DNA of 64,000 nt from Chloroflexota bacterium (GCA_005881885.1 VBDX01000150.1:1-64000), one strand, 5' to 3'. Positions 1 through 64,000 are shown, counted from the stretch's first letter. The notes: generated from the sequence alone by a model not told the origin. Program-made: numbers and translations.

Positions 1-3000
1 GCACCGGTCGCGCCGGTTGTACCCACGCCCGTCGCACCGGTCGCGCCGGTCGATCCAGTCGATCCGGTCGATCCGGTGGCGCCGGTCGGACCCTGAGGAC
101 CGGTCGGCCCAACTGAGCCGGTCGTACCGACACCCGTCGCACCGGTCGCACCGGTCGCACCCGTCGCACCAGTGGCACCGTTCGTTCCATTGGTGCCGTT
201 CGTCCCGTTGGTGCCGGTCGCGCCGGTCGCGCCGTCGGTTCCGTTGGTTCCATTCGTGCCGTTGGTGCCGTTGTTGCCAGTCACACCCGTCGCACCGGTC
301 GCACCGTTTGTTCCGTTCGTTCCATTAGTTCCATTCGTGCCGGTCGCGCCCGTGGCGCCGGTGGCACCGTTCGTCCCGTTGGTGCCGTTGGTTCCGTTGT
401 TGCCGGTCGCGCCAGTAGCGCCGGTCGCGCCGTCGGTTCCATTGGTTCCGTTGTTGCCGGTCGCACCCGTGGCGCCCGTCGCGCCGGTCGGACCGAGCGG
501 ACCCTGAGGACCGACCGCACCTGCGGCGCCGTCAGCTCCGGTCGCACCGGTAGCGCCGTTTGTCCCATTCGTCCCGTTGTTGCCGGTCGCGCCGGTGGCA
601 CCGTTTGATCCGTCAACACCATTGTTACCAGTCGCACCGGTGGCACCGGTCGCGCCGGCTACACCCTGTGGACCAGTCGGGCCGATCGCACCTGCCGGAC
701 CAGCGGGGCCAGCCGCACCAGCGACGCCCGTCGCGCCTGTCGGCCCGGTCGCGCCATCAGCGCCAGTCGGGCCAGTCGCGCCGTCCGCACCGTTCAGACC
801 ATCTACACCATTGAGGCCGTCCGCGCCCGGTGCGCCCGTCGGGCCTTGCGCGCCTGCCGGACCCGCCGCACCAGCGGCACCGGCAGCGCCTGGAGCACCA
901 ACCGCACCCGCGGGACCCGGCGCACCGGCGGATCCGGGAACACCGGGGACACCTGACGCACCGGGAGCACCAGCAAGACCGTCAGCCCCTGTCGCGCCGT
1001 TCGCACCAATCGCACCAGGCTGACCCGCGGGCCCCGAAACACCAGGCAAGCCCGATGAACCGGGCTGGCCGGATGCGCCGGGCTGACCCGTCGGACCAGG
1101 AGGACCCTGTGGACCGGGAGCGCCGGGAGCGCCGTTCAAACCCGCGGGGCCCGCAGGACCGAGATCGCCCTGCTGACCGCGCGACACGATGGTGAGCGGA
1201 TTGAATGGAGTCGGAGAAGGCGGGGCGCTGACGAGCACCGGAGCCGGAGCGGCCTTCGCCGCCGCGTCGCTCAGTACCACGATCTGCGTACCGGTCACGT
1301 TCACGCCGCCCCTCGCGACGCCAGCTACGACCGGCCGCGTGTCGGTCACCGCGCTCGTCTCGCCGCTCGAGCTTGCGAGCTGCGCGGCAACGTGGACCTC
1401 GACGACGTCGCTCGTCGGCGCCACCAAGGTCGAAACGCGGCCGGCGTCGGCACCTGGGATCGTCACCAGGATCTTGTCGTTCTGACGCTGGACCGACGAT
1501 CCGGGGATGTACCGCACCACGCTGTTGCCGGTGATGCCCGCCGACTGGCCGGTGCCGTTGACGATGATCGACTCGCGCGCGGCGTCGAGAGTGAACGTGA
1601 GTGTCGGCTGCTTCATCGTCTCGGGGATCGAGGGACCGGTGGTCGTGACGGCGGTCACCATACCTGCCGTGACCTGCACCGGCGGGACACTCGTGTCCGA
1701 ACCGAACGTGCGCACGACTCCGTCCGTCGTGCTCACGGAGGTGTCGCCTTGCGCGTCGACGCGCACCTGGAAGGCTGTGCCCTGCACAGTGTTCGTCGAA
1801 GTCGGAGTGACGACGGCGTAGTGACCGCCATCACCGATCGTGTGCGCGACGACGTGCCACGTCTTGCCGCTCGTCTGCCGCATGAGGAGGTCGATGTCGC
1901 GACCGCCTGAGACCGAACGCAGCGTCGCGAGCTCGACCTGGGTCTCGGGCTCGAGGACGACGAGCGAGTTCTCAAAGAAGGTCAGCGCCGCGTGGCCTCC
2001 GGCCGCGGTGCGGATCGCGTCGCCCTGCTGCACGAGCTCATTGCCGGTTGCGGCCGCGAAAGCGCCGGTTCCGTGGCGCACCTCGACGGAGCCCTGGAAC
2101 ACGGTGAGGTTCGCGCGCGCCGCGACGACGGTGCTCTGGGACAGAAGAACTCCGAGACCCGTCGCGAACAGGAGGAACGCCGCCGCCAGCGTGCCGACGA
2201 GAACGAATGGACGGCGCGAGCGGCGCGGCTGCGCGACGTGCGGCATCGCGACCAGCGGCACGGCCACCGGCGCGTACGCGCGGCGCAGCGACTCGCGCAC
2301 ATCAGTGAGCGTCGCGGTGACAACCTTGAGCTCGACCCCACCGAGCATGTCCTTTGCCTCGTGCGCCGCCGCGTCGTCGAGCGGGTCGGCCATCGCGAGC
2401 GTCGCGCTCGTCCGACCAAACTCCGTGAGGACGACCGCGCGCAGCTCGCAGAAGCGCCGCGGAAGCTGTCGCACGACGGCGGCCTCGGCAGGCTGCGCGA
2501 GCGACACGACCGCGCGACCGCTGACGCGCGCGAGCATCGCCGCGAGCGACTCTTCGCTGACGAGACCCGACCGGAGGAGCGCGTTCGATAGCGTCTGCTT
2601 GGTCTCGCGCGCGCGATCGAGGTCTTGCACCTGACGCGCGCTCAGGTCCTTCTCCGTGACCAGGAGCTCGGCGAGCTTCGCCTGCGCGCTCAGCGCGCGG
2701 CTGGGCGCCGTGGGAGCGATGATGCCCGCGGCCGCGCGAACGACACGCATGATCTCTTGCGGCGGCTGATCCTTGGACACATGCCCTGCCGCCCCGGTGG
2801 CGAGCGCAAGGTCGCGGATCCCAGGGTCGAGGGTGAGGAAGACGACCTTGGTGGTGGGGAGGTTGTCGCGGAGCATCCGCGCGACCTCCAGGCCGGTCAT
2901 ACCCGGCATCGAGTTGTCGAGGAGGATCAGGTCGGGCCGAAGCTCGAGCGCCTTGCGCCCGGCCTCGACGCCATCGGCGGCCTCACCGACGACCTCGAAG

Positions 3001-3080
3001 TCGGGATCCGGGTCGATGAGCGAGCGGAGACCCTCGCGGACAGCGAGGTGGTCGTCGGCGATAAGGATGCGCTTGGGCAC
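1..3080 (-). CDS. Receiver-MshEN-TM-FecR-collagen-like fusion protein (3' end outside window)
   Basis: One frame stays open on the minus strand from a GTG at 3080 to the left edge, about 1026 codons. Residues 1-120 are a response-regulator receiver with Asp9/Asp10, phosphoacceptor Asp55, Thr83 and Lys103. Residues about 135-250 resemble the MshEN (GspE N-terminal) domain. An Arg-rich stretch leads into one membrane helix at about 291-312. Residues about 320-430 resemble a FecR-type domain, with motifs such as GDAIRT and KTWHVV. A Ser/Thr/Pro linker follows. From about residue 636 a Gly-X-Y collagen tract runs to the edge, first Pro/Ala-rich, later GAT, GTN, GNN and GTD triplets, with no lysine seen. 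The topology suggests a cytoplasmic receiver and an external collagen-like stalk. The signal is inferred to come from phosphorylation or protein interaction. I do not know this architecture. Confidence 0.8.
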
Positions 3081-3169
3081 GAGCAATAGAGTCGGTTCCA
3101 GGCTGTCACCAGCCATCGGACCCGAGGGGGACCTTCGACGGAGGCCTGATGTAGTGGAAGAAGACAAAG

Positions 3170-3631
3170 ATGTATCGTCCGGCCATCGGCCGGCCAAGGG
3201 TGCTCCTGGTCGTCTTTCACCCCGCGGTCGGCGGTGGCATCGAAACGCTGCTGAGACTGGAGCGCCGCTACGAGGTGCGCCGCGCCACCAGGCTCGCCGA
3301 CGCCCTCCAAATCGCGCCGAGCTGGCCGGCAGACCTGGCGCTCCTCGATGCAGCGATGGTCCCGCGCCAGGGCCGGGTCGTCCTCGGGGTGCCGACCCTC
3401 CTGCTGGCGGGTGGCGAGGCGGAGGGCGAGGCCGCGGCGCGCAGGCTCGACGACCCGCGCGGCTGGGTTGCGCCGGACGCGGAGTCGGCGTCGCTCATCG
3501 CGGCTGTAGAACGGTTGTTGACACAAAGGCCGGAAGCTGTGGCCGGCCCGTTCCCGCTACTTCTCGTCGGCGCCCTCCTCGTCGTCTTCGTCGCGCTTCT
3601 TCTGTACCTCGCCTGGACGGCGATCGTCTGA
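3170..3631 (+). CDS. Receiver-like protein with C-terminal membrane anchor
   Basis: A 153-residue protein. The first 120 residues follow the alternating beta/alpha pattern of a receiver (VLLVVF near residue 12, [10 protein letters not shown] near 55-64, VPTLLLAGG near 73-81), but the paired acidic residues near the N-terminus and the lysine near position 105 are not evident. It is probably a degenerate receiver that is not phosphorylated normally. Residues about 127-150 form one strongly hydrophobic helix near the C-terminus, so the domain would be tethered on the cytoplasmic side. It sits between the divergent receiver-collagen gene and the NarL-type regulator, 20 bases before the latter. 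The function is unknown; a role as a membrane interaction partner of the adjacent two-component proteins is inference. Confidence 0.6.
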
Positions 3632-3651
3632 TCGCCGCATAGAATCCTCGG

Positions 3652-4302
3652 ATGCCGATCAGGGTCATGCTCGTCGACGATCACGAGCTCGTGCGCCAGG
3701 GCGTCGTGTCAATGCTCGCCAAGGCCGAGGACCTCGCCGTCGTTGGTGAGGCCAAGACCGGCCGCGAGGCGATCGAGACCGCGCGCAAGGAGCTGCCCGA
3801 CGTCGTCCTCATGGACGTCCGCATGCCGGACATGGACGGTCTCGAGGCGACCCGCCGGATAAAAGAGGAGCGCCCGCGGACGGCCGTGATCATGGTCACG
3901 ATGCACGACAACCCCGCGTATCTGCGCGAGGCGGTGCGCGCCGGCGCTGCCGGCTACCTGCTCAAGGACGTTTCAAAGGACGAGCTCCTCGACGCCATCC
4001 GGCAGGTGGCGACGGGTGGCGCGTTCATCGAGTCGCAGATGCTGAAAGGGATGCTCTCGGAAATGAAGCCGGGAGCACCGGTCCCGTCGGCCGCCCGAAA
4101 TCTCACCAAGCGCGAGCGCGAGATCCTTGGGCACGTGGCCGAAGGTCTGAGCAACCGCGAGATCGCCGATCGCCTGGTCCTCTCGCCTGAGACAGTCAAG
4201 AGCCACGTCGCCGCGATCCTCGAGAAGCTGAACGTGTCGGACCGAACGCAGGCCGCGATCTACGCGGTCCGGAACGGCCTGGTCGAGCAGCCCGCGACCT
4301 GA
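3652..4302 (+). CDS. NarL/FixJ-family response regulator
   Basis: A full-length 216-residue response regulator. The receiver (about 1-120) has Asp9/Asp10, phosphoacceptor Asp55, Thr83 and Lys105. A LuxR-type helix-turn-helix fills about 148-210 (LTKREREILGHVAEGLSNREIA, then SPETVKSHVAAILEKL). Phosphorylation should change its DNA binding as a dimer. The histidine kinase starts 38 bases downstream on the same strand, so the two form a two-component pair. Target genes are not evident from the sequence. Confidence 0.93.
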   Translation: MPIRVMLVDDHELVRQGVVSMLAKAEDLAVVGEAKTGREAIETARKELPDVVLMDVRMPDMDGLEATRRIKEERPRTAVIMVTMHDNPAYLREAVRAGAAGYLLKDVSKDELLDAIRQVATGGAFIESQMLKGMLSEMKPGAPVPSAARNLTKREREILGHVAEGLSNREIADRLVLSPETVKSHVAAILEKLNVSDRTQAAIYAVRNGLVEQPAT

Positions 4303-4340
4303 CCCCTTCCACTCTGCTCCGCTCTCTCGAGCGCGCGACG

Positions 4341-5408
4341 GTGCGCATCGGGAACGCCGCGAGCCTCGATGAATTGTTCGACCTCGTCCTCGAGGCGGCG
4401 CACGAAGCGGTCGGATATGAATCGGCGTCGCTCATGACGGTCGATCCGGCGGGAGATGCGTTGACTGTCCGCGCGTCCCGGCCCGGGCGGCTTGTCGGCA
4501 CGCGCGTCCCGGTCGGCCCGTCGATCTCATGGCAGACGCTCGAGCGCCGGGAGCCGATGATCATCGAGGGACCCGCGGACAAGGAGCTAGGCACGACGTA
4601 CACGAAGGACGTGCCGTTCGCGATCTGCGTTCCGATGATGGTCGCCGCCAAGACGCACGGCGTGCTCAACGTGAACCGCACCGCTCATCCCGGCGGCGAC
4701 GGACCGCTCTTCCTCCGCATCCTCGCCGACCAGGCCGCGTTCGCGATCGAGAGAATGGAGCTCTACGGCGACCTGCAGCACTTCACCGGTCAGCTCCTTT
4801 CGCAGGACGAAGAGCACCGTCGCCGGCTCGCGCGCGATCTGCATGACGGGCTCGCGCCGATCCTCGTCTCGGCGCACGCGCAGCTGCAGAGCGCCGGGGT
4901 CGAGAACGAGCAGGTCGCGAAGGCCACCGCCCTCCTACGCCGCGCGATCCGCGAGACCCGCGAGATCCTCGGCACGGTGCGGCCATCCACGCTCGACGAC
5001 CTCGGCCTTGTGGCCGCGATCTCGGCGGCGGCGCGCGAGATGGCCGCCGAGTCGGGATGGACGCTCGAGGAGGCCCTGGACGATCCGGGGCCGCTCTCGC
5101 GCGAGGCCGAGTCGACCCTCTATCGCGTCGCCATCGAGGCGCTGAACAACGTGAAGAAGCACGCCGCCGCCCACGAGGTCCGTCTCGCGCTCCTCAAGAA
5201 CGAGGACACGCTGGAGATCGACGTCGCGGACGACGGCCACGGCTTCGAGACCGAGCAGTGGGGTGAGGCCGGGGTGCGCCCGGGCCACTTCGGGCTCCTC
5301 GGTATGCGCGAGCGCGTCGCCTTCCTCGGCGGGTTATGCAAGGTGCAGAGCAAGCTGGGCGAGGGAACGACGGTGCGCATCGTCGTACCGCGCGCCCGCC
5401 TGCGCTGA
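4341..5408 (+). CDS. GAF-domain sensor histidine kinase, NarL-partner type
   Basis: A 355-residue soluble histidine kinase starting at GTG. Residues about 12-140 resemble a GAF sensor domain. The HisKA_3 dimerisation helix carries the phosphorylated histidine at His168 in RDLHDGLAP. The C-terminal ATPase domain shows an N box (EALNNVKKHA, near 266), the DDGHGF motif near 299 and the GLLGMRERV loop near 320. There is no membrane helix, so it senses a cytoplasmic ligand or redox/gas signal; the ligand cannot be told. It should phosphorylate the response regulator encoded just upstream. Confidence 0.9.
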   Translation: MRIGNAASLDELFDLVLEAAHEAVGYESASLMTVDPAGDALTVRASRPGRLVGTRVPVGPSISWQTLERREPMIIEGPADKELGTTYTKDVPFAICVPMMVAAKTHGVLNVNRTAHPGGDGPLFLRILADQAAFAIERMELYGDLQHFTGQLLSQDEEHRRRLARDLHDGLAPILVSAHAQLQSAGVENEQVAKATALLRRAIRETREILGTVRPSTLDDLGLVAAISAAAREMAAESGWTLEEALDDPGPLSREAESTLYRVAIEALNNVKKHAAAHEVRLALLKNEDTLEIDVADDGHGFETEQWGEAGVRPGHFGLLGMRERVAFLGGLCKVQSKLGEGTTVRIVVPRARLR

Positions 5409-5603
5409 TCAGGCTGGAGGAAGGGCCTCCTCGAGCAGCATCACCGGGATGCCGTCGCGGATCGGGAACCGCTTGCGGCACTGGGTGCAGACGAGGTACT
5501 CGCCCTCCTCGCGCACCGGCGCGTGGTGCTCGTCGGGGCAGGCCAGGATCTCGAGGAGCTCGCGGTCGATCGGCATGTGCTGATTTTCGGACTTGACGGC
5601 CAT
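5409..5603 (-). CDS. Trm112/YcaR-family small zinc-ribbon protein
   Basis: A 64-residue protein matching the Trm112 (UPF0434) family: LLEILACPD near residues 16-24, a CTQCRKRFPIRDGIPVML core and a short acidic end. The Cys pairs probably bind zinc. Family members act as small partners that activate methyltransferases, or have unknown roles in bacteria. Translation could begin at 5603 or at the internal ATG at 5576, where homologues usually begin. The first start lies inside a perfect inverted repeat shared with the divergent subtilase gene. Confidence 0.85.
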   Translation of the reverse strand: MAVKSENQHMPIDRELLEILACPDEHHAPVREEGEYLVCTQCRKRFPIRDGIPVMLLEEALPPA

Positions 5604-5623
5604 GTCAATATCCGCTTGACATG
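5601..5623. promoter_or_regulatory. Perfect 8-bp inverted repeat spanning two divergent start codons
   Basis: CATGTCAA, seven bases, then TTGACATG. The left arm contains the start codon of the Trm112-like gene (minus) and the right arm the ATG of the subtilase gene (plus). A protein bound here would block both starts. It could also be an mRNA hairpin hiding either start. No regulator is identified. Confidence 0.5.
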
Positions 5624-6916
5624 CTGGCCGACACCGACCGCGGGGTTCCCGCCGGGCTCAGCACGAGGATCGTGGTCGAGCCGCCGCGACCTGTCGCGCT
5701 GTCGGTCCTGCCCGCCGAAGAGCCGGCGCGCGCCGAAGCCGTCGGCGTCGGCTCCGGCATTCCCGAAGAGCTCCTCCGCCGATACGGCGCGCGCGTCAGG
5801 CAGACACACCGCCGCGCGAATGTCGTTGTCCTCGAGGTCCCCGCGGACCGCCAGGAGCCGCTGCTCGGCGAGCTCGCGGCGGCCGGCCTCGTCGCCCGCG
5901 CGCCGAAGCCGGTCTATCCGCTGCTGAACGAGAGCGTTCCATCCCTCGCGATTCCACCGGTGTGGCGGTCCGGGTTCCTCGGGAACGGGACGCGCATCGC
6001 CATCGTGGACACCGGCGCGGATCACCATCCCGACTTCGGCGATCGCATCGCGGCGGCACACGACTTCACGGGCGGCCGCGGGCTGGACGACGTCGGCCAC
6101 GGGACACACGTCGCTGGGATCGTCGCGGGCGCGGGCCGTGTGTACCGCGGCGTCGCGCCAAAGGCGATGCTGATCGTCGCGAAGGCGCTCTCGATCGGCG
6201 GCGGCACCGAGGACACGGTCCTGGCGGCGCTCTCTTGGGCCAGCCGCCAGAACGTCGACGTGATCAACCTCTCGCTCGGCGGGCCTGGCGATCCGACCGA
6301 TCCGCTCTCACGCGAGGTCGATGCGCTCAGCGCCGAAGGCATCCTGGTGTGCGTCGCGGCCGGAAACTCGGGCCCCGGCGCGGGGACGATCGGCTCGCCG
6401 GGCTGCGCCGCGGGTGCGATCACGGTCGGCGCCACCGACAAGATGCGACACATCGCCGAATACAGCTCGCGCGGGCCGGTGCCGGGTCTCTCCGTCCACA
6501 AACCCGACGTTGTCGCCGTCGGTGGTGGCACGACCGCGGACGCCAGCTGCCGCTACGGCATCGGGGTGGCGAGCGCCCGGGCGCGTTCGCTGGAGAAGGA
6601 CCGCTGCATCGTGCCGCCGCGCTATGTTCGGATGAGCGGGACGTCGATGGCGGCTCCGCACGTCTCCGGCCTATGCGCGCTGCTCGTCGAATCCTCGCGA
6701 GCGATGGACAAGCGCGCGGCCAAGGCGAGCCGCGCGGGCGCCGTGCGCCGCGCGCTGCTTCAGAGCGCGGGCGACCTCGGGCTCGCGCCGGACGTCGCAG
6801 GCGCGGGCATCGTCGACGGCGCGAGGGCGCTCGCGGCGCTCGCGTCGCGGCGCTCGGTCGAAACGAGCATTTCGTCGTCCACCGCCATGGCCAGGAGCGG
6901 CACCGACCCGAAGTAG
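5621..6916 (+). CDS. Subtilisin-like serine peptidase (S8), no signal peptide
   Basis: A 431-residue subtilase with the complete triad: Asp130 in IVDTGAD, His160 in GHGTHVAG and Ser342 in SGTSMAAPH. The oxyanion Asn is near 249 in AAGNSG. Residues about 55-100 look like a small I9-type propeptide (NVVVLEVP, then LLGELAAAGLVARAPKP). No export signal is visible, so it may act inside the cell or leave by another route. An inserted segment with two cysteines (about 305-332) lies before the active-site Ser. The last 157 bases overlap the convergent membrane-protein gene. A second, secreted subtilase lies at 55364. Confidence 0.9.
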   Translation: MLADTDRGVPAGLSTRIVVEPPRPVALSVLPAEEPARAEAVGVGSGIPEELLRRYGARVRQTHRRANVVVLEVPADRQEPLLGELAAAGLVARAPKPVYPLLNESVPSLAIPPVWRSGFLGNGTRIAIVDTGADHHPDFGDRIAAAHDFTGGRGLDDVGHGTHVAGIVAGAGRVYRGVAPKAMLIVAKALSIGGGTEDTVLAALSWASRQNVDVINLSLGGPGDPTDPLSREVDALSAEGILVCVAAGNSGPGAGTIGSPGCAAGAITVGATDKMRHIAEYSSRGPVPGLSVHKPDVVAVGGGTTADASCRYGIGVASARARSLEKDRCIVPPRYVRMSGTSMAAPHVSGLCALLVESSRAMDKRAAKASRAGAVRRALLQSAGDLGLAPDVAGAGIVDGARALAALASRRSVETSISSSTAMARSGTDPK

Positions 6917-8481
6917 TTCTGGAGCGACCGCCAGGCGAGATAGAGAGGTACGAACGGGAAGACGACGGCGCCTATCGGGACCCGGCGCCACTGCCGCCAA
7001 AGCACCGCGGCGAGGACGAAGAACGAGATCGCGGAGAGCGCGCCGTACACCACGCGCGGCAGGAGCGGAAGCGGTCCGTCGATCCCCAAGCGAACGAAGC
7101 CGACCCCGCCGGGGGCGAGCGCGCCAAGCATCGGCGCGCTGATCCCGTCGAAGAACGAAAAGGGCGCGTCGATGATGAACGGCAGGTTCGGCAGGACCGC
7201 CGCCGCCGCGATGATCGCGGTCCGTCGCAGCGCCTCGCCGCGTCCGCTGCGTTTCCAGATCGCGATCACGTAGAACGGCGCGATGAACCACGCCGGCTGT
7301 CGCGACGCGACGGCCAGACCGACCGCGATCGGTGAGAGCCACGGCGATTCGACAAAGATCCAGCCGAGCATCACCAGCAGCGCCCAGGTCGGGTCGACGC
7401 CCGCGAGGATGTTCTGACGAAGGATGATCGAGTTGCCGACCGCTCCTGCGGCGACGAGCGGCCGCCAGGGGATACGCACGTGGCGTAAGAGCACCAGGAC
7501 CATGAGCACGATCTCGCCGACGTAGATCCACCTGATATCCGTGACACCGACCGCGATGAACGGCGCGACGAGGAGGAAGCTCATCGCCGGATAGTTGAGC
7601 GAGCGCAGCACCGACCCGTCTTCGTAGTGCGTGACGAGCTGCGGGTCGAGCCCGAATTCGGCGAGCGCCTCGGGGAGGTCGAACGTCTTGTACGGATTTT
7701 GGCCCGCGAGCAGCAGCTCCGCCGCGTGGTGCGGGACGGTGACCGCGTCGACGTGGTAGCCCTTGCCCGAGATGAGCGCCATCGCCGTGAGCACGAACAC
7801 GCAGAGCGCCAGACCCGTCGCGAGGGCGTCCCGCATCGCCGGGCGGATCCGGACGACCGCGAGGATCGGGAGCGCTGCGACGATCACGAGCGCCATGAGA
7901 TCGTCGGGCGCGACACCGGTCGAGCCGACGACCAGGTGCCGCTCGACGACCATCGCGACACAGGCAACGGCGAGCAGGCCGAGTCCGATGCGGCGCAGGC
8001 GCTCGTCGGGGTCGCGCGCTGATCGATCCAGGAGCACGCTGACGAGATTGAACAGAGCGAGCACCGAGGCCAGTGCGAGCAGCGCTGGAAAGCGCCCCTC
8101 GGTCGGCTCAGGTCCGAAGAAGCGAAGTGCCGGCGTCCAGAGCGCGAATGCCGCGACGGTGAGCGGCCGGAACGCCGGCGGGGTGGCGAGGTATCCGAGA
8201 TACGCCGCGGCGATATAGAGGCCGATCGCGAGCGCGTTTCCCCCGAGCGTGACGATCGCGAGGCCGTACGTCACCGCCACGAGGACAAAGCCCAGGATCG
8301 GTCCCCACCGCGGCGGCTGCCGCGGCGTCGCGATGAGGATCAGCGCGAGATAGCACGCGTACTCGATCGCGAACGGAAAATCGCTTGGGCTTTCGTCGAT
8401 GCTGTGGCGAACGCTCGCCGCTGAGACGATGCCGGTCGCCGTGAGCACGAGCGCCGCACGCAGCAGCGAGTTGGAAGGCAC
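6760..8481 (-). CDS. Polytopic membrane protein, glycosyltransferase-C-like
   Basis: A 573-residue integral membrane protein with about 11-13 hydrophobic helices. A loop at about 265-300 contains the sequence HHAAELLLAGQNPYKTFDLP, the kind of G-x-NPY loop seen in lipid-linked-sugar-dependent (GT-C/DUF2029-like) transferases. It lies at the end of a minus-strand group after a polysaccharide flippase, which supports a role in cell-surface glycan assembly. The final 50 residues are Ala/Ser/Pro-rich and read through the end of the convergent subtilase gene, so this tail may be a late extension. The exact substrate is unknown. Confidence 0.7.
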   Translation of the reverse strand: MPSNSLLRAALVLTATGIVSAASVRHSIDESPSDFPFAIEYACYLALILIATPRQPPRWGPILGFVLVAVTYGLAIVTLGGNALAIGLYIAAAYLGYLATPPAFRPLTVAAFALWTPALRFFGPEPTEGRFPALLALASVLALFNLVSVLLDRSARDPDERLRRIGLGLLAVACVAMVVERHLVVGSTGVAPDDLMALVIVAALPILAVVRIRPAMRDALATGLALCVFVLTAMALISGKGYHVDAVTVPHHAAELLLAGQNPYKTFDLPEALAEFGLDPQLVTHYEDGSVLRSLNYPAMSFLLVAPFIAVGVTDIRWIYVGEIVLMVLVLLRHVRIPWRPLVAAGAVGNSIILRQNILAGVDPTWALLVMLGWIFVESPWLSPIAVGLAVASRQPAWFIAPFYVIAIWKRSGRGEALRRTAIIAAAAVLPNLPFIIDAPFSFFDGISAPMLGALAPGGVGFVRLGIDGPLPLLPRVVYGALSAISFFVLAAVLWRQWRRVPIGAVVFPFVPLYLAWRSLQNYFGSVPLLAMAVDDEMLVSTERRDASAASALAPSTMPAPATSGASPRSPAL

Positions 8482-8508
8482 GAACGAGCAGGGTAGCGGC
8501 GGCTCGTG

Positions 8509-9789
8509 TCAGCGCGGCGTCAGCAGAGGCGGGGGGCTCTGCCCTCCGACCCTCAGGCGCTCGAGCGCGAATGTTGCGATCGCTGCGGCCTGGGTCGCGA
8601 GCGCGACGAGCAGGACGATCCGCGCGACGGACACGGCATCGGTCGCAGTGAGGAGCAGCAGGGCGATCTCGACCACGACCGCGACCGCCAGCAGCACCCC
8701 CACGCGCATCTCGCCACGACCGACGAAATAACTGATCCACAGATTGAGGAGCGCGTTCGCGAGCGCCGCCGCCCCGTACAGCGGCACGACGGCCGCGGTC
8801 GTCGGGTACTGATCGCCGACGACGATCCCGACGAAAAAGGCCGGGGCGACGACGTAGGCGAGTGCGACGATGCCGCTGGTTGCGAGGACGAAGGCCAGCG
8901 AGAGAAAGAGGGCGCGCTCCGTCGGCTCGCCGCGAGCGTGCGCGCGTGAGGTGCGCTCGAGGAGCAGAAAGCCGACCGCGATCGGGGCGAACAGCACGAT
9001 CTTTCCGAGCGTGACCGCGCCCGCGTACGCGCCGGCTTCGACCGGCGCGAGCACCGATCGCGCGAGGACGGCGTCGACGTTGGTCAACGCCGCGTATGCG
9101 AGGAGGACGATCGCCGCGAGCGCGAAGAAGCGCGTTTCGGCGCTGCCGAGCTCGACCCTCGCCGCGGCCCCGCGAGCGGCGCGCAGCAAAGGAACAAGCG
9201 GAACGATCGCCACCAGCAGGGCGACGCCGACGGCTGCGGTCGCGCCGGTGAACGCGCCAAACACGCCGCCGCCGAAGACCGCGACGAGCGCGACGCCCAT
9301 GGCGAGTCGCGCGGCGGCCTGAACGATGAGGACGCTGCCCATCCAGCCGAACCGCGCGAGGCCTTGAAGGAGGCCAAGCGCGAACGTCAGCAGCGCCGCG
9401 AAGAAGAGGCTGACTCCGAGGAGGACGACGGTGAGGATCGGCAGCGACAGTCCCGCGGAGATCGGCCCGGAAAGCACGGCGATCGCTGATGCGATGGCCG
9501 CGACAGCGACGACGATCCGCACCGACCAGCGACGGACGAAGAGGTGGAGGGCGGCCTCGTCGTCACGCGCTTTGTATTGCGCGGTGAGCTTGGCCGTCGC
9601 GGACTGGATGACCTGGCTCGAAATGGACTCGAGGATCAGGATCCCGAAGAGCGCGATGAGGATCGCGTAGTCCTCGGGTCGGAGGAGCCGCGCCATCACG
9701 ACCTGATAGCCGTAGGCGAGGACGTTCGCGATCGTCGTCGCGGCGAGCAGCCACAGCGCGCCACCGTGCACGCGTGCCCGGGCGATCAC
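8509..9789 (-). CDS. Polysaccharide/lipid-linked oligosaccharide flippase (Wzx/MurJ-like)
   Basis: A 426-residue protein with about 12 membrane helices. The N-terminus (GALWLLAATTIANVLAYGYQ, then MARLLRPEDYAIL) is typical of polysaccharide biosynthesis proteins of the MOP superfamily. It should move lipid-linked glycans across the inner membrane. The ATG overlaps the stop of the YcaQ-like gene (ATGA), so the two are co-translated. The next gene is a GT-C-like membrane protein, which fits surface glycan export. Confidence 0.85.
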   Translation of the reverse strand: MIARARVHGGALWLLAATTIANVLAYGYQVVMARLLRPEDYAILIALFGILILESISSQVIQSATAKLTAQYKARDDEAALHLFVRRWSVRIVVAVAAIASAIAVLSGPISAGLSLPILTVVLLGVSLFFAALLTFALGLLQGLARFGWMGSVLIVQAAARLAMGVALVAVFGGGVFGAFTGATAAVGVALLVAIVPLVPLLRAARGAAARVELGSAETRFFALAAIVLLAYAALTNVDAVLARSVLAPVEAGAYAGAVTLGKIVLFAPIAVGFLLLERTSRAHARGEPTERALFLSLAFVLATSGIVALAYVVAPAFFVGIVVGDQYPTTAAVVPLYGAAALANALLNLWISYFVGRGEMRVGVLLAVAVVVEIALLLLTATDAVSVARIVLLVALATQAAAIATFALERLRVGGQSPPPLLTPR

Positions 9790-10964
9790 CGCCGGGAGTA
9801 TGACGAAGCGATGCCTTTCGGCCAGACGACCTCGCGCGCGCCGGCGAATGCGCCGAGATCCTCGACCGCGTCTTCGATGGCACGCCGCGTGGCGCGGTCA
9901 CGCGGGACATCCGGCTCGAGATGGAAGGTGACGACCTCGAGCCGGCCATGCTCACGGTCCATCTTCGGATCGACCGTCCCGATGAGCTGTTCCCGGTGGA
10001 GGATGGGCATCGCCCAGAAGCCGCGCGTACGCAGGTGTTTGGGCACGTAGATCTCCATGCGGTACCGCATGCCGAAGAGCAGCTCGGTGCGCTGACGATC
10101 GATGATGAGGTTGTCGAATGGCGACAGCAGGACCGTCCCGTCGATCGGCTCGGTCCGCCGACGGAGATCCCGTGCCAGCGCGAAGCGCGGACCGCGCAGG
10201 CCGGCGATCTCGACGCGCCGCGCGACGCCTTCGCGCTCGAGGCGCGTGAGCGCGTCCTGCGTGACGAACCGGCCCAGGGCGTAGACGCGCCGGAGCTCCT
10301 GGAAGGTCGCGACACCGGTGGCCGCGAGAGCGCGCTCGGTCGCGTTGAGCGCGGCGAGCGCCGGGCTCAGCGGGGCGATCTTCGGAAACCAGTCCTTGGC
10401 GAGGATGAAGAAGCGTCGTCCGGTGGCGCGTCCACCGATCGTGACCTCACCGAGCCGGATGAGGAACGAGAGCATCTGCGACACGTTGCGGTCGGCGTTC
10501 CAGCCGGACGAGGTCCAGGAATGGACGGACCGATCCTCGAACGCGCTGAGGGGAAGCGGTCCCTCTTTCCGTAGACGGGCGAGCACGTGCCGGCGCAGAA
10601 CGGCGTTGCGCTCGACCCACGCCGTGATCCGAGCGGCGTAGGGACCGTCGCCGCGGCGGAGGGCTCGCATCCGAAGCGCGTGGAGCGGCAGATCCGAGGT
10701 CGGCGCGATGAACGTGATGTACTCGAAAAGCGCGCGGTCCCGCCACATGAGCCGATCGAGATCGGAAAGCTTGAAGCTGCCGAGGCGTGACCAGAGCACG
10801 AGAAGCTGATTTCTGGCGACCACGTTCGTCGGATCGAGCTGCACGTACCCGAGGTGCTCTACGGTGCGAAGGATCGAATGCGGCGTCGCGCGCGGCCGGA
10901 CGTCGAGGCGCTGAGCGTGTATGGCGAGGCGACGGGCCTGGCCGAGGGAGAGCGGTGTGGTTAT
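9786..10964 (-). CDS. YcaQ/AlkX-like winged-helix DNA glycosylase, ATA start
   Basis: A 392-residue protein of the winged-helix family (HTH_42) that includes E. coli YcaQ/AlkX, which unhooks interstrand DNA crosslinks. Near the N-terminus it carries VQLDPTNVVARNQLVLWSRLG-type sequence whose Q-L-D fits the catalytic QxD motif of AlkX-type enzymes. The conserved FEY segment and C-terminal SPFDNLIIDR also fit. Homology begins at TTPLSLGQARRLAIHAQ, but no ATG, GTG or TTG stands in frame before it and after the last stop-compatible point. The best start is ATA at 10964, overlapping the Mrp stop as ATAA. An upstream in-frame extension exists only as a shadow of mrp. Confidence 0.8.
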   Translation of the reverse strand: MTTPLSLGQARRLAIHAQRLDVRPRATPHSILRTVEHLGYVQLDPTNVVARNQLLVLWSRLGSFKLSDLDRLMWRDRALFEYITFIAPTSDLPLHALRMRALRRGDGPYAARITAWVERNAVLRRHVLARLRKEGPLPLSAFEDRSVHSWTSSGWNADRNVSQMLSFLIRLGEVTIGGRATGRRFFILAKDWFPKIAPLSPALAALNATERALAATGVATFQELRRVYALGRFVTQDALTRLEREGVARRVEIAGLRGPRFALARDLRRRTEPIDGTVLLSPFDNLIIDRQRTELLFGMRYRMEIYVPKHLRTRGFWAMPILHREQLIGTVDPKMDREHGRLEVVTFHLEPDVPRDRATRRAIEDAVEDLGAFAGAREVVWPKGIASSYSRR

Positions 10965-12016
10965 GCGACCGGGACCTGCGGGTGCTTCTCCGGGGCGCGC
11001 TCGAGGAAGTTCACGATGAGCTCCTCCGACTCCGGTGACTCGTACGACTCGATGAGCCCGGCGTCGGAAAGCCTCGCGATCTCGGGATCGATCGGCAGCT
11101 TGGCGATGAGCGGGGCGTTGGACGCGATGACCAGCTTGAGGCCCTGCGACGGTCCGAAGACCTCGATCTGCGATCCGTCCGGCGTGCGCACGTAGGCCAT
11201 GTTCTCGACGATCCCCAGGATCTCCCCGCCGAGCTGCTTCACGAGCTTCACCGCCTTGGTCACGACCATCGCGGCAAGCGCCTGGGGCGTGGTCACGAGC
11301 ACCACGCCGTCGACGGGAAGCGCCTGCATCACCGTGAGCGGCGCGTCGCTCGTACCCGGCGGCAGATCGACGATGAGGTAGTCGAGCTCGCCCCACTGCA
11401 CGTCGCTGAAGAACTGACGGATCGCGCCCGAGACCATCGGCCCGCGCCAGATGACCGCCTCGCCCTCGTCGGGCAGGAGCAGGTTCATCGACATGATCGG
11501 GATGGCGCCGCGCGAGAACGAGGGCATGAGCGACTTCCCGTCTGGCGCGACGGGCGGCTTCTCACGTACGCCGAACATCTTTGGGATCGACGGACCGGTG
11601 ATGTCGCCGTCGAGCACCCCGACCTGGAATCCGCGCCGCTTGAGTCCCACCGCGAGCAGGCCGGCCACGAGCGACTTCCCCACTCCGCCCTTGCCCGACA
11701 TGACCGCGATGACGTGCTTGATGCCCTTCTGCTCGGCCATGCCGCGCATCTTCATCCCACCCATCGAGGCCGTGGCACTCGCGGCGGGAAGGTTGTCCGG
11801 GAGCTTGCCCGTGTCGGCGAGGACGTTGAGATCCCGCATCAGGTCTTCGACGTTGACGCGACCGCCGCCGTGACCCGTCGCCCCGGCATGGATCGTCTCG
11901 CTCTTAGAAATGGAGCACGACGCGCAGGACAGTCCGTAGCGCGCGAAGATCCGCGCGGCGTCGGGCCAGCGGTCGACGACGCTGGAGATGGTCATGTCGG
12001 GGGTGATCTGCGCCAC
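10961..12016 (-). CDS. Mrp/ApbC-type Fe-S cluster carrier ATPase with N-terminal DUF1858 domain
   Basis: A 351-residue P-loop ATPase (SGKGGVGKS near residue 110; DLPPGTSD later) of the Mrp/NBP35/ApbC family, which moves iron-sulfur clusters to target proteins. Residues 1-60 are a DUF1858 domain containing SCASCS. In most family members a CxxC in the ATPase domain, shortly after VENM, binds the bridging cluster. Here the stretch reads GIVENMAYVRTPDGSQ and no CxxC is present, so the N-terminal cysteines may do that job. The start is GTG, with a GGAGG site upstream. It is the first gene of a minus-strand operon. Confidence 0.88.
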   Translation of the reverse strand: MAQITPDMTISSVVDRWPDAARIFARYGLSCASCSISKSETIHAGATGHGGGRVNVEDLMRDLNVLADTGKLPDNLPAASATASMGGMKMRGMAEQKGIKHVIAVMSGKGGVGKSLVAGLLAVGLKRRGFQVGVLDGDITGPSIPKMFGVREKPPVAPDGKSLMPSFSRGAIPIMSMNLLLPDEGEAVIWRGPMVSGAIRQFFSDVQWGELDYLIVDLPPGTSDAPLTVMQALPVDGVVLVTTPQALAAMVVTKAVKLVKQLGGEILGIVENMAYVRTPDGSQIEVFGPSQGLKLVIASNAPLIAKLPIDPEIARLSDAGLIESYESPESEELIVNFLERAPEKHPQVPVA

Positions 12017-12035
12017 GGGGGAGCCTCCAAACGGT

Positions 12036-12054
12036 CGAAGGGCTACGCCCTTCG
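12036..12054. promoter_or_regulatory. Hairpin in the divergent mrp / CDF intergenic region
   Basis: CGAAGGGC, three bases, then GCCCTTCG: an 8-bp perfect stem. It lies between two divergent genes, so it is not a terminator for either. It could be an operator or a 5' leader hairpin in the mrp transcript, since the GGAGG ribosome site follows it on the minus strand. Confidence 0.35.
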
Positions 12055-12078
12055 GACCTCGATTGTACCGTTCATTTC

Positions 12079-12954
12079 GTGCGCGACACGCGAACGCAGC
12101 GCAGGCGACTGCTGATCGCCCTCGGCCTGGCGGCGGCCGTATTCGTCGTCGAGGCCCTCGCCGCCGTCTTCGCGAACAGCCTCGCCCTGCTCGCGGAGGC
12201 CTTCCATGTGCTCGTCGACGTCGCCGCGCTGGGCATCGCGGCCACGGCCCTGTGGCTTGCCGGCCGGCAAGCCGACGAGCGGCGCACCTTCGGGCTGCTG
12301 CGCCTGGAGATCCTCGGAACGGTCCTCAACACCGTGCTGCTCCTCGTCGTCGCGAGCGTCGTTCTCGTCGAGGGGCTGCGCCGTTTCTCCGAGCCGTCGC
12401 AGGTCCAGAGCGGTCTCGTCCTGCTAGTCGGCGTGGTCGGACTCGCCAGCAACGGCATCTCCATCTTCCTGCTGCGCGATCCGCACGCGTCGCTGGTGGT
12501 GCGCGCCGCATACCTCGACGTCCTCTCTGATGTTGTGGGCTCCGCGGCGGTGATCGTTTCCGCGCTTGCGACGATCCTGGCCGGAAGGCAGCTCGCCGAC
12601 ACGCTCGCTGCGTTCCTCATCGTCGCGCTCATTGTTCCGCGCGCCGTGACTCTCCTGCGCGAGGCGATCGACGTGCTGCTCGAGGCGACCCCGCGCGGGG
12701 TGGATCTCGAAGTGCTCCGCCGGCACGTGCTCGCGTGCACCGGCGTCAGCGACATCCATGACCTGCACGTGTGGACGATCACGAGCGGGATGAACGTTCT
12801 CTCCGCGCACGTCATCGTCCACGCCGGAGCCGACCCGAACGCGGTCCTCGACGAGCTCGAGAGCTGCTTGCGCGGCGACTTCGACATTGAGCACTCGACG
12901 TTCCAGCTCGAGAGCGAGGACCGTAAGCGGCTCGAGCGCGCGGGCCATCCATGA
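12079..12954 (+). CDS. Cation diffusion facilitator (CzcD-like metal efflux protein)
   Basis: A 291-residue CDF transporter with six membrane helices. Metal-site residues are seen in helix 2 (AEAFHVLVD) and helix 5 (YLDVLSDVVGS). A cytoplasmic C-terminal domain of about 85 residues contains GVSDIHDLHVW, conserved in this family. The likely role is proton-coupled export of Zn(II), Co(II) or a similar ion. The GTG start is chosen because it precedes the first helix. It overlaps the phosphotransferase-like gene by four bases and faces a cluster of other metal transporters. Confidence 0.92.
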   Translation: MRDTRTQRRRLLIALGLAAAVFVVEALAAVFANSLALLAEAFHVLVDVAALGIAATALWLAGRQADERRTFGLLRLEILGTVLNTVLLLVVASVVLVEGLRRFSEPSQVQSGLVLLVGVVGLASNGISIFLLRDPHASLVVRAAYLDVLSDVVGSAAVIVSALATILAGRQLADTLAAFLIVALIVPRAVTLLREAIDVLLEATPRGVDLEVLRRHVLACTGVSDIHDLHVWTITSGMNVLSAHVIVHAGADPNAVLDELESCLRGDFDIEHSTFQLESEDRKRLERAGHP

Positions 12955-13940
12955 TCCCGCCCGAGGCCGATCTCATCCTCGACGCCTGGCGGCTGCCACG
13001 GCCGCGCGTCCTGGTGCGCGCGGAGGGCGGCTATCAGAACGCGACCCTCTTCGTCTCGTGTGCCGCGGGCGAGTTCGTCCTGCGTGTCCATACGAACGTC
13101 GCGGACCCGGCGCATCAGCGCTTCGAGCACGAGCTCCTTCGCAAGCTCGCCGCCGCCGATCTGCCTTTCGCGGTGCCGCGCCCGCTCCCGAGCGACGACG
13201 GCGACACGCTGCGGGTGGTCGGCGGGCGGCTCGCCGCGCTGTTCTCGCGCATCCCGGGCGATCCGCTCCCGAAGGATGGCGGGCCTGCGCTGCGGCAGGC
13301 AGCGGTGGCCCTGGCGCGGCTCGACGTCGCGCTCGAGCGGCTCGAAGGCTTCGTAACGCGGCCGCCGGCGTTCGACGGCGACCTATTGCACGTGCATCCT
13401 TTGGTTGACGATCTCGGCGAAGCCGTCGACGCGTCGGGAGTCGATGCGGCGCGTCGCGACGATCTGCATGGGGCGCTCGAACGCACGCTGGAGCTCGCGG
13501 CCCCGCTCTATGCCTCGCTTCCACAGCAGATCACGCACGGCGACTTCGCATTCGGCAACACCCTCGTCCGGTACGGCGAGGTCACTGGCTTGCTCGACTT
13601 CGAGCACTCGGGCATCGACGTACGCGCGATGGACCTCGCGGTCGCGCTCTATCGCTTTCCGGCACATGAGGACTCGCTCGGCCAGTGCGAGCTGTTCGGG
13701 CACGCATACTCATCCGTTCTGGCCCTCGATCCCGCCGAGGTCATTGCCTTGCCGGCGCTCCTGAACGTGCGGGCCGGCGTGAGCCTCGTTCACTGGGTCG
13801 GGCGCATGCGCGCGGGGCTGGCGAACATCGATGATGTCCGGCCACGCGCTGGACGCGCGCTCTTCACCGCGGAATGGGTCGCCGAGAACGGCGAGGAGCT
13901 GGTGCGCCGCGGCCTCGGCTGGATCGGAGAGCGGGTCTAG
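12951..13940 (+). CDS. Aminoglycoside phosphotransferase/homoserine kinase II-like kinase
   Basis: A 329-residue protein of the APH/ThrB-II kinase fold. The catalytic loop THGDFAFGNTL (near 196-206) and the following LLDFEHSG (near 214-221) provide the Asp, Asn and Asp needed for phosphoryl transfer. The N-terminus (GGYQNATLFV) fits the ATP-binding lobe. The substrate is unknown; these kinases act on aminoglycosides, homoserine, choline, sugars and others. It is translationally coupled to the CDF gene through ATGA. Its TAG stop shares the CTAG palindrome with the stop of the convergent ZIP gene. Confidence 0.82.
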   Translation: MIPPEADLILDAWRLPRPRVLVRAEGGYQNATLFVSCAAGEFVLRVHTNVADPAHQRFEHELLRKLAAADLPFAVPRPLPSDDGDTLRVVGGRLAALFSRIPGDPLPKDGGPALRQAAVALARLDVALERLEGFVTRPPAFDGDLLHVHPLVDDLGEAVDASGVDAARRDDLHGALERTLELAAPLYASLPQQITHGDFAFGNTLVRYGEVTGLLDFEHSGIDVRAMDLAVALYRFPAHEDSLGQCELFGHAYSSVLALDPAEVIALPALLNVRAGVSLVHWVGRMRAGLANIDDVRPRAGRALFTAEWVAENGEELVRRGLGWIGERV

Positions 13941-14656
13941 ATCGCGAGGACCTGCGTCGCGCCGTAGATGAAGAGCGCACCCACAAAGGTCGCTGCCAGA
14001 ACCACCCAGCCCTGCTCCTTGCGATGCGCTTCCGGCAGGAGCTCCGCCCCGGCAACGTAAAGGAAGAAGCCCATGAAGAGACCGAGCAACGCGCCGAGCG
14101 CCGCACCTTCGATCCGGATGGCGAAGGCGGCAAGAGCACCGACGACGGGTGCCGCCGCATCGACGAGCAGCCACCGCAGCGCGGTCGAGCGGGGGGCACC
14201 GTTCGCGAGGAGCACGCTGACCGTCCCGATGCCGTCGGAGAAGTCATGCAGGATAACCACGACCGCGATGAGCAGGCCAAGCTCGGTCCCGGCGTGAAAG
14301 GCTGCGCCGATCGCTAGACCATCCATGAAGCTGTGCACGCTCATGCCGCCCGCGCCGAGGGTGCCAACGTGCTCATGGCGATCGACGGGCATGCCGGCCT
14401 CATGGCCCACGTGTATCAGCGTGACTCTCTCGAGGAGATAGAAGACAAGAAAGCCGAGCGCTGCGAAAACCATCGCGCTCTCGACCGAGCCCATCTCTTT
14501 CGCGGCTTCGGGGCCGAGGTCGAAGAACGCGGCACCGACTCGGACTCCGGCGCCGAGCGCGATGATCGTGCCGACGCGAGGGCCGGCGCGAAGCGCGACG
14601 AGCCCTCCGAGCAGCGTCGACACGAACGTGGTCGCGGCGACGGCGAGGACGATCAC
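13937..14656 (-). CDS. ZIP-family metal transporter
   Basis: A 239-residue membrane protein with about eight helices. Helix 4 has the ZIP signature VHSFMDGLAIGAAF and helix 5 has ILHDFSDGIGTV, both supplying His/Asp metal ligands. A His-rich loop (HVGHEAG, DRHEHVG) lies between helices 3 and 4. It should import zinc, iron or another divalent ion. The start is GTG at 14656, whose GTGA overlaps the Fur-family stop; an ATG at 14674 would overlap the regulator by 22 bases. Coupling to the Fur-type gene suggests regulation by the metal it carries. Confidence 0.88.
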   Translation of the reverse strand: MIVLAVAATTFVSTLLGGLVALRAGPRVGTIIALGAGVRVGAAFFDLGPEAAKEMGSVESAMVFAALGFLVFYLLERVTLIHVGHEAGMPVDRHEHVGTLGAGGMSVHSFMDGLAIGAAFHAGTELGLLIAVVVILHDFSDGIGTVSVLLANGAPRSTALRWLLVDAAAPVVGALAAFAIRIEGAALGALLGLFMGFFLYVAGAELLPEAHRKEQGWVVLAATFVGALFIYGATQVLAI

Positions 14657-15066
14657 GCACCGCCCTCCCGGCATTCCGCGCAGATCCCGGCGATCTCGAC
14701 GGTATGGCCAAGCGATGCATAGCCACGCGTGCGAGCGATCGCAGCGAGACGTACGTCGAGTCCGGCGAGGTCGACCTCTTCAACGCGACCGCACGAACGG
14801 CAGACGATGTGATGGTGATGCGCAGGCGCGCAGGGCGTGTAGCGGACACATCGCCCGCCGCGCTCGACACCGTGCACGCGCGCCAGTGCACCGATCGAGA
14901 CCAGCAGATCGAGCGTCCGGAACACGGTCGCGCGGCCAACTCCCCCGCGGCCGACCTCCCGCGCCAGCTCCTCGGCACTGAACGGCGCGTCGCGTCGCAG
15001 CGTTGCCGCAACCACGCGCGCGCGCGCGCGCGTCGCCCTCCGGCCCGCGTTGCCGAGGCGCGCCAT
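14653..15066 (-). CDS. Fur-family metalloregulator (Zur-like)
   Basis: A Fur-family repressor, 137 residues from the ATG at 15066; an alternative GTG lies at 15096. It has a winged helix (FSAEELAREV, then GRATVFRTLDLLVSIGAL), an HHHH metal site and the CRSCGRV and CAECREG cysteine pairs that bind structural zinc. Co-translation with a ZIP importer suggests a zinc or iron uptake regulator. The shorter start leaves room for the imperfect palindrome at 15097-15111 in the promoter. Confidence 0.85.
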   Translation of the reverse strand: MARLGNAGRRATRARARVVAATLRRDAPFSAEELAREVGRGGVGRATVFRTLDLLVSIGALARVHGVERGGRCVRYTPCAPAHHHHIVCRSCGRVEEVDLAGLDVRLAAIARTRGYASLGHTVEIAGICAECREGGA

Positions 15067-15096
15067 GACCGCCGCGGTCGCCGATCGCGAGCTCAC

Positions 15097-15111
15097 TGAG
15101 ACAAAGTATCA
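15097..15111. promoter_or_regulatory. Candidate operator of the Fur/ZIP operon
   Basis: TGAGACAAAGTATCA reads as TGAGAC, three bases, GTATCA: five of six positions pair across the centre. It lies in an AT-rich patch just upstream of the Fur-family gene. Fur-family regulators bind palindromes of this general size. Autoregulation is inference. Confidence 0.35.
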
Positions 15112-15151
15112 ATTAACGCGGATCCCGGCCAGCCCGGTTGCCCGGGGCCGG

Positions 15152-15598
15152 TCAGCGCAAGGTGAGCGTCGCTCCGACCGTGGTGCGCCGGCCCTGATCG
15201 TCGAGGACGGCGATCACCAGGCTGTAGTCGTCGGCCGGGACGGCGCGTCCGGCGTCGTCGGTCGTATCCCAGAGCAGTTGCGCGTCGGCCGCCTTCGCGG
15301 CGGTCGCGGTCACCGGCAACGGAGCGAGGTGCTTCACGATCTGCGTGCCGGCGAAGCCGCTCGCCTGCACGTAGGGCTCGAGCGGTCCGCGCAGCGTTCC
15401 CGTCGACGGGATGAGCCGCACGGTCACGGTCACGTCCTTGCCGTTGGCGTAGGAGGGCTTGATCACGAGCTCGACCCGCCCGTTCGGGACAGTGTTCGGT
15501 AGCACGAGGTCGCCTGATGACGACGGAGCCGGCGTCGGCGCGACCCTGGTAGAACAGCCAGCCAGGACGAGCGCCGCGACGACAAACAGGACGCGCAT
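15152..15598 (-). CDS. Putative lipoprotein with FlgD/Ig-like fold
   Basis: A 148-residue exported protein. The signal peptide ends in LVLAGC, a lipobox, so Cys15 would be lipidated. A Ser/Pro linker follows. The C-terminal part has TTDDAGRAVPADDYSLVIAVLDDQGR, which resembles the FlgD Ig-like repeat found in cell-surface proteins. It lies between the Fur/ZIP operon and the NiCoT gene, 10 bases after the latter on the same strand. It may be a surface accessory of nickel uptake, but no direct evidence supports this. Confidence 0.65.
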   Translation of the reverse strand: MRVLFVVAALVLAGCSTRVAPTPAPSSSGDLVLPNTVPNGRVELVIKPSYANGKDVTVTVRLIPSTGTLRGPLEPYVQASGFAGTQIVKHLAPLPVTATAAKAADAQLLWDTTDDAGRAVPADDYSLVIAVLDDQGRRTTVGATLTLR

Positions 15599-15608
15599 CG
15601 CGGCAAGG

Positions 15609-16529
15609 CTATTGCGCGCGGGCGCCGAAGAGCACCTCCTGCAGATCGGGGAGCGCCGTGCCGAGCCCGGTAATGAAGAGGATGCCGATAAGGAGGCTCC
15701 CGAGACCCGCGACGAACCCGACGACGACGTAGACCGTGCGGAGTCGCTGCGCGCCGATGAATCCCGATGCGCTCACCACGGCGACGAGCGTGTTCGAAAG
15801 GAGCAGCCCTACGACGAACGCCAGCAGGATCACGATGCCGGTCACGCCGGTGACCCCCGCGATCCCCGCCAGGAGCAGCGCCTGCGAGCCGGTCTCCGCC
15901 CCGACGCCGTGGATCATGCCGACGCCGAAGGCGGTCTTGGGGCCGTACTGCGTCGCGTGGACGGATGGCGTGTGCCCGTGGCCATGGATCCGCGCCTGCA
16001 ACGCGCCCCAGCCGTAACGGATGAAATCGAACACGAGCATCCAGCGGCTGCGCAGGCGGAACTCGCCTTTCCCGCGCAGGTACTGGTAGACGGAGAAGAG
16101 CACCCAGACCCCGAGGAGCACCAGCGTGACGCCCACCACGCGCTGGAGGATCGGATCGACCCAGGCTGGGAGCACAGCGCCCAGCAGGAGAGCGGCGACG
16201 CCGAGGACGACCACCACGAACGCGTGTCCGAAGGCATACAGCGTCGCCAGGCCGATGGCGTGACGCTCCTCGTGCGCGAAGCGCGACTCGGCGAGGACGT
16301 GCATGGCGCCCGGGCCTCTCGCTTCGTGCGCGTGGGCATGTCCGCGAAGCTCGTCGGGCTCGTGACCGTGCGACGGCATCGGCGCGCCGGCCGGGACGTC
16401 GGCCTCGGTATGGCTCGCGCTGGTCGTGCTGGTGATATCGGTGATCGCCGCGATGTGATCCCAGTCGAAGCCATGCCGGAACCCGAGGGCCGCCATCCCG
16501 ACGAGAAGCGTCACCAGACCCAGGTCCAC
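15609..16529 (-). CDS. NiCoT-family nickel/cobalt transporter
   Basis: A 306-residue membrane protein with the helix-2 signature RHGFDWDHIAAITD (His-x4-Asp-His), diagnostic of HoxN/NixA/NiCoT permeases. A His-rich cytoplasmic loop (SHGHEPDELRGHAHAHEARG) and later HGHGH clusters fit nickel or cobalt handling. It should import Ni(II) or Co(II). A divergent Fur-family gene and a site close to the Nur consensus lie upstream. A nickel-dependent LarA-like gene occurs at the far right of the window. Confidence 0.9.
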   Translation of the reverse strand: MDLGLVTLLVGMAALGFRHGFDWDHIAAITDITSTTSASHTEADVPAGAPMPSHGHEPDELRGHAHAHEARGPGAMHVLAESRFAHEERHAIGLATLYAFGHAFVVVVLGVAALLLGAVLPAWVDPILQRVVGVTLVLLGVWVLFSVYQYLRGKGEFRLRSRWMLVFDFIRYGWGALQARIHGHGHTPSVHATQYGPKTAFGVGMIHGVGAETGSQALLLAGIAGVTGVTGIVILLAFVVGLLLSNTLVAVVSASGFIGAQRLRTVYVVVGFVAGLGSLLIGILFITGLGTALPDLQEVLFGARAQ

Positions 16530-16567
16530 ATGGTGAGGTTATCGCAACTGCCCGCAATAGTGGCTTC

Positions 16568-16584
16568 TTGCAACACGCTCGCAA
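16568..16584. promoter_or_regulatory. Nur-box-like operator between the NiCoT and Fur-family genes
   Basis: TTGCAA-CACGC-TCGCAA matches the actinobacterial nickel regulator box TTGCAA-N5-TTGCAA with one mismatch. A second, poorer pair of GCAA elements lies at about 16541-16555, closer to the NiCoT start. The site lies in the short divergent promoter, so one bound repressor could control both genes. Confidence 0.6.
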
Positions 16585-16602
16585 TTGCGTCACGCTGGCA
16601 CT

Positions 16603-17013
16603 GTGACCGTCGCGGACGATATGCGCGCGAAGGGCATGCGCATGACCGTGCAGCGCCGTCTCGTTCTCGACGCCCTCCGCCGCGCGCGCCACCACACCAC
16701 CGCCGAGGAGATCTCGCGCTCGATCCGCGCGAGCTATCCGCAGATCGATCCCTCGACCGTCTACAGAAATCTCGAAGCGCTCGAGAGGCTCGGGTACGTG
16801 ACGCACACGCATCTTGATGACCGCGTCACGCGCTGGCGCCGCGCCGACTCCCGCCCGCACGGGCACCTTGTCTGCCGAAAGTGCGGATCGGAGGAGGAGA
16901 TCGCGATGAGCGTGCTCGAGCCGCTGGCGAAGCGCCTCAAAGGTGAGCACGGATTCCGCGCAGACCTTGCGCACTCTGCCGTCGTCGGTCTTTGCAGGGA
17001 ATGCGCTGGCTGA
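16603..17013 (+). CDS. Fur-family regulator, probably nickel-responsive (Nur-like)
   Basis: A Fur-family protein of about 136 residues from GTG 16603; TTG 16585 and ATG 16621 are alternatives. It has the winged helix (TAEEISRSIRASYP, then DPSTVYRNLEALERLGYV), HGHLVCRKCG with the metal-site His and first zinc Cys pair, and a C-terminal CRECAG pair. Its position divergent from a NiCoT gene with a Nur-like box between them supports nickel-dependent repression. The TTG start would abut the box directly, so a later start is preferred. Confidence 0.85.
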   Translation: MTVADDMRAKGMRMTVQRRLVLDALRRARHHTTAEEISRSIRASYPQIDPSTVYRNLEALERLGYVTHTHLDDRVTRWRRADSRPHGHLVCRKCGSEEEIAMSVLEPLAKRLKGEHGFRADLAHSAVVGLCRECAG

Positions 17014-17059
17014 TCAGCCGCCTGGAGGGCGCAAGAGCCCGCCGTATCCTCTTATCGCG

Positions 17060-17428
17060 GTGCGCCGCCTGCTCGCGATAGCCGTCTTCTCGCTCGCGGC
17101 GACCGGGGCGACCCTCGCGGGCTCCGGCCTGGTCGTGGCGCCGCACGTGGACCCCCCCGGCACGCCGGTACTCCATGACCACGTTCTCGCCGCCTACCGC
17201 TTCCCCATCTTCGTCATGCGCCTCCAGCAGCTCTACGACCGCGGGCCGAAGCTCACTTTCGTCTCGCCGCTCGCGAGCGGGATCGCGGCACTGGTCATGT
17301 GTCTCCTCGTCTTCGCCTGGCCGCGCCTGCCGCGACCGACACGCCGGCCGACCGCCGACGTCACGCTCCCGTTGATCTCGCGGGCGCTGTGGAGCGCGCC
17401 GCTCTTGCTCGGACCTCCTCGGGCCTAG
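17060..17428 (+). CDS. Small membrane protein of unknown function
   Basis: A protein of about 122 residues from GTG 17060. It has an N-terminal hydrophobic helix (LLAIAVFSLAATGATLAGSGLVVAP), an external loop of about 45 residues and a second helix (ASGIAALVMCLLVFAWP), ending in a Pro/Arg-rich tail. Longer frames extend upstream into the Fur-family gene and are unlikely. It is followed 44 bases later by the exported-protein gene. I do not recognise the family; by position it may belong with the copper/cytochrome genes. Confidence 0.5.
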   Translation: MRRLLAIAVFSLAATGATLAGSGLVVAPHVDPPGTPVLHDHVLAAYRFPIFVMRLQQLYDRGPKLTFVSPLASGIAALVMCLLVFAWPRLPRPTRRPTADVTLPLISRALWSAPLLLGPPRA

Positions 17429-17472
17429 ACCCTCCTCGCGTTCGCGCACCTCGAAAGACCAAGGAGGGTCAC

Positions 17473-18054
17473 ATGTCGCGTGTGCTCGCGGCGATTGCGG
17501 TATTCGCCATCGTCGTCTCGAGCTTCGCATTCAGTTCGAACGTCGCGCTCGGCCACGAGCGCCGGAATGTCGGCCCGTATACGTTCGTGGTCGGCTGGCT
17601 CGTCGAACCCGCGTACGTGAACAACCTGAACGCCCTGGACCTCACCGTCTCCGAGACCCAAGGCGCCAAAGCTGTTGAAGGCCTTGAGAAAACGCTCCAG
17701 GCCGAGATCATTGTCGGCGGCGCCGCGAAGACGATGCCGCTCAAGGTCGCAGCGCGGTTCGGCCTCCCCGGCAAATACCAGGGACAGGTGCTACCGACCA
17801 AGACCGGCGACTACTCCTTTCACATCTTCGGGACGGTCGGCACGACCAAGGTCGACGAGAAGTTCGAATCCGGACCGAACACGTTCGGAGGCGTCGAGCC
17901 GACAGACGCGCTGCAGTTTCCCGACAAGGTCGTCTCCAACGCGGACCTCGCCGCGCGTGTCGATCAGCTCCAGGCCCTCGTGATCGCCGGCCTCGTGGTC
18001 GCCGGTCTGGCGCTCCTCGCTTCCATCGGCGGACTGGTCAAGCGTCGCGCGTGA
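17473..18054 (+). CDS. Exported, membrane-anchored protein of the copper cluster
   Basis: A 193-residue protein behind an excellent ribosome site (AAGGAGGG, five bases before ATG 17473). It has a signal peptide (LAAIAVFAIVVSSFAFSSNVALG), a beta-rich extracellular domain starting HERRNVGPYTFVVGW, and one C-terminal helix (ALVIAGLVVAGLALLASIGGLV) with a short Lys/Arg end. It overlaps the CopC-CopD gene by four bases. Such proteins occur beside CopC/CopD or YcnI-type copper proteins; binding copper is inference, as no metal motif stands out. Confidence 0.65.
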   Translation: MSRVLAAIAVFAIVVSSFAFSSNVALGHERRNVGPYTFVVGWLVEPAYVNNLNALDLTVSETQGAKAVEGLEKTLQAEIIVGGAAKTMPLKVAARFGLPGKYQGQVLPTKTGDYSFHIFGTVGTTKVDEKFESGPNTFGGVEPTDALQFPDKVVSNADLAARVDQLQALVIAGLVVAGLALLASIGGLVKRRA

Positions 18055-20024
18055 TCGGGCGTCTCGCGATCACCGTGGCGTGCGTGCTCGGGGGTGTCGC
18101 CTTTCTGGGCGGCGTCGCCGACGCCCACGCGAACTACGTCCGCTCCAACCCGGCGTCGGACGCGCGCCTGGTGAAGCCGCCCGCCGAGGTGCGGATCGAG
18201 TTCAGCGAGCCGCCCGACCCCAAAGGGAGCGACATCCAGGTGCTCGATACGAGCGGCAAGCGTCACGACAAGGGCGACATCGCGCCGTCGGGAGACCCGA
18301 ACGGCCTGAAGGTCTCCGTCGGGCCAATCGGCGAGGGCGGCTATCTGGTCGCGTGGACCGCGACGAGCGCGGTGGACGGGCACACCACGAAGGGCAACTT
18401 CGCATTCGTGGTCGGGAGCGGGCCGCTCCCCGCCGTGCCGGACGTCGGCGCGAGTGCGCCTCCGCCGGAGCCACTCGAGATCGCGGGCCGCGCTCTGTCG
18501 TACGCAGGCATCGCGCTCGGCCTGGGCACCGCGTTCTTCGTCTTGTTCCTGCGCGTGCCGGCCGAGAGTGAAGAGACCCGACGCGAGTCCATGCTCCTGC
18601 TTGCGGCCGGCGCGCTCATCTTCGTCGGATCGGTCGCGCTGATTGCCGAGCAGGGCTCAAAGCTCCCTCCGAGGCTGGGTGCGCTGCTCGCGATCCGCGC
18701 GTTCACGGGCATCGTGCTCGCGGCGCTCTCGGTCGCGCCGCCGCTCGCGCGCATGCGGCCGGTCGCGGCGCTCGCGAACGGCGCGGCCGTCATGACCCTC
18801 GGCGCGCTCTCGATCGACCGGCCCCGACGGGTGATCGCGCTCGTGGCGGGCCTGGCCGCCGCGCTGACGGCGACGCTCGTCTCGCACGCGACCGCCCTCG
18901 GAAGCCTCAAGAGCATGGTCCTCGACTTCACGCACGTCGTCGCGATCTCGGTCTGGACCGGTGGCGTCGTCGCTCTCCTGGTGATCATTTTGCTTCGAGC
19001 GCGAGAGAACACCCCGGAGCAGCGTCGAGCGCTCGGGGCGACGGTGTGGCGCTTCTCCGTCACTGCGCTGGTCGCGGTCGCGCTGCTCGTCACCGCGGGT
19101 ACGTTGCAGGCGTTCGACCGCCTGGTGCTGATCGACGACCTCTACGAGACCCCGTACGGGATCGCCCTCGCGGTGAAGATCGCGATGCTCGTGACCGCCC
19201 TCGCCATCGGCGCGCTGAACCTGCTCCGGTGGGGACCGCGCCTGCGCGCGGGCCTCGCGGCGCGTGCGGCCCTCGTGCGCGACACCATCGCCGAGAGCGC
19301 GATCTTCGTTGTCATCATCCTCGCGGCCGCGTTCCTCACGGCCTTCGCGCCGCCGGCGCAGCCCTCCGCTGCGGCCTACGACCAGACGCAGCACGTCTCG
19401 GGGCTGCGGCTGGAGATGCTCGTCGCGAGCGCGCAGCCTGGCCGGAACAGATACGTGCTTCGCGTGCATCAGGGGCTGGCACCGGTGCAGAGCGCGGAGA
19501 AGGTCGCCTTCCGCTTCACGATGATCGAGCACGACATGGGCGAGCAGGAGCTCGTCGCGGTCGAACGCGCGCCGGGCGAGTACGTCGCCGATGGCAGCCC
19601 GACGGCGATGTTCGGCACCTGGCGCATCAAGGCGATCGTCCGGGTCACCGGGCGCGAGGATGTGACCACCGTCTTCACGCTCCCGGTCGGGGCGGGCGGC
19701 ACCGGGACATCGGTCGTGATCACCGCGGCGCCGTACACGCTGATCGTCTTCACCGACCCGTCCCAGGCTCAGGCCGGCGCCCCACTCGCGATCTTCGTCG
19801 TCGTCATCGGCCAGGACGGGAGCCCGGTGACCGGGAAGGCCATCCGCGCGACCTTCAGTGGCCCGTCGGCGCAGGCGCCAGTCGATGCGGTCGAGGACGC
19901 GGCGACGCTCGGACCGGGCCGCTACAAGATCGCCATCGCGGCGCTCGACGCAGGCGCCTGGAAGGTCACGATCGGCATCGGGAACGAGGTCTCCGGGACA
20001 TATAGCCTCGAGGTATCGCGATGA
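18051..20024 (+). CDS. CopC-CopD copper resistance/import fusion with extra C-terminal domain
   Basis: A 657-residue protein. After a signal peptide ending ADA, the mature N-terminus starts HANYVRSNPASDARL, the CopC copper-binding His and fold (about 25-125, second site near DGHTTKG). Residues about 145-440 contain eight membrane helices of CopD type. The last 200 residues form two beta-rich extracellular modules resembling FixH/YtkA and Ig-like domains. The likely role is copper binding at the cell surface and import for cuproenzymes. The GTG start overlaps the previous stop; the downstream small membrane gene overlaps by ATGA. Confidence 0.85.
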   Translation: MIGRLAITVACVLGGVAFLGGVADAHANYVRSNPASDARLVKPPAEVRIEFSEPPDPKGSDIQVLDTSGKRHDKGDIAPSGDPNGLKVSVGPIGEGGYLVAWTATSAVDGHTTKGNFAFVVGSGPLPAVPDVGASAPPPEPLEIAGRALSYAGIALGLGTAFFVLFLRVPAESEETRRESMLLLAAGALIFVGSVALIAEQGSKLPPRLGALLAIRAFTGIVLAALSVAPPLARMRPVAALANGAAVMTLGALSIDRPRRVIALVAGLAAALTATLVSHATALGSLKSMVLDFTHVVAISVWTGGVVALLVIILLRARENTPEQRRALGATVWRFSVTALVAVALLVTAGTLQAFDRLVLIDDLYETPYGIALAVKIAMLVTALAIGALNLLRWGPRLRAGLAARAALVRDTIAESAIFVVIILAAAFLTAFAPPAQPSAAAYDQTQHVSGLRLEMLVASAQPGRNRYVLRVHQGLAPVQSAEKVAFRFTMIEHDMGEQELVAVERAPGEYVADGSPTAMFGTWRIKAIVRVTGREDVTTVFTLPVGAGGTGTSVVITAAPYTLIVFTDPSQAQAGAPLAIFVVVIGQDGSPVTGKAIRATFSGPSAQAPVDAVEDAATLGPGRYKIAIAALDAGAWKVTIGIGNEVSGTYSLEVSR

Positions 20025-20191
20025 TCTTCGCGTCGGTCTCGACGCACGGGGCGACGGGCACGTGGCTCGACGAGGCCCTCGAGCTGGGCGTGCCACTCCT
20101 TCTGTTCATCGGTCTCTGGTGGTGGTCGACGCGGAAGGAGAAGCAGAGGACGAAAGCGAAACCCGTCGAGGAGGCGGAGCCTCCTAAGTGA
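20021..20191 (+). CDS. Small single-helix membrane protein
   Basis: A 56-residue protein. One hydrophobic helix (VPLLLFIGLWWWST) lies at about 24-37 and is followed by a Lys/Arg/Glu-rich cytoplasmic tail. Both ends overlap neighbours: ATGA with the CopC-CopD stop and GTGA with the cytochrome start. Such tight packing supports a real gene. It may be a small subunit of the copper/cytochrome assembly. Confidence 0.6.
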   Translation: MIFASVSTHGATGTWLDEALELGVPLLLFIGLWWWSTRKEKQRTKAKPVEEAEPPK

Positions 20192-20724
20192 CCTTTCCCA
20201 TCTCGCGGCAGGGCCTGGAGCAGATCGCGATCGTTCTCGCCGTGGGCGCCGCGTTGTTCGGACTGTTCGCTCTTCTGCGCTGGCGCCGCGGAGTTGAGTG
20301 GCGCCGGTTCGCACAGAGCGCGGCCTTCCTGGGGCTGCTCGTCGTCGTATCGCTCGGCCTGGGGTACACCGTCGCGCCGAACATCCCGACGCCGCCCGTC
20401 CCGCTCACCGCGCGCCTCGCGCAAAACCCGACGCCCGACAACCCCGCGAGCGTTGCCGCCGGCCGCGCGCTCTACCAGGCGAACTGCGCCGTCTGCCACG
20501 GGCCGCAGGGCCTGGGGGACGGCCCGGCCGCGTTCACGCTCGTCCCGCGTCCCTTCAACCTGCAGGTCCACGTACCGCAGCACGCCCCGGGCGAGCTCTT
20601 CTACTGGATCAGCGAGGGCGTCGTCTCCACACCGATGCCCGCCTGGAAGGAGAAGCTGAGCGATACCGAGCGCTGGGAGATCATCCGCTTCCTCCAAGCC
20701 CTCGCCGCCGGGAAGGCCACGTAG
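20188..20724 (+). CDS. Membrane-anchored mono-heme cytochrome c
   Basis: A 178-residue protein. Two N-terminal hydrophobic helices (LEQIAIVLAVGAALFGLFALL, then FLGLLVVVSLGLGYTVA) precede an external cytochrome c domain. The heme site is CAVCHGPQGLGDGPAA at about 98-113, and the distal Met is probably in STPMPAW near 150. It should carry electrons on the outer face of the membrane. It needs the Ccm system encoded at 34830-43578. It is coupled by GTGA to the small membrane protein. Confidence 0.88.
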   Translation: MTFPISRQGLEQIAIVLAVGAALFGLFALLRWRRGVEWRRFAQSAAFLGLLVVVSLGLGYTVAPNIPTPPVPLTARLAQNPTPDNPASVAAGRALYQANCAVCHGPQGLGDGPAAFTLVPRPFNLQVHVPQHAPGELFYWISEGVVSTPMPAWKEKLSDTERWEIIRFLQALAAGKAT

Positions 20725-20730
20725 CGCGAG

Positions 20731-21228
20731 ATGCCGCGACGGTCCCTCGCGATGCTGATCGCGTCACTCCTGATCGCCTGCCGCGCGCCGGCCGCGTCGG
20801 GTACGCCGGAGCCCACCGTCTCCGGGACGATGACTCCCGCGCCGGTCGCAACCACACTCACCCCTCGACCGACGCTCGTCGTCACGGCGACGCCAAGGCC
20901 GGCTCCGACGGGCCGGCCCCGCGTGACGCAGGTCACCGCGGTGGGGGACACGATCACCGTGACCTTCAGCCGCGCGATGCTGCAGATCGGTGAAGGGAGC
21001 GGCGTCGAGATGACCGGGAACTATCTGCTCGACGGCCGCGCGCTTCCGGTGCCGACGAACATCGGGTGCCTCACGCGCGAGTGCCTCATCGTCGGAATCG
21101 AGCTTCCCGACGGCACGCTCGTCCCAGGAACCGTGCACGCGCTCCGCGTCGCGAACGTGGTATCGCAGGACGGACCGGCGATCGAGCCCGACCCGACGAC
21201 GATCGCGTTCACCGCTGAGCTGCCCTAA
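20731..21228 (+). CDS. Putative lipoprotein with SbsA/Ig-like domain
   Basis: A 165-residue protein. The N-terminus MPRRSLAMLIASLLIAC gives a signal peptide with a lipobox Cys. A Thr/Pro-rich spacer of about 50 residues follows, and then a beta domain (TAVGDTITVTFSRAMLQIG) resembling bacterial Ig-like SbsA domains. Two Cys (CLTREC) may form a disulfide. It ends the copper/cytochrome operon and its stop overlaps that of the convergent TldE pseudogene. Confidence 0.6.
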   Translation: MPRRSLAMLIASLLIACRAPAASGTPEPTVSGTMTPAPVATTLTPRPTLVVTATPRPAPTGRPRVTQVTAVGDTITVTFSRAMLQIGEGSGVEMTGNYLLDGRALPVPTNIGCLTRECLIVGIELPDGTLVPGTVHALRVANVVSQDGPAIEPDPTTIAFTAELP

Positions 21229-22456
21229 AGCGGGCTGGAGCCGGTGATCGTCGCGCGGCGGACCTTCATCGGGGGCGCGAGGCATACGACCGAGCCCATT
21301 CCGTTCGAGCTCCACCAATCGCGCGCGAGCCGCTGTGGACCGAGCAGCTCGATGCCCGCGAAGAGGTCCAGCGCGCTCATCGTGTAGCGCACGTTCGCGA
21401 GCGCCCTTCGCGCGTCGCCGGTCCGCCGGCCATCGTGAGGTTGCCGGCGTGCCCGCCGGGCGTGTAGCGGGAGGGATCGGCGGCATGGCCGGTCGAGCGC
21501 GCGCCCATCGCCTTTGCCGAGGTCCGGTCGTACACCGGCCCGCGCGCCACGCCCTTCTCGACGAGCAGCACCTTCTGCTTCGGGGTGCCTTCCACGTCGA
21601 ACGGGATCCCAAGGGTGCGCGCATCGAGCGCGTCGTCCAAGAGCGTGAACGCATCGCCAGTGACCTGTTCGCCGATCCGACCGGCCATGAACGACCGGCC
21701 CTCCTGCACGGATTGCGCGCCGAGGCCGGTGATCGAGACGATGCGAAGGATCTCGGCGACGGCGAGCTCTTCGAAAACGGCCTCGTAGTCACCGGCCGGG
21801 AGCTGCCGGCGGTCGCGGTCGAGCGCGCATTTCTCGGCGGCACGCGCGGCGACGCGCTCTGGGAAGAGTCCGTCCGCGCGCATCGAGAGATCTTCCGCGT
21901 ATCCCGAGCCGCCGTGGCTCTCGCTCTGCACCAGCGCGCGGAGGTAGGCCATCGTCGCCGGTGCATACGCCGCGACGCCGCGGGAGGTCGCGACGGCGTC
22001 CTCGGTGACCTCGATCTGTGAGGTGCCGGCGGCGCGCATCCCCTTCGGGACGGCCGCGCAGATCGCTCCGATGGCCCGCGCCTGCGCGAGCGCGTCGGTG
22101 CGCGCGGTCTCCTCGTGGAAGGCCGCGCTGCTCGGGATCGGCGCGGGCTCCGCGACGCCCGGCCATGCGAGGTCGGCCCGGCTGGCGCGGGCGAGCGCGG
22201 CCGCGTCGGCGAGCGCGCGGCGCAGGTCGGCGACGGCCAGCGAGTTCGTCGTGACCACCCCGACCGCCTTGCCGACGATCGCGCGAACACGGACGTGCGT
22301 CTCGTCGGAGACCGCGTTCTGGTGGATCGAGCTGTGCGAGTAGCGGCTGATCGCCGCGCGCCGACGATGCATATGCGCGTCCGCCTCGTCGGCCTGGACG
22401 CCGCGGAGCGCCTCCCGGATGGGACCAAGAAGCGCGTCCGCGCCGAGGAGCGTCAT
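21225..22456 (-). pseudogene. TldE/PmbA-family gene, frameshifted with internal deletion
   Basis: The first 340 residues match the TldE/PmbA subunit of the TldD/E metalloprotease (SHSSIHQNAVSDETHV, the GIPFDVEGTPKQK region and GHAGNLTMAGG). Just after GNLTMAGG (near 21430) the frame runs to an early TGA at 21377. The true C-terminus continues in another frame: RYTMSALDLFAGIELLG, CLAPPMKVRRATITG, ending at TAG 21225. About 35-45 residues normally between these parts appear to be missing. The start overlaps the TldD stop (ATGA). It is a pseudogene or an assembly error. Confidence 0.75.
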
Positions 22457-23898
22457 TCACGAACCTCGATCGGGACGTCCCGGAAGCGCGCGTGCGCAGC
22501 GCCGTGACCGACGCGCATGAGCTGCAGGGGCTCGCCCTTCGCGCAGGAAAGAAAGCCGTGGAGCTCCCAGTCGTCGGCGACACGGTCGCATCGTCCCCAG
22601 AAATCTGGCGTGAGCGATTGGAACGCCACACCGCGAACGTACCCCTCGAGCGCGCCATCGCGGATGACGCGCGCGGACTGCGTCGAGAAATGGAAGTTCT
22701 GGCGCTTGTCGTCGAGCGAGTACGACGCCGGCGCTTCGAGGAGAAGGCCCGAGTCGACGCCGCGGAGCAGGTCGGCATACGCCACTGTTCCGGGATCGAG
22801 GCTCACGTTCACCATCCGTACGATCGGGAAGTGCTGCCAGCCCTCCGCGCGCGCCGAGCCGATCGCGACGGGCAGGCCGAGCGCCCCCGCCGTCTCGCGC
22901 GACGTGAGGTAGCCGACGAAGATCCCCTTGTCGACGAGCTTCGTGCGCATGCCGGGCACGCCGTCGTCATCCCAACCGAACGTCCCCATCCCGCCCGGCA
23001 GGGTCGCGTCAGCGGTCATCGAGACGTGGGCGGATCCGTAGCGAAGCTTTCCGCGCGACTCCGGCCACATGAAGGTGGTCCCGGCGAATGCGACCTCGTG
23101 TTCGAGGAGCCGATCGGCCTCGGTGGGATGGCCGCAGGACTCATGCACCAGCAGCGCGAGGAACTCCGGAGCGAATACGAGCGTCGTCGGACGCTCGGTG
23201 GCGAGTGGCGCGTCGAGCGTCGCCTCGGCATCGTCGCGGTAGCGCGCCGCTCGCGCGACCAGATCGAGATGCTCGACGTACTCCCATCCCGCCTGTCGCA
23301 CCAGACGCGAGTCGTAGCGGCTCGCAGGCTTACGACCTGCTTTCACCGCGAGAACTGAGAGCCCCGCGCCCGTCTCGACGATCTCCTGAGACACGTCGGT
23401 GCCCTCGCTCGTGACAAGGCGCTTGCGCGTGCGGTAGGCGGCCACCGACGAGCGGCGCGTCTTGACATTCGGGCCCAGGGACTTCGCGTCCACGGCGCGA
23501 AGATGGTCGATGCGCTCGGCGAGTGGAACGGAGAAGGGATCGCGTTCGAGGGACGTGCGGTATTCACCGCGTTGCGGCGCGATCGGCGCGAGCTTCACGC
23601 CCCGGCGTTGAACTGATGCCGAGGCCTCCGCGCGGCGGAACGCCTCATCGACGAGCGCGCGCAGCGATGCCTCGTCCGTGCGATCGCTCGCCGCGAATCC
23701 CCAGGCCCCCTTGTGGACCACGCGGAAACCGAATCCTTGATCGGAGGTGCGGGTCACGGACTCCACCGCGCCATCCTTCACGCTGACCGCCTCGTGCTCG
23801 CGTTCGACCGTTCGCGCGTCCGCGTAGCTCGCGCCGCGCGAGGACGCGAGGTGGACGAGATCCGTCGACACCGAGCTGGTGATGGTCATCGAGCGCAT
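22453..23898 (-). CDS. tldD: TldD-family metalloprotease subunit
   Basis: A 481-residue TldD homologue. The zinc motif HESCGHPTEAD is in the expected place (about 257-267), followed by FGWDDDGVPG and the C-terminal NFHFSTQSARVI region. TldD pairs with TldE to degrade unfolded peptides or mature modified peptides. Here the partner gene is broken, so activity may depend on another partner or be lost. Starts at 23898 or 23889 (both ATG) are equally possible. Divergent from the NYN gene across a 123-base promoter region. Confidence 0.9.
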   Translation of the reverse strand: MRSMTITSSVSTDLVHLASSRGASYADARTVEREHEAVSVKDGAVESVTRTSDQGFGFRVVHKGAWGFAASDRTDEASLRALVDEAFRRAEASASVQRRGVKLAPIAPQRGEYRTSLERDPFSVPLAERIDHLRAVDAKSLGPNVKTRRSSVAAYRTRKRLVTSEGTDVSQEIVETGAGLSVLAVKAGRKPASRYDSRLVRQAGWEYVEHLDLVARAARYRDDAEATLDAPLATERPTTLVFAPEFLALLVHESCGHPTEADRLLEHEVAFAGTTFMWPESRGKLRYGSAHVSMTADATLPGGMGTFGWDDDGVPGMRTKLVDKGIFVGYLTSRETAGALGLPVAIGSARAEGWQHFPIVRMVNVSLDPGTVAYADLLRGVDSGLLLEAPASYSLDDKRQNFHFSTQSARVIRDGALEGYVRGVAFQSLTPDFWGRCDRVADDWELHGFLSCAKGEPLQLMRVGHGAAHARFRDVPIEVRE

Positions 23899-24021
23899 TA
23901 GACGCTAGAGTTAAACAAAACGGCGCGCGCGACGACTGAAGCGTTTGTGATGGACGCGCTCACGGCCGAGCCTCGGTGATCCGGGGTAGCGGACGAGGGA
24001 GAGCAAAAGCGCGAGACCGCG

Positions 24022-25770
24022 GTGGAATTCCGCGATCCGCGAACGAGTCAGGCGGCACGCGAGCCCATACGGAGAAAACTATTGCCTGACGTCGCCCTCC
24101 TAATTGACTGGGAGAACGTCTACTACACCCTGCGCCAGCACACCACCGGCGCGCTGCCATCGACGCTTTCGATCCTGCAAGCGATCCTGCAAAAAGCCCT
24201 TCAAAAAGCCGCGGAGTTCGGCCCGGTCCGCGTGAAGCTCGCGATCTTCGGACAGGAGGTCGCGGCCCAAGACGAGACGCTCCTTATGGCCCTCGAGTTC
24301 ACGGGGATGGAACCGATCGCGGTCGCCCAGCGCATGAGCGGCCGGCTCCTCAAGGGCCGGTCCGACGCGGTCCTCATCACCCGCGCGTTGAAGCTCCTGT
24401 ACAAGGACCGGCAGGACCTCGAGGTCTGGTTCATCGTCTCCGGCGATCGCGATCTCAACGCGCTCTGCAAAGCCATCAAGGACGAGGACAAACACGTCTA
24501 CCTGATCGCCGGCGACAAGTCGCTCGCCAACGAGCTGCGCGACTCGCCCTACCTCCGCGACGACGTCTTCCTTCTCGAGGACCTCATCCCCCAGGCGCGC
24601 TGGACCCGCACCGCCTTACGGGCCGACGACACGCAGGTGGACAAACCCGTCCTTGCCGAGCCGGCGCGCCGCACGCCTCAGCGGCGTGGTGCCGTCCGCG
24701 TTCATGCCCGGACCGAGCCACACGTTCCGGCAGTCGTGCCGACCGCGTCGCCAGAATCGGAGAAGGAACAGCGCCGCCTCGCGGTCCTGCTCCTCGACCA
24801 GCTCGTGGCGCTCCATGCGCGGGCGATGGCCCGTGGCGACTTCGTCACGAGCGTCGTGCCGCTCTCCGAGAAGGAGGCCTCCAGCGTCCTCGAGCAGCGG
24901 ATCGACGCGGGCATCGACCAGGGCACGGTCCTCGCGAAGCTCGAGGGTCGCGCCCGGGCGAAGGCCAAGCAGATGCTGGCCCCGAACATGTCTTCGTCGC
25001 TCGTGGCCGAGACGTTCTTCCACCTGGTGCGGGTGCTGCGCCGCATCGACACCGTCACGAGCAAGGACACGCGGCGCATCCCGGCGGTCGAGGCCGTCCT
25101 CGATCCGCTCTCGCGCGCCGACCAGCCGGGCGGGCTCGCGCGCGGCCGATCGCAGCGGCGGCTGCTGCTCGAAACGCTCTTCAATATCGCCGAGGAGCGC
25201 GGCGCGATCCAGACGGAGCAAGTCGAGCGCGAGGGCCGGCAGATCACGATGTGCTGGCTAAGCGAGGGTCATCCGCTCGTCGTCTACGCGCGCCAGCCGG
25301 CGGCATCGATCGTCCACCTCTTCAACTTCGTCGGATCGACCCGCGGGAAGGGTGAGCGCGTCGACTGGGTGAACCAGGCGCTCTTCGCCGAGCTCCTGTC
25401 GCGCGTCGAAGGAGACGCGCTCGAATCAACGATGCGGCGCGCGGTCGAGCGCGGCGTCATGCGACCGGAGGAGCACGGGAAGAAGGCGGGCTTCGTCATC
25501 GATCGCGAGCATGTCGAAGTGCGCACCGTCCTCGGCGACTTCGACCGGCTGAACGGAGACGTTCGCCCGGCGCAGCCGGCCCTGCCGATGCCGGACGCGC
25601 AACCGGCGATCCAAGAAGCCGCGCCGGTCGCGGCGCTGGGCCCGCGCCAGGCTCCAGCGACAGCCGACGGTGTCGTCCGCAAGAGGACGCGGCGCGGGCG
25701 CCGCGGCGGACGCGGACGCCGGGGTGGCGGCGCCCCTAAGAAAACCGCCACCGGAGACGCGGCCGACTGA
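24022..25770 (+). CDS. NYN-domain (LabA/DUF88-like) RNase-like protein with RG-rich tail
   Basis: A 582-residue protein from GTG. Residues about 20-190 are an NYN nuclease domain: LLIDWENVYY, GRSDAVLITRALKL and VSGDRDLNALCKAIKD give the acidic residues of the PIN-like metal site. The middle (about 240-500) holds helical, OST-HTH-like segments. The end is extremely Arg/Gly-rich (RRGRRGGRGRRGGG at about 557-570), like an RNA-binding tail. A role in RNA turnover or processing is inferred. It is longer than ordinary DUF88 proteins and is transcribed away from tldD. Confidence 0.8.
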   Translation: MEFRDPRTSQAAREPIRRKLLPDVALLIDWENVYYTLRQHTTGALPSTLSILQAILQKALQKAAEFGPVRVKLAIFGQEVAAQDETLLMALEFTGMEPIAVAQRMSGRLLKGRSDAVLITRALKLLYKDRQDLEVWFIVSGDRDLNALCKAIKDEDKHVYLIAGDKSLANELRDSPYLRDDVFLLEDLIPQARWTRTALRADDTQVDKPVLAEPARRTPQRRGAVRVHARTEPHVPAVVPTASPESEKEQRRLAVLLLDQLVALHARAMARGDFVTSVVPLSEKEASSVLEQRIDAGIDQGTVLAKLEGRARAKAKQMLAPNMSSSLVAETFFHLVRVLRRIDTVTSKDTRRIPAVEAVLDPLSRADQPGGLARGRSQRRLLLETLFNIAEERGAIQTEQVEREGRQITMCWLSEGHPLVVYARQPAASIVHLFNFVGSTRGKGERVDWVNQALFAELLSRVEGDALESTMRRAVERGVMRPEEHGKKAGFVIDREHVEVRTVLGDFDRLNGDVRPAQPALPMPDAQPAIQEAAPVAALGPRQAPATADGVVRKRTRRGRRGGRGRRGGGAPKKTATGDAAD

Positions 25771-25777
25771 GCTCGAC

Positions 25778-26032
25778 CTAGCTCGGGGTCCCTCCTACAG
25801 CCGCCGGGAAATAGTCCGTGGGCCAACTTGTGGTGGAGCGCGAGCCGAGACCGAGGGCGTCCGCGTGGTGCAGGTAGGTCTCGATGGATGCCACGACGAC
25901 GAATCCGTCGATCGTGATGAGATCGACTCCGACGAGCGATACCCGGCCCCACCCGTCGATGACGATGCCCTTGTCCAGCACGCGGTCCAGCACATCGATG
26001 AAGGTGGCGCTCCGGCGTTCGCTGACGACCAC
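25778..26032 (-). CDS. Solitary gas vesicle protein GvpA/GvpJ homologue
   Basis: An 84-residue protein with the GvpA/J/M family core: [22 protein letters not shown], then [27 protein letters not shown] (helix, beta, beta, helix). The GTG at 26032 is chosen because AAGGGAG stands seven bases upstream; a GTG at 26068 is also in frame. The C-terminus after ALGLG is short and Ser/Thr/Pro-rich. GvpA forms the ribbed wall of gas vesicles, and GvpJ/M are minor homologues. No gvpF, gvpN, gvpK or other vesicle genes are near, so it may have another role. Confidence 0.85.
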
Positions 26033-26219
26033 GGCCTGCTCCCTTATCGCTTCACATCCTCGCCGCACAACGATTGCCGGAATCCGCCGGCGTTACCGCT
26101 CCGGGAGGCTCGTTACGCGACCGGAGCCGCCATGAGTCGATGCGGAGTCGCGATTGCGACGGTTTGATGACGGATCGTGATTGGGTATCGATACTGCCGC
26201 GTCCAGACCGGAGGAGCCC

Positions 26220-26657
26220 ATGGGGACACCGGCCACCCGGCGCAAAGTCGTGCTCGTCGTGGAGGACGACCGGGCGATCGGCGAGTTGATCGCCGCCGCC
26301 ATCTCGGACGAGCCCGGGTACTTCGCGATCCACGTGGAGGAGCCAACGGGCGCGCTCGAGACCACCAAACAAGTTACCCCGGACCTGATGGTGCTCGATG
26401 TCCGCCTTCCCGGCATGAGCGGGTTCGAGCTCTACGACCGTCTTCAGACGGACCCGCGGACGAGGAAGGTGCCGGTCCTCTTCGAGACGGCGAGTGGGTC
26501 AGAGACCATCGACGAGTTCCACCGTCGCGGGATCGCCACCTACGTGAAGAAGCCCTTCGACCTCAACGAACTGGTGGCCTACGTGAAGCGGCTCGCGAGC
26601 GGCCAAGGGCCTGCTACCGGCGGTCCAGACGCACCCGCCCTTCCGCCACACGCCTGA
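26220..26657 (+). CDS. Single-domain response regulator
   Basis: A 145-residue receiver with no output domain. It has acidic pair Glu-Asp-Asp near residues 14-16 (VVEDDRAIG), phosphoacceptor Asp in MVLDVRLPG near 60 and Lys in YVKKPFDL near 110. The ATG at 26220 is preferred because GGAGGAG stands just before it. It ends in a Gly/Pro-rich tail that overlaps the convergent trxB-cNMP gene by 44 bases. It may relay phosphate or act by protein contact, like the lone receiver at 32672. Confidence 0.88.
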   Translation: MGTPATRRKVVLVVEDDRAIGELIAAAISDEPGYFAIHVEEPTGALETTKQVTPDLMVLDVRLPGMSGFELYDRLQTDPRTRKVPVLFETASGSETIDEFHRRGIATYVKKPFDLNELVAYVKRLASGQGPATGGPDAPALPPHA

Positions 26658-27927
26658 CCTCGGCCTTCGTTGCCTGCGAGCTTTCCAAGAGACGGCTGAA
26701 GGCAGCCCGATCGAGGGCCATCACCTCGAGGGCGCTCTTCGCCCGCACGGTAGCGATGCGCGGAGCGTCGTTTAGGAGCCCGATCTCTCCGAAGTAGTCG
26801 CCGGGACCAAACCGGGCGATCGTGACCTGAGCACCGTCGGGTCCAGTCTGCGTCGCCTCGGCCTCTCCCTTGATCACCATATAGAAGCGGTCGGCGGGCT
26901 CGCCTTCGCGCAGGACGACCTCGCCGGGCGCGAACACCAAGAGCTCGGCCTTGCTGGCGGTCTCCGCGGCGACCTCCTTCGGCTCGCCGGGGAACACGCG
27001 CTCGATGTCCTTCAGCTCCTCGATGTAGCGCTCCGCATGGAGCACCGCCGTCGTCGCGTCGCCTACCGCCGTCGTGATCTGCTTGGCGAGCTGGGCACGC
27101 GTGTCGCCCGCCGCGTACACGCCCGGGATGCTCGTACGCATGTACTGGTCGGTGATGAGGTAGCCGTTCTTGTCGTGGTCGATGTGTTCCTTGAAGAGAT
27201 GGCGCCCCACGGGCTTGAAGCCGATGAACACGAAGACGCCTTCCACGTTGACCCGTTCACGCTTCCCGTCCCGCTCGATGTCGATCCACTTCACGTCGCC
27301 GTTCCCGCCGATCTCTTTCACCTCGGCGGGCGTGATGGGCTCGACCTTATCCATCTTGAGGAGGCGGTCCTGCAGGATCGCCTGCGCGCGAAAGTCGTTC
27401 CGGCGGTGCACGACGTAGAGCTTGTTGGCGAAACGGGTCAGGAAAAGGCCCTCCTGGAAAGCCGAGTCGCCCCCTCCGATGACAGCCAGGTCCGCCCCTT
27501 TGAAGAAGGCGCCGTCGCAGACCGCGCAGTACGAGACCCCGCGGCCGTGGTACTCCTTCTCGCCGACGACGCCGAGCTTGGTGGGCTCTCCACCGACGGT
27601 GACGATGACGGCGTATGCGGAGAGCTCGGTGCCGTCCTCGAGCTTCACGATCTTCCGGTCGCCCTCGCTCCGGATCTCCTTCACGGGCTTGTATGTCTCG
27701 ATCTTGAGACCGAATTTGAGAGCGTGCTCCGCCATCTTCTGCGCGAGCTCCGATCCGGTGACCGACTCAAAGCCGGGGTAGTCCTCGATGAGCTCGGTGT
27801 TGAGGATCTCGCCGCCGACGTCTTTTGAGTCGAGGAGGATCGCTTTCATGTTCGCGCGCGCTGCGTAGAGCCCGGCGGTGAGACCGGCGGGCCCGCCGCC
27901 GATGATGATGAGGTCGAGGTCGGTCAC
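26614..27927 (-). CDS. Thioredoxin reductase fused to a cNMP-binding domain
   Basis: A 437-residue protein. Residues 1-310 are a complete thioredoxin reductase: FAD motif IIIGGGPAGLTAG, active site CAVC (YCAVCDG), NADPH motif VIGGGDSAFQEG and the AAGDTR motif. Residues about 325-437 are a cyclic-nucleotide-binding beta barrel: ELLVFAPGEVVLREGEPADRFYMVIKGEAE and a phosphate-binding cassette FGEIGLLNDAPRIATVRA. It should reduce thioredoxin with NADPH, under control of the C-terminal domain. The GTG at 27927 is chosen for its AAAGGA site and position just before the FAD fold. Confidence 0.92.
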   Translation of the reverse strand: MTDLDLIIIGGGPAGLTAGLYAARANMKAILLDSKDVGGEILNTELIEDYPGFESVTGSELAQKMAEHALKFGLKIETYKPVKEIRSEGDRKIVKLEDGTELSAYAVIVTVGGEPTKLGVVGEKEYHGRGVSYCAVCDGAFFKGADLAVIGGGDSAFQEGLFLTRFANKLYVVHRRNDFRAQAILQDRLLKMDKVEPITPAEVKEIGGNGDVKWIDIERDGKRERVNVEGVFVFIGFKPVGRHLFKEHIDHDKNGYLITDQYMRTSIPGVYAAGDTRAQLAKQITTAVGDATTAVLHAERYIEELKDIERVFPGEPKEVAAETASKAELLVFAPGEVVLREGEPADRFYMVIKGEAEATQTGPDGAQVTIARFGPGDYFGEIGLLNDAPRIATVRAKSALEVMALDRAAFSRLLESSQATKAEVRRVAEGRVRLDRR

Positions 27928-27964
27928 GGGGTCCTTTCTGGAAAGCTCTCCCACACTAGAACAC

Positions 27965-28561
27965 TTGAGCATTCCCGAACGATTCCTTGCGCTTGGTGAT
28001 TCGTTCACCATCGGCACCGGAACGAGTCCCGATCGATCGTTCCCGGCCGTGCTCGTCGGCATCTGGGGCGAGGCCGGAGCGCGCGTCGAGCTAGCGAATC
28101 CCGCGGTGAACGGCTACACGACCGACGACCTCATCGCAGAGGAACTGCCGCTCGTCGCATCATTCCGCCCCGATCTGGTCACACTGCTGATCGGCGCGAA
28201 CGACATCGTCCAGGGCGCCCGGGCTGATCGTTATCGCTCGCAGCTCGCGCGCATCCACGAGCGCATCCGCAGTGACGGGCCGCGCGCACGCGTGATCGCG
28301 CTGCCCCAGCCGGATTGGTCGCTGTCCCCCGCCGCGGCGGGATTCGGCGATCCGGTAGTGATCGCGCGGACGATCGAACGGTTCAACGAGCTCGCCCGCG
28401 AGGAGGCCGAACTCGCCGGTGCAGGCTGGATCGATCTCTTCCCGCTCATGCGCGAGCAGGCTCTAAGACGAATGTTCGCGCCGGATGGACTTCATCCGTC
28501 GGTGGAGGCGTACGCGGAGTGGGCCCGCGATCTTAGCCGAGCGTCGGTTTCGTCACCATGA
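27965..28561 (+). CDS. SGNH-family lipase/esterase-like hydrolase
   Basis: A 198-residue GDSL/SGNH hydrolase. Block I is FLALGDSFTIG with the catalytic Ser; block III is LLIGANDIV with the Asn; block V is FAPDGLHPSVEAY with the Asp and His. Block II Gly is in the GYTTDDL region. It hydrolyses esters of an unknown lipid or sugar; no export signal is seen. TTG at 27965 is the best start, 37 bases from the divergent trxB-like gene. Its end overlaps the convergent membrane-protein gene by 29 bases. Confidence 0.88.
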   Translation: MSIPERFLALGDSFTIGTGTSPDRSFPAVLVGIWGEAGARVELANPAVNGYTTDDLIAEELPLVASFRPDLVTLLIGANDIVQGARADRYRSQLARIHERIRSDGPRARVIALPQPDWSLSPAAAGFGDPVVIARTIERFNELAREEAELAGAGWIDLFPLMREQALRRMFAPDGLHPSVEAYAEWARDLSRASVSSP

Positions 28562-28994
28562 GGAAGACGATCACCACGACGATCATCGCGAGCACGATCC
28601 CGACGAACCGCGCGTTCGCCGCGTAGCGAGCGTAATCCTCGCTCCGCGGGCCCGCAGTCTCGAGCGCGTGGATCTGATTCCGCAGCATCGGCGTGTACAC
28701 AAAGAACCCGAGCGCGACCGCGATGGCCCACAGCACGAGTCCACCGGCGATCCAGAACGTGTTGAGGCGGAGATCGCCGATGAAAACCATCACGAGCCCG
28801 GTCACGGCGAGCAGGACGTAGGCAGGATTCGCGAACCAGTCGTCGAGTCTCTTGATGCCGCGCAGAACGAACGACTGCGTCGGAACCGGCTCCTTCGCGA
28901 CGCGCGCGAGCCAGACGCCGTACGTCGCATTGAATCCCACAGCGATGATCGCCAGAAGCACATGCAGGAATTTCACGATCACGAAGAGCGACAT
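28533..28994 (-). CDS. DUF2269-like four-helix membrane protein
   Basis: A 153-residue protein from the ATG at 28994 with four membrane helices: VIVKFLHVLLAIIAVGFNATYGVW, the PAYVLLAVTGLVMVFIGDL segment, TFWIAGGLVLWAIAVALGFFVY and FVGIVLAMIVVVIVFLMV. It resembles DUF2269 (predicted integral membrane protein). The His in KFLHVLLAI and Arg/Lys in loops may bind heme, which is inference. Function unknown. A longer upstream frame has no sequence support. Confidence 0.7.
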   Translation of the reverse strand: MSLFVIVKFLHVLLAIIAVGFNATYGVWLARVAKEPVPTQSFVLRGIKRLDDWFANPAYVLLAVTGLVMVFIGDLRLNTFWIAGGLVLWAIAVALGFFVYTPMLRNQIHALETAGPRSEDYARYAANARFVGIVLAMIVVVIVFLMVTKPTLG

Positions 28995-29041
28995 GGAGTG
29001 CGGAGCATAGAAGCGGGCGGCATAGGGTGTCGCGCCGACTT

Positions 29042-29752
29042 TTACGTGCGCGCCGGCACGGGTATCGCTGCTCCAGTCACTCCGCTCGCCTCGGCTGAGG
29101 AGAGGAAGACGACGACCGCGGCGATCTCGGCGGGCGTCGCCCAACGCGAGGGATCGCTCTTCGGCATCGCGGCGCGATTCTCGGGCGTGTCAATGATCCG
29201 CGGCAGCACGACGTTGGCTGTGATCCCCTCGCGCTTCGTCTCCTCCGCGAGGGATTCAGTCCAGCGGACGAGCGCGGCGTTGGCCATCGCGTACCCCGCC
29301 GCACCCTTCTCACCTTTGAGCGCCGCCATCGAGGCGACGCTGACGATGCGGCCGTAGCCGCGGGCGCGCATCGGTCGGATGCATGCCGCGGTCGCCGTCA
29401 CGGCGGTCGCGACTTTTTGCTCCCACGAGGCGCGATATGCCGCGAGGTCGCCCTCCGCAGCGGCGCTCGCGGCGTATCCACCGACGAGGTTCGCCAGAAT
29501 GTCCAATCGGCCCCAGGCGCGGAGCACCTGCTCGACGAGCCGCTCCATCGCCTTCCGGTCCGCGGGGTCCGCCGTGGCCACCATCAGGCGTTCGTCGCCC
29601 CCGAGGTCCACTTTGAGGGCCGCCCCTTTCGCGGCATCGCGGACCGCCAGGGCGACGTGAGCCCCTTGCTCGAGATAGGCGCGTAGCACCGCTGGACCGG
29701 TGTTTCCCGTCGCGCCCGTAAGTACTACGGCGCGCTTAGTGAGATCGAACAT
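29042..29752 (-). CDS. SDR-family oxidoreductase lacking the catalytic lysine
   Basis: A 236-residue short-chain dehydrogenase fold. The cofactor motif is TGATGNTG near residues 13-20 and NLVGGYA replaces the usual NNAG. The active-site Ser is in SVASMAAL and the Tyr in GYAMANAAL. The invariant Lys four residues after Tyr is Asn here (YAMAN in place of YxxxK), which normally abolishes dehydrogenase activity. It may bind nucleotide or act as a non-catalytic member. ATG 29752 is preferred, 18 bases from the divergent dxs start. Confidence 0.83.
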   Translation of the reverse strand: MFDLTKRAVVLTGATGNTGPAVLRAYLEQGAHVALAVRDAAKGAALKVDLGGDERLMVATADPADRKAMERLVEQVLRAWGRLDILANLVGGYAASAAAEGDLAAYRASWEQKVATAVTATAACIRPMRARGYGRIVSVASMAALKGEKGAAGYAMANAALVRWTESLAEETKREGITANVVLPRIIDTPENRAAMPKSDPSRWATPAEIAAVVVFLSSAEASGVTGAAIPVPART

Positions 29753-29770
29753 CGCCGCTAGTATCGGCAT

Positions 29771-31669
29771 GTGAGCGTGCTCGAACGCATACAGCAGCCG
29801 CGCGACCTTCGCCTGCTGCATCGGGAAGAGCTCCTGCACCTCTGCGCCGAGATACGCGACTTCACCGTCGAGAGCGTCCAGAAGACCGGCGGGCACATCT
29901 CATCGAGCCTCGGCACAGTCGAGCTCACCGTCGCGCTCCACCGGGTCTTCGACTCGCCGCGAGACAAGCTCGTTTGGGACACCGGTCATCAGGCCTACGT
30001 CCACAAGATGCTCACCGGCCGGCGCGATCGATTCGACACGCTACGGCAGTTCGGCGGGATCTCCGGTTTCCTCGCGCGCGCCGAGTCCGAGCACGACCAG
30101 TTCGGCGCGGGCCACGCCGGGACGTCGCTGTCCGCCGCGCAGGGTATGGCCGTGGCCCGCGATCTCAAGGGCGATGACAACCACGTCGTCGCGATCATCG
30201 GCGACGGCGCGTTGACCGCGGGTATGGCGTTCGAGGCGATGAACAACATCGGCCATATGCGCACGCGGGTCATCGTCGTGCTGAACGACAACGGCATGAG
30301 CATCGCCCCGAACGTGGGCGCGGTGTCGCGCATGCTCGAAGCTCTGCGGACTGCCCAGCCGTATCGTGGCGCGAAGCACATCGCCCGACAGGTCATCGAC
30401 CACATGCCCGGCGGCGATCTCGCCGAAGAGGCGCGACGCCGGATCTTCACCAGCCTCAAGGCGCTGTTCATCCCGAACCTGCTCTTCGAGCAGCTTGGCT
30501 TCACCTACTTCGGTCCGGTCGACGGACACGATCTCTTCGCGGTGGAGAGCCTTCTCGAGAAGGCTCGCGACTTCCGCGACGGCCCGGTCTTCGTGCACGT
30601 GCAGACGCAGAAGGGTCATGGGTACGCTCCCGCGGAGGCCGACAACGTGAAATGGCACGGAGTCTCGGCGACGGGGGCGGCGAAGCAGGTCGCGCCTCAG
30701 TACACCGCGGTGTTCGCGGACTCGGTCCGCGAGATCCTCAAGGCGGACGAGCGCGCGGTTGCGATCACCGCTGCGATGCCGGGAGGGACCGGCCTGCACG
30801 GACTCTTCAAGGAGTTCCCCGATCGCCTCTTCGACGTCGGCATCTGCGAGCAGCACGCCGTGACCTTCGCCGCCGGCCTTGCGACGCAAGGCATCGTGCC
30901 GATCGTCGCGGTGTACTCCACCTTCCTTCAACGTGGATTCGACCAAGTCGTGCACGACGTCGCAGTCCAGGGGCTGCCGGTCGTGTTCGCGATAGACCGC
31001 GGAGGGATCGTCGGTGACGACGGACGAACGCATCAGGGTCTTTACGACATTGCCTACCTGCGCATCCTGCCGGGCATGACGCTCATGGCGCCGAAGGACG
31101 AGGCCGAGCTGCGCCAGATGATGTGGACCGCATACCGACACGCGGCGGCGGGGCGCGGGCCCATCGGCGTCCGGTTCCCGCGCGGGGCGGGCGTCGGCGC
31201 CACACTCGACGCTCCGCTAACGGAGCTCACGATCGGCGTCTCCGAGACGCTGCGCGAGGGAGACGGCGTAGCGATCCTCGCCTACGGACATCCGGTCGGT
31301 GCTGCGCTCGAGGCGGCCGAGATCCTCGCGAAGGACGGGCTCGAGGCCACGGTCGTGAACGCGCGGTTCGCGAAGCCCCTCGACGCCGAGCGGATCCTGG
31401 CCCTGGCCGCCCGAATCCCGCGCTTCGTGACCATCGAGGAGCACGTCATCGCCGGTGGCTTCGGCTCCGCGGTGGGCGAACTCTTGGCCGAACGCGGCGC
31501 GCGCGTGGACCTCGAGATGCTCGGCATTCCGGATGAGCACGTCGATCACGGCGCCCAGAAGCTCTGGCGCCATCACTACGGGATCGACGCTGAGGGCATC
31601 GCGGCCGCGGTCAGGCGCCGCTGGCCGCGTCTAGCCCCGGTGCGCCAGCCGAAGGAGAGCGCGGGCTAG
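29771..31669 (+). CDS. dxs: 1-deoxy-D-xylulose-5-phosphate synthase
   Basis: A 632-residue enzyme that condenses pyruvate and glyceraldehyde-3-phosphate to DXP, the first step of the MEP isoprenoid pathway. It has the ThDP-binding motif GDGALTAGMAFEAMNN, the SxxxMRxxN-like loop replaced by NDNGMSIAPNVGAVSRML, the catalytic Glu in GICEQHAV, and RFPRG late in the protein. The length is standard. The GTG start follows a short gap from the divergent SDR gene. No other MEP genes are in the window. Confidence 0.95.
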   Translation: MSVLERIQQPRDLRLLHREELLHLCAEIRDFTVESVQKTGGHISSSLGTVELTVALHRVFDSPRDKLVWDTGHQAYVHKMLTGRRDRFDTLRQFGGISGFLARAESEHDQFGAGHAGTSLSAAQGMAVARDLKGDDNHVVAIIGDGALTAGMAFEAMNNIGHMRTRVIVVLNDNGMSIAPNVGAVSRMLEALRTAQPYRGAKHIARQVIDHMPGGDLAEEARRRIFTSLKALFIPNLLFEQLGFTYFGPVDGHDLFAVESLLEKARDFRDGPVFVHVQTQKGHGYAPAEADNVKWHGVSATGAAKQVAPQYTAVFADSVREILKADERAVAITAAMPGGTGLHGLFKEFPDRLFDVGICEQHAVTFAAGLATQGIVPIVAVYSTFLQRGFDQVVHDVAVQGLPVVFAIDRGGIVGDDGRTHQGLYDIAYLRILPGMTLMAPKDEAELRQMMWTAYRHAAAGRGPIGVRFPRGAGVGATLDAPLTELTIGVSETLREGDGVAILAYGHPVGAALEAAEILAKDGLEATVVNARFAKPLDAERILALAARIPRFVTIEEHVIAGGFGSAVGELLAERGARVDLEMLGIPDEHVDHGAQKLWRHHYGIDAEGIAAAVRRRWPRLAPVRQPKESAG

Positions 31670-31753
31670 ACTCCACCGCCGGTCGCCGACAGGAGGCGGG
31701 GATCGACGAGGCTGGGTTGGGGGGTCGCGTCTAACTCAGATTCGGGGGCAAAG

Positions 31754-32608
31754 ATGCGAACGATCAGGATTCCCGCGGCCGTCCTCTCGGCGCTGGCCAT
31801 CGCGATGTCGGCGCTCCTGCAGCCTGCGGCGTCCATCGCCGCCGATCCGATGCCGGACCTCATCGTGAACAGCGACCTTCTGCAGCATCAGTGGGTCGTC
31901 CGCGACGAGCTGCTGCCTGCGACCTTCTGCAGCGTCGTCGAGGGCGGGATCACGCCGGGCGTACGGCGGATCCTCCGCTTCTCGGTGCAGACGCCGAACA
32001 TCGGCAATGCTGACATCAACCTCGGCGATCCGAATGCGCACGTCGCGGCGAACGACGGCCTCTATGAATTCGCGACGTGCCACAACCACTTCCATTTCCG
32101 GCACTACACGATCGACCAGCTCATCGACCCCGCGACCGGCAGGGTCTGGAAGACTGCGAAGCGTGGCTTCTGCATGATCGACACGAACCCGGCGCCGCCG
32201 TCCGTCGGCGGCAACCCGCCCGGGCCGCGCGTCTACAAGACGTGCGGGCGCGTCGGGATCGCTGGGAACCAAGGCATCAGCGTGGGCTGGGCCGACGAAT
32301 ACATCTTCCTTCTCGGCGGGCAGTACTTCGTGCTCGATGGTGGCGATGGCCAGCCGGTCGTGCCGCCGGGTCTTTACAAGATCCGTGTCACGGTGAACCC
32401 GCCGTTCACCGCTGCGACAGGCGAGGCCTGCCCTCACCAGGACCCGCAGGGTTTCTGCCACCAGCTACCCGAGTCGCGCTATGACAACAACGTAGGTGAA
32501 GCCTTCGTCATGATCGCCGACCACCCCGGCCGCGGCGGCATCGGTCCACTCGCCGGCACGCCGCACGCGAGCGACAACGGCGGTAGCGAACCACTCGACG
32601 GCGACTAG
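31754..32608 (+). CDS. Secreted lysyl oxidase-like copper amine oxidase
   Basis: A 284-residue protein with a signal peptide cleaved near ASIAAD. It carries the lysyl oxidase copper site FATCHNHFHFRHY (family pattern CHxHxH) at about 112-124, then KRGFCMIDTN and GNQGISVGWADEYIFLLGGQYF, both characteristic of the family. Paired Cys (TFCS, TCGR, EACPH, GFCHQ) fit an extracellular disulfide-rich fold. It oxidises primary amines such as lysine side chains to aldehydes, and needs copper. A hairpin terminator follows. The collagen-like protein at the left edge shows no lysine in its visible tract. Confidence 0.88.
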   Translation: MRTIRIPAAVLSALAIAMSALLQPAASIAADPMPDLIVNSDLLQHQWVVRDELLPATFCSVVEGGITPGVRRILRFSVQTPNIGNADINLGDPNAHVAANDGLYEFATCHNHFHFRHYTIDQLIDPATGRVWKTAKRGFCMIDTNPAPPSVGGNPPGPRVYKTCGRVGIAGNQGISVGWADEYIFLLGGQYFVLDGGDGQPVVPPGLYKIRVTVNPPFTAATGEACPHQDPQGFCHQLPESRYDNNVGEAFVMIADHPGRGGIGPLAGTPHASDNGGSEPLDGD

Positions 32609-32620
32609 GTACGACAGGAC

Positions 32621-32650
32621 AGGACGGGCTCGCGCGAGCGGGCCCGTCCT
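32621..32650 (+). terminator. Rho-independent-type hairpin after lysyl oxidase gene
   Basis: AGGACGGGC and GCCCGTCCT form a 9-bp perfect stem with a 12-base GC-rich loop that can pair further. No T-run follows, as is common in this GC-rich sequence. It lies 13 bases after the stop and could also serve the convergent receiver gene. Confidence 0.6.
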
Positions 32651-32671
32651 GATCCCCACGGCGAGGGCTCT

Positions 32672-33052
32672 TTAGGCGGCGGCGGTCGCGAGCTCGAGCA
32701 GATCGCTGACCCGGCGGGCGAGCGCATCGCCGTCGAACGGCTTCGCCATCACATCGCTGATGCCGCAATGCGCGAAGGCCTCCCGGGCACGATCGGGCGT
32801 AGCGGTCACGAAGAGCACCGGCACCTTGCCGAAGCGGGCGCTGCCGCGGATGAGGTCGAAGACGTCGACCCCGTTCAATCCGGGCAGCGAGACATCCAGG
32901 ATGAGCAGGTCGGGAGGCGTCGCGGTGAGCTGGTCGAGGACGAGGGCCCCGTTCGTCACGACGTTGGTGGCGACAGCGAGCCGATCTTCGAGATTCAACT
33001 TGAGGGCCGCCGCCGTCTCCGGGTCGTCCTCAGCGACAAGGATCCGCTTCAC
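32672..33052 (-). CDS. Single-domain response regulator
   Basis: A 126-residue receiver from GTG 33052. It has the acidic residues in VAEDDPETA, phosphoacceptor Asp in LILDVSLPGLNG, Thr in LFVTATPD and Lys in VMAKPFDGD. There is no output domain. It lies downstream of the ECF sigma/DUF5667 pair on the same strand, with a 109-base gap. Longer frames upstream begin with Arg/Pro-rich sequence lacking support. Confidence 0.87.
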   Translation of the reverse strand: MKRILVAEDDPETAAALKLNLEDRLAVATNVVTNGALVLDQLTATPPDLLILDVSLPGLNGVDVFDLIRGSARFGKVPVLFVTATPDRAREAFAHCGISDVMAKPFDGDALARRVSDLLELATAAA

Positions 33053-33161
33053 GCGAGGAGCACGGCCAGGATGCGCAGGAAGATGCGTTCGTTCGTGCAG
33101 AGCTTGCAATCGCACATGTCAGGGATGGATGCAACGGCCGTGCCAGGCCGGTAGCTCGGAT

Positions 33162-33851
33162 CTATCTCTTCGGTGTTGGCCGGGCGGTGGGGTTTGATCG
33201 CCTCTCGCCCCCGGTTCCGCTGCGGCCGGGGTCGCTGGTGGTGCGCTGCTCTTCCTTCTCAATGACCCGTTGCACTTCTGGCTGCGCGTTCTCAGGCAAC
33301 CGGTCCCTAACAGCGTCGAGCACGACCTTGTGCTTCTCGCGGGCGGCGTCGGCGACGGCCTGCGCGGCATCGCGCATGTCGTCGTTGTCGGCGTCGCGCA
33401 ATTTGTCGACAGCATCGGCGAACTTGTCGACGGCGTCGGAGTACTCGGCCGTGGCGGTCGGCGCCGAGGAAGGACGCTCCTTGGCGATCTCGGCGAGCTC
33501 CGCGAGGCGCCGATCCGTGAGATCGGAGAGGAGTTGCATGCGCGCGACATCGTCGAACGTCAGAGCGACCTGCACGTCCTCGCTCGCGCGCTTCACGCCA
33601 TAGAGCGGATCGCCTGGAAGACTCGATGCGGCGGCGCTCGTCGCGCCGACCACGACGAGGACCGCAAGAACTGCCGCCGCGAGCGCTGGGCGAAGCCACG
33701 CCGTGGCGAACAGCCACTGTCGCTGCGGGCGCGGAGCGAGCACCTCGGCGGCCTCCGACATGAGCCGTGCGCGAAGCTCCTTCCGGAACTTGCGCCGCAT
33801 GACGGGACGCTCGAGCCCGGGGCCGGGGGGCACAGCCCCCCGACTGTTCAT
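33162..33851 (-). CDS. DUF5667-domain membrane protein, probable anti-sigma factor
   Basis: A 229-residue protein. A basic N-terminus precedes one helix (RPALAAAVLAVLVVVGATSAAASS), then LPGDPLYGVKRASEDVQVALT, the DUF5667 signature found beside ECF sigma genes. The rest is a long charged helical region (about 115-200) ending in a Thr/Pro/Arg tail. Its ATG overlaps the sigma stop (ATGA), so it is translated with the sigma factor and may control it at the membrane. Confidence 0.82.
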   Translation of the reverse strand: MNSRGAVPPGPGLERPVMRRKFRKELRARLMSEAAEVLAPRPQRQWLFATAWLRPALAAAVLAVLVVVGATSAAASSLPGDPLYGVKRASEDVQVALTFDDVARMQLLSDLTDRRLAELAEIAKERPSSAPTATAEYSDAVDKFADAVDKLRDADNDDMRDAAQAVADAAREKHKVVLDAVRDRLPENAQPEVQRVIEKEEQRTTSDPGRSGTGGERRSNPTARPTPKR

Positions 33852-34441
33852 GCGAGCGCCTCGCGCGACGGGATGAGCGTGCGCAGCGCTTCGAGAGCGC
33901 GGAACTGGATGCCCCGCACGGTCCCTTCGCGCTTGCCCACGAACGCGGCGATCTCCTGCGTGCTGTATCCCTCAACGAAACGCAGGACGATGACCTCTTG
34001 CTGGAGTGGCGTCAGCCGCGACAGCGCTTCGCGCACGGCCTCCTTGTCGGACAGAGCGAGGAGCGCGGAGTCGGGCTCCACCACCTGGTCGACTCCGGGA
34101 TGTGCGAGCGCGTCTTCGAAGCTGATCTGGATCCGGGTACGGCGAGAGCGATCGATAACGGCGTTGCGGGCAATGCGGTAAAGCCAGGCGAGGAACGCCT
34201 GCCGCGGCTCGTAGCGCGAAATGGCGCGAAGAGCCCGCATGAACACGTCGCTCGTCAGATCCTCCGCGTCCGCATCGTTCCTTACCCGGTAGTACACGTA
34301 GCGGTACACAGCCTCGACGTGGCGGTCGTACAGCGCCCCGAAGGCGGCCGTGTCCCCCTTTCCGGCACGAATGGCGAGGCTGGCGTCCCCGCCCTCGGCT
34401 CCGTCCGGGCTAACGGGGGTCGGGACTGGGGTGTTAGGCAC
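33848..34441 (-). CDS. ECF-type RNA polymerase sigma factor
   Basis: A 197-residue ECF sigma factor. Region 2 runs through YDRHVEAVYRYVYYRV, DAEDLTSDVFMRALR and AFLAWLYRIARNAVID; region 4 includes LTPLQQEVIVLRFVEGYSTQEIAAFVGKREGTVRGIQFRA. It directs RNA polymerase to a specific set of promoters. The DUF5667 gene overlaps its end. The cytochrome gene upstream is separated by three bases and on the same strand. Confidence 0.93.
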   Translation of the reverse strand: MPNTPVPTPVSPDGAEGGDASLAIRAGKGDTAAFGALYDRHVEAVYRYVYYRVRNDADAEDLTSDVFMRALRAISRYEPRQAFLAWLYRIARNAVIDRSRRTRIQISFEDALAHPGVDQVVEPDSALLALSDKEAVREALSRLTPLQQEVIVLRFVEGYSTQEIAAFVGKREGTVRGIQFRALEALRTLIPSREALA

Positions 34442-34444
34442 GCG

Positions 34445-34828
34445 TCACCTCAGCGAGAGAAGGTATGCGACCAGAGCGTCCAGGTCGGTAGGCGAGAGGT
34501 CTCGGCCGAGTCCCCGAGGCATCGAGTCCTGGTACCCAGGTACCAGATACGCGCCGGGGTCGACGATCGACTGCCGGATGTATTCCTCGGCGCTGATGGC
34601 CGGAACGCGCGTTGCGGCGACGGTTCCGATGTGGTCGAGTGGCGGGCCATTCCGCCGCCCGAACAGGTTCGGTTCGTGACAGTTCGCACATCCAAGTGAA
34701 CGGTAGAGCTGGCGTCCGCGTGACACCGGATCGGTCGCGGGAGGCTCGGGCGTACAGGTCACGAAGATGAAAGCGAGCAGAAGAAGAACGGCAGGGACCC
34801 CACGGCAGCGCCCCCCGATCAGTCCCAT
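34445..34828 (-). CDS. Lipoprotein-like mono-heme cytochrome c
   Basis: A 127-residue protein from ATG 34828. The signal peptide ends LLLLAFIFVTC, a lipobox-like sequence. A single heme site CANCHEPNLFG is near residues 48-58, with the distal Met possibly in YQDSMPRG near 103. It is an external electron carrier. Its start codon overlaps that of the divergent ccmA gene, so the two promoters must lie inside each other's coding or leader regions. Confidence 0.87.
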   Translation of the reverse strand: MGLIGGRCRGVPAVLLLLAFIFVTCTPEPPATDPVSRGRQLYRSLGCANCHEPNLFGRRNGPPLDHIGTVAATRVPAISAEEYIRQSIVDPGAYLVPGYQDSMPRGLGRDLSPTDLDALVAYLLSLR

Positions 34829-34829
34829 C

Positions 34830-35438
34830 ATGCGGAAGGTGGAGGCTAGCGCATCGCTCCGCGACGCAACGGTCATTCTCGACGATCGTCCGATCCTTCG
34901 CGATGTGACCGTCGAGCTCGGGCCGGGACTCACGCTGATCCGCGGACCGAACGGCGCTGGGAAGACGACGCTTCTGCGCGCCCTCGCCGGCCTTGTCCCA
35001 CTCGCGCGCGGCACGAGACACGTCAGCGGGGAGGCGCTCTACATCGGGCACCGCCCCATGCTCCTTCGCGGCCTGACCGCCCGCGAGAACCTCACCTTCT
35101 ATACGCGCTTCCGGGGTCTCGCGGATAACGGCGTCGCGCGCGCGCTCGAGGGGTGGGACCTCGGCAGCGACCTCGACCGTCCGGTGGAACATCTTTCCGC
35201 CGGAGAACGGCGACGGGCGTCACTTGCTCGGATCGACACCGAATGCGTTCCGCTCCTCTTGCTCGACGAACCGTTCGCGGACCTTGACGACAAGGGCGTC
35301 TCCCGGCTGCGCGACGCGATCGCGCGAGCGCGCCTGGACGGGCGGACCGTGGTCGTCGCCACCCATGCGCACCATGAGCTCGACGAGCTCGCCGCCTCGC
35401 GCATCGCGATCGACCACGGGATCACGAACCTCCCGTGA
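34830..35438 (+). CDS. ccmA: Heme exporter ATPase CcmA
   Basis: A 202-residue ABC ATPase with Walker A GPNGAGKTTLLRALAG, signature LSAGERRRASLARI, Walker B LLLLDEPFADLD and the switch His in ATHAHHEL. Size and context with ccmB identify CcmA, the ATPase of the CcmABCD complex that releases heme-loaded CcmE. ATG 34830 fits the domain start. It overlaps ccmB by four bases. Confidence 0.92.
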   Translation: MRKVEASASLRDATVILDDRPILRDVTVELGPGLTLIRGPNGAGKTTLLRALAGLVPLARGTRHVSGEALYIGHRPMLLRGLTARENLTFYTRFRGLADNGVARALEGWDLGSDLDRPVEHLSAGERRRASLARIDTECVPLLLLDEPFADLDDKGVSRLRDAIARARLDGRTVVVATHAHHELDELAASRIAIDHGITNLP

Positions 35439-36103
35439 GGGAGCTCGACCGCATCGGCCTCGTCGCGATCCGCGAGCTCCGAGCGGAGCGGCGGCAACCC
35501 GACGGGGTCGTTGCGGCGGTCACGTTCATCACCGTCCTCGTGCTCCTCGAGAGCCTCGTGGTCGGTCCCGCGGTAGCGCGCGACGCCGCCGTCGCCTCCG
35601 CGCTCTTCTGGCTGGCGCTCGCGTTCGCGACGATCCTCGCGACGATGCGCTCTTTCGATCGTGAGCTCGAAGACGATGCGCTCGAGGGTCTCGTGGCGCT
35701 CCCGGGGGGACGCGACGCGCTTTTCGGAGGGAAGGTCCTCGCGCTGTCGCTCGTCCTCGCGCTCGTGGCGGCCGTCGGCGGAGGCCTTTCTCTGGTGCTC
35801 CTCGATCTTCCGCTCGCGCTCCCACTCCACCTCATCGTGGTGGTCGCGCTCGGCGTGATCGCGTTGCCGCCGGTCGTCGTGGTCGACGTCGTGCTCGCGC
35901 TCCGCCTCCGCGCGCGTGCTGCGCTAGTCCCGGTCCTCGCGCTGCCGGTGCTCGTGCCGCATCTGCTTGCTGCATCTCACGGCGCCGCGGCCGCGCTCGG
36001 CGGGGACGCGACCGGGGCGTGGGCCTGGTCAGGACTCCTTGCCGCGATCGCGCTCGTCTATCTGGTGCTCGGGCTAAGCGTCGTTCCGGCGGCCCTGGAC
36101 TGA
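35435..36103 (+). CDS. ccmB: Heme exporter permease CcmB
   Basis: A 222-residue membrane protein with six helices. MRSFDRELEDDALEGL and ALPGGRDALFGGKVLAL in the N-terminal third fit CcmB, which pairs with CcmA. GTG start overlaps the CcmA stop (GTGA). A strong hairpin follows, ending this two-gene unit. CcmC-I lie 2.4 kb downstream. Confidence 0.9.
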   Translation: MRELDRIGLVAIRELRAERRQPDGVVAAVTFITVLVLLESLVVGPAVARDAAVASALFWLALAFATILATMRSFDRELEDDALEGLVALPGGRDALFGGKVLALSLVLALVAAVGGGLSLVLLDLPLALPLHLIVVVALGVIALPPVVVVDVVLALRLRARAALVPVLALPVLVPHLLAASHGAAAALGGDATGAWAWSGLLAAIALVYLVLGLSVVPAALD

Positions 36104-36105
36104 AC

Positions 36106-36129
36106 GGGCACGGGTGCTCGCCCGTGCCC
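36106..36129. terminator. Bidirectional terminator hairpin between ccmB and the diheme peroxidase gene
   Basis: GGGCACGGG, six bases, then CCCGTGCCC: a 9-bp perfect GC stem, two bases after the ccmB stop and 17 bases before the stop of the convergent peroxidase gene. No strong T-run. Confidence 0.7.
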
Positions 36130-36145
36130 CTTCAGGAGCCCCCCA

Positions 36146-37627
36146 CTAAAGACTCTTCAGGAACTCGACCAGGTCCTTCTTCTCGGCGTCCGTCAGCCCG
36201 AGATGCTGGAAGCCGTCGTAATGGTTCACGACGTCGAGCAGCGTCGGGAAGCGCCCATCGTGGAAGAAGCCGCCCTGCTGCGTCGCGCGCCGTCCGAGAC
36301 CACCTAGCGGTGTCGTCCGGTAGCGCCCGTCGGGCGAGCGGTCCGACTGGAACGAGTCGATCCCGACCTCCGCTGGCGTGTGAAGGTTCCAACCGGGCTC
36401 CGTGTAGAGCGGCGGGATGTGGCACGAGGCACACCCCGCCTTGCCCAGGAAGAGCGCTCGCCCGCGCGCCGCGGCGGCGGCGTCGAACGAGCCGGCGGCG
36501 GGCTTCGGCGCGGCGAGCGCCAGCTGATAAAAGTGAAGCGCCGCGAGCTTCGCGGTGATCTGGTCCTTCTCAAGCGACACCTGCGTGTGGCCGAGCCGGT
36601 TCCGTGCGGCCACCGGGAACTTCGACGCGTTGTCGAGCCGCGGGTCAAAGAAGTTGCCGACGCCGTGCATCTCGAGGTTGGCAACGAACGCGTTCCAGTA
36701 GGTCACCGATCCCCATCCGGTGTAGGTGTGCAGATTCACGCCGGCGAGGCCATAGGCGGGTGGAATGAGAACGGCCGCGGTCTTTCCGTCGGGGCGGAAC
36801 CCCTTTCCATCGAGGAAGAGCTCCGCGTCGAACTTGCCCGGCCCCCAGGCCGTGATCACCTTGTTCACCGTGGCGACGTCCGTGCCGAGCGCGTCGGCGA
36901 CGGCCTTGATGTTCGGAGCGAGCGAGGCGATGACCCCCACGTTGAGGTCGCGGTTCGGCCACCCGTCGAGCCGACGGCCGATGCCCGCAGCGAAGGAGTT
37001 GTCGACCGTCGAGTGACACAGCGCGCACGTAATACCCATCGAGCGCACCGAGCCGTCGGCGTTGGTGAACGCTTTGACGCCGATCACCGCGTTCAGCTTG
37101 AGGAGCGCGACGGTCGTCGCCGGGTCATCGAGGTTCACTTCCCCGCGCGCCAGCGCCGAACGGAGCGAGTTCGGCAGCGCGTCGACATCGACCTTGAGGC
37201 CGACCGCCAGAGCGGTCTTGGGGCTTACGCCCGGGCCGACGCCGCCGTTCTTCGCGCCGATGATGGCGCGATGCAGTTGCAGGGTGTCACCCCAGAACGC
37301 CTCGTCGCCGAACGTATCGAAACGGAAGATGTGCCGGCCTTGCCGCAAGAGGTCTTCGACCATACCCGCGCGAAGCGCGCGAGCTTCCGCAGAGTTCGCG
37401 ACCTCGTCCTCGACCTGATCACAAGGTCGCCCGACGCGGCCAGCGACGGCGGCCTCGCTTTCCGGATCGCGTTCGAGCTGCTGCCGGAAGATCCGAACGA
37501 CGTCGTCAGACGTGCATGCTGGGGCGGCGCTCAGACCGGCGGCGCCGGTGATCGATGAGGCGACCAAAAGGCTGGCCGCGATAACGGAAGCGCTGGAAAA
37601 GAGGCGCTGGAGTAAGCCTGTCGACAT
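36146..37627 (-). CDS. Secreted diheme cytochrome c peroxidase-like protein
   Basis: A 493-residue protein with a signal peptide ending GLSAAPA. Two heme c sites are seen: CALCHS near 200 and CASCHIP near 407. The C-terminal part (TTPLGGLGRRATQQGGFFHDGRFPTLLDVVNHYDGF) matches the MauG/cytochrome c peroxidase family. It should reduce peroxides or catalyse related two-electron oxidation outside the membrane. It lies on the opposite strand inside the ccm locus, whose products it needs. Confidence 0.88.
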   Translation of the reverse strand: MSTGLLQRLFSSASVIAASLLVASSITGAAGLSAAPACTSDDVVRIFRQQLERDPESEAAVAGRVGRPCDQVEDEVANSAEARALRAGMVEDLLRQGRHIFRFDTFGDEAFWGDTLQLHRAIIGAKNGGVGPGVSPKTALAVGLKVDVDALPNSLRSALARGEVNLDDPATTVALLKLNAVIGVKAFTNADGSVRSMGITCALCHSTVDNSFAAGIGRRLDGWPNRDLNVGVIASLAPNIKAVADALGTDVATVNKVITAWGPGKFDAELFLDGKGFRPDGKTAAVLIPPAYGLAGVNLHTYTGWGSVTYWNAFVANLEMHGVGNFFDPRLDNASKFPVAARNRLGHTQVSLEKDQITAKLAALHFYQLALAAPKPAAGSFDAAAAARGRALFLGKAGCASCHIPPLYTEPGWNLHTPAEVGIDSFQSDRSPDGRYRTTPLGGLGRRATQQGGFFHDGRFPTLLDVVNHYDGFQHLGLTDAEKKDLVEFLKSL

Positions 37628-37709
37628 AGTCGTTCTCCCGCTGCCACGCGGCGGGTGCGCCGCGTCACCTGCATTTCGCTAGCCGCGACTCGCGAAATCC
37701 TCGCCTGTG

Positions 37710-38417
37710 CTACCGCGAGGCCGGGCGCGTGTCAAGCCGCTCGACCCGGAGGAGCACGCAGCAGGCACCGCCGCGGGGTGCCGGATCGGGAACGGCAGCG
37801 AACCCCGTCGCACCGACCGAACGAACGAGGCCCTCGAGGAACGCGAGATTCAGCGTGCAGACTTGGTCGGGAGCCTCGTCCGCGAGGGCTCGCCATGGGC
37901 AGTTGCGGAGGCGGATCGAGGTCGCCTCGACCTTGGGTTCATATGCCAGCTCACCCAACGCTCGCACGAGCGCGGAGCGCCGGTTGCCCGAGCCGGCACG
38001 GACCTCACGACCAATCTCGCGTCCGACCTCGCGCGCCGCGGACAAAAGCCGAGGATCGCGCGCGGACGACCGCCCTCGATCGGAGCGGCGCAGGATCTTG
38101 CCGAAAACGCCGTAGCTGCGCCGCGGCACGCTGAGCTCGAGCGCCGGTCGAGGCATCCGGTAGCGCTTCGCCGGCCGGCCTCGCCCTCGTGACTCCGCGA
38201 GTCCGGGGGCGACCTCAAGGAGCCCGGCATCCACGAGCCTCTCGAGGTGGAACGTCGCGACCGGCCGGCCGCTTCGGACTGCGGCGGCCGCTTCATCACG
38301 GTCGACCGGCTCGTCCCGCGAGAACACGAATTCGTAGATGGCCCTGCGTAAAGGCGCCGCAAGAGCGGCGATCGCGCCGAGCGAATCCAAGCGATCGTGC
38401 GTGAGCCTCTTCGGCAC
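37710..38417 (-). CDS. ArsR-like transcriptional regulator with C-terminal cysteine cluster
   Basis: A 235-residue protein from GTG 38417; a GTG at 38456 would overlap the ccmC promoter. Residues about 15-90 form a winged helix (APLRRAIYEFVFSRDEPVDRDEAAAAVRSGRPVATFHLERLVDAGLLEV) and GRGRPAKRYRM resembles a wing. The C-terminal part has Cys at NCPWRALA, QVCTLN and GACCVLL, like the cysteines that bind an iron-sulfur cluster in SufR-type regulators. It sits between ccmAB and ccmC and may control them by redox or Fe-S state, which is inference. Confidence 0.8.
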   Translation of the reverse strand: MPKRLTHDRLDSLGAIAALAAPLRRAIYEFVFSRDEPVDRDEAAAAVRSGRPVATFHLERLVDAGLLEVAPGLAESRGRGRPAKRYRMPRPALELSVPRRSYGVFGKILRRSDRGRSSARDPRLLSAAREVGREIGREVRAGSGNRRSALVRALGELAYEPKVEATSIRLRNCPWRALADEAPDQVCTLNLAFLEGLVRSVGATGFAAVPDPAPRGGACCVLLRVERLDTRPASR

Positions 38418-38443
38418 GTGCGCATTATTCCCGACCCGGCGCG

Positions 38444-38472
38444 TTGACAGCCGCACCCATGGCGATTAAAAC
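38444..38472 (+). promoter_or_regulatory. Sigma-70-type promoter for ccmCDEFGHI
   Basis: TTGACA at 38444-38449 and TAAAAC at 38467-38472, with a 17-base spacer. The ccmC start is 74 bases further. This is the clearest promoter in the window. It implies that ccmC-I is transcribed independently of ccmAB. Confidence 0.55.
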
Positions 38473-38493
38473 GAGCAACGGCTCGCGAAAAGC

Positions 38494-38513
38494 GCTCGGG
38501 CGGGCCCCCGAGC
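38494..38513 (+). promoter_or_regulatory. Leader hairpin upstream of ccmC
   Basis: GCTCGGG, six bases, then CCCGAGC: a 7-bp perfect stem located between the promoter and the ccmC start, in the 5' leader. It could act as an attenuator or only stabilise the mRNA. Confidence 0.35.
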
Positions 38514-38545
38514 AGAGCCGCGGGGCCCTGCGATGATAGGGAGCG

Positions 38546-39274
38546 ATGGCCGAAAACCACCCCAGAGGTGCGAGCGTCCTCCAGCCGAGGTTCCCCGGGG
38601 TCCCCTGGGTGCGGATACGCGGTTGGCTCGGCATCGTCGCCGCCGCCGCAGCACTGCTCGCGACCTCGATGGCCCTCGCGTGGGCGCCGACAGACGCGGT
38701 GCAGGGTGACGTCTACCGAATCATGTACGTACACGTCCCGTCAGCGTGGCTCGCCTACCTCGCCTTCGTGGTGGTCTTCCTCGCGTCGATCGGGTGGCTC
38801 TGGTCGAGGCGGCCCATCTTCGACGCGATCGCGGTGTCCTCTGCCGAGATCGGCGTGCTATTCACGGGGCTCGCGCTCGTAGCCGGGTCCATCTGGGCGA
38901 AACCGACCTGGGGAGTCTGGTGGACGTGGGAGCCCAGGCTCATCACCACGGCGGTGATGTTCGTTATGTACGTCGGCTACCTGTTACTGCGCGGGCTCTC
39001 GACTGACTTCGAGCGCCGCGCCACCCGCGCTGCCATCCTAGGCGCCGTGCTCGTGCTCGATGTCCCGATCGTCCATCTTTCGGTCCTCTGGGCCAATTCG
39101 CTGCATCAGTTGCCGACTGTGCTCCGCGCCGGGGGCTCCCCGGCGCTGGACGCGTCGATGCTTCTGACGCTCATCATCTCCGTCGCTGCGTTCACGCTCA
39201 TCTATGCCTACCTGATGGCGGCAAGGGTCGCGGTCGAGGTCGCCCGCCGCGAGCGGCTATGGATACCAACGTAG
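38546..39274 (+). CDS. ccmC: Heme transporter CcmC
   Basis: A 242-residue membrane protein with six helices. The tryptophan-rich motif [13 protein letters not shown] binds external heme; conserved His residues flank it ([15 protein letters not shown]). CcmC loads heme onto CcmE. It is preceded by a clear promoter and starts the second ccm operon. Its last bases overlap ccmD. Confidence 0.93.
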
Positions 39275-39354
39275 CTTTCATCGTCGCCGCGTACGTCATC
39301 GTGTGGGGCGTGCTGCTCGCCTACCTGTGGTCCCTTCGCGCGCGCGGTGCTTGA
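39259..39354 (+). CDS. ccmD: Small membrane protein CcmD
   Basis: A 31-residue single-helix protein ([22 protein letters not shown], then WSLRARGA). Position between ccmC and ccmE and size identify CcmD, which helps release heme-CcmE from CcmABC. It overlaps ccmC by 16 bases and ccmE by 8. Confidence 0.8.
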   Translation: MDTNVAFIVAAYVIVWGVLLAYLWSLRARGA

Positions 39355-39790
39355 GCGGATCGGAGCGCGCCGCGTCGTACTGATCGCGGCCCTCGGCGTC
39401 GCCGTGCTCATGGGCGCGTTCGCGGCGACGAACCTCGCGCCGAACACGGTCTATTACCTGACGCCCACCGAAGCGAAGGAGCGCGCCATCCCGACCGGCC
39501 AGACTGTTCGGCTGGGCGGCCTCGTCAAGGCCGGATCGCTGACCATGACGTTCGGAAGTGTGTCCGTGAGGCAGATGCCGACCTTCGTGATCACCGACGG
39601 CACCACCGAGGTGCAGGTCGTCGCCACCGGAGCGGTTCCCGGTCTCCTGCGGGAGGGTGCGGGCGCTGTCCTCGAGGGGTCCTTCAGCTCGGACGGTGTC
39701 TTCATCGCGACGCAGGTGATTGCGAAGCACGACGAGGTATATACGGCACCGAAGGCGGGAGCGACGCCGTCGCATCGGACGACACCGTGA
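39347..39790 (+). CDS. ccmE: Heme chaperone CcmE
   Basis: A 147-residue protein with an N-terminal anchor (VVLIAALGVAVLMGAFAAT) and the OB-fold domain: TVRLGGLVKAGSL, FVITDGTTEVQV. The heme-linking region is VIAKHDEVYTAPK with the covalent His. It carries heme from CcmC to the CcmFH ligase. GTG start. Confidence 0.93.
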   Translation: MLERIGARRVVLIAALGVAVLMGAFAATNLAPNTVYYLTPTEAKERAIPTGQTVRLGGLVKAGSLTMTFGSVSVRQMPTFVITDGTTEVQVVATGAVPGLLREGAGAVLEGSFSSDGVFIATQVIAKHDEVYTAPKAGATPSHRTTP

Positions 39791-41787
39791 GCGCTGGGGA
39801 TCTCGGCGCGGCTGCGCTCCGTGCGGCGCTGTTCCTCGCGCTCTGGGGCACGGGCGCCGCCGCGTATGCCGCGTGGCGCCGCGACGCACGCGCTCTTGTC
39901 TCGGCGCGGATCGCTGCCGGTGTCGGCTTCGGCCTGGTCGTTGTCGCGGCGCTGTCGATGATGTTCGCGCTCGCGACCCACGACTTCACGATCCTGTACG
40001 TCGCCGAGAACAACGCGCGCGAGACGCCGACCCTCTACTCGATCATCGGTCTCTGGGCGGCCCTCGAAGGGTCGATCCTCCTATGGACGGCGATCCTGGC
40101 AGGCGCGACCGCGTACGTCGCGTTTCGCGGCACGGCGGCGATCCCCCGGCTTGCCACCACCGCCCTCGTGGTGATGTTCGCGATGCTCACGTTCTTCCTC
40201 CTATTGATCACGACCCCCGCGGCGGACCCCTTCGTGCGCCTCGCCCTCGCGCCGGAGAACGGGAACGGGCCGAACGCGCTGCTCCAGAACCATCCGCTCA
40301 TGGCGCTCCACCCGCCGCTCCTCTACCTGGGGTACGTGCTCACGTCAGTCCCATTCGCCTATGCGTTGAGCTCCCTCATCCTCGGGGAGGGAGGCGATCG
40401 TTGGCTCGTCGCGACGCGACGCTTCGCGCTCGTGTCCTGGGCGCTCCTCGGGGTCGGGATCGTCGCCGGGGCGTGGTGGAGCTACGCGGTGCTCGGCTGG
40501 GGTGGCTACTGGGCGTGGGACCCGGTCGAGAACGCCGCGATCATGCCGTGGCTCACGGCGACCGCGTACCTGCATTCGGTGATGGTCGAGGAGAAACGCC
40601 GCCTCCTGCGCACCTGGAATCTCGCTCTCGTCATCGCGACGTTCGCGCTGACCATACTTGGCACCTTCCTCACCCGAAGCGGCGTGGTCAATAGCGTGCA
40701 CTCGTTCACGCAGTCCGCGATCGGACCGCTCCTGCTCGGCTACCTCGTGACGATCCTCGTCCTTTCCGTCGGGCTCCTGCTCTGGCGCTCGGGCCGCCTG
40801 CGCGACGCGGGCGCGATCGGCGCGCCGCTCTCGCGGGAAGCGATCTTCCTCTTCCAGAACGTCGTCTTCATGGCCGCGATGCTGACCGTGCTGCTCGGGA
40901 CGCTCTACCCGCTCATCGCGGAAGCGGTCTCGGGCGCCCAGCTCTCGATCGGCGGCCCGTACTTCGACCGCGTGGAGATCCCCCTCGGGCTTGCGCTCCT
41001 TTTCCTGATGGGCGTGGGCCCGCAGCTCCCCTGGCACGGCGCATCGCGCGCGACGCTCGAGCGCCAGTTCACCGCGCCCCTCGCGTGCGCGGCCGCCGGC
41101 GCGCTCGCCGCGGTCGCCACCGGTACGACCGCGACAGCGGCTGTGCTGACGTACGCCCTCGCCGCGTTCGTCGCCGCCACGGTGGTGCAGGAGTTCGCGC
41201 GCGGGATCCGCGCGCGGCGCGCGCTCCATGCGGAAGGCGCGCTGATCGCTTTCGCGAACCTCTTCCGGCGCAGCGGGCGGCGCTACGGCGGCTACGTCGT
41301 TCATCTCGGGATCGTGCTCGTCGCGCTCGCGATCGCGACGAGCCAGGCGCGCACCGTTGATGCGGAAAAGACGCTCGCGCCCGGCGAGACCCTCGCCATC
41401 GCGGGGTATACGGTCCGGCTCAGTGCTCTGCGCTCGGTCCACGAGCCGCAGCGCGACTCGGTGGTCGCCGACCTGGAGATCACCGGCAACGGCAGCGGCT
41501 CGCAGCTTCACCCCGCGCTGGTGCAATACCCGAGCAGCGCGTCCGCGGTCGGCTCGCCGGGCGTTGGCGCCGGGATCCGCGACGACCTCTACACGATCCT
41601 CGCGGCATATGACCAGAAGGCCCTCTCGTGGGCCACGATCCGGATGCGCGTCATCCCGCTCGTCTCGTGGCTCTGGCTCGGCGGAGCGGTCGTCGGGGTC
41701 GGCGCGGTGATCGCCGCCCTGCCGGCGCCGCGACGGCGCATCGCCCGTCAGCTCCCGCTCGCGGAAGCACCGGCGCCGGCGAAGTGA
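39787..41787 (+). CDS. ccmF: Cytochrome c heme lyase CcmF
   Basis: A 666-residue membrane protein with about 14 helices. The heme-handling motif GGYWAWDPVENA is near 238-249. Conserved segments LHPPLLYLGYVL and FLTRSGVVNSVHSF match CcmF. It attaches heme to the CxxCH of apocytochromes with CcmH. It overlaps ccmE by four bases and ccmG by one. Confidence 0.95.
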   Translation: MSAGDLGAAALRAALFLALWGTGAAAYAAWRRDARALVSARIAAGVGFGLVVVAALSMMFALATHDFTILYVAENNARETPTLYSIIGLWAALEGSILLWTAILAGATAYVAFRGTAAIPRLATTALVVMFAMLTFFLLLITTPAADPFVRLALAPENGNGPNALLQNHPLMALHPPLLYLGYVLTSVPFAYALSSLILGEGGDRWLVATRRFALVSWALLGVGIVAGAWWSYAVLGWGGYWAWDPVENAAIMPWLTATAYLHSVMVEEKRRLLRTWNLALVIATFALTILGTFLTRSGVVNSVHSFTQSAIGPLLLGYLVTILVLSVGLLLWRSGRLRDAGAIGAPLSREAIFLFQNVVFMAAMLTVLLGTLYPLIAEAVSGAQLSIGGPYFDRVEIPLGLALLFLMGVGPQLPWHGASRATLERQFTAPLACAAAGALAAVATGTTATAAVLTYALAAFVAATVVQEFARGIRARRALHAEGALIAFANLFRRSGRRYGGYVVHLGIVLVALAIATSQARTVDAEKTLAPGETLAIAGYTVRLSALRSVHEPQRDSVVADLEITGNGSGSQLHPALVQYPSSASAVGSPGVGAGIRDDLYTILAAYDQKALSWATIRMRVIPLVSWLWLGGAVVGVGAVIAALPAPRRRIARQLPLAEAPAPAK

Positions 41788-42323
41788 TGCTCTCGCGCGC
41801 CGTTCGCGTCGCGATCGTCGTGGCCATGCTCGGTCTCGTCGTGACGCTCGCGCTCGCGTTCCGGCGTGATCCGCACGACATCCGGACGGGCACGATCGGT
41901 AAGCCGGCGCCCGCCTTTGTGGCCGACCGTCTCGATGGAGGAGGCACGCTATCGCTCTCCGATTACACCGGAAAGGTCGTCGTCGTGAACTTCTTTGCCT
42001 CCTGGTGCCTGCCGTGCACGCAGGAGAATCCCGCGCTCGTGCGCGTGTACGAGCGTTATCGCGGGAGCGACGTCGTGATGCTCGGCGTCGTTTATCAGGA
42101 GTCGCGCGACAGCGCCCTGTCGTACGTCAAACGGATGGGCATCAACTGGTCGGCCGTCGCCGACGACGACGGCCGCGTCGCGCTGTCCTACGGCGTCTTC
42201 GGTCCGCCCGAGACCTTCTTCATCGGACCGGATGGCGTCATCGCGGGACGGCACATCGGCCCCATCGACGAGACGACGCTGATCACCGGAATCGAAGCAC
42301 TGCGCCGTGAGGCCACGCGATGA
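41787..42323 (+). CDS. ccmG: Thiol-disulfide oxidoreductase CcmG/DsbE
   Basis: A 178-residue thioredoxin-fold protein with a signal anchor (VAIVVAMLGLVVTLALAF) and active site WCLPC in FFASWCLPCTQEN. PPETFFIGPDG contains the cis-Pro region. It keeps apocytochrome cysteines reduced. The active pair is CLPC rather than the more common CxPC variants such as CPTC or CEPC. It overlaps ccmF by one base and ccmH by four. Confidence 0.9.
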   Translation: MLSRAVRVAIVVAMLGLVVTLALAFRRDPHDIRTGTIGKPAPAFVADRLDGGGTLSLSDYTGKVVVVNFFASWCLPCTQENPALVRVYERYRGSDVVMLGVVYQESRDSALSYVKRMGINWSAVADDDGRVALSYGVFGPPETFFIGPDGVIAGRHIGPIDETTLITGIEALRREATR

Positions 42324-42781
42324 AGACGCGGATCGTCATCGCTGCCGCGTTTCTCGCGCTCGCGGCGGCGCTCGTTCTTGCGGCGCGCCCGCACGAGCCG
42401 ACCGCGGATGAGCGCGTCGATCGTATTACCGCCGAGCTGCGATGCCCGGTCTGCCAGGGCCTGTCGGTGAAGGACTCCCCCTCCGAGACGGCGCGCCAGA
42501 TGCGCGATCTCGTCGCCGAGCGCGTCCGCGAAGGTAAGTCGGATGCCGAGATTGAGGCCGAGTTCCGCGCCGCCTACGGCGACTGGGTGCTGCTCTCGCC
42601 TCCGATCGCATCGTGGAGTGGCCTGGTCTGGCTGGCGCCCCTCGCGGCGATCGCCGCTGGACTCCTTCTCGCGACGGCGCGCGTGCGTGGCGGCGCGCCG
42701 ATCAACGTTGCCGAGCCCAGCGCCGCCCAGGTCGCGGCGCTGCGGGAGCGCGTCGCGCGCGAGGAGGCGGCCGAAGGATGA
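42320..42781 (+). CDS. ccmH: Cytochrome c maturation protein CcmH/CycL
   Basis: A 153-residue protein with an N-terminal signal anchor, the redox motif RCPVCQG near 41-47, the three-helix domain (TARQMRDLVAERVREGKSDAEI, YGDWVLLSPP) and a C-terminal helix. It reduces or holds apocytochrome for CcmF. It overlaps ccmG and ccmI by four bases each. Confidence 0.93.
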   Translation: MKTRIVIAAAFLALAAALVLAARPHEPTADERVDRITAELRCPVCQGLSVKDSPSETARQMRDLVAERVREGKSDAEIEAEFRAAYGDWVLLSPPIASWSGLVWLAPLAAIAAGLLLATARVRGGAPINVAEPSAAQVAALRERVAREEAAEG

Positions 42782-43578
42782 GCGTCGCCCTCTTCGTCGC
42801 GTTCGTCGTCGCCGGGATGGCCGCGGTCATCGCGCCGCTCGCACGCCGCCCGATCGCCTGGCCCGCCGATCCGCCCGACGAACGCGACGACGTCGCACGC
42901 GCCGTGAGCTCGCTCCGCGACCTCGAGTTCGCGCGAGCCGCGGGCACGATCGCTCCAGCGGACTACGCCCGACTGCGCGCGACGCTCGAACGCGATGCGT
43001 TCGCACGGCGGGCCGACGAGCCGGGTCCTACCGCGCCGGTGCGCACGCTGCTCGCCGCCGCCCTCATCGCCGGCGTGGTCGCCGGGGTGGTCGCGGTCAC
43101 GCTGCCACGCTCGGCCGGGGACCGCGCACCCGGCGAGACCGTCACCGGGACCGTGCCACGGTCGAATGACCTCGGGTCCCTGGAGGCGCGCGCGCAGTCG
43201 CTCCCGAACGACATCCCCACGCAGCTCGCGCTGGCCGAGGCCTACGTCCAGGCGGGACGGCCGAGCGATGCCGTCCCGCGCTATCAGGCTGTGATAACGC
43301 GCGACCCGAACAACGTGTCGGCTTTGGACGGACTCGCGCTCATCCTCGTCGCATCCGGGAGCAACGACGGCGCGATCACCGCGGCGGACCGGGTCCTCGC
43401 GCTCCGGCCACGCGATTCCGACGCGCTGTTCGTGAAGGGCCTCGCGCTCTACAACAAGAAGGACTGGAATGGCGCGGTGGATCTGTGGACGGTGTACCTC
43501 GACGTCGGTGAATTCCATTCGGCGTCGGACATGGTGCGAGCTCTGTATGCAGACGCGAAGGTGAAGGCGGGCCGCTGA
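42778..43578 (+). CDS. CcmI/CycH-like TPR protein of cytochrome c maturation
   Basis: A 266-residue protein. Two N-terminal hydrophobic helices flank a cytoplasmic DUF4381-like segment (SSLRDLEFARAAGTIAPADYARL, typical of CcmI). TPR repeats follow (about 140-255: QLALAEAYVQAGRPSDAVPRYQAVI, then LALILVASGSNDGAITAADRVL). It should bind the C-termini of apocytochromes and present them to CcmFH. Last gene of the operon. Confidence 0.85.
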   Translation: MSVALFVAFVVAGMAAVIAPLARRPIAWPADPPDERDDVARAVSSLRDLEFARAAGTIAPADYARLRATLERDAFARRADEPGPTAPVRTLLAAALIAGVVAGVVAVTLPRSAGDRAPGETVTGTVPRSNDLGSLEARAQSLPNDIPTQLALAEAYVQAGRPSDAVPRYQAVITRDPNNVSALDGLALILVASGSNDGAITAADRVLALRPRDSDALFVKGLALYNKKDWNGAVDLWTVYLDVGEFHSASDMVRALYADAKVKAGR

Positions 43579-43644
43579 GGTCTCGCTGTTCACGCTTGTC
43601 GCCACTTACACTTAGCAAGTCGGGCGATCACCGATGCCCTCCGT

Positions 43645-43717
43645 GGCGGGATTAGCCTAGTGGTTAAGGCCCCAGATTGTGGATCTGGTTACGCGGGTCC
43701 GATTCCCGCATCCCGCC
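43645..43717 (+). tRNA. tRNA-His (anticodon GTG)
   Basis: A complete cloverleaf. The acceptor GCGGGAT pairs with ATCCCGC, with the extra G at position -1 opposite discriminator C that marks tRNA-His. The anticodon arm is CCAGA-TTGTGGA-TCTGG, giving anticodon GTG. The T arm GCGGG-TCCGATT-CCCGC is perfect. No CCA is encoded. It is followed by the LAGLIDADG gene. Confidence 0.95.
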
Positions 43718-43736
43718 CTGTAGTCAGTACGTACGA

Positions 43737-44849
43737 GTGCTATTGACACGACGTCCCTGGTCGCGCATAGCTGCAGTCGTAGCCGTGTATTGGTTGGCCG
43801 GGATCCTCGAGGGCGAAGGTTCGTTCCTCGCTGGTCCGCCATCCGCGCCCAGCTGTCCCGCGATTCGTCTACCGATGACCGACCCGGACATCGTTGTCCG
43901 GGTCGCGCGCCTGTTCCAACGAGCAGCCGTTGCGACCAGGCCGCGGCAGAGTCATCACAAAACAGCACACGTCACTACGATCAAAGGCGCAGGCGCGGCG
44001 CTCCTAATGCAGTGGCTAGCGCCTCTGCTGAGCCCCCGTCGAAATAGGCAGATCGAAAGGGCTCTCCGCTGTCGTGATTCGGAGGCCCGAAGGCGGCCGC
44101 GGACCCAGATCGTCTCGCTGAACGAGGAGCTCGTAACCGAAGGCACCGAGGTCAGTTGGAGGGCGGCGGGCCCAGCCGAACGTACTGCGTGGCTGGCCGG
44201 TCTGCTCGAAGGCGAAGGATCCTTCATTGCCGCCAGGTTCGGCAGCCACAGTTATCCCAGGATTTCAGTCACCATGGGCGACCGCGACGTCCTCGAGCGC
44301 GCGATGACCCTCATGCCCGGGAGCCACCTGTACGACGCCAACGACTCGCGCTTTGCCGAGCGCGGCTGGAACGAGGCCTGGATGGTCCGACTGAACGGTC
44401 CGCCTGCGGCCGAGATCATGAACGCAGTCCGGCCATGGATGGGACAGAGAAGGACATCCACGATCGAACGCGTACTCCGCGCCTGGCATCCCATTCGTTT
44501 GATTCCCGCGCCTGCGATCTGCATCGTGGCGGGCTGCGGACGACCGCATCGTGGGCGCGGCCTCTGTCACGCGCACTACATGAGCTGGTCGCGCGACCGC
44601 GTGAAGGGCCGCATCCCCCAGGATCACTCCCCTCCGCTAGGCCGCTGTCAACACATGCCTTCGCGACTGGACGCGTGGTCGCGCGCCGAGGGTTACGCCG
44701 CTGCGCTGAACCCGGCTAGGTCCAGTTGGTCATCCTTTTCCCTCTCCACGCGAACGCGACTTTGCTGGCGGTGTCGGCTTCGTGCGGTCGCGCGTCACCG
44801 TAACTGTCGGGGTGGCGTTCTGGCGATCGTTCGCGCGAACGTCACCTGA
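43737..44849 (+). CDS. LAGLIDADG homing-endonuclease-like protein with zinc-ribbon domain
   Basis: A protein of about 370 residues starting near GTG 43737, 20 bases after tRNA-His. Two LAGLIDADG-type motifs occur: WLAGILEGEGSF at about 19-30 and WLAGLLEGEGSF at about 152-163. Each half ends in an RR-x2-QIE/TIE-type helix (RRNRQIERAL, QRRTSTIERVL), so the protein is an internal duplication that can act as a monomer. A Cys/His module (CIVAGCGRPHRGRGLCHAHY) near 258-277 resembles zinc modules in phage HNH proteins. The acidic residues are Glu rather than Asp-x-Asp. The last 40 residues overlap the convergent gene. Homing activity is inferred; the tRNA is intact. Confidence 0.75.
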   Translation: MLLTRRPWSRIAAVVAVYWLAGILEGEGSFLAGPPSAPSCPAIRLPMTDPDIVVRVARLFQRAAVATRPRQSHHKTAHVTTIKGAGAALLMQWLAPLLSPRRNRQIERALRCRDSEARRRPRTQIVSLNEELVTEGTEVSWRAAGPAERTAWLAGLLEGEGSFIAARFGSHSYPRISVTMGDRDVLERAMTLMPGSHLYDANDSRFAERGWNEAWMVRLNGPPAAEIMNAVRPWMGQRRTSTIERVLRAWHPIRLIPAPAICIVAGCGRPHRGRGLCHAHYMSWSRDRVKGRIPQDHSPPLGRCQHMPSRLDAWSRAEGYAAALNPARSSWSSFSLSTRTRLCWRCRLRAVARHRNCRGGVLAIVRANVT

Positions 44850-45620
44850 CGTCGTCCTGGTGACCGGTGAAGGCGACGGCTGCTTCGGACCGCGCGCGCT
44901 TGGCGACGACGCGGGTCGGTTCGGGGCGGACGCAAGCGTCGCAGCGGCCGCGGGATCTGCCCGCTCGGTGGTCTTCCCGCGGGATGCCTTCGACTGCTGG
45001 CCGGCGGTGACGCGGACCGCCGTCGTCGCGCCGGGATGCACCGGGTCCGGCGCGCTGTGGATGACGGTGCCTTCGCTGGTGGTAACGGTCGCCGTGACAC
45101 CGTCGGGCTCGACTGTCACGTCGACCGCGAAGATCGTTCCGCGCACGGTCGCCGTCGAGCTCGGGGTACGCACCTCGTACCGAGAGCCGCCGGTGATGAG
45201 CTTCGTGACCACGTGCCAGGTGCGGCCGACAGCCTGCCACATGGCGACGACCGTTCCGCCGTCGGGCGAGCTGGAGAGCCTTTCCACGACGAGCTCGGTG
45301 TGCGCTTCGATGCGTACCGTCGAGCCCTCGAAGTACGTGATCTCAGCGAGGGCGCCCGATCCGGTGCGGATGGCGTCACCGGCGACGATGACGTCGCCTT
45401 CATTGGCTGGCGCGACGGTGCCGTCGGCATGACGAACGACGACATCGCCCCTCACCGCGCTCAGAGTGCTGATAGCGGCACGCGCGTCCGCCTCCGGCGC
45501 GAGCGCGGCGCTCGCGCCAAAGACCAGGGCGAACCCCATTGCGAGAGCGAGCGAGGCGGCGAGGCGTGATCGTGAAGACCAGAGCAACTTGGCCTCTCCC
45601 CAGCTCCACACGTCGGCCAC
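44730..45620 (-). CDS. Exported FecR-domain protein
   Basis: A 296-residue protein with a signal peptide or anchor (LAASLALAMGFALVFGASAALA). Residues about 52-205 form a FecR-like domain: VRGDVVVRHADG, GDAIRTGSGALAEITYFEGSTVRIE, GRTWHVVTKLITGGSRYEVRTPSSTATVRGTIFAV. The end (205-296) is disordered, Ser/Thr/Pro/Arg-rich. It closely resembles the FecR part of the collagen-like fusion at the left edge, so the two are paralogues. A role at the cell surface or in sensing is unknown. The first 120 bases of its 3' end overlap the LAGLIDADG gene. Confidence 0.8.
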   Translation of the reverse strand: MADVWSWGEAKLLWSSRSRLAASLALAMGFALVFGASAALAPEADARAAISTLSAVRGDVVVRHADGTVAPANEGDVIVAGDAIRTGSGALAEITYFEGSTVRIEAHTELVVERLSSSPDGGTVVAMWQAVGRTWHVVTKLITGGSRYEVRTPSSTATVRGTIFAVDVTVEPDGVTATVTTSEGTVIHSAPDPVHPGATTAVRVTAGQQSKASRGKTTERADPAAAATLASAPNRPASSPSARGPKQPSPSPVTRTTSGDVRANDRQNATPTVTVTRDRTKPTPPAKSRSRGEGKG

Positions 45621-45762
45621 ACCACCGGCCGAGCGTGCGATGCGACTGGGCTAACGCCGCTAGGCCCTAGTACGTTCGGTCAGTCAGGTTTCAAGCAGCG
45701 CGCGGGCGCGATGACCACGCGACATCGTGTCGCGCGCCGATTCATTTGCGCGGTTTGCTGAT

Positions 45763-46233
45763 CTAGTCGCGTGGCGGCGAATATTCCGAGAGCGCGACCA
45801 GGAACGGTCGTGTGCGCCCAGGTTGAACTGTCAGCGGCTCTCGCAATGTCGCTTTCGCGAACACCGGAACACGAAGTCCATGCAGCCGCTGGGTGGTTCG
45901 GGTCCACTCCGTACCACAGACCGGACAAACAAACAGGCCTTCCCTTAGGCGTTCGCCATGCGCAAGGAGGATCTTCGCGCAGCAGCGCTCCACGTTCGGC
46001 TCGTGTCCGTCGGCCGCGGCCAGATACGGGAACTCGTCCTGCGGTCCTTTGCGTGTGCGACGCACGAACGATCGGCCGTCAGCGCGACGATACGAATCGT
46101 TGGCCGTTTTCGTCCACTCGGTCGTGCACTCGGGACAGCGGAACGCGCGATCCACTTTGTAGAAGCCGCCCCACTCAATGATCCAGTCCTCGCAGCAGTC
46201 CGCGAGGATCGTTCGCTCTTCCGTCGCGTTCAT
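45763..46233 (-). CDS. Tandem zinc-ribbon protein of unknown function
   Basis: A 156-residue protein with two similar modules. The first contains CCEDW and FRCPECTTEWTKT; the second contains RCCAKIL and FVCPVCGTEWTRT. The paired CPxC motifs and CC pairs suggest two zinc sites, probably rubredoxin-like or ribbon folds. It overlaps the ornithine carbamoyltransferase gene by four bases (ATGA), so it is co-expressed with it. No family is recognised. Confidence 0.65.
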   Translation of the reverse strand: MNATEERTILADCCEDWIIEWGGFYKVDRAFRCPECTTEWTKTANDSYRRADGRSFVRRTRKGPQDEFPYLAAADGHEPNVERCCAKILLAHGERLREGLFVCPVCGTEWTRTTQRLHGLRVPVFAKATLREPLTVQPGRTRPFLVALSEYSPPRD

Positions 46234-47171
46234 CGCTTTCCTCCGAGCAGCCAGCAGAGCAGTGCTTTCTCCGTGTGCATGCGGTTCTCGGCCTGATCGA
46301 ACACCGCGCTGTGCGGTCCATCGATGACCTCGTCGGTGATCTCTTCGCCGCGATGCGCGGGCAGGTCATGAAGGACGATGGCATCGCGCTTCGCCTGGGC
46401 GAGCAGCGCCGCGTTCAACTGGAAGCCCTGGAAGGCACGACGTCTTCGTTCGTACTCCTGCTCCTGACCCATGCTCGTCCAGACATCGGTGTAGACGACG
46501 TCGGCGTCGGCGACCGCGGCGGCCGGGGCGTTCCCGATCGTGATGCGCGCGCCGGTCCGCTTCGCGGCGGCCTCCGCGAGGTCACGGTAGCGCGGTAGCG
46601 GCTCGTAGCCCGCCGGCGTCGCGATCCGGAGCGTGGCGCCGGTCTTCGCCACAGCGAGCATGAGCGAGTGCGCGACGTTGTTGCCGTCCCCCACGTATGC
46701 GATCGCGACGCCGTGCAGGTCCGGACCCGCACGTTCGCGGATGGTGAAGATGTCCGCGAGGCCCTGGCAGGGGTGCGAAAGGTCAGAGAGCCCATTGATC
46801 ACCGGCACGTCGCTGTAGCGCGCGAACTCCTCGATCGTCTCGTGCGCGTTGACCCGGAGGACGACCGCGTCGGCCATGCGGCTCACCACGCGAGCGACAT
46901 CCGAGACGCTCTCGCGCCGACCGAGGCCCACCTCCGCGGGAGAGAGATACACGCAGTGGCCGCCGAGCTGCGCCGTCCCGACGTCGAACGAGAGACGCGT
47001 CCGGAGGCTCGGCTTCTCGAAGACGAGAGCCACGGTCCGCCCGCGCAAGTCGGAGCGTGCGGCACGGTCCGCCTTCAACCGGGCGGAGAGGTCGAGCAGT
47101 GTCGCGAGCTCGTTTTCTTCGAGGTCGGCGAGCGAGACGAAGTGGCGAACGCGCGCCGCGACGGCGGTCAT
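46230..47171 (-). CDS. Ornithine carbamoyltransferase-like enzyme with altered HCLP motif
   Basis: A 313-residue carbamoyltransferase. Carbamoyl-phosphate motif EKPSLRTR, LRVNAHE, NGLSDLSHPCQGLADI and VGDGNNVAHS are all present. The C-terminal motif, normally HCLPAHRG, reads HDLPAHRGEEI. That Cys normally contacts ornithine, so the enzyme may use another acceptor or a different binding mode. The upstream gene is YvcK and the downstream gene a zinc-ribbon protein; no other arginine genes are close. Confidence 0.88.
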   Translation of the reverse strand: MTAVAARVRHFVSLADLEENELATLLDLSARLKADRAARSDLRGRTVALVFEKPSLRTRLSFDVGTAQLGGHCVYLSPAEVGLGRRESVSDVARVVSRMADAVVLRVNAHETIEEFARYSDVPVINGLSDLSHPCQGLADIFTIRERAGPDLHGVAIAYVGDGNNVAHSLMLAVAKTGATLRIATPAGYEPLPRYRDLAEAAAKRTGARITIGNAPAAAVADADVVYTDVWTSMGQEQEYERRRRAFQGFQLNAALLAQAKRDAIVLHDLPAHRGEEITDEVIDGPHSAVFDQAENRMHTEKALLCWLLGGKR

Positions 47172-48190
47172 GAGAGAGCGCGGAGGCGCGGGCGACGTTC
47201 CTCGACGAGCCGTACGAGCGCGTCGGCGACCCGCGCGGCGTCATGACGGATGGTGTCTTGCTTGAGCCAGAGATCCCGCGGACCACTCCACTTATCGATG
47301 ACCGGCGCCGTGACCGGCCGCACGCCGAGGTCCACGATCTTCGCGAGCTCCTCCGCGCTCGGCTCGAGGTAGACCAGGCCGCGCTCGGCGTAGTGCGCGC
47401 GGAGGTGATCGGGGGGCGGATCGTCGTTGATCAAGACCACGTCCAGACCTGATCCACCGAGGTAATCGCGTACGACGCGCACGTGATCCGCGATGCCGAA
47501 GCCGTCGGTCTGCCCAGGCTGCCGCGTGGTGTTGGCAACATAGACGACGAGGCCCTTCGCATCGGCGATCGCGCGCGCGATGTCCGGAACGAGGAGACAC
47601 GAGCAGACGGTGGTGAAGAGGCTCCCCGGTCCGAGCGTGATCAGATCGGCGGCGGCGATGGCTTCGATGCTTCCATCCGTTGCCCGCACGTCGTCGTCCT
47701 TGAGGTAGATCCGCTCGATCGGCGCCTTGCCGGCGGCGCGGACATTCACCTCTTCCTCCACGACGGTGCCGTCGGCGAGCGTGGCGCAGAGATGCGTGTT
47801 GTATAGGGTCACCGGAAGCACGCGTCCCCGGATGCGGAGAAGGCGCGACGCCTCCTCGACCGCGCGGAGGAACGATCCCTCCTGCTGCGTGAGCGCAGCG
47901 AGGAAGAGGTTGCCAAACGCCATCCCGGAGAGCTCTTCGCTCTTCTCAGTCTCGAAGCGGTGGGAGAAGAGCTTCACCAGCGCCGGGTCACCCTCGGCGA
48001 GGACCGTGAGCGCGCTCCGGATGTCACCCGGGGCGGGCACGTCGAGCGCGATGCGGACCTTTCCGGTCGACCGACCCGAGTCGGTGACGGCGATGAGCCC
48101 GGTGATGTCCTCGGTATGCCGGCGGAGTCCGGCCATGACCGTCGGAGCGCCGAGCCCGCCGCCGACACACACGACCCGCAGCGCTGTCAC
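47168..48190 (-). CDS. YvcK/CofD-family gluconeogenesis factor-like protein
   Basis: A 340-residue protein. The N-terminal VVCVGGGLGAPTVMAGLR and AVTDSGRSTGKVR, and DLITLGPGSLFTTV near the middle, match the YvcK (UPF0052) family. It binds UDP-sugars and affects cell wall and carbon balance in Gram-positive bacteria. The stop overlaps the carbamoyltransferase start (ATGA). Confidence 0.9.
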   Translation of the reverse strand: MTALRVVCVGGGLGAPTVMAGLRRHTEDITGLIAVTDSGRSTGKVRIALDVPAPGDIRSALTVLAEGDPALVKLFSHRFETEKSEELSGMAFGNLFLAALTQQEGSFLRAVEEASRLLRIRGRVLPVTLYNTHLCATLADGTVVEEEVNVRAAGKAPIERIYLKDDDVRATDGSIEAIAAADLITLGPGSLFTTVCSCLLVPDIARAIADAKGLVVYVANTTRQPGQTDGFGIADHVRVVRDYLGGSGLDVVLINDDPPPDHLRAHYAERGLVYLEPSAEELAKIVDLGVRPVTAPVIDKWSGPRDLWLKQDTIRHDAARVADALVRLVEERRPRLRALS

Positions 48191-48232
48191 GCGCCGAATG
48201 GTCGCAGATATGCGCTAGGGGCTTGGCCTTAT

Positions 48233-48487
48233 TCAGCCCATGGCGGGCTTTCGGATGTTGTCGTCCTTGCCGACCTCGATGCCGTAACGCTCCGCTGCCG
48301 CGAGGATCTTCTTCCGCGCCGCCTCCTTGGCGCTCGCCGATTCGAACTCGGTCTGGTTGAACCGTGCCATCGCGTTGCGCACGTGGGACTCGTCGGGGAT
48401 CGGCAGGTGACCTTCGCCGTTCTTATCGACGTACGCGAACTCTCGCTTGTCGAGCTTCTCCCGGTCTGAGGTGTCCAGCTCAGGCAT
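48233..48487 (-). CDS. DUF6582-like small protein
   Basis: An 84-residue soluble protein with KREFAYVDKNGEGHLPIPDESHVRNAMARFNQ and a Lys/Ala-rich helix AKEAARKKILAAAERYGIEV. Similar small proteins (DUF6582) occur alone or in phage capsid or protease genes. The ribosome site AAAAGGAG is strong. Function unknown. Confidence 0.75.
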   Translation of the reverse strand: MPELDTSDREKLDKREFAYVDKNGEGHLPIPDESHVRNAMARFNQTEFESASAKEAARKKILAAAERYGIEVGKDDNIRKPAMG

Positions 48488-48612
48488 GACTAACTCCTTT
48501 TCATTGATCCGACGAGCGGTCGCTGCACAGAGCGTTCCGGCACCGGACAGACGCGAGAGGGCAGTCGCGGCCCGAGCACAATGACAGAGGCCGCTCGACC
48601 GGAGGGAGGTCT

Positions 48613-49065
48613 ATGAAGCAACGACCGACGAGGTACGTCCCGTTCTGGGCGCTGCAGTTCGCCATCGGCGCTCTCGTCGTGCTGGTCGCGATCGCGATCG
48701 TCGCCGCGCTGATCGGCCCGGTCGTGCGAGGCCCGACCGCGTTCTTCGACGAGCTCGGCAAAACCATCAACCGCGTCGCGCCGCAGCCACAGGCTGACCT
48801 TCGGAGTGACGATCAGGTAAAGCCTGTGATCCGGGCCATGCCCGAAGGCAAACTACGGGTCGGAACGATCGTCGAAGAGCAAGACCGGGTCGTCTTCACG
48901 ATCACGGCGGATCGCTCCGCGGTCCGGGCCGCGGTGAGACCGGGCGACGAGCTGCGGATCGCGCGTGACGGAAACGTCGAGATCGTCCCAACGGGTATCC
49001 CCGGCGTCATCGATTCGTTGCAAAGGGCCATCGAGGACTTGAAGCGGAAGTTCTTCGGACCGTAG
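48613..49065 (+). CDS. Single-helix membrane protein of unknown function
   Basis: A 150-residue protein behind a very strong GGAGGGAGG site. One helix (ALQFAIGALVVLVAIAIVAALIGPVV) lies at about 13-38, followed by an external part with beta strands (RVVFTITADRSAVRAAVRPGDELRIARDG) and a C-terminal amphipathic helix. A strong terminator follows. I do not recognise the family. Confidence 0.65.
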   Translation: MKQRPTRYVPFWALQFAIGALVVLVAIAIVAALIGPVVRGPTAFFDELGKTINRVAPQPQADLRSDDQVKPVIRAMPEGKLRVGTIVEEQDRVVFTITADRSAVRAAVRPGDELRIARDGNVEIVPTGIPGVIDSLQRAIEDLKRKFFGP

Positions 49066-49071
49066 AAAGAC

Positions 49072-49100
49072 GAAAGGGCCGCCCTTCGGCGGCCCCTTTC
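49072..49100. terminator. Bidirectional terminator
   Basis: GAAAGGGCCGCC, a short loop, then GGCGGCCCCTTTC: a near-perfect 12-bp stem with one bulged C. It lies between convergent genes ending at 49065 and 49118. The A-run and CTTTC flank resemble a rho-independent terminator on both strands. Confidence 0.75.
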
Positions 49101-49117
49101 GACCAAATTGATGCGGG

Positions 49118-49309
49118 CTAGCTCGCCTTGCGTGTCTCGACAAGCGCCCGCGTTCCGACGACCGTTCTGGCGACCAGCTCCGTCCGCCAAGCCTTACGAC
49201 GCTCGAGGGCCTCGGTGAAGCCGCGATCGTACGCACCGATCGCGAGGAATCCGACGATGATCATCCCAAGTGCGATACCTGCCATGAGTCCGATCGCGAA
49301 GAGCACCAC
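49118..49309 (-). CDS. Small single-helix membrane protein
   Basis: A 63-residue protein from GTG 49309, with AAAGAGG six bases upstream. A helix (VVLFAIGLMAGIALGMIIVGFLAIGAY) lies at the N-terminus, followed by an Arg/Glu-rich cytoplasmic helix ending TRKAS. A longer start at 49375 adds a basic stretch. Function unknown. Confidence 0.6.
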   Translation of the reverse strand: MVLFAIGLMAGIALGMIIVGFLAIGAYDRGFTEALERRKAWRTELVARTVVGTRALVETRKAS

Positions 49310-49748
49310 CGTTTTCCTCTTTCTTTCGCCGCAGGGCGAGGTCGTCTTCCGACGCTTGAGCAAACCTCGTGCCACGGCTCGTCCGCTCCCGCGCGTGGCA
49401 CCATCACGCGCGTGAGCTGCGCCGCCGTCCTCAAGGCGGTGGGGGTTGGAAAGCGCTTGGGCAAGGCCGAGGCCTTGCCCGTGTCTCCCTCCCCCACCTG
49501 GAGGCGAGAACTACGGAATGCTCGACACGAAGCTATCAGGAAAAGACTCGTACATGGAATGGCCGGCGGGTTTAGCGCCGGCGCACTAAGCGCGCGGCGG
49601 CAATCGTTACCGCTTGTTGATCTTCTGGACCGGCGCAACGGTGGCCGTCGCGGGCCGAATGCCGACGGATGTCACGCTTGGCTTCATGCTTCCCGGCGGA
49701 CCATGGTCTCTCGCGCCGCCAACACCGTGACGGCGCCCGGCTCCTGAC
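49310..49748. other. Gene-poor interval
   Basis: No convincing gene. Open frames on both strands are Arg/Ala/Pro-rich and lack ribosome sites or recognised motifs. The stretch likely holds the promoters of the HIT gene and of the small membrane protein. A frame at 49412-49747 (plus) begins with GTG but its product resembles no family. Confidence 0.4.
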
Positions 49749-50174
49749 GTGGCCTGCTTCATCTGTCGCATCGTGGCGCGTGAAGCTCCCGCGAGCATCG
49801 TGCTCGAGGATCAGAGCACGGTGGCTTTCGTTGACATCAGGCAACCCAACGAGGGCCACATCCTCGTCGTGCCTCGCGCGCACATCGAGACGATCGACCT
49901 CCTAGAAGGGACGACCGCCGCGGACCTAGCCTGGGCTACCGTCAGAGTGGCCCGCGCGGTCCGCCGTGCGTTCCGACCGCCGGGAATGAGCGTCTGGCAG
50001 GCCAACGGAGAAGCCGCCGGCCAGGACGCACCGCACATCCATTTCCACGTCCTCCCGCGGCACCACGGGGATGGATTGCTCCGTGAGTACCCGGATGCGA
50101 ACCCGCGTACGTTCGGGCCCGCCGACCCAGGGCTCGAGCGGATCGCCGACCGCGTGCGCCGCGGGTTGACCTAG
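49749..50174 (+). CDS. HIT-family hydrolase
   Basis: A 141-residue protein with the histidine triad HIHFHVLPRH near residues 96-105 (His-x-His-x-His) and FVDIRQPNEGHILVVPRAH in the N-terminal half. A zinc-type CxxC (CFICR) is at the start. It should cleave nucleoside phosphoramidates or dinucleotides. GTG start. Confidence 0.92.
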   Translation: MACFICRIVAREAPASIVLEDQSTVAFVDIRQPNEGHILVVPRAHIETIDLLEGTTAADLAWATVRVARAVRRAFRPPGMSVWQANGEAAGQDAPHIHFHVLPRHHGDGLLREYPDANPRTFGPADPGLERIADRVRRGLT

Positions 50175-50254
50175 CCGGTCAACGCGCCTTCAGCGTCTGC
50201 CCGTCCCGGCGAAATAGCAGAAGGGGCAGGATATGCCCCGCAAAGGAGGCTGCC

Positions 50255-50872
50255 GTGCGTCTATCGCTCATGCCCAAGAAGAGCCAGTTCTTCGTCCTCT
50301 TCGAGCAGCACGCTCAGAACGCCGTCGAGGCAGCCGAGGCACTCGCGAAGCTCTTCGGGGACTTCACCGAAGTCGAGAACAAGGTCCGCGACATCCACGC
50401 CATCGAGCACTACGGTGACAAGCTGAATCACGAGATCGTGCGGCACCTCAACGAGACCTTCGTGACGCCGCTCGACCGCGAAGACATCGTCGGTCTGGGG
50501 AGCAAGATCGATGACATCACGGACGTGTGCTACGACGTTGCGGAGCTGGTTCAGCTCTTCAAGGTCACGAGCATCCGGCCCGCTGTGGTCCGGCAGACGC
50601 AGGTCCTCGTGACGGCCGCCCGCGAAGTGCTCCTGATGCTCAAGACGCTCGAGGGCCTGAAGAACCTCGAGCCGCACTGGATCAAGATCCACACACTCGA
50701 AAACGAGGGCGACCAGATCTGGCGCGAGGCGGTAGCCGAGCTTTTCGCGGGGACAGACGACGCGATCGAGATCATCAAGTGGAAGGACATCTACTCGCTG
50801 GTGGAGGTCGCGATCGACCGCTGCGAGGACGTCGCGAACATCGTCGAGACCATCAAGGTGAAGCACAGCTAG
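50255..50872 (+). CDS. DUF47/PhoU-like phosphate transport accessory protein
   Basis: A 205-residue all-helical protein of the DUF47 (TIGR00153) family: FFVLFEQHAQNAVEAAEAL, HAIEHYGDKLNHEIVRHLNETFVTPLDREDI. The conserved TFVTPLDREDI and DRCEDVANIVETI match. The AAAGGAGG site supports the GTG start. It is followed two bases later by a PiT transporter. The DUF47 protein probably helps or regulates that carrier. Confidence 0.93.
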   Translation: MRLSLMPKKSQFFVLFEQHAQNAVEAAEALAKLFGDFTEVENKVRDIHAIEHYGDKLNHEIVRHLNETFVTPLDREDIVGLGSKIDDITDVCYDVAELVQLFKVTSIRPAVVRQTQVLVTAAREVLLMLKTLEGLKNLEPHWIKIHTLENEGDQIWREAVAELFAGTDDAIEIIKWKDIYSLVEVAIDRCEDVANIVETIKVKHS

Positions 50873-50873
50873 C

Positions 50874-51878
50874 TTGGACTCCGCGACCGCGCTCCTGGCC
50901 GTCGTCGTCCTACTGGGTATCGCCTTCGAGTTCGTGAACGGTTTTCACGACGCCGCGAACGCGATCGCCACGGTGGTCGCGACCCGCGTGCTGACGCCGC
51001 TTCAAGCGATCCTCATGGCCGGCGCGCTGAACTTCGTCGGCGCGCTCACCGGTGAGGCGGTGGCAAAGACCGTGGGCAGCGGGATCGTCGACAAGGCGGT
51101 CGTGTCGCAAGACGTAGTGGTCGCAGCGCTCGTGGCGGCGATCATTTGGGACCTCATCACGTTCGTGGCCGCGCTTCCGACGTCGTCGAGCCACGCGCTC
51201 ATCTTCGGAGTCATCGGTGCCGCCTTGTCGGCGCACAGCACTGACGTGATCATCCTCGACGGGCTACAGAAGACGTCGCTCGGAATCGTGTACTCACCGA
51301 CCATCGCGTTGATCGGCGGCTACATCGTCATGCTCGCGATCTACTGGCTACTTCGGAACGTCAGCTATCGGTTCGTGAACAGTTTCTTCGGCCGCGCCCA
51401 GATCCTCTCGAGCGCGTACATGGCGTTCAGCCACGGCGGCAACGACGGGCAGAAGACGATGGGCGTCATCGCCCTCGCGATCTACGCGTTCCACGGGAAC
51501 ACCGGGGCCTTTGTCATCGACACGTGGGTGAAGGTCGTCTGCGCACTCGCGATCGGCCTTGGGACCGCGACGGGCGGCTGGCGGATCATCCGAACGATGG
51601 GAATGCGCATCACGGCGCTCAAGCCCGTCAACGGCTTCGCCGCCGAGACGAGCGCCGCGACAGTCATCGAAATCGCGACTCGCTTCGGGATCCCGATCTC
51701 GACCACGCACGCGATCTCCGGGGCGATCCTCGGCGTGGGCGCCACGCGCCGCCTGTCGGCGGTCCGCTGGGGGATCGCCGGGCGCATCGTGACCGCTTGG
51801 GTCCTCACGATCCCGGGCTGCTTCGCGCTCGGCTACGGGACCGCCACCCTTTTGCGCGCTGTCGGAGTGCATCCTTAG
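50874..51878 (+). CDS. PiT-family inorganic phosphate transporter
   Basis: A 334-residue carrier with about 10 helices. PiT signatures GFHDAANAIATVVATRVLTP near the start and FSHGGNDGQKTMG in the middle are present, with two Ser-rich repeats (SSSHALIFG, ISTTHAISGAILG). It should import phosphate with protons or sodium. TTG start follows the DUF47 gene directly. Translational coupling is likely. Confidence 0.93.
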   Translation: MDSATALLAVVVLLGIAFEFVNGFHDAANAIATVVATRVLTPLQAILMAGALNFVGALTGEAVAKTVGSGIVDKAVVSQDVVVAALVAAIIWDLITFVAALPTSSSHALIFGVIGAALSAHSTDVIILDGLQKTSLGIVYSPTIALIGGYIVMLAIYWLLRNVSYRFVNSFFGRAQILSSAYMAFSHGGNDGQKTMGVIALAIYAFHGNTGAFVIDTWVKVVCALAIGLGTATGGWRIIRTMGMRITALKPVNGFAAETSAATVIEIATRFGIPISTTHAISGAILGVGATRRLSAVRWGIAGRIVTAWVLTIPGCFALGYGTATLLRAVGVHP

Positions 51879-51882
51879 CGCC

Positions 51883-54800
51883 TTGACCGTCGCGAGTAGC
51901 AGGCCCGACCGCACGCGGTACGCGCCACCCTCGCTCCCGCTTCCGCTCCTGCAGCGGCAACGGCTGCTCGATCGACTGGGGGGTGCCGACCGGCATCGAC
52001 TGACGCTCGTGCATGCCGCGGCCGGCTACGGCAAGACGACCCTCCTCGCGCAGCACGCGGACCTTCTCCGCGCTTCCGGGCGGCGCATGGCCTGGCTCAC
52101 ACTTCAACGCGGCGACGAGGATCCATTCGTGCTTTTCACCGACCTCGTCGGTGCGCTCCGGCGCGACGACGCGGAGTTCGGCGAGCAGCTCCTCTCGTCG
52201 CTCGAGCATGGACGCAGGCTCGAGCGAAAGCTGCCGCAGCTCGCGCAGGCGCTCGCCGACGAGCTTGCGTCGCTCGGCGAGCTTGTCCTCTTCGTGGATG
52301 ACCACCCGAGCGTGCAGGGCGGCGCGCCGCTCGCGATCTTCGGCAGTGAGCTCGTCGAGCTCCTTCCCGACAACACGCACCTGGTCCTTGCGACCCGCAG
52401 GACGCCCCAGCTCGGGGGTCTTCCGCGGTGGCGTCTCGCGGGCTCGGTCCTGGACATCTCCGCGGCCGAGCTCGCGTTCACGCGTTCCGAGGCGATCGAG
52501 CTCCTGCGCGGTGAATTCGGCCTGGACCTTCCCGAGCACGCCGTCGACGCGATCTATGGGCGCACGGGCGGCTGGCCCGCGGGCCTGCGACTCGCCGCGG
52601 CGTTCGTGCGCGAGCGCGGCTGGCGCGAGCTCGGTGAGTTCCGCGGAAGCGGCGCCGAGCTGTACGCGTACTTCAACAGCGAGGTCCTCGGCCGCGGCTC
52701 GCGTGCCGACCAGGACACGCTCCTGCGATGGTCGCTGCTCGAGCGCCTCGAGGAGGACGAGTCGGTGGCGGCGGGCGGCGCGTCGCGCGAGCTCGTGTCC
52801 TCTCTGGAGCAGGCCGGGCTCGTCGTGCGGGACGGCACGGCCGGGTCCGGCCATCGTTTCCAGCCGCTCTTCGCGGAGTTCCTGCGCGCGCGCGCGCGCG
52901 AGCTGCTGCCGGCGGCCGAGATCGTCGAGCTGCATCGCGGTCATGCCGAGCGTGCGCTCGGTCGAGGCGATGTCGATCGCGCGATCCATCACCTGCAGCA
53001 GGCCGGCGAGCACAAGCGCGCGGCGCAGCTGGTCCGCGATCACGGCGAGCTCGTCGTGGAGGGCAGCGAGGTCGGGACTCTTCAGCGCTGGCTCGATGGC
53101 TTCCCGCCGGGGGTCGAGCGGCGACTTCCGTGGGTGCTGCTTCTTCGCGGTCTGCTCCATCGCGTGCGCGGCGACTACGAGCGCGCGCTCGCGCATTACC
53201 GCGACGCCGCGGATCAGCTTCGGCGCGCGCGGGACGACGAGGGCCTCGCACGCGCGCTGACCTGGTCGGCGCAGGCGTTGCGCTACCTGCGCCGGCCTAA
53301 AGATGCGCTCGCGCAAGCGCACGACGCGCAGCAGCTCATCGGCGAAGGCGCGTCGTCGCAGGCCGCGTGGATCTGGCATCTCATCGGCGGCTGTCACGCC
53401 GATCTCGGCGAGCTCGAGCTAGCGACCACCGCACACCTCAAGGCCGAAGCGATGTTCTCGCTCCTCTCCGACCGCGCCGGCGAGCTCGCGGAAGCCCTCG
53501 CGCTCGCGCAGCTCCATCACCTGCTCGGTGAGCTCGACCTCGCGCAGCGCACGTACCTGCGCGCGCTCGCGCTCCAGCAGAAGACTGCGGACGTCACCGC
53601 GCTCTGCTGGGCGGAGGCCGGGCTGGTCGACGTGCGCACCCGCCGCGGCGACACCGCGGAGGCGCTGGACACGCTCCGCCAGACCCTCGAGATCGCGAGC
53701 GCGAACGATCTCCGCCTCGCGCAGGCGGCGATGTGCGCGACGCTCATGACCGTGCATTCGCTCACCGACGAGCGCGGAGCGGTCGAAGAGGTGTACCGCG
53801 CCGGAGTCGAGCTGTGTCGCGAGCAAGGTGACGATCGCGTGGTCGCCGAGCTGCACGCGACCGCCGCGGAGCTGCGCGCGCTGCGCGGGGAAGCCACTAC
53901 CGCGCACGATGCGCTGCGCGCCGCGGAGGCGATCGCCGCCTCATCACCAGGTCCGGTCGCCGGCATCCGCGCGGCGATCGCGCGCGGCACGATCCTCGAG
54001 GCCGAGGGCGACCGCGACGGCTCATTCAAGGCCTACGGCGAAGCGCGAGCCTCGGCAGGTGCGATCGGGGCGCGCTACCTCGAGGTCAAAGCGGCTCTGC
54101 TTGCCACCGCTGTCGCCGATTGGGTCGTCGAAACGACAAGGCCGGCGCTGCGAGCGGTGGCGGCGGAGCACTATCGCGACTTCCTGCTGCTGCGTCCCGC
54201 CTTGGCCGATGCACTGCGTCAGCGACTTGCGGACCTCGAAATTCCGCCGGACGAGACGCGCGATCTGGCCCTGCTCCTTCAGCCCGCGCCCGTCGTGCCG
54301 TCCGCCGCGCAGGGTGTGTCATCTGCGGCCGCTGAAAGCATTCAGACGTTCATGCTCGGGCCGTTCGAGCTCCGGGCGAGCGGCGCGCGCATCAGCGACC
54401 GCGGCTGGCGAACGAGCAAAGCGAAGGAGCTCTTCGCGCTGCTCCTGCTCGATCGACAGCGGGCGATCTCCCGCGACGAGCTCGTGGCCCAGCTCTGGCC
54501 GGAGACGGACGCGGCCTCCGCGCTTTCCAACTTCCACTTCACGTTGCACGCGCTTCGCAAGGCGCTCGAGTCAGCGGGCGCGTCCGAAGCGACGAGCGTG
54601 GTCCGCACCGACGCCGGATATCGCCTCGCGCTCCCACTGTCGATACACGTCGACCTCGAAGTCTTCCGCCGGTCGCTCAGGAGGGGCCACGAAGCGCGTG
54701 ATGCCGGGAGATCGCGCGAGGCCGTGCAGCACCTGCGCGCCGCGGTGGCCGTTCACCGCGGTGAATTCCTCGCCGACCTGAGCGCCCCGTGGATCGATCG

Positions 54801-55092
54801 CCACCGCGAGGAGACGAACCGTCAGCTGGTCGCGGCGGCGAAGGAGCTCGCGACCCTCGAGCTCGAATGGAAGGAGCCGCGCGAAGCGGTCCGTCCCCTC
54901 GAGAAGCTATTGCAGCGCGAACCGTACGACGAGGAAGCCCATCGCTTGCTGATGCGCGCGCACCACGAGTCCGGCGATGCCGCTCTGGCCATGCGCCACT
55001 ACCAGGCCCTCGAGGCCATGCTCCGCCGCGACCTCGGCGCCGAGCCCGAGGCCGCGACCCGCGAGCTCTACCAGCGGATCAAGCGCAAATAG
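51883..55092 (+). CDS. STAND ATPase-TPR regulator with C-terminal SARP-like DNA-binding and BTAD domains
   Basis: A 1069-residue regulator. The N-terminus has a Walker A motif HAAAGYGKTTLLAQ and a later VLFVDD (Walker B-like) of MalT/STAND type. GWPAGLRLAAAFV matches the winged-helix after the ATPase. Residues about 350-800 are TPR repeats. Residues about 820-910 form an OmpR/SARP-type helix-turn-helix (LGPFELRASG, RTSKAKELFALLLLDRQRAISRDELVAQLWP). The end (about 920-1068) is a bacterial transcriptional activation domain with EPYDEEAHRLLMRAHHESGDAALAMRHY. In many such proteins the SARP/BTAD part is N-terminal; here it is last. The target is unknown. Confidence 0.88.
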   Translation: MTVASSRPDRTRYAPPSLPLPLLQRQRLLDRLGGADRHRLTLVHAAAGYGKTTLLAQHADLLRASGRRMAWLTLQRGDEDPFVLFTDLVGALRRDDAEFGEQLLSSLEHGRRLERKLPQLAQALADELASLGELVLFVDDHPSVQGGAPLAIFGSELVELLPDNTHLVLATRRTPQLGGLPRWRLAGSVLDISAAELAFTRSEAIELLRGEFGLDLPEHAVDAIYGRTGGWPAGLRLAAAFVRERGWRELGEFRGSGAELYAYFNSEVLGRGSRADQDTLLRWSLLERLEEDESVAAGGASRELVSSLEQAGLVVRDGTAGSGHRFQPLFAEFLRARARELLPAAEIVELHRGHAERALGRGDVDRAIHHLQQAGEHKRAAQLVRDHGELVVEGSEVGTLQRWLDGFPPGVERRLPWVLLLRGLLHRVRGDYERALAHYRDAADQLRRARDDEGLARALTWSAQALRYLRRPKDALAQAHDAQQLIGEGASSQAAWIWHLIGGCHADLGELELATTAHLKAEAMFSLLSDRAGELAEALALAQLHHLLGELDLAQRTYLRALALQQKTADVTALCWAEAGLVDVRTRRGDTAEALDTLRQTLEIASANDLRLAQAAMCATLMTVHSLTDERGAVEEVYRAGVELCREQGDDRVVAELHATAAELRALRGEATTAHDALRAAEAIAASSPGPVAGIRAAIARGTILEAEGDRDGSFKAYGEARASAGAIGARYLEVKAALLATAVADWVVETTRPALRAVAAEHYRDFLLLRPALADALRQRLADLEIPPDETRDLALLLQPAPVVPSAAQGVSSAAAESIQTFMLGPFELRASGARISDRGWRTSKAKELFALLLLDRQRAISRDELVAQLWPETDAASALSNFHFTLHALRKALESAGASEATSVVRTDAGYRLALPLSIHVDLEVFRRSLRRGHEARDAGRSREAVQHLRAAVAVHRGEFLADLSAPWIDRHREETNRQLVAAAKELATLELEWKEPREAVRPLEKLLQREPYDEEAHRLLMRAHHESGDAALAMRHYQALEAMLRRDLGAEPEAATRELYQRIKRK

Positions 55093-55108
55093 CGCCAACG
55101 TTCCGGGT

Positions 55109-55137
55109 TAGCCGGGCCTGTACACCAAGGCCGGCTA
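55109..55137 (+). terminator. Hairpin after the STAND-BTAD gene
   Basis: TAGCCGGGCCT and AGGCCGGCTA form a stem of about 10 bp with one mismatch and an 8-base loop, 17 bases after the stop. It is a likely terminator separating the regulator from the secreted subtilase unit. Confidence 0.55.
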
Positions 55138-55363
55138 CCAAACCGCCTCGGTAATCAACGCGCACTAGCTCGCGCGGCGTTTGGGGGCGAGGCTTCATGC
55201 AGTTGACGGAGGCCGCGCGGAAGAGTGTTTCGCATGCGTTTCGACCGTCGCTCGGACGGCTCGCAAACCATTGCGCGCTCGCCTGCTTCGGTGAACATCA
55301 CCCGCACAGGGGATGACCTCCGCTGGCCAGGTGGGTACTACTCGGTTAGGAGTTTCGGGGGAA

Positions 55364-56833
55364 ATGACAGGACGGACGGGTGGGGTACTGCGGCGCGGTG
55401 TCGCGCTCTTCGCCGCGTCCGTTCTCTTCTTCGCCGTCGCCCCCGGAACGAACTGGACGGCGGCTCCCGTCGACCCCGCGCTCGCCTCCGGCGGCTACGC
55501 GCTCGTTCGCGTCGGCCACGGCGCCGCCGGAGCGGTCGCGGCCGAGGTCCAGGCCTCCGGCGCGACCGAGATCGCCGCACTCGACGCCATCGACGTCGTC
55601 ACCGCACGCATCTCCGACGACGCGCTGCGTGCACTGCGAAGTGATCCGCGGGTGGCCTTCGTGGTGGCCGACACGATCGTCTCAGCAGTCGGCAAGGAGA
55701 AGTATTTCGAAAAGGCAACGGGCAAGCCCAGTCCCGGCATCGAAGTGGTCGATGCCCAGCGGGCCTGGTCCAAGGCCACCGGCCGCGGTGTGACGGTCGC
55801 ACTGATGGACACCGGCGTCGCCCGGCATCCCGATCTCGATGGGTCGGTGCTGGCACGGCTCGACTTCGTAGGTGATGGCGCCACGCAGCTCGACCCGAGC
55901 GGACATGGCACGTTCGTCGCAGGGCTTATCGCGGCGCACGGCGAGTCATTCAAGGGTGTCGCGCCGGACGCCAAGGTCGTCTCCCTTCGGGTGCTCGATC
56001 AGAAGGGCGACGGGACGATGCACTCTGTCCTCGCCGCGTTCGACTGGCTCCTGCGCAACCGCTCCGCGTACCACATCCGCGTCCTCAACCTCTCGTTCGG
56101 GGCGAAGCAGACGACGTCGTACCACCGGACGCTTCTCGCCGGCGTCGTAGAGTCCGCTCACTTCGCGGGCATCGCGGTCGTCGCGGCAGCGGGGAACGAC
56201 GGGCCCGACCCTCGCACCGTAAGCATGCCGGGCGCTGATCCCTTCGTGATCACCGTCGGCTCGTTGGCCGACCGGGGCACACCGGGCTGGGGAGACGACC
56301 GGGAATCGGTCTTCAGTAGCCGCGGTCCGACGCGGGACGGGTTCGCGAAGCCCGACGTGCTCGCGCCAGGCGAGCACGTCGTCTCGCTGCGCGTCCCGGG
56401 GGCGGCGTTCGACAAGGACGGCGAGCCGAACGCGACACCCTACGCGCGCCTGACCGGCACCTCGGCTTCGAGCGCGATGGTCGCCGGCGTTGCCTCGCTG
56501 GTTCTGCAGGCACATGCCGGCTACTCGCCGAGTCAGGTGAAAGGCGCGCTTGTCGCGGGCGGCCGCAACGTGTGGGGCACGGAGACGCCCGGGGCAAACG
56601 CGCTCGATGCGCTCACCGCGCGCCCGGCACTCGTGAACGCGCGCGTTGCGCCATCGGCGCTCCTGATGAAAGTCCTTGTCGCGAGCGGTCAGATCGCGGG
56701 CAGCGTGAACTGGGACGGAGTCACGTGGGAAGGCATTACGTGGGAGAGCGTCACTTGGGAGGGCATCGCATGGGAGAGCGTTTCATGGGAGAGCGTTACC
56801 TGGGAGAGCGTCACATGGGAGGCACGTTCGTGA
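55364..56833 (+). CDS. Secreted subtilisin-like peptidase with C-terminal Trp-Glu pentapeptide repeats
   Basis: A 489-residue protein from ATG 55364, chosen for the GGGGGA just upstream. A basic N-terminus and hydrophobic helix (GVALFAASVLFFAVAPG) form a signal peptide or anchor. Residues about 45-105 look like an I9-type propeptide. The triad is Asp149 (LMDTGVARHPD), His181 (GHGTFVAG) and Ser367 in TGTSASSAMVAG; the usual GTSMAxP is altered after Ser. AAAGNDGP supplies the oxyanion Asn. The last 42 residues are eight copies of a pentapeptide, TWE[GS][IV]-like. The stop overlaps the HD-GYP start (GTGA). The same SWE motif recurs in two miniproteins downstream. Confidence 0.88.
   Translation: MTGRTGGVLRRGVALFAASVLFFAVAPGTNWTAAPVDPALASGGYALVRVGHGAAGAVAAEVQASGATEIAALDAIDVVTARISDDALRALRSDPRVAFVVADTIVSAVGKEKYFEKATGKPSPGIEVVDAQRAWSKATGRGVTVALMDTGVARHPDLDGSVLARLDFVGDGATQLDPSGHGTFVAGLIAAHGESFKGVAPDAKVVSLRVLDQKGDGTMHSVLAAFDWLLRNRSAYHIRVLNLSFGAKQTTSYHRTLLAGVVESAHFAGIAVVAAAGNDGPDPRTVSMPGADPFVITVGSLADRGTPGWGDDRESVFSSRGPTRDGFAKPDVLAPGEHVVSLRVPGAAFDKDGEPNATPYARLTGTSASSAMVAGVASLVLQAHAGYSPSQVKGALVAGGRNVWGTETPGANALDALTARPALVNARVAPSALLMKVLVASGQIAGSVNWDGVTWEGITWESVTWEGIAWESVSWESVTWESVTWEARS
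56708..56827 (+). repeat. 15-bp tandem repeats encoding Trp-Glu pentapeptides
   Basis: Eight 15-bp units encode NWDGV, TWEGI, TWESV, TWEGI, AWESV, SWESV, TWESV, TWEAR. Trp and the acidic residue are fixed while others vary. The GGGAGG that serves as ribosome site for the next gene lies within the last unit. Confidence 0.9.
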
Positions 56834-58221
56834 AAGGCCGGATCGATCTCTACGTCGGCACGGTGGCCTTCGCCGGTCTGATCGCGCTCATGGCCGCGTC
56901 GAGCACGCAGAGGACGGACGCGCTCGACCCGATCATGCTCGCGGTGCTGGTCGCGCTTGCATGCGTCGCCCAGCGTGTTCCCGTCTTCCTGTTCCGATCG
57001 AGCGCGATCTCGGTCTCGTTCGCGGCCGTGATCGCCGCGTACGTGCTCTACGGAACGGGTGCGGCGGTGTGGGTCAGCCTTGCGCAGGCGCTGGTGAACT
57101 CGATCACACCTCGTCGGAAGCCGCTACGCAAAGCGGCATTCAACTTCGGGTCGTTCGCGCTCTCGGCATTCGCCGCCGGGGAGCTCTACCGGCTCATTGG
57201 CGGCATGACTCCACCGGCCGCGATCGGGCCGACGCTCCTGGCGGTGGCTCTGTCGGCCGGCGCGTACTTCCTCGTGAACACCACGCTCACCGCGGTCGCG
57301 ATCGCGTCGTCGGAAGGCCAGAACGTCGTCTCGGTATGGCGGACGAACTACAGCTGGATGCCTGTGAACTTCGGCGCCACGGCGGTGCAAGGCGCCGCGC
57401 TCGCACTCGCGTACCAGGCGCTGGGCCTATTCGGTGTGTTCGTCTTCACGGTCCCGCTGTGCGTCGCATGGTTCTCCTTCCGTCTCTATATGACGAAGTC
57501 CACTGAAGTTCGACAGCGGAATGAGGAGCTCAGCACGGTCAACGAGCTGCTGCGCCAGACCAACGATCGTCTCGAGCAATCGCATATCTCGGTCATCGGC
57601 GCGCTCATCGGGGCCCTCGAGGCCAAGGAGTCGCACCTCTCGGGACACGCCGCGACGACGATGCACTACTCCGTCGAGGTCGGGCGGAAACTCGGGCTCG
57701 GTGCCGACGAGATCGCCGGGATAAAGCTCGGCGCGCTCTTCCACGACGTCGGCAAGATCGGGGTTCCCGAGTCGCTCCTCTCCAAGCCTGACGAGCTCAC
57801 CGACGAGGAGTGGGTCGAGATGCGTGCCCACCCGACGATCGGCGCGAGCCTTCTCGGCAACGTGCCGATGCTCGATCGCATCCGTCCGATCGTGCTCGCA
57901 CACCACGAGAACTTCGATGGCACCGGCTACCCCGCGGGGCTCAAAGGCAGCGAGATCCCGCTCGCCGCGCAGATCATCTCGGTGGCCGACTCATACGACG
58001 CGATGACGAGCGAGCGGCCCTATCGCATCGCGCTCCGTCCCAAGCAGGCGCTCCGCGAGCTTCGCGCGAACGCCGGCACGCAGTTCAACCCGGTCGTGGT
58101 CGAAGCGTTCATCCAGGTCGTCATCGAGGAACGTCGCCGCGCGGCGCGCGGCAAGGCGCCCGTACACGGTCACCGGCACGTTTACCAGCAGGCGCTCGAG
58201 GCCGTAAAGGTCGCGAGCTAA
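56830..58221 (+). CDS. Membrane HD-GYP cyclic-di-GMP phosphodiesterase-like protein
   Basis: A 463-residue protein from GTG 56830, which overlaps the subtilase stop and has GGGAGG seven bases upstream. About seven helices fill residues 5-215 (a MASE-like sensor). A coiled coil (TKSTEVRQRNEELSTVNELLRQTNDRLEQS) links to an HD-GYP domain: LFHDVGKIGVPESLL, HHENFDGTGYPAGLKG, SVADSYDAMTSERPY. It likely degrades c-di-GMP in response to a membrane or outside signal. Two miniprotein genes follow 11 bases later, suggesting one unit. Confidence 0.92.
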   Translation: MKGRIDLYVGTVAFAGLIALMAASSTQRTDALDPIMLAVLVALACVAQRVPVFLFRSSAISVSFAAVIAAYVLYGTGAAVWVSLAQALVNSITPRRKPLRKAAFNFGSFALSAFAAGELYRLIGGMTPPAAIGPTLLAVALSAGAYFLVNTTLTAVAIASSEGQNVVSVWRTNYSWMPVNFGATAVQGAALALAYQALGLFGVFVFTVPLCVAWFSFRLYMTKSTEVRQRNEELSTVNELLRQTNDRLEQSHISVIGALIGALEAKESHLSGHAATTMHYSVEVGRKLGLGADEIAGIKLGALFHDVGKIGVPESLLSKPDELTDEEWVEMRAHPTIGASLLGNVPMLDRIRPIVLAHHENFDGTGYPAGLKGSEIPLAAQIISVADSYDAMTSERPYRIALRPKQALRELRANAGTQFNPVVVEAFIQVVIEERRRAARGKAPVHGHRHVYQQALEAVKVAS

Positions 58222-58232
58222 GGGGGTTCGGA

Positions 58233-58385
58233 ATGAAGATCGCACGCACACTCAAGACGGTGCTCATCGCGATGGTCCTCGTGCTCTCGCTCTTTGCGGC
58301 GCGAGGCACGGCCTGGGCTGACGACGCGGGCGTGAGCTGGGAGCAGGTCCCGGACATGCCGGATCCGATGGCGGTGGGCTTCTAA
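58233..58385 (+). CDS. Secreted miniprotein 1 with SWE motif
   Basis: A 50-residue protein with AGGGGG upstream. A signal peptide (KIARTLKTVLIAMVLVLSLFAARGTAWA) is followed by an Ala-x-Ala cleavage site, leaving the acidic 21-residue peptide DDAGVSWEQVPDMPDPMAVG plus Phe. Its core SWE matches the pentapeptide repeats of the subtilase two genes upstream. It ends TAATG, overlapping the next miniprotein. It could be a secreted signal, a peptidase substrate or a structural peptide. Confidence 0.75.
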   Translation: MKIARTLKTVLIAMVLVLSLFAARGTAWADDAGVSWEQVPDMPDPMAVGF

Positions 58386-58543
58386 TGAAGATCACGCGGG
58401 CGATGAAGACGCTGCTCGTCGCGACGGTCCTCGTACTTTCGCTGTTCGCCGCTCGAGGCACGGCATGGGCCGACGACGCGGGCATCAGCTGGGAGCACGT
58501 CCCGGACCTTCCTGACCCTATCGGGATCAGCTGGGAAGAGTGA
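58385..58543 (+). CDS. Secreted miniprotein 2 with two SWE motifs
   Basis: A 52-residue paralogue of the previous protein (signal peptide MKITRAMKTLLVATVLVLSL, then FAARGTAWA). The mature part has 23 residues: DDAGISWEHVPDLPDPIGIS then WEE, with two SWE motifs. Start and stop overlap in TAATG. The signal peptides are nearly identical, showing a recent tandem duplication, while the mature parts differ at selected positions. The function is unknown. Confidence 0.75.
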   Translation: MKITRAMKTLLVATVLVLSLFAARGTAWADDAGISWEHVPDLPDPIGISWEE

Positions 58544-58545
58544 CG

Positions 58546-59430
58546 CTAGACCCCCGCGAATTCAGGTAGCGCGAACAGGTCTTCGAGGGTGCGGACGACG
58601 CGGTCAGGGACCGCGTCGCCCGCCGCCCGGTCCAGCGACCCTTCTTCGGTCAATCCCGTCGTGATGAGCACCCCGGTGGCGCCGACGCGGTGCGCCGCGA
58701 CCATGTCGTAGTCCGTCGAATCGCCGACCACGATGACCCGCTCCGCGTCCTTCCCCGCGCGCCGGATGGCCTCCTGGAAGAGGAACGGCTCCGGTTTGCC
58801 GATGCAGATGGCGCGTGCCCCGGTCGCGACCTCGATCGCCGCGACGATCGTGCCCGCGCCGGGGAGGAGCCGCCCTTCCACGGGGTACGCGCGGTCGCGA
58901 TTCGAACAGACAAAGTGCGCGCCGGCGATGACCGCGCGTTGCGCCTCGGCGATCTTCGCGTAGGTGAGGTGCAGATCGAGTCCGACGACCACCGTGTCCG
59001 GCGGCGGCGGCAGCTTGAGGCCGACGAGGTAGCGGCGCATCGCGCCGGGGTCGACGCCGTCGGCGGCGGCCTCCGGCGGCGGGTGGATGCCCGGTAGGTC
59101 GGACGCCGCGCGCACTCGGATCCCGACGGCGCGGATCTCCTCGCGCAGCCCATCCGCCCCGATCACGAGGACGTCGTTGGACCTGGGCCGGCGGCGCTCG
59201 AGGTAGTGCGCGGTCGCGTAGCCGCTGGTGACGATGTGCTCGCGGTCACCGCCGAGTCCGAGCTGCTGGAGACGTCGCAGGTACTCATCGCGGGTCGCGG
59301 TCGAGTTGTTCGTGGCGAAAAATACGTCCCAGGTGGCCCGGCGCAGGCGCGTCAGCGTCTCGCGCGCGTAGGGCATGACCTGCGCGCCGCGGTAGAGCAC
59401 GCCGTCCATGTCGAAGATCGCAATCGGCAT
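58546..59430 (-). CDS. HAD-IIA (NagD-like) phosphatase
   Basis: A 294-residue HAD phosphatase from ATG 59430. Motif I is IFDMDGVLYRG, motif II is FFATNNSTAT, motif III Lys is in IGKPEPFLFQ and motif IV is VVGDSTDYDM. It belongs to the NagD/phosphoglycolate/4-nitrophenyl phosphatase group; the natural substrate is unknown. It lies 11 bases after the Nudix gene on the same strand. Confidence 0.92.
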   Translation of the reverse strand: MPIAIFDMDGVLYRGAQVMPYARETLTRLRRATWDVFFATNNSTATRDEYLRRLQQLGLGGDREHIVTSGYATAHYLERRRPRSNDVLVIGADGLREEIRAVGIRVRAASDLPGIHPPPEAAADGVDPGAMRRYLVGLKLPPPPDTVVVGLDLHLTYAKIAEAQRAVIAGAHFVCSNRDRAYPVEGRLLPGAGTIVAAIEVATGARAICIGKPEPFLFQEAIRRAGKDAERVIVVGDSTDYDMVAAHRVGATGVLITTGLTEEGSLDRAAGDAVPDRVVRTLEDLFALPEFAGV

Positions 59431-59441
59431 CGGGCGACAGG

Positions 59442-59852
59442 CTAACGAAGCCAGAGGCGCGGACCGATCGTCCACACGCGTGGCGGACCATCGCCGAGGG
59501 CATCGGTGATCCGCCGTATGGTGAAGTCGCTGATCGGCCTGGGGAGCGCGTTCGGCGAAAACCACCCAAGCTCGTCGATCTCCGCCGGGTCGGCCACTCG
59601 CGGCGCGCCGCGAGCCCGCGCGCGAAAGACGAAATGGTGCGCGTCCGGCGGTTCCCAGTAGACGCCGACGAGTCGTTCGACATCGAGCTGGATGCCAACT
59701 TCCTCGAGCGCCTCGCGGCGCGCGGTCTCCTCGGCGGACTCTCCCGCCTCGCCACCCCCGCCGGGAAGCTCCCAGTTGAGCTCCCCGTATCCGTGCTTCA
59801 CCACCAGTACACGGCCCGCGTCATCGACGATCACTGACGCCGCGCCGACCAT
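59442..59852 (-). CDS. Nudix hydrolase
   Basis: A 136-residue protein with the Nudix box GGGEAGESAEETARREALEEVG at about 31-52 (G-x5-E-x7-REUxEExGU). It hydrolyses a nucleoside diphosphate linked to some moiety; the substrate is unknown. The ATG overlaps the dehydrogenase stop (TGATG). The three genes 60991-58546 form an operon. Confidence 0.92.
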   Translation of the reverse strand: MVGAASVIVDDAGRVLVVKHGYGELNWELPGGGGEAGESAEETARREALEEVGIQLDVERLVGVYWEPPDAHHFVFRARARGAPRVADPAEIDELGWFSPNALPRPISDFTIRRITDALGDGPPRVWTIGPRLWLR

Positions 59853-60991
59853 CAGAGCGCGGCGCGGTAGAGCGCTTCGATGTCCTCGAGCTTTGTCTCG
59901 CGGGGATTGACGAGGATATTTCCCGACTGGATCGCGTCCTTGGACATGCTCGGGATCGCGTCCTCGGTCACACCGTATTCGGAGAGCTTCGGCTTGATGC
60001 CGACCTCGTTGTTGAGCTGGAACACGCGCTTGACCGCGGCCTGCGCATCCTTCTTCGTACCCAGCGCTTCGCCGACGGTCGCGTACGCTTCGGGCGCAGC
60101 CGTGCGATTGAAGTCCATGACATGCGGAAGGAGCACGGCGACCGCGGTCCCGTGAGCGACGTGACACCAGCCGCCGAGCGGGAGCGCCATCGCATGGACG
60201 TTGCCCAGTCGGGTGTTCGAGAACGCGAGGCTCGCCGAGACGACGGCTCGCATCATCCGTTCGCGCGCTTCCATGTCGGCGCCGTCCTTTACGGCGGCGC
60301 CGAGCGCCTGCCCGGCATCGCGGATCGCCTCGAGCGCGAGGACCTGCGTCATGGGATACGCGTTCTTGCACACGAACGACTCGATCGCGTGCACCAGCGT
60401 GTCCATACCGGTGATCGCGGTGATGAAGGGCGGGCAGGTACGCGTCATCTCGGGATCTTCGAGGGCGAAGAGCGCGGTCGCGTTCGGGCTGATGATCACG
60501 AGCTTCTTGTGCTGCTCCGGATCGGCGATGACGCTGTTGATGGTGATCTCGGCACCGGTGCCGGCGGTCGTCGGGACGGCCACGACCGGCGCCGCGGGCT
60601 TCGGCACTTTGTCGATGCCGACGTAGTCGAGCACGGTGCCGCCGTTCGCGAGAAGGGTTGCGGCCATCTTCGCGGTGTCGATCGCCGAGCCGCCGCCGAC
60701 GGCCACGAACGCGTCCGCGCGCATCTCGCGTGCGCGCTCGTAGCAGCGCTGCACCTCGCCCACCCCAGGATCGGGCACGACCTCGTCGTACACCTCGTAG
60801 GTGAAGCCGCCCTCCCGGAGGCGCTCCTCGATCGGCTGCACGAGCCCGGCATCGCGCACGCCCTTGTCCGTGACCACGAGCACGCGTTTCGCGCCGACCT
60901 GCTGCAGCGGCGTCGCGACGGTGAGCGCCACGCCGCGTCCGAAGCTGATGCGCGTGGGGATGCGGAAGACATCGACGCGTGTGGGGGTCAC
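59852..60991 (-). CDS. Iron-type alcohol dehydrogenase
   Basis: A 379-residue group III dehydrogenase. NAD motif GGGSAIDTAK near 97-106, PTTAGTGAE near 141-149 and metal ligands Asp and His in MDTLVHAIE and in GNVHAMALPLGGWCHVAHG fit the family. It should oxidise alcohols or reduce aldehydes with NAD(P). No partner aldehyde dehydrogenase is in the window. First gene of the Nudix/HAD operon. Confidence 0.93.
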   Translation of the reverse strand: MTPTRVDVFRIPTRISFGRGVALTVATPLQQVGAKRVLVVTDKGVRDAGLVQPIEERLREGGFTYEVYDEVVPDPGVGEVQRCYERAREMRADAFVAVGGGSAIDTAKMAATLLANGGTVLDYVGIDKVPKPAAPVVAVPTTAGTGAEITINSVIADPEQHKKLVIISPNATALFALEDPEMTRTCPPFITAITGMDTLVHAIESFVCKNAYPMTQVLALEAIRDAGQALGAAVKDGADMEARERMMRAVVSASLAFSNTRLGNVHAMALPLGGWCHVAHGTAVAVLLPHVMDFNRTAAPEAYATVGEALGTKKDAQAAVKRVFQLNNEVGIKPKLSEYGVTEDAIPSMSKDAIQSGNILVNPRETKLEDIEALYRAAL

Positions 60992-61062
60992 GCGCCGAAG
61001 TTTAGGCGGCTATGCGCGAGTAGTCGCCGCTCTAGCGCGACAGCCGCCGTCTGCACGCGAGA

Positions 61063-61491
61063 CTAATCGGCACGCCGATCTTCCGGTGACGTCGAGAAGT
61101 GTTCGTTCAGCATCTCGACCGCCTCGTCCTTTGACAGCCTGCTGATCTCCACATCCGTCAGGTGCAAGTGCTTACGGAGTTGGAAGACGAGGCCCGCGCT
61201 CGGTTTGCGCGAGACCGGTGGAGGCGCAGGGTGGGCCGGCCGGGACGCGGGTTCGCCGCTGCGGATCGCCTGCCAGAACTCATCCTCACTGACTTTGAGC
61301 TCGACACGAAGGATGAAGTGGAAGAGTCCCGCGCCGATGTTGTCAGCCCCTTTTCCGCGTGACACCTCGGTCTGGAGGGCGGTGCCATCGGCGAGCACCT
61401 TCTTGTAGATGGCATGCTTTGTCGCTCGCTCCTGGTCCCACCTGTCGGCTTTGCAGAATGCAACGAGATCGCCCCAGGTCGGGGCCCTCAC
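61063..61491 (-). CDS. Probable toxin of a type II toxin-antitoxin pair
   Basis: A 142-residue protein from GTG 61491, overlapping the antitoxin stop (GTGA). The N-terminal half (MRAPTWGDLVAFCKADRWDQERATKHAIYKKVL, TEVSRGKGADNIGAGLFHFILR) resembles HicA-like cytotoxic repressors; the second half has a Pro-rich link and a helical end. By position it is the toxin. Its target, probably mRNA, is not shown by sequence. Confidence 0.6.
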   Translation of the reverse strand: MRAPTWGDLVAFCKADRWDQERATKHAIYKKVLADGTALQTEVSRGKGADNIGAGLFHFILRVELKVSEDEFWQAIRSGEPASRPAHPAPPPVSRKPSAGLVFQLRKHLHLTDVEISRLSKDEAVEMLNEHFSTSPEDRRAD

Positions 61492-61949
61492 GACGCCGCG
61501 GCTACCTGCCCCGGCTCAGTCTCGAGGAGCAGATCGAGTTGCTTGTCCGCAGGGGTGGCGCGAAAGCGCAGCAGCGGGAGGTAGTGCTTCGCCCGGTTCG
61601 GGGTGCGACGGTAGAACTCAAGCTGCGCAAAGTAGTCGTCCGCATACGCACGCAGCGCGTCAAGGAGGTCCGCGAGCGCTTCCTCGAACGTAGAGCCCGT
61701 GCCATGCAACCCGAATTCTTCGAGGCCGATCGAATACCCGCCGCCTTCGATGAAGACTTCCGTCTCGAAGCGGTGTTCGCGCAGCGCCTCAGCGAGATCG
61801 TCCCGGTCGACCACTACCACGCCTTCCTGGCCGCCACGCTGGCGTTCGATTACGACCGGCGAGTGCTCTTGGGTCGCACGGCGGACCATCGCCGAGAACC
61901 CCGCCTTGGCGTCGGCGTAGCCCATTGCCGGCTGCTGTCGCTTGTTCAC
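61488..61949 (-). CDS. Phd/HicB-like antitoxin
   Basis: A 153-residue protein from GTG 61949. Residues 1-55 have a Phd-like fold (GYADAKAGFSAMVRRATQEHSPVVIERQRGGQEGVVVVDRDDLAEAL), used for DNA binding, and the rest (TGSTFEEALADLLDALRAYADDYFAQ) is HicB-like. It should neutralise the toxin encoded downstream and repress its own promoter through the inverted repeat at 61961. Confidence 0.72.
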   Translation of the reverse strand: MNKRQQPAMGYADAKAGFSAMVRRATQEHSPVVIERQRGGQEGVVVVDRDDLAEALREHRFETEVFIEGGGYSIGLEEFGLHGTGSTFEEALADLLDALRAYADDYFAQLEFYRRTPNRAKHYLPLLRFRATPADKQLDLLLETEPGQVAAAS

Positions 61950-61960
61950 ACGACCATCCT

Positions 61961-61982
61961 GACCTATTAGACCTAATAGGTC
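61961..61982. promoter_or_regulatory. Palindromic operator of the toxin-antitoxin operon
   Basis: GACCTATTA, four bases, then TAATAGGTC: a perfect 9-bp inverted repeat 12 bases upstream of the antitoxin start. It is the most AT-rich patch nearby and should hold the promoter. Autoregulation by the antitoxin is the usual arrangement. Confidence 0.65.
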
Positions 61983-61989
61983 AATAGTG

Positions 61990-62320
61990 CTCCCGCAGTG
62001 CCGACGAGGATGGCACACCCGTTCTATTGGCGGTATCGCAGGAGATGATCGGTATGTCGAGTCCTCTGCGCTGTCGGTTCCCCGCATCAGTCGCCCTCGT
62101 CCCCAGACCAGTTGGATCGAAACTGTTGGTCGGCCGTGCCGACCCGGACCCGAACCGGTTGCGGCTAACCACGATCGGGCTCGTTGCCTCGGGTTCCGAG
62201 TTGAAGAAGCGGCCCGTCAACGCGTCGTACCAACGGTCCGCGCATGTAGTAGAGGCCGGAGGAATCGAGAAGCTGCCCGGCGTGTGCCGTTCCAACCTTC
62301 GTGCAAAGGTCGGCCAGGTA
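61990..62320 (-). pseudogene. Remnant of an RHS/YD-repeat protein C-terminus
   Basis: Two frames together rebuild an RHS core end: AGQLLDSSGLYYMRG in one frame, then RWYDALTGRFFNSEP and later SFDPTGLG in the next. An extra C near 62245 separates them. RHS proteins are large surface or toxin-delivery proteins; only the last 100 residues remain here. It lies just upstream of the toxin-antitoxin pair. Confidence 0.7.
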
Positions 62321-62330
62321 CTACTGAGGG

Positions 62331-62567
62331 CTAGGGTCGGGGACGGCCGCGCGTTTCGATAGCGGAACCCGCGTCAGGCGGCGTTCCGCGACGCACAGTT
62401 TTGCGGTCTCGCTCGCGATACGCGCGCCACGCGCGCCCGGGAAGCGTCTCGCCGTGATGGCCTTCGACGTACGCGTCGATGCGCGCGAGCAGCAGCGCAA
62501 TGAGCGCGGCGAACAGCGCGCGCCAGAGCGCGAAGAACAGCACACGGACGCAGCCCGCAAGACACAT
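62331..62567 (-). CDS. Small membrane protein downstream of the larA-like gene
   Basis: A 78-residue protein. One hydrophobic helix (VRVLFFALWRALFAALIALLLARIDAYVEG) lies at about 8-37 and is followed by a basic tail with AWRAYRERDRKTVRRG. The ATG stands three bases after the TAG that ends the larA frame containing LVPRALHTLPI. Function unknown. Confidence 0.5.
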   Translation of the reverse strand: MCLAGCVRVLFFALWRALFAALIALLLARIDAYVEGHHGETLPGRAWRAYRERDRKTVRRGTPPDAGSAIETRGRPRP

Positions 62568-62570
62568 CGG

Positions 62571-63828
62571 CTACGCCGTGACGCCGGACTGGACGATAGG
62601 CAGCGTGTGCAACGCGCGAGGCACGAGCAAGACCGATGCCCTCGCGGGCGACGACGATCTGACACCACTGCAGCGTGAGCGCGACCATGACCGCACGCTG
62701 CTCGCCGCCGGCGAAATGGCGGCGGGCCTCGTCCACGACCGCGGCGGGCGACGGTGCGCGCTCGAGCGCGGTGAAGAAGCGCTGCTCACCCGCTCCTCCG
62801 CCCGCGCCCTCATCGAGACGCGCGGGGATGATGATCGCGCCACCTTCGCGCACGACCGGTGTCGGCGCGAAGCGCAGATACGTCGCGGCCCGTGAGGCTT
62901 GATAGAGATTCACGTCCTTCGGATGCCCGACTCCGGCGATGACGATGTCGTACTGCTTCGCGATCGGCTGGGTGTACAGCGCCGCGGCCGTCGCGACCAG
63001 GTCGGCCAGCACCGCGTCCGGATCACCCGCGGCGACCGCGACCACCCGCTCGTGGTCGTCGGTCACCACGTTCAAGCAGAACAGGAGGCCCGCGCGCCGC
63101 GCGATCTCGCGCACCGTCTCGTGGAAGGGGTTCCCGTCGATCTTCGCGAGACGCACGCCGGGGTCTTCGAGGAAGCGCATGCCGTGCGTCGCCGTGATGA
63201 CGGGCTCGCCGCAGCAGCCGATCGCGACGGTCTTTCGACCGCCGGACCAGCCGGCGTACTGATGCGGCTCGACGATGCCCGTCGCCACGACGAGGTCGGC
63301 GTCCTTCACAAGCTTTTGCGTGAAACCCGGGACCCCGTACGGTGGGATCGCGCCGAGATCGGCCCACTTCGCCGGATCGCGGCCATCCGAGTCGACGACA
63401 CGAACGCGATCGACCACCGTCCCGAGCTTCTCGCGCTTCTCGGGATCGGTCGTCGCGCGATGCAGGCCGACGCCGATCATCACGGTGATCTCGGCGTCCG
63501 CGATCCCACCGGCGTTGAGCTCGTCGAGGAGGGGCGGAACGAGAACCGCATCCGGTGATGCCCGCGTGAGATCGGTGACCGCGATGATCGCGCGCGCCTT
63601 CCTTGGCGCGGCGCGCTTGCCTGCGTCGACTGCGAGCTTGCGGAGCGCGGGCGATCCGAGCGGCGCGGCGAGGCGGCGGATCGTTTCGGCGCGGAGGTCG
63701 CCGACCGGCGTCGCGGTGCCTGACTCGACGATGTCCAGATCGAACCAGGGCTGCAGCATGAACTCGAGCTCCCCCTCCCCGTAGGGCACTCGCTGGAATG
63801 GAGCGCCCCCCGGCGGAGCGTTCTGCAC
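62571..63828 (-). pseudogene. LarA/DUF2088-like nickel-pincer enzyme gene, frameshifted near its end
   Basis: Residues 1-410 match the LarA (lactate racemase/DUF2088) family: VTDLTRASPD, IGVGLHRATT, EPHQYAGWSGGRKTVAIGCCGE. LarA uses a nickel-pincer cofactor, in line with the NiCoT nickel carrier at 15609. After TLQWCQIVVAREGIG (near 62635) the main frame turns Arg-rich, whereas LLVPRALHTLPIVQSGVTA, the normal end, follows in another frame up to TAG 62571. About 35 residues appear to be missing between the two. The main frame could run on to 62374. The GTG start overlaps the upstream small gene (TAGTG). Confidence 0.72.
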
Positions 63829-63977
63829 TAGAGGAGCCGCAGGATGAGGAGGATCACGGCGATGACGAGGAGGACGTGGATGAGGTTTCCCGACTGCGGG
63901 ATGCTCGGGATGCGCGCGGGGCCGAAGTAACCGAGGAGCCAGAGGACGAGCAGGATGACGATGATGAGCTCGAGCAC
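63828..63977 (-). CDS. Lmo0937-like two-helix membrane protein
   Basis: A 49-residue protein from GTG 63977 with two helices (LELIIVILLVLWLLGYFGP; GNLIHVLLVIAVILLILRLL). It fits the small lmo0937/DUF5670-type membrane proteins. Its stop and the larA start overlap (TAGTG). Function unknown. Confidence 0.7.
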   Translation of the reverse strand: MLELIIVILLVLWLLGYFGPARIPSIPQSGNLIHVLLVIAVILLILRLL

Positions 63978-64000
63978 GGGCCTATGAAAGCACGATTCGC

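Follow-up and report, generated by a model that had tools for sequence, protein, structure and literature searches.

The window analysed here, a 64,000-nt stretch of Chloroflexota DNA, holds a cluster that is conserved in soil Chloroflexota: a putatively secreted protease with a Trp-repeat tail, a membrane enzyme predicted to degrade c-di-GMP, and one to three mini-proteins that bear the same tag as the tail. The first-pass annotation had read the shared motif as a link between the three, with a protease that could process or bind the small peptides and an HD-GYP protein that could sense them and change c-di-GMP, and our analysis partly supports that interpretation. We favour, tentatively, a version of it in which the sensor would read the motif on tail, tail fragments and mini-proteins alike, and would set c-di-GMP.

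Table 1. Features of the cluster and its flanks, in window coordinates.
Feature	Position	Strand	Evidence and details
SARP/MalT-like regulator (BTAD, Trans_reg_C, TPR)	51883..55092	+	Pfam BTAD 1.2e-29; 5' neighbour of the S8 gene
Putatively secreted S8 subtilase	55364..56833	+	Pfam Peptidase_S8 2.7e-49; alternative start 55313; stop 56831-56833
I9-like inhibitory propeptide region, S8 residues 45-110	55496..55693	+	Fold alignment
Array of 8 Trp pentads (S/G-V/I-T/S/A-W-E/D), S8 C-terminus	56702..56821	+	Direct reading
MASE9-type membrane sensor + HD-GYP phosphodiesterase (predicted)	56830..58221	+	HD_5 5.7e-38; MASE9 2.7e-8
MASE9 region of the sensor, residues 63-208 of the ATG frame	57001..57438	+	Pfam PF20972
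HD-GYP domain	57607..58095	+	Pfam HD_5; Foldseek 4mcw 8e-6
Mini-protein 1, 50 aa	58233..58385	+	Putative signal peptide 58233-58319; mature 21 aa; GVSWE 58329-58343
Mini-protein 2, 52 aa	58385..58543	+	Putative signal peptide 58385-58471; mature 23 aa; GISWE 58481-58495 and 58523-58537
Convergent HAD-family phosphatase	58546..59433	-	Pfam Hydrolase_6 4.4e-28; conserved flank, outside the module

Direct reading of the window bore out the coordinates of the first-pass annotation and its description of an intact, tailed S8 gene that overlaps, at its 3' end, a membrane HD-GYP gene. The HD-GYP frame is open from an ATG at 56815 to the stop at 58219-58221, and comparison with orthologs (MKGRIDLY in relatives) suggests that translation starts at the GTG at 56830. 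Mini-protein 1 begins 11 bases after the HD-GYP stop and is coupled to mini-protein 2 by TAATG. The genes are presumably co-transcribed; a scan of the region for promoters and terminators gave no signal above shuffles. The HAD gene is kept at the equivalent place in genus relatives. On the other flank, the SARP/MalT-like regulator lies 5' of the S8 gene in 7/10 genus relatives (fetched regions), and the conserved block may include it, its membership of the module being uncertain. The window also encodes a second S8 subtilase (5597-6916, plus strand), which has no Trp tail.

The S8 domain scores 168.5 bits against a Pfam PF00082 gathering cut-off of 21.8, and its D-H-S motifs (DTG, GHGT, GTSAS) are intact. 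AlphaFold2 gives a confident pro-subtilisin fold, most of whose core has pLDDT 85-97; the nearest solved fold is Tk-SP (3afg). The fold alignment covers pro-subtilisin structures including their propeptide (3afg, 3whi, 2e1p); Pfam I9 gave no match in this region, so the propeptide was assigned by structure. The tail carries eight tryptophans at a five-residue spacing (SVNWDGVTWEGITWESVTWEGIAWESVSWESVTWESVTWE) and is predicted to be disordered (pLDDT about 30-50); neither Pfam nor NCBIfam contains a match to the array, and no fold is predicted for it. The first-pass annotation also allowed for an autoinhibitory tail; the analysis spoke neither for nor against this. Six of its tryptophan columns are invariant in an alignment of 19 tailed S8s, and the repeats are kept at the protein level while varying synonymously. 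Within the host genome, the WE-pentad DNA pattern is confined to this S8 gene. The same genome encodes at least one further tailed S8, of the WDSIA/WDSVA type (G000:C163, locus L249:5806-8445, minus strand), and the WDSIA type turns up throughout the genus, again without an HD-GYP neighbour.

The overlapping gene encodes a predicted c-di-GMP phosphodiesterase: its HD_5 match scores 130.8 bits, and the HDVGK and HHExxDGxGYP residues are present in the window protein and its orthologs. The MASE9 domain scores 34.4 bits (29.0-36.1 in relatives) against a Pfam gathering cut-off of 24.3. The AlphaFold2 model has a mean pLDDT of 63, with much of the membrane part at 75-89. In a Foldseek comparison, the membrane part shows a resemblance to ECF S-components, with TMt about 0.5-0.64 and, for RibU and ThiT, a probability of 0.94-1.00; the matches carry E-values of 0.08-1.7 and depend on a query model of mean pLDDT 63, and the corresponding sequence match is weak (E 0.02). 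None of the neighbouring genes read encodes an ECF ATPase or T-component. ECF S-components bind small molecules in an outward-open pocket, and such a pocket would suit a receptor for a short motif without proving one.

Each mini-protein has a signal-peptide-like start (n-region, hydrophobic core, AxA-type site) followed by GTAWA. We placed the cleavage after GTAWA by eye using the AxA rule rather than a predictor, and with this placement the mature lengths are as first described; so are the tandem arrangement and the distance from the HD-GYP gene. A "tag" in this context is the motif [IV][ST]WE that the mini-proteins share with the S8 tail. The earlier claim of a shared SWE motif holds for the tail and for both mini-proteins, but it passed over a loss: mini-protein 1 keeps its inner GVSWE and ends in MAVGF, so the terminal GISWE that most relatives and mini-protein 2 retain is gone. 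Mini-protein 2 keeps GISWE twice (peptide DDAGISWEHVPDLPDPIGISWEE). The loss in mini-protein 1 is possibly the early decay of a duplicate. Pairwise dN/dS among the mini-proteins is about 0.16-0.6 (0.26 between mini-proteins 1 and 2), which indicates that they are under purifying selection. A Pfam search with the mini-proteins gave nothing above the cut-off.

The first-pass annotation staked its proposal on the genes recurring together in relatives, and they do: S8, HD-GYP and mini-protein occur in 11/11 genomes of the genus. A family protein search found relatives of the mini-proteins in the 10 other genomes, and the order S8, HD-GYP, mini-protein, convergent HAD gene is kept in all 10, a few of the S8 genes being cut by contig ends. 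Across the genus, the signal peptide, GTAWA and SWE of the mini-proteins are conserved while the linker varies, and a ribosome-binding-like sequence precedes the mini-protein in the spacers read.

Among 177 genomes of the class, strong matches to the mini-protein profile are confined to the window's genus and a second genus (g2), where two or three tandem mini-proteins follow the HD-GYP gene in all five genomes. Nine of the 11 g2 mini-proteins read end exactly at [IV][ST]WE-stop and two end one residue later; in the near-complete genome of the relative G014 (2.8 Mb), there are just three [VI][ST]WE-stop sites and all are mini-proteins. An S8 gene is visible in only one g2 genome (G012), because the contig ends inside the HD-GYP gene in the other four of the five. 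In G012, the tailed S8 is flanked by two HD-GYP genes (L065, G012:C193), and the other g2 contigs that end inside HD-GYP may reflect this duplication. Further out, one g8 genome has an HD-GYP fragment at the end of a contig, with a mini-protein that terminates in DITWE behind it, and in a sister family a mini-protein ending LNITWED lies 12 nt 3' of a MASE9-HD-GYP gene with no S8.

In the HD-GYP protein tree, the family's mini-bearing members group in a single clade (100/99), and the order also contains several paralogous pairs of tailed S8 and MASE9-HD-GYP without mini-proteins. Class-wide counts of [VI][ST]WE-stop are inflated because the pattern admitted TGG as a stop, and none of the true-stop candidates readable outside the order is a mini-protein. 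A related-locus search with a single S8 gave no match. The mini-proteins are confined to one order, and the pairing of protease and sensor predates them and has a broader distribution.

To follow the sensor beyond the genus, we searched 201 genomes of the phylum with the membrane part of the HD-GYP protein, counting matches with E<=1e-29 as strong. For ten of the 11 strong matches, which include related genomes and are therefore not independent, the gene immediately upstream, in the same orientation, is a Trp-tailed S8; the eleventh, from the sister family, has no S8 beside it and a mini-protein downstream. Among the weaker matches examined, 1/21 has a tailed S8. A profile of the membrane region places the sensor next to tailed S8s in other lineages as well, where the outputs differ: HD-GYP, GAF-HD-GYP, GGDEF-sensor-GAF-HisKA and sensor-GGDEF all occur behind S8, a Thermoleophilia MAG has GGDEF-MASE9-HD beside a tailed S8, and a Dehalococcoidia MAG has a stand-alone sensor there. 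Since the sensor is constant while the outputs are swapped, it is the sensor domain that is indicated as the partner of S8. The earlier suggestion of the HD-GYP protein as a putative sensor of the motif draws support from this constancy and from the mini-protein behind the MASE9-HD-GYP gene that has no S8.

Individual loci vary in their arrangement. At L389 (G291:C126, Chloroflexota), the gene behind a WDAVS-tailed S8 encodes a fusion of GGDEF, membrane sensor, GAF and histidine kinase. At L199 (Chloroflexi CF_94), a tailed S8 is followed by two tandem MASE9-like membrane proteins, the second with GGDEF. At L182, from the cultured actinobacterium Geodermatophilus telluris DSM 45421, the gene immediately after a WSGMS-tailed S8 encodes a membrane GAF-GGDEF-EAL protein, the membrane part of which matches the sensor profile weakly (E 0.003).

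Most S8-sensor pairs have no mini-proteins, which counts against the reading favoured here; the mini-proteins look like an addition made in one order and dispensable for the basic function. Because they are younger and less widespread than the pair, S8 is unlikely to have had their processing as its ancestral role.

In the reading we tentatively favour, the cluster would be an extracytoplasmic sensing module in which the membrane domain of the MASE9-HD-GYP protein, probably with an outward-facing pocket like that of an ECF S-component, would act as receiver and the output would be c-di-GMP breakdown. The Trp-Glu pentad would be the recognised element. Eight pentads would be displayed on the flexible subtilase tail, where they could stay tethered, be shed or be degraded as the protease works, and this order would also secrete at least one pentad copy in the form of short tagged mini-proteins whose genes lie immediately after that of the receiver. 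Tail, fragments and mini-proteins would then compete for or co-occupy the receiver, so that the state of the protease and the level of mini-protein would together set c-di-GMP. That the sensor binds the motif, that the pentad is its ligand and in which direction c-di-GMP would change are what we infer.

The mini-proteins might instead act on the protease, as inhibitors, chaperones or co-assembly partners at the place that the tail binds, with the HD-GYP gene merely co-regulated. The motif common to tail and mini-proteins and the S8 gene upstream throughout the genus agree with this, as does the likeness of mini-protein pentads to the tail of their own genome. The number found in the genome's own S8 tail is 7.5, compared with 4.4 under shuffled pairing (p 0.008 for 12 genomes and 0.02 for 7 representatives, values that are uncorrected for relatedness and use pentads chosen by eye); this likeness equally favours the sensor reading. 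For example, TVSWE is matched in G008 and NITWE in G154, where mini-protein and S8 are at different loci; the window is an exception, its mini-proteins having no exact match to its own tail. However, one mini-protein follows a MASE9-HD-GYP gene with no adjacent S8, mini-proteins always follow the HD-GYP gene, and paralogous pairs of tailed S8 and HD-GYP exist without one. We consider an action on the protease unlikely, if still the best placed of the alternatives.

Slightly less likely again is that the Trp pentad is a tag for surface retention or assembly, comparable to sorting or wall-binding repeats. Tail and mini-proteins would then bind a common envelope component, and the sensor would detect the state of the envelope. 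Here the spread of the tails matters: among the matches listed when 84,980 species genomes were scanned for the repeat pattern, Trp-tailed S8s occur in several Chloroflexota groups and in Actinomycetota, and the residue after the tryptophan is E, D, N, S or T. The sensor was absent beside several Trp-tailed S8s (the WDSIA paralogs, two Anaerolineae loci and others), which counts against the favoured reading: the tail must also function in other settings or with partners encoded far away. Tails in several lineages with a varied residue after W, some of them lacking a sensor, agree with a surface tag, and a multivalent, predicted disordered tail would suit it, but it leaves unexplained both the frequent adjacency of the sensor and the position of the mini-proteins right behind the sensor gene.

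The same variation in the residue after W bears on a third possibility, which we regard as improbable, namely that the tail is a tandem peptide precursor. Cuts after Glu would shed pentapeptides ending in WE, and the mini-proteins would be single-copy precursors with extensions trimmed after WE. Most sister-genus mini-proteins do end exactly at WE, as cleavage after Glu in the tail would leave them, others bear short extensions past WE, and the repeats are conserved as protein with synonymous variation. A Glu-specific cut would, however, treat the D, N, S or T found after W in other lineages differently. Least of all do we credit the idea that the mini-proteins are by-products with no function, short secreted ORFs that perhaps arose from the tail repeats and that chance has kept: their small size, variable linker and absence from most S8-sensor pairs agree with it, as does the terminal motif lost from one of them, but their dN/dS, their ribosome-binding-like sites, the retention of the motif while the linker diverges and in each tandem copy, and their presence in two genera plus a sister family all speak against it.

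If the favoured reading is right, the cluster would provide a route from extracellular proteolysis to intracellular c-di-GMP, as well as a function for the mini-protein family and for the Trp-repeat tails of many subtilases. To our knowledge, the ligands of most MASE-type membrane sensors of c-di-GMP enzymes are unknown; the pentad, if it is a ligand, would be an experimentally accessible signal for one of them. A broader claim is more doubtful: that a linear Trp-pentad read by an S-component-like sensor driving c-di-GMP or kinase outputs, in Chloroflexota and Actinomycetota, is a previously undescribed sensing class, with the pentad repeated along the tail of a protease and present once in each dedicated secreted mini-protein. 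We know of no system that matches this arrangement; a search of the open-access literature found no paper on it, an absence that counts for little given that scope. The features tested place every protein of the cluster in a known family except the mini-proteins, which form a family of putatively secreted proteins of about 47-66 residues, undescribed in the libraries we used.

The individual components all have known counterparts. The protease shares its catalytic domain, triad motifs and N-terminal propeptide with Tk-SP/pro-subtilisin-type subtilases (PF00082; 3afg, 3whi), and differs in its added C-terminal Trp-pentad array. Its core also resembles mycosin (TIGR03921), but we rejected that identity: the score of 160.9 bits is well below the curated equivalog cut-off of 278.75, and the neighbours read include no type VII secretion genes. 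The sensor has the domain order and intact signature residues of other MASE9-containing HD-GYP phosphodiesterases (PF20972 + PF13487), from which its subgroup is set apart by the Trp-tailed subtilases it is paired with and by the tagged mini-proteins that accompany it in one order. Its predicted membrane fold may be that of the ECF S-components (RibU, ThiT, FolT, BioY), but here that domain is fused to a signalling output.

As a whole, the cluster can be set beside peptide-pheromone operons such as the Agr type, in which a small exported peptide, a membrane sensor and an exported protease are likewise encoded together. Operons of peptide plus receptor are already known, and this one would be a new class only if the motif proves to be the signal. 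In contrast to the Agr type, the locus contains no histidine kinase and no known exporter or modification enzyme, and the motif carried by its mini-proteins is shared with the protease's own tail.
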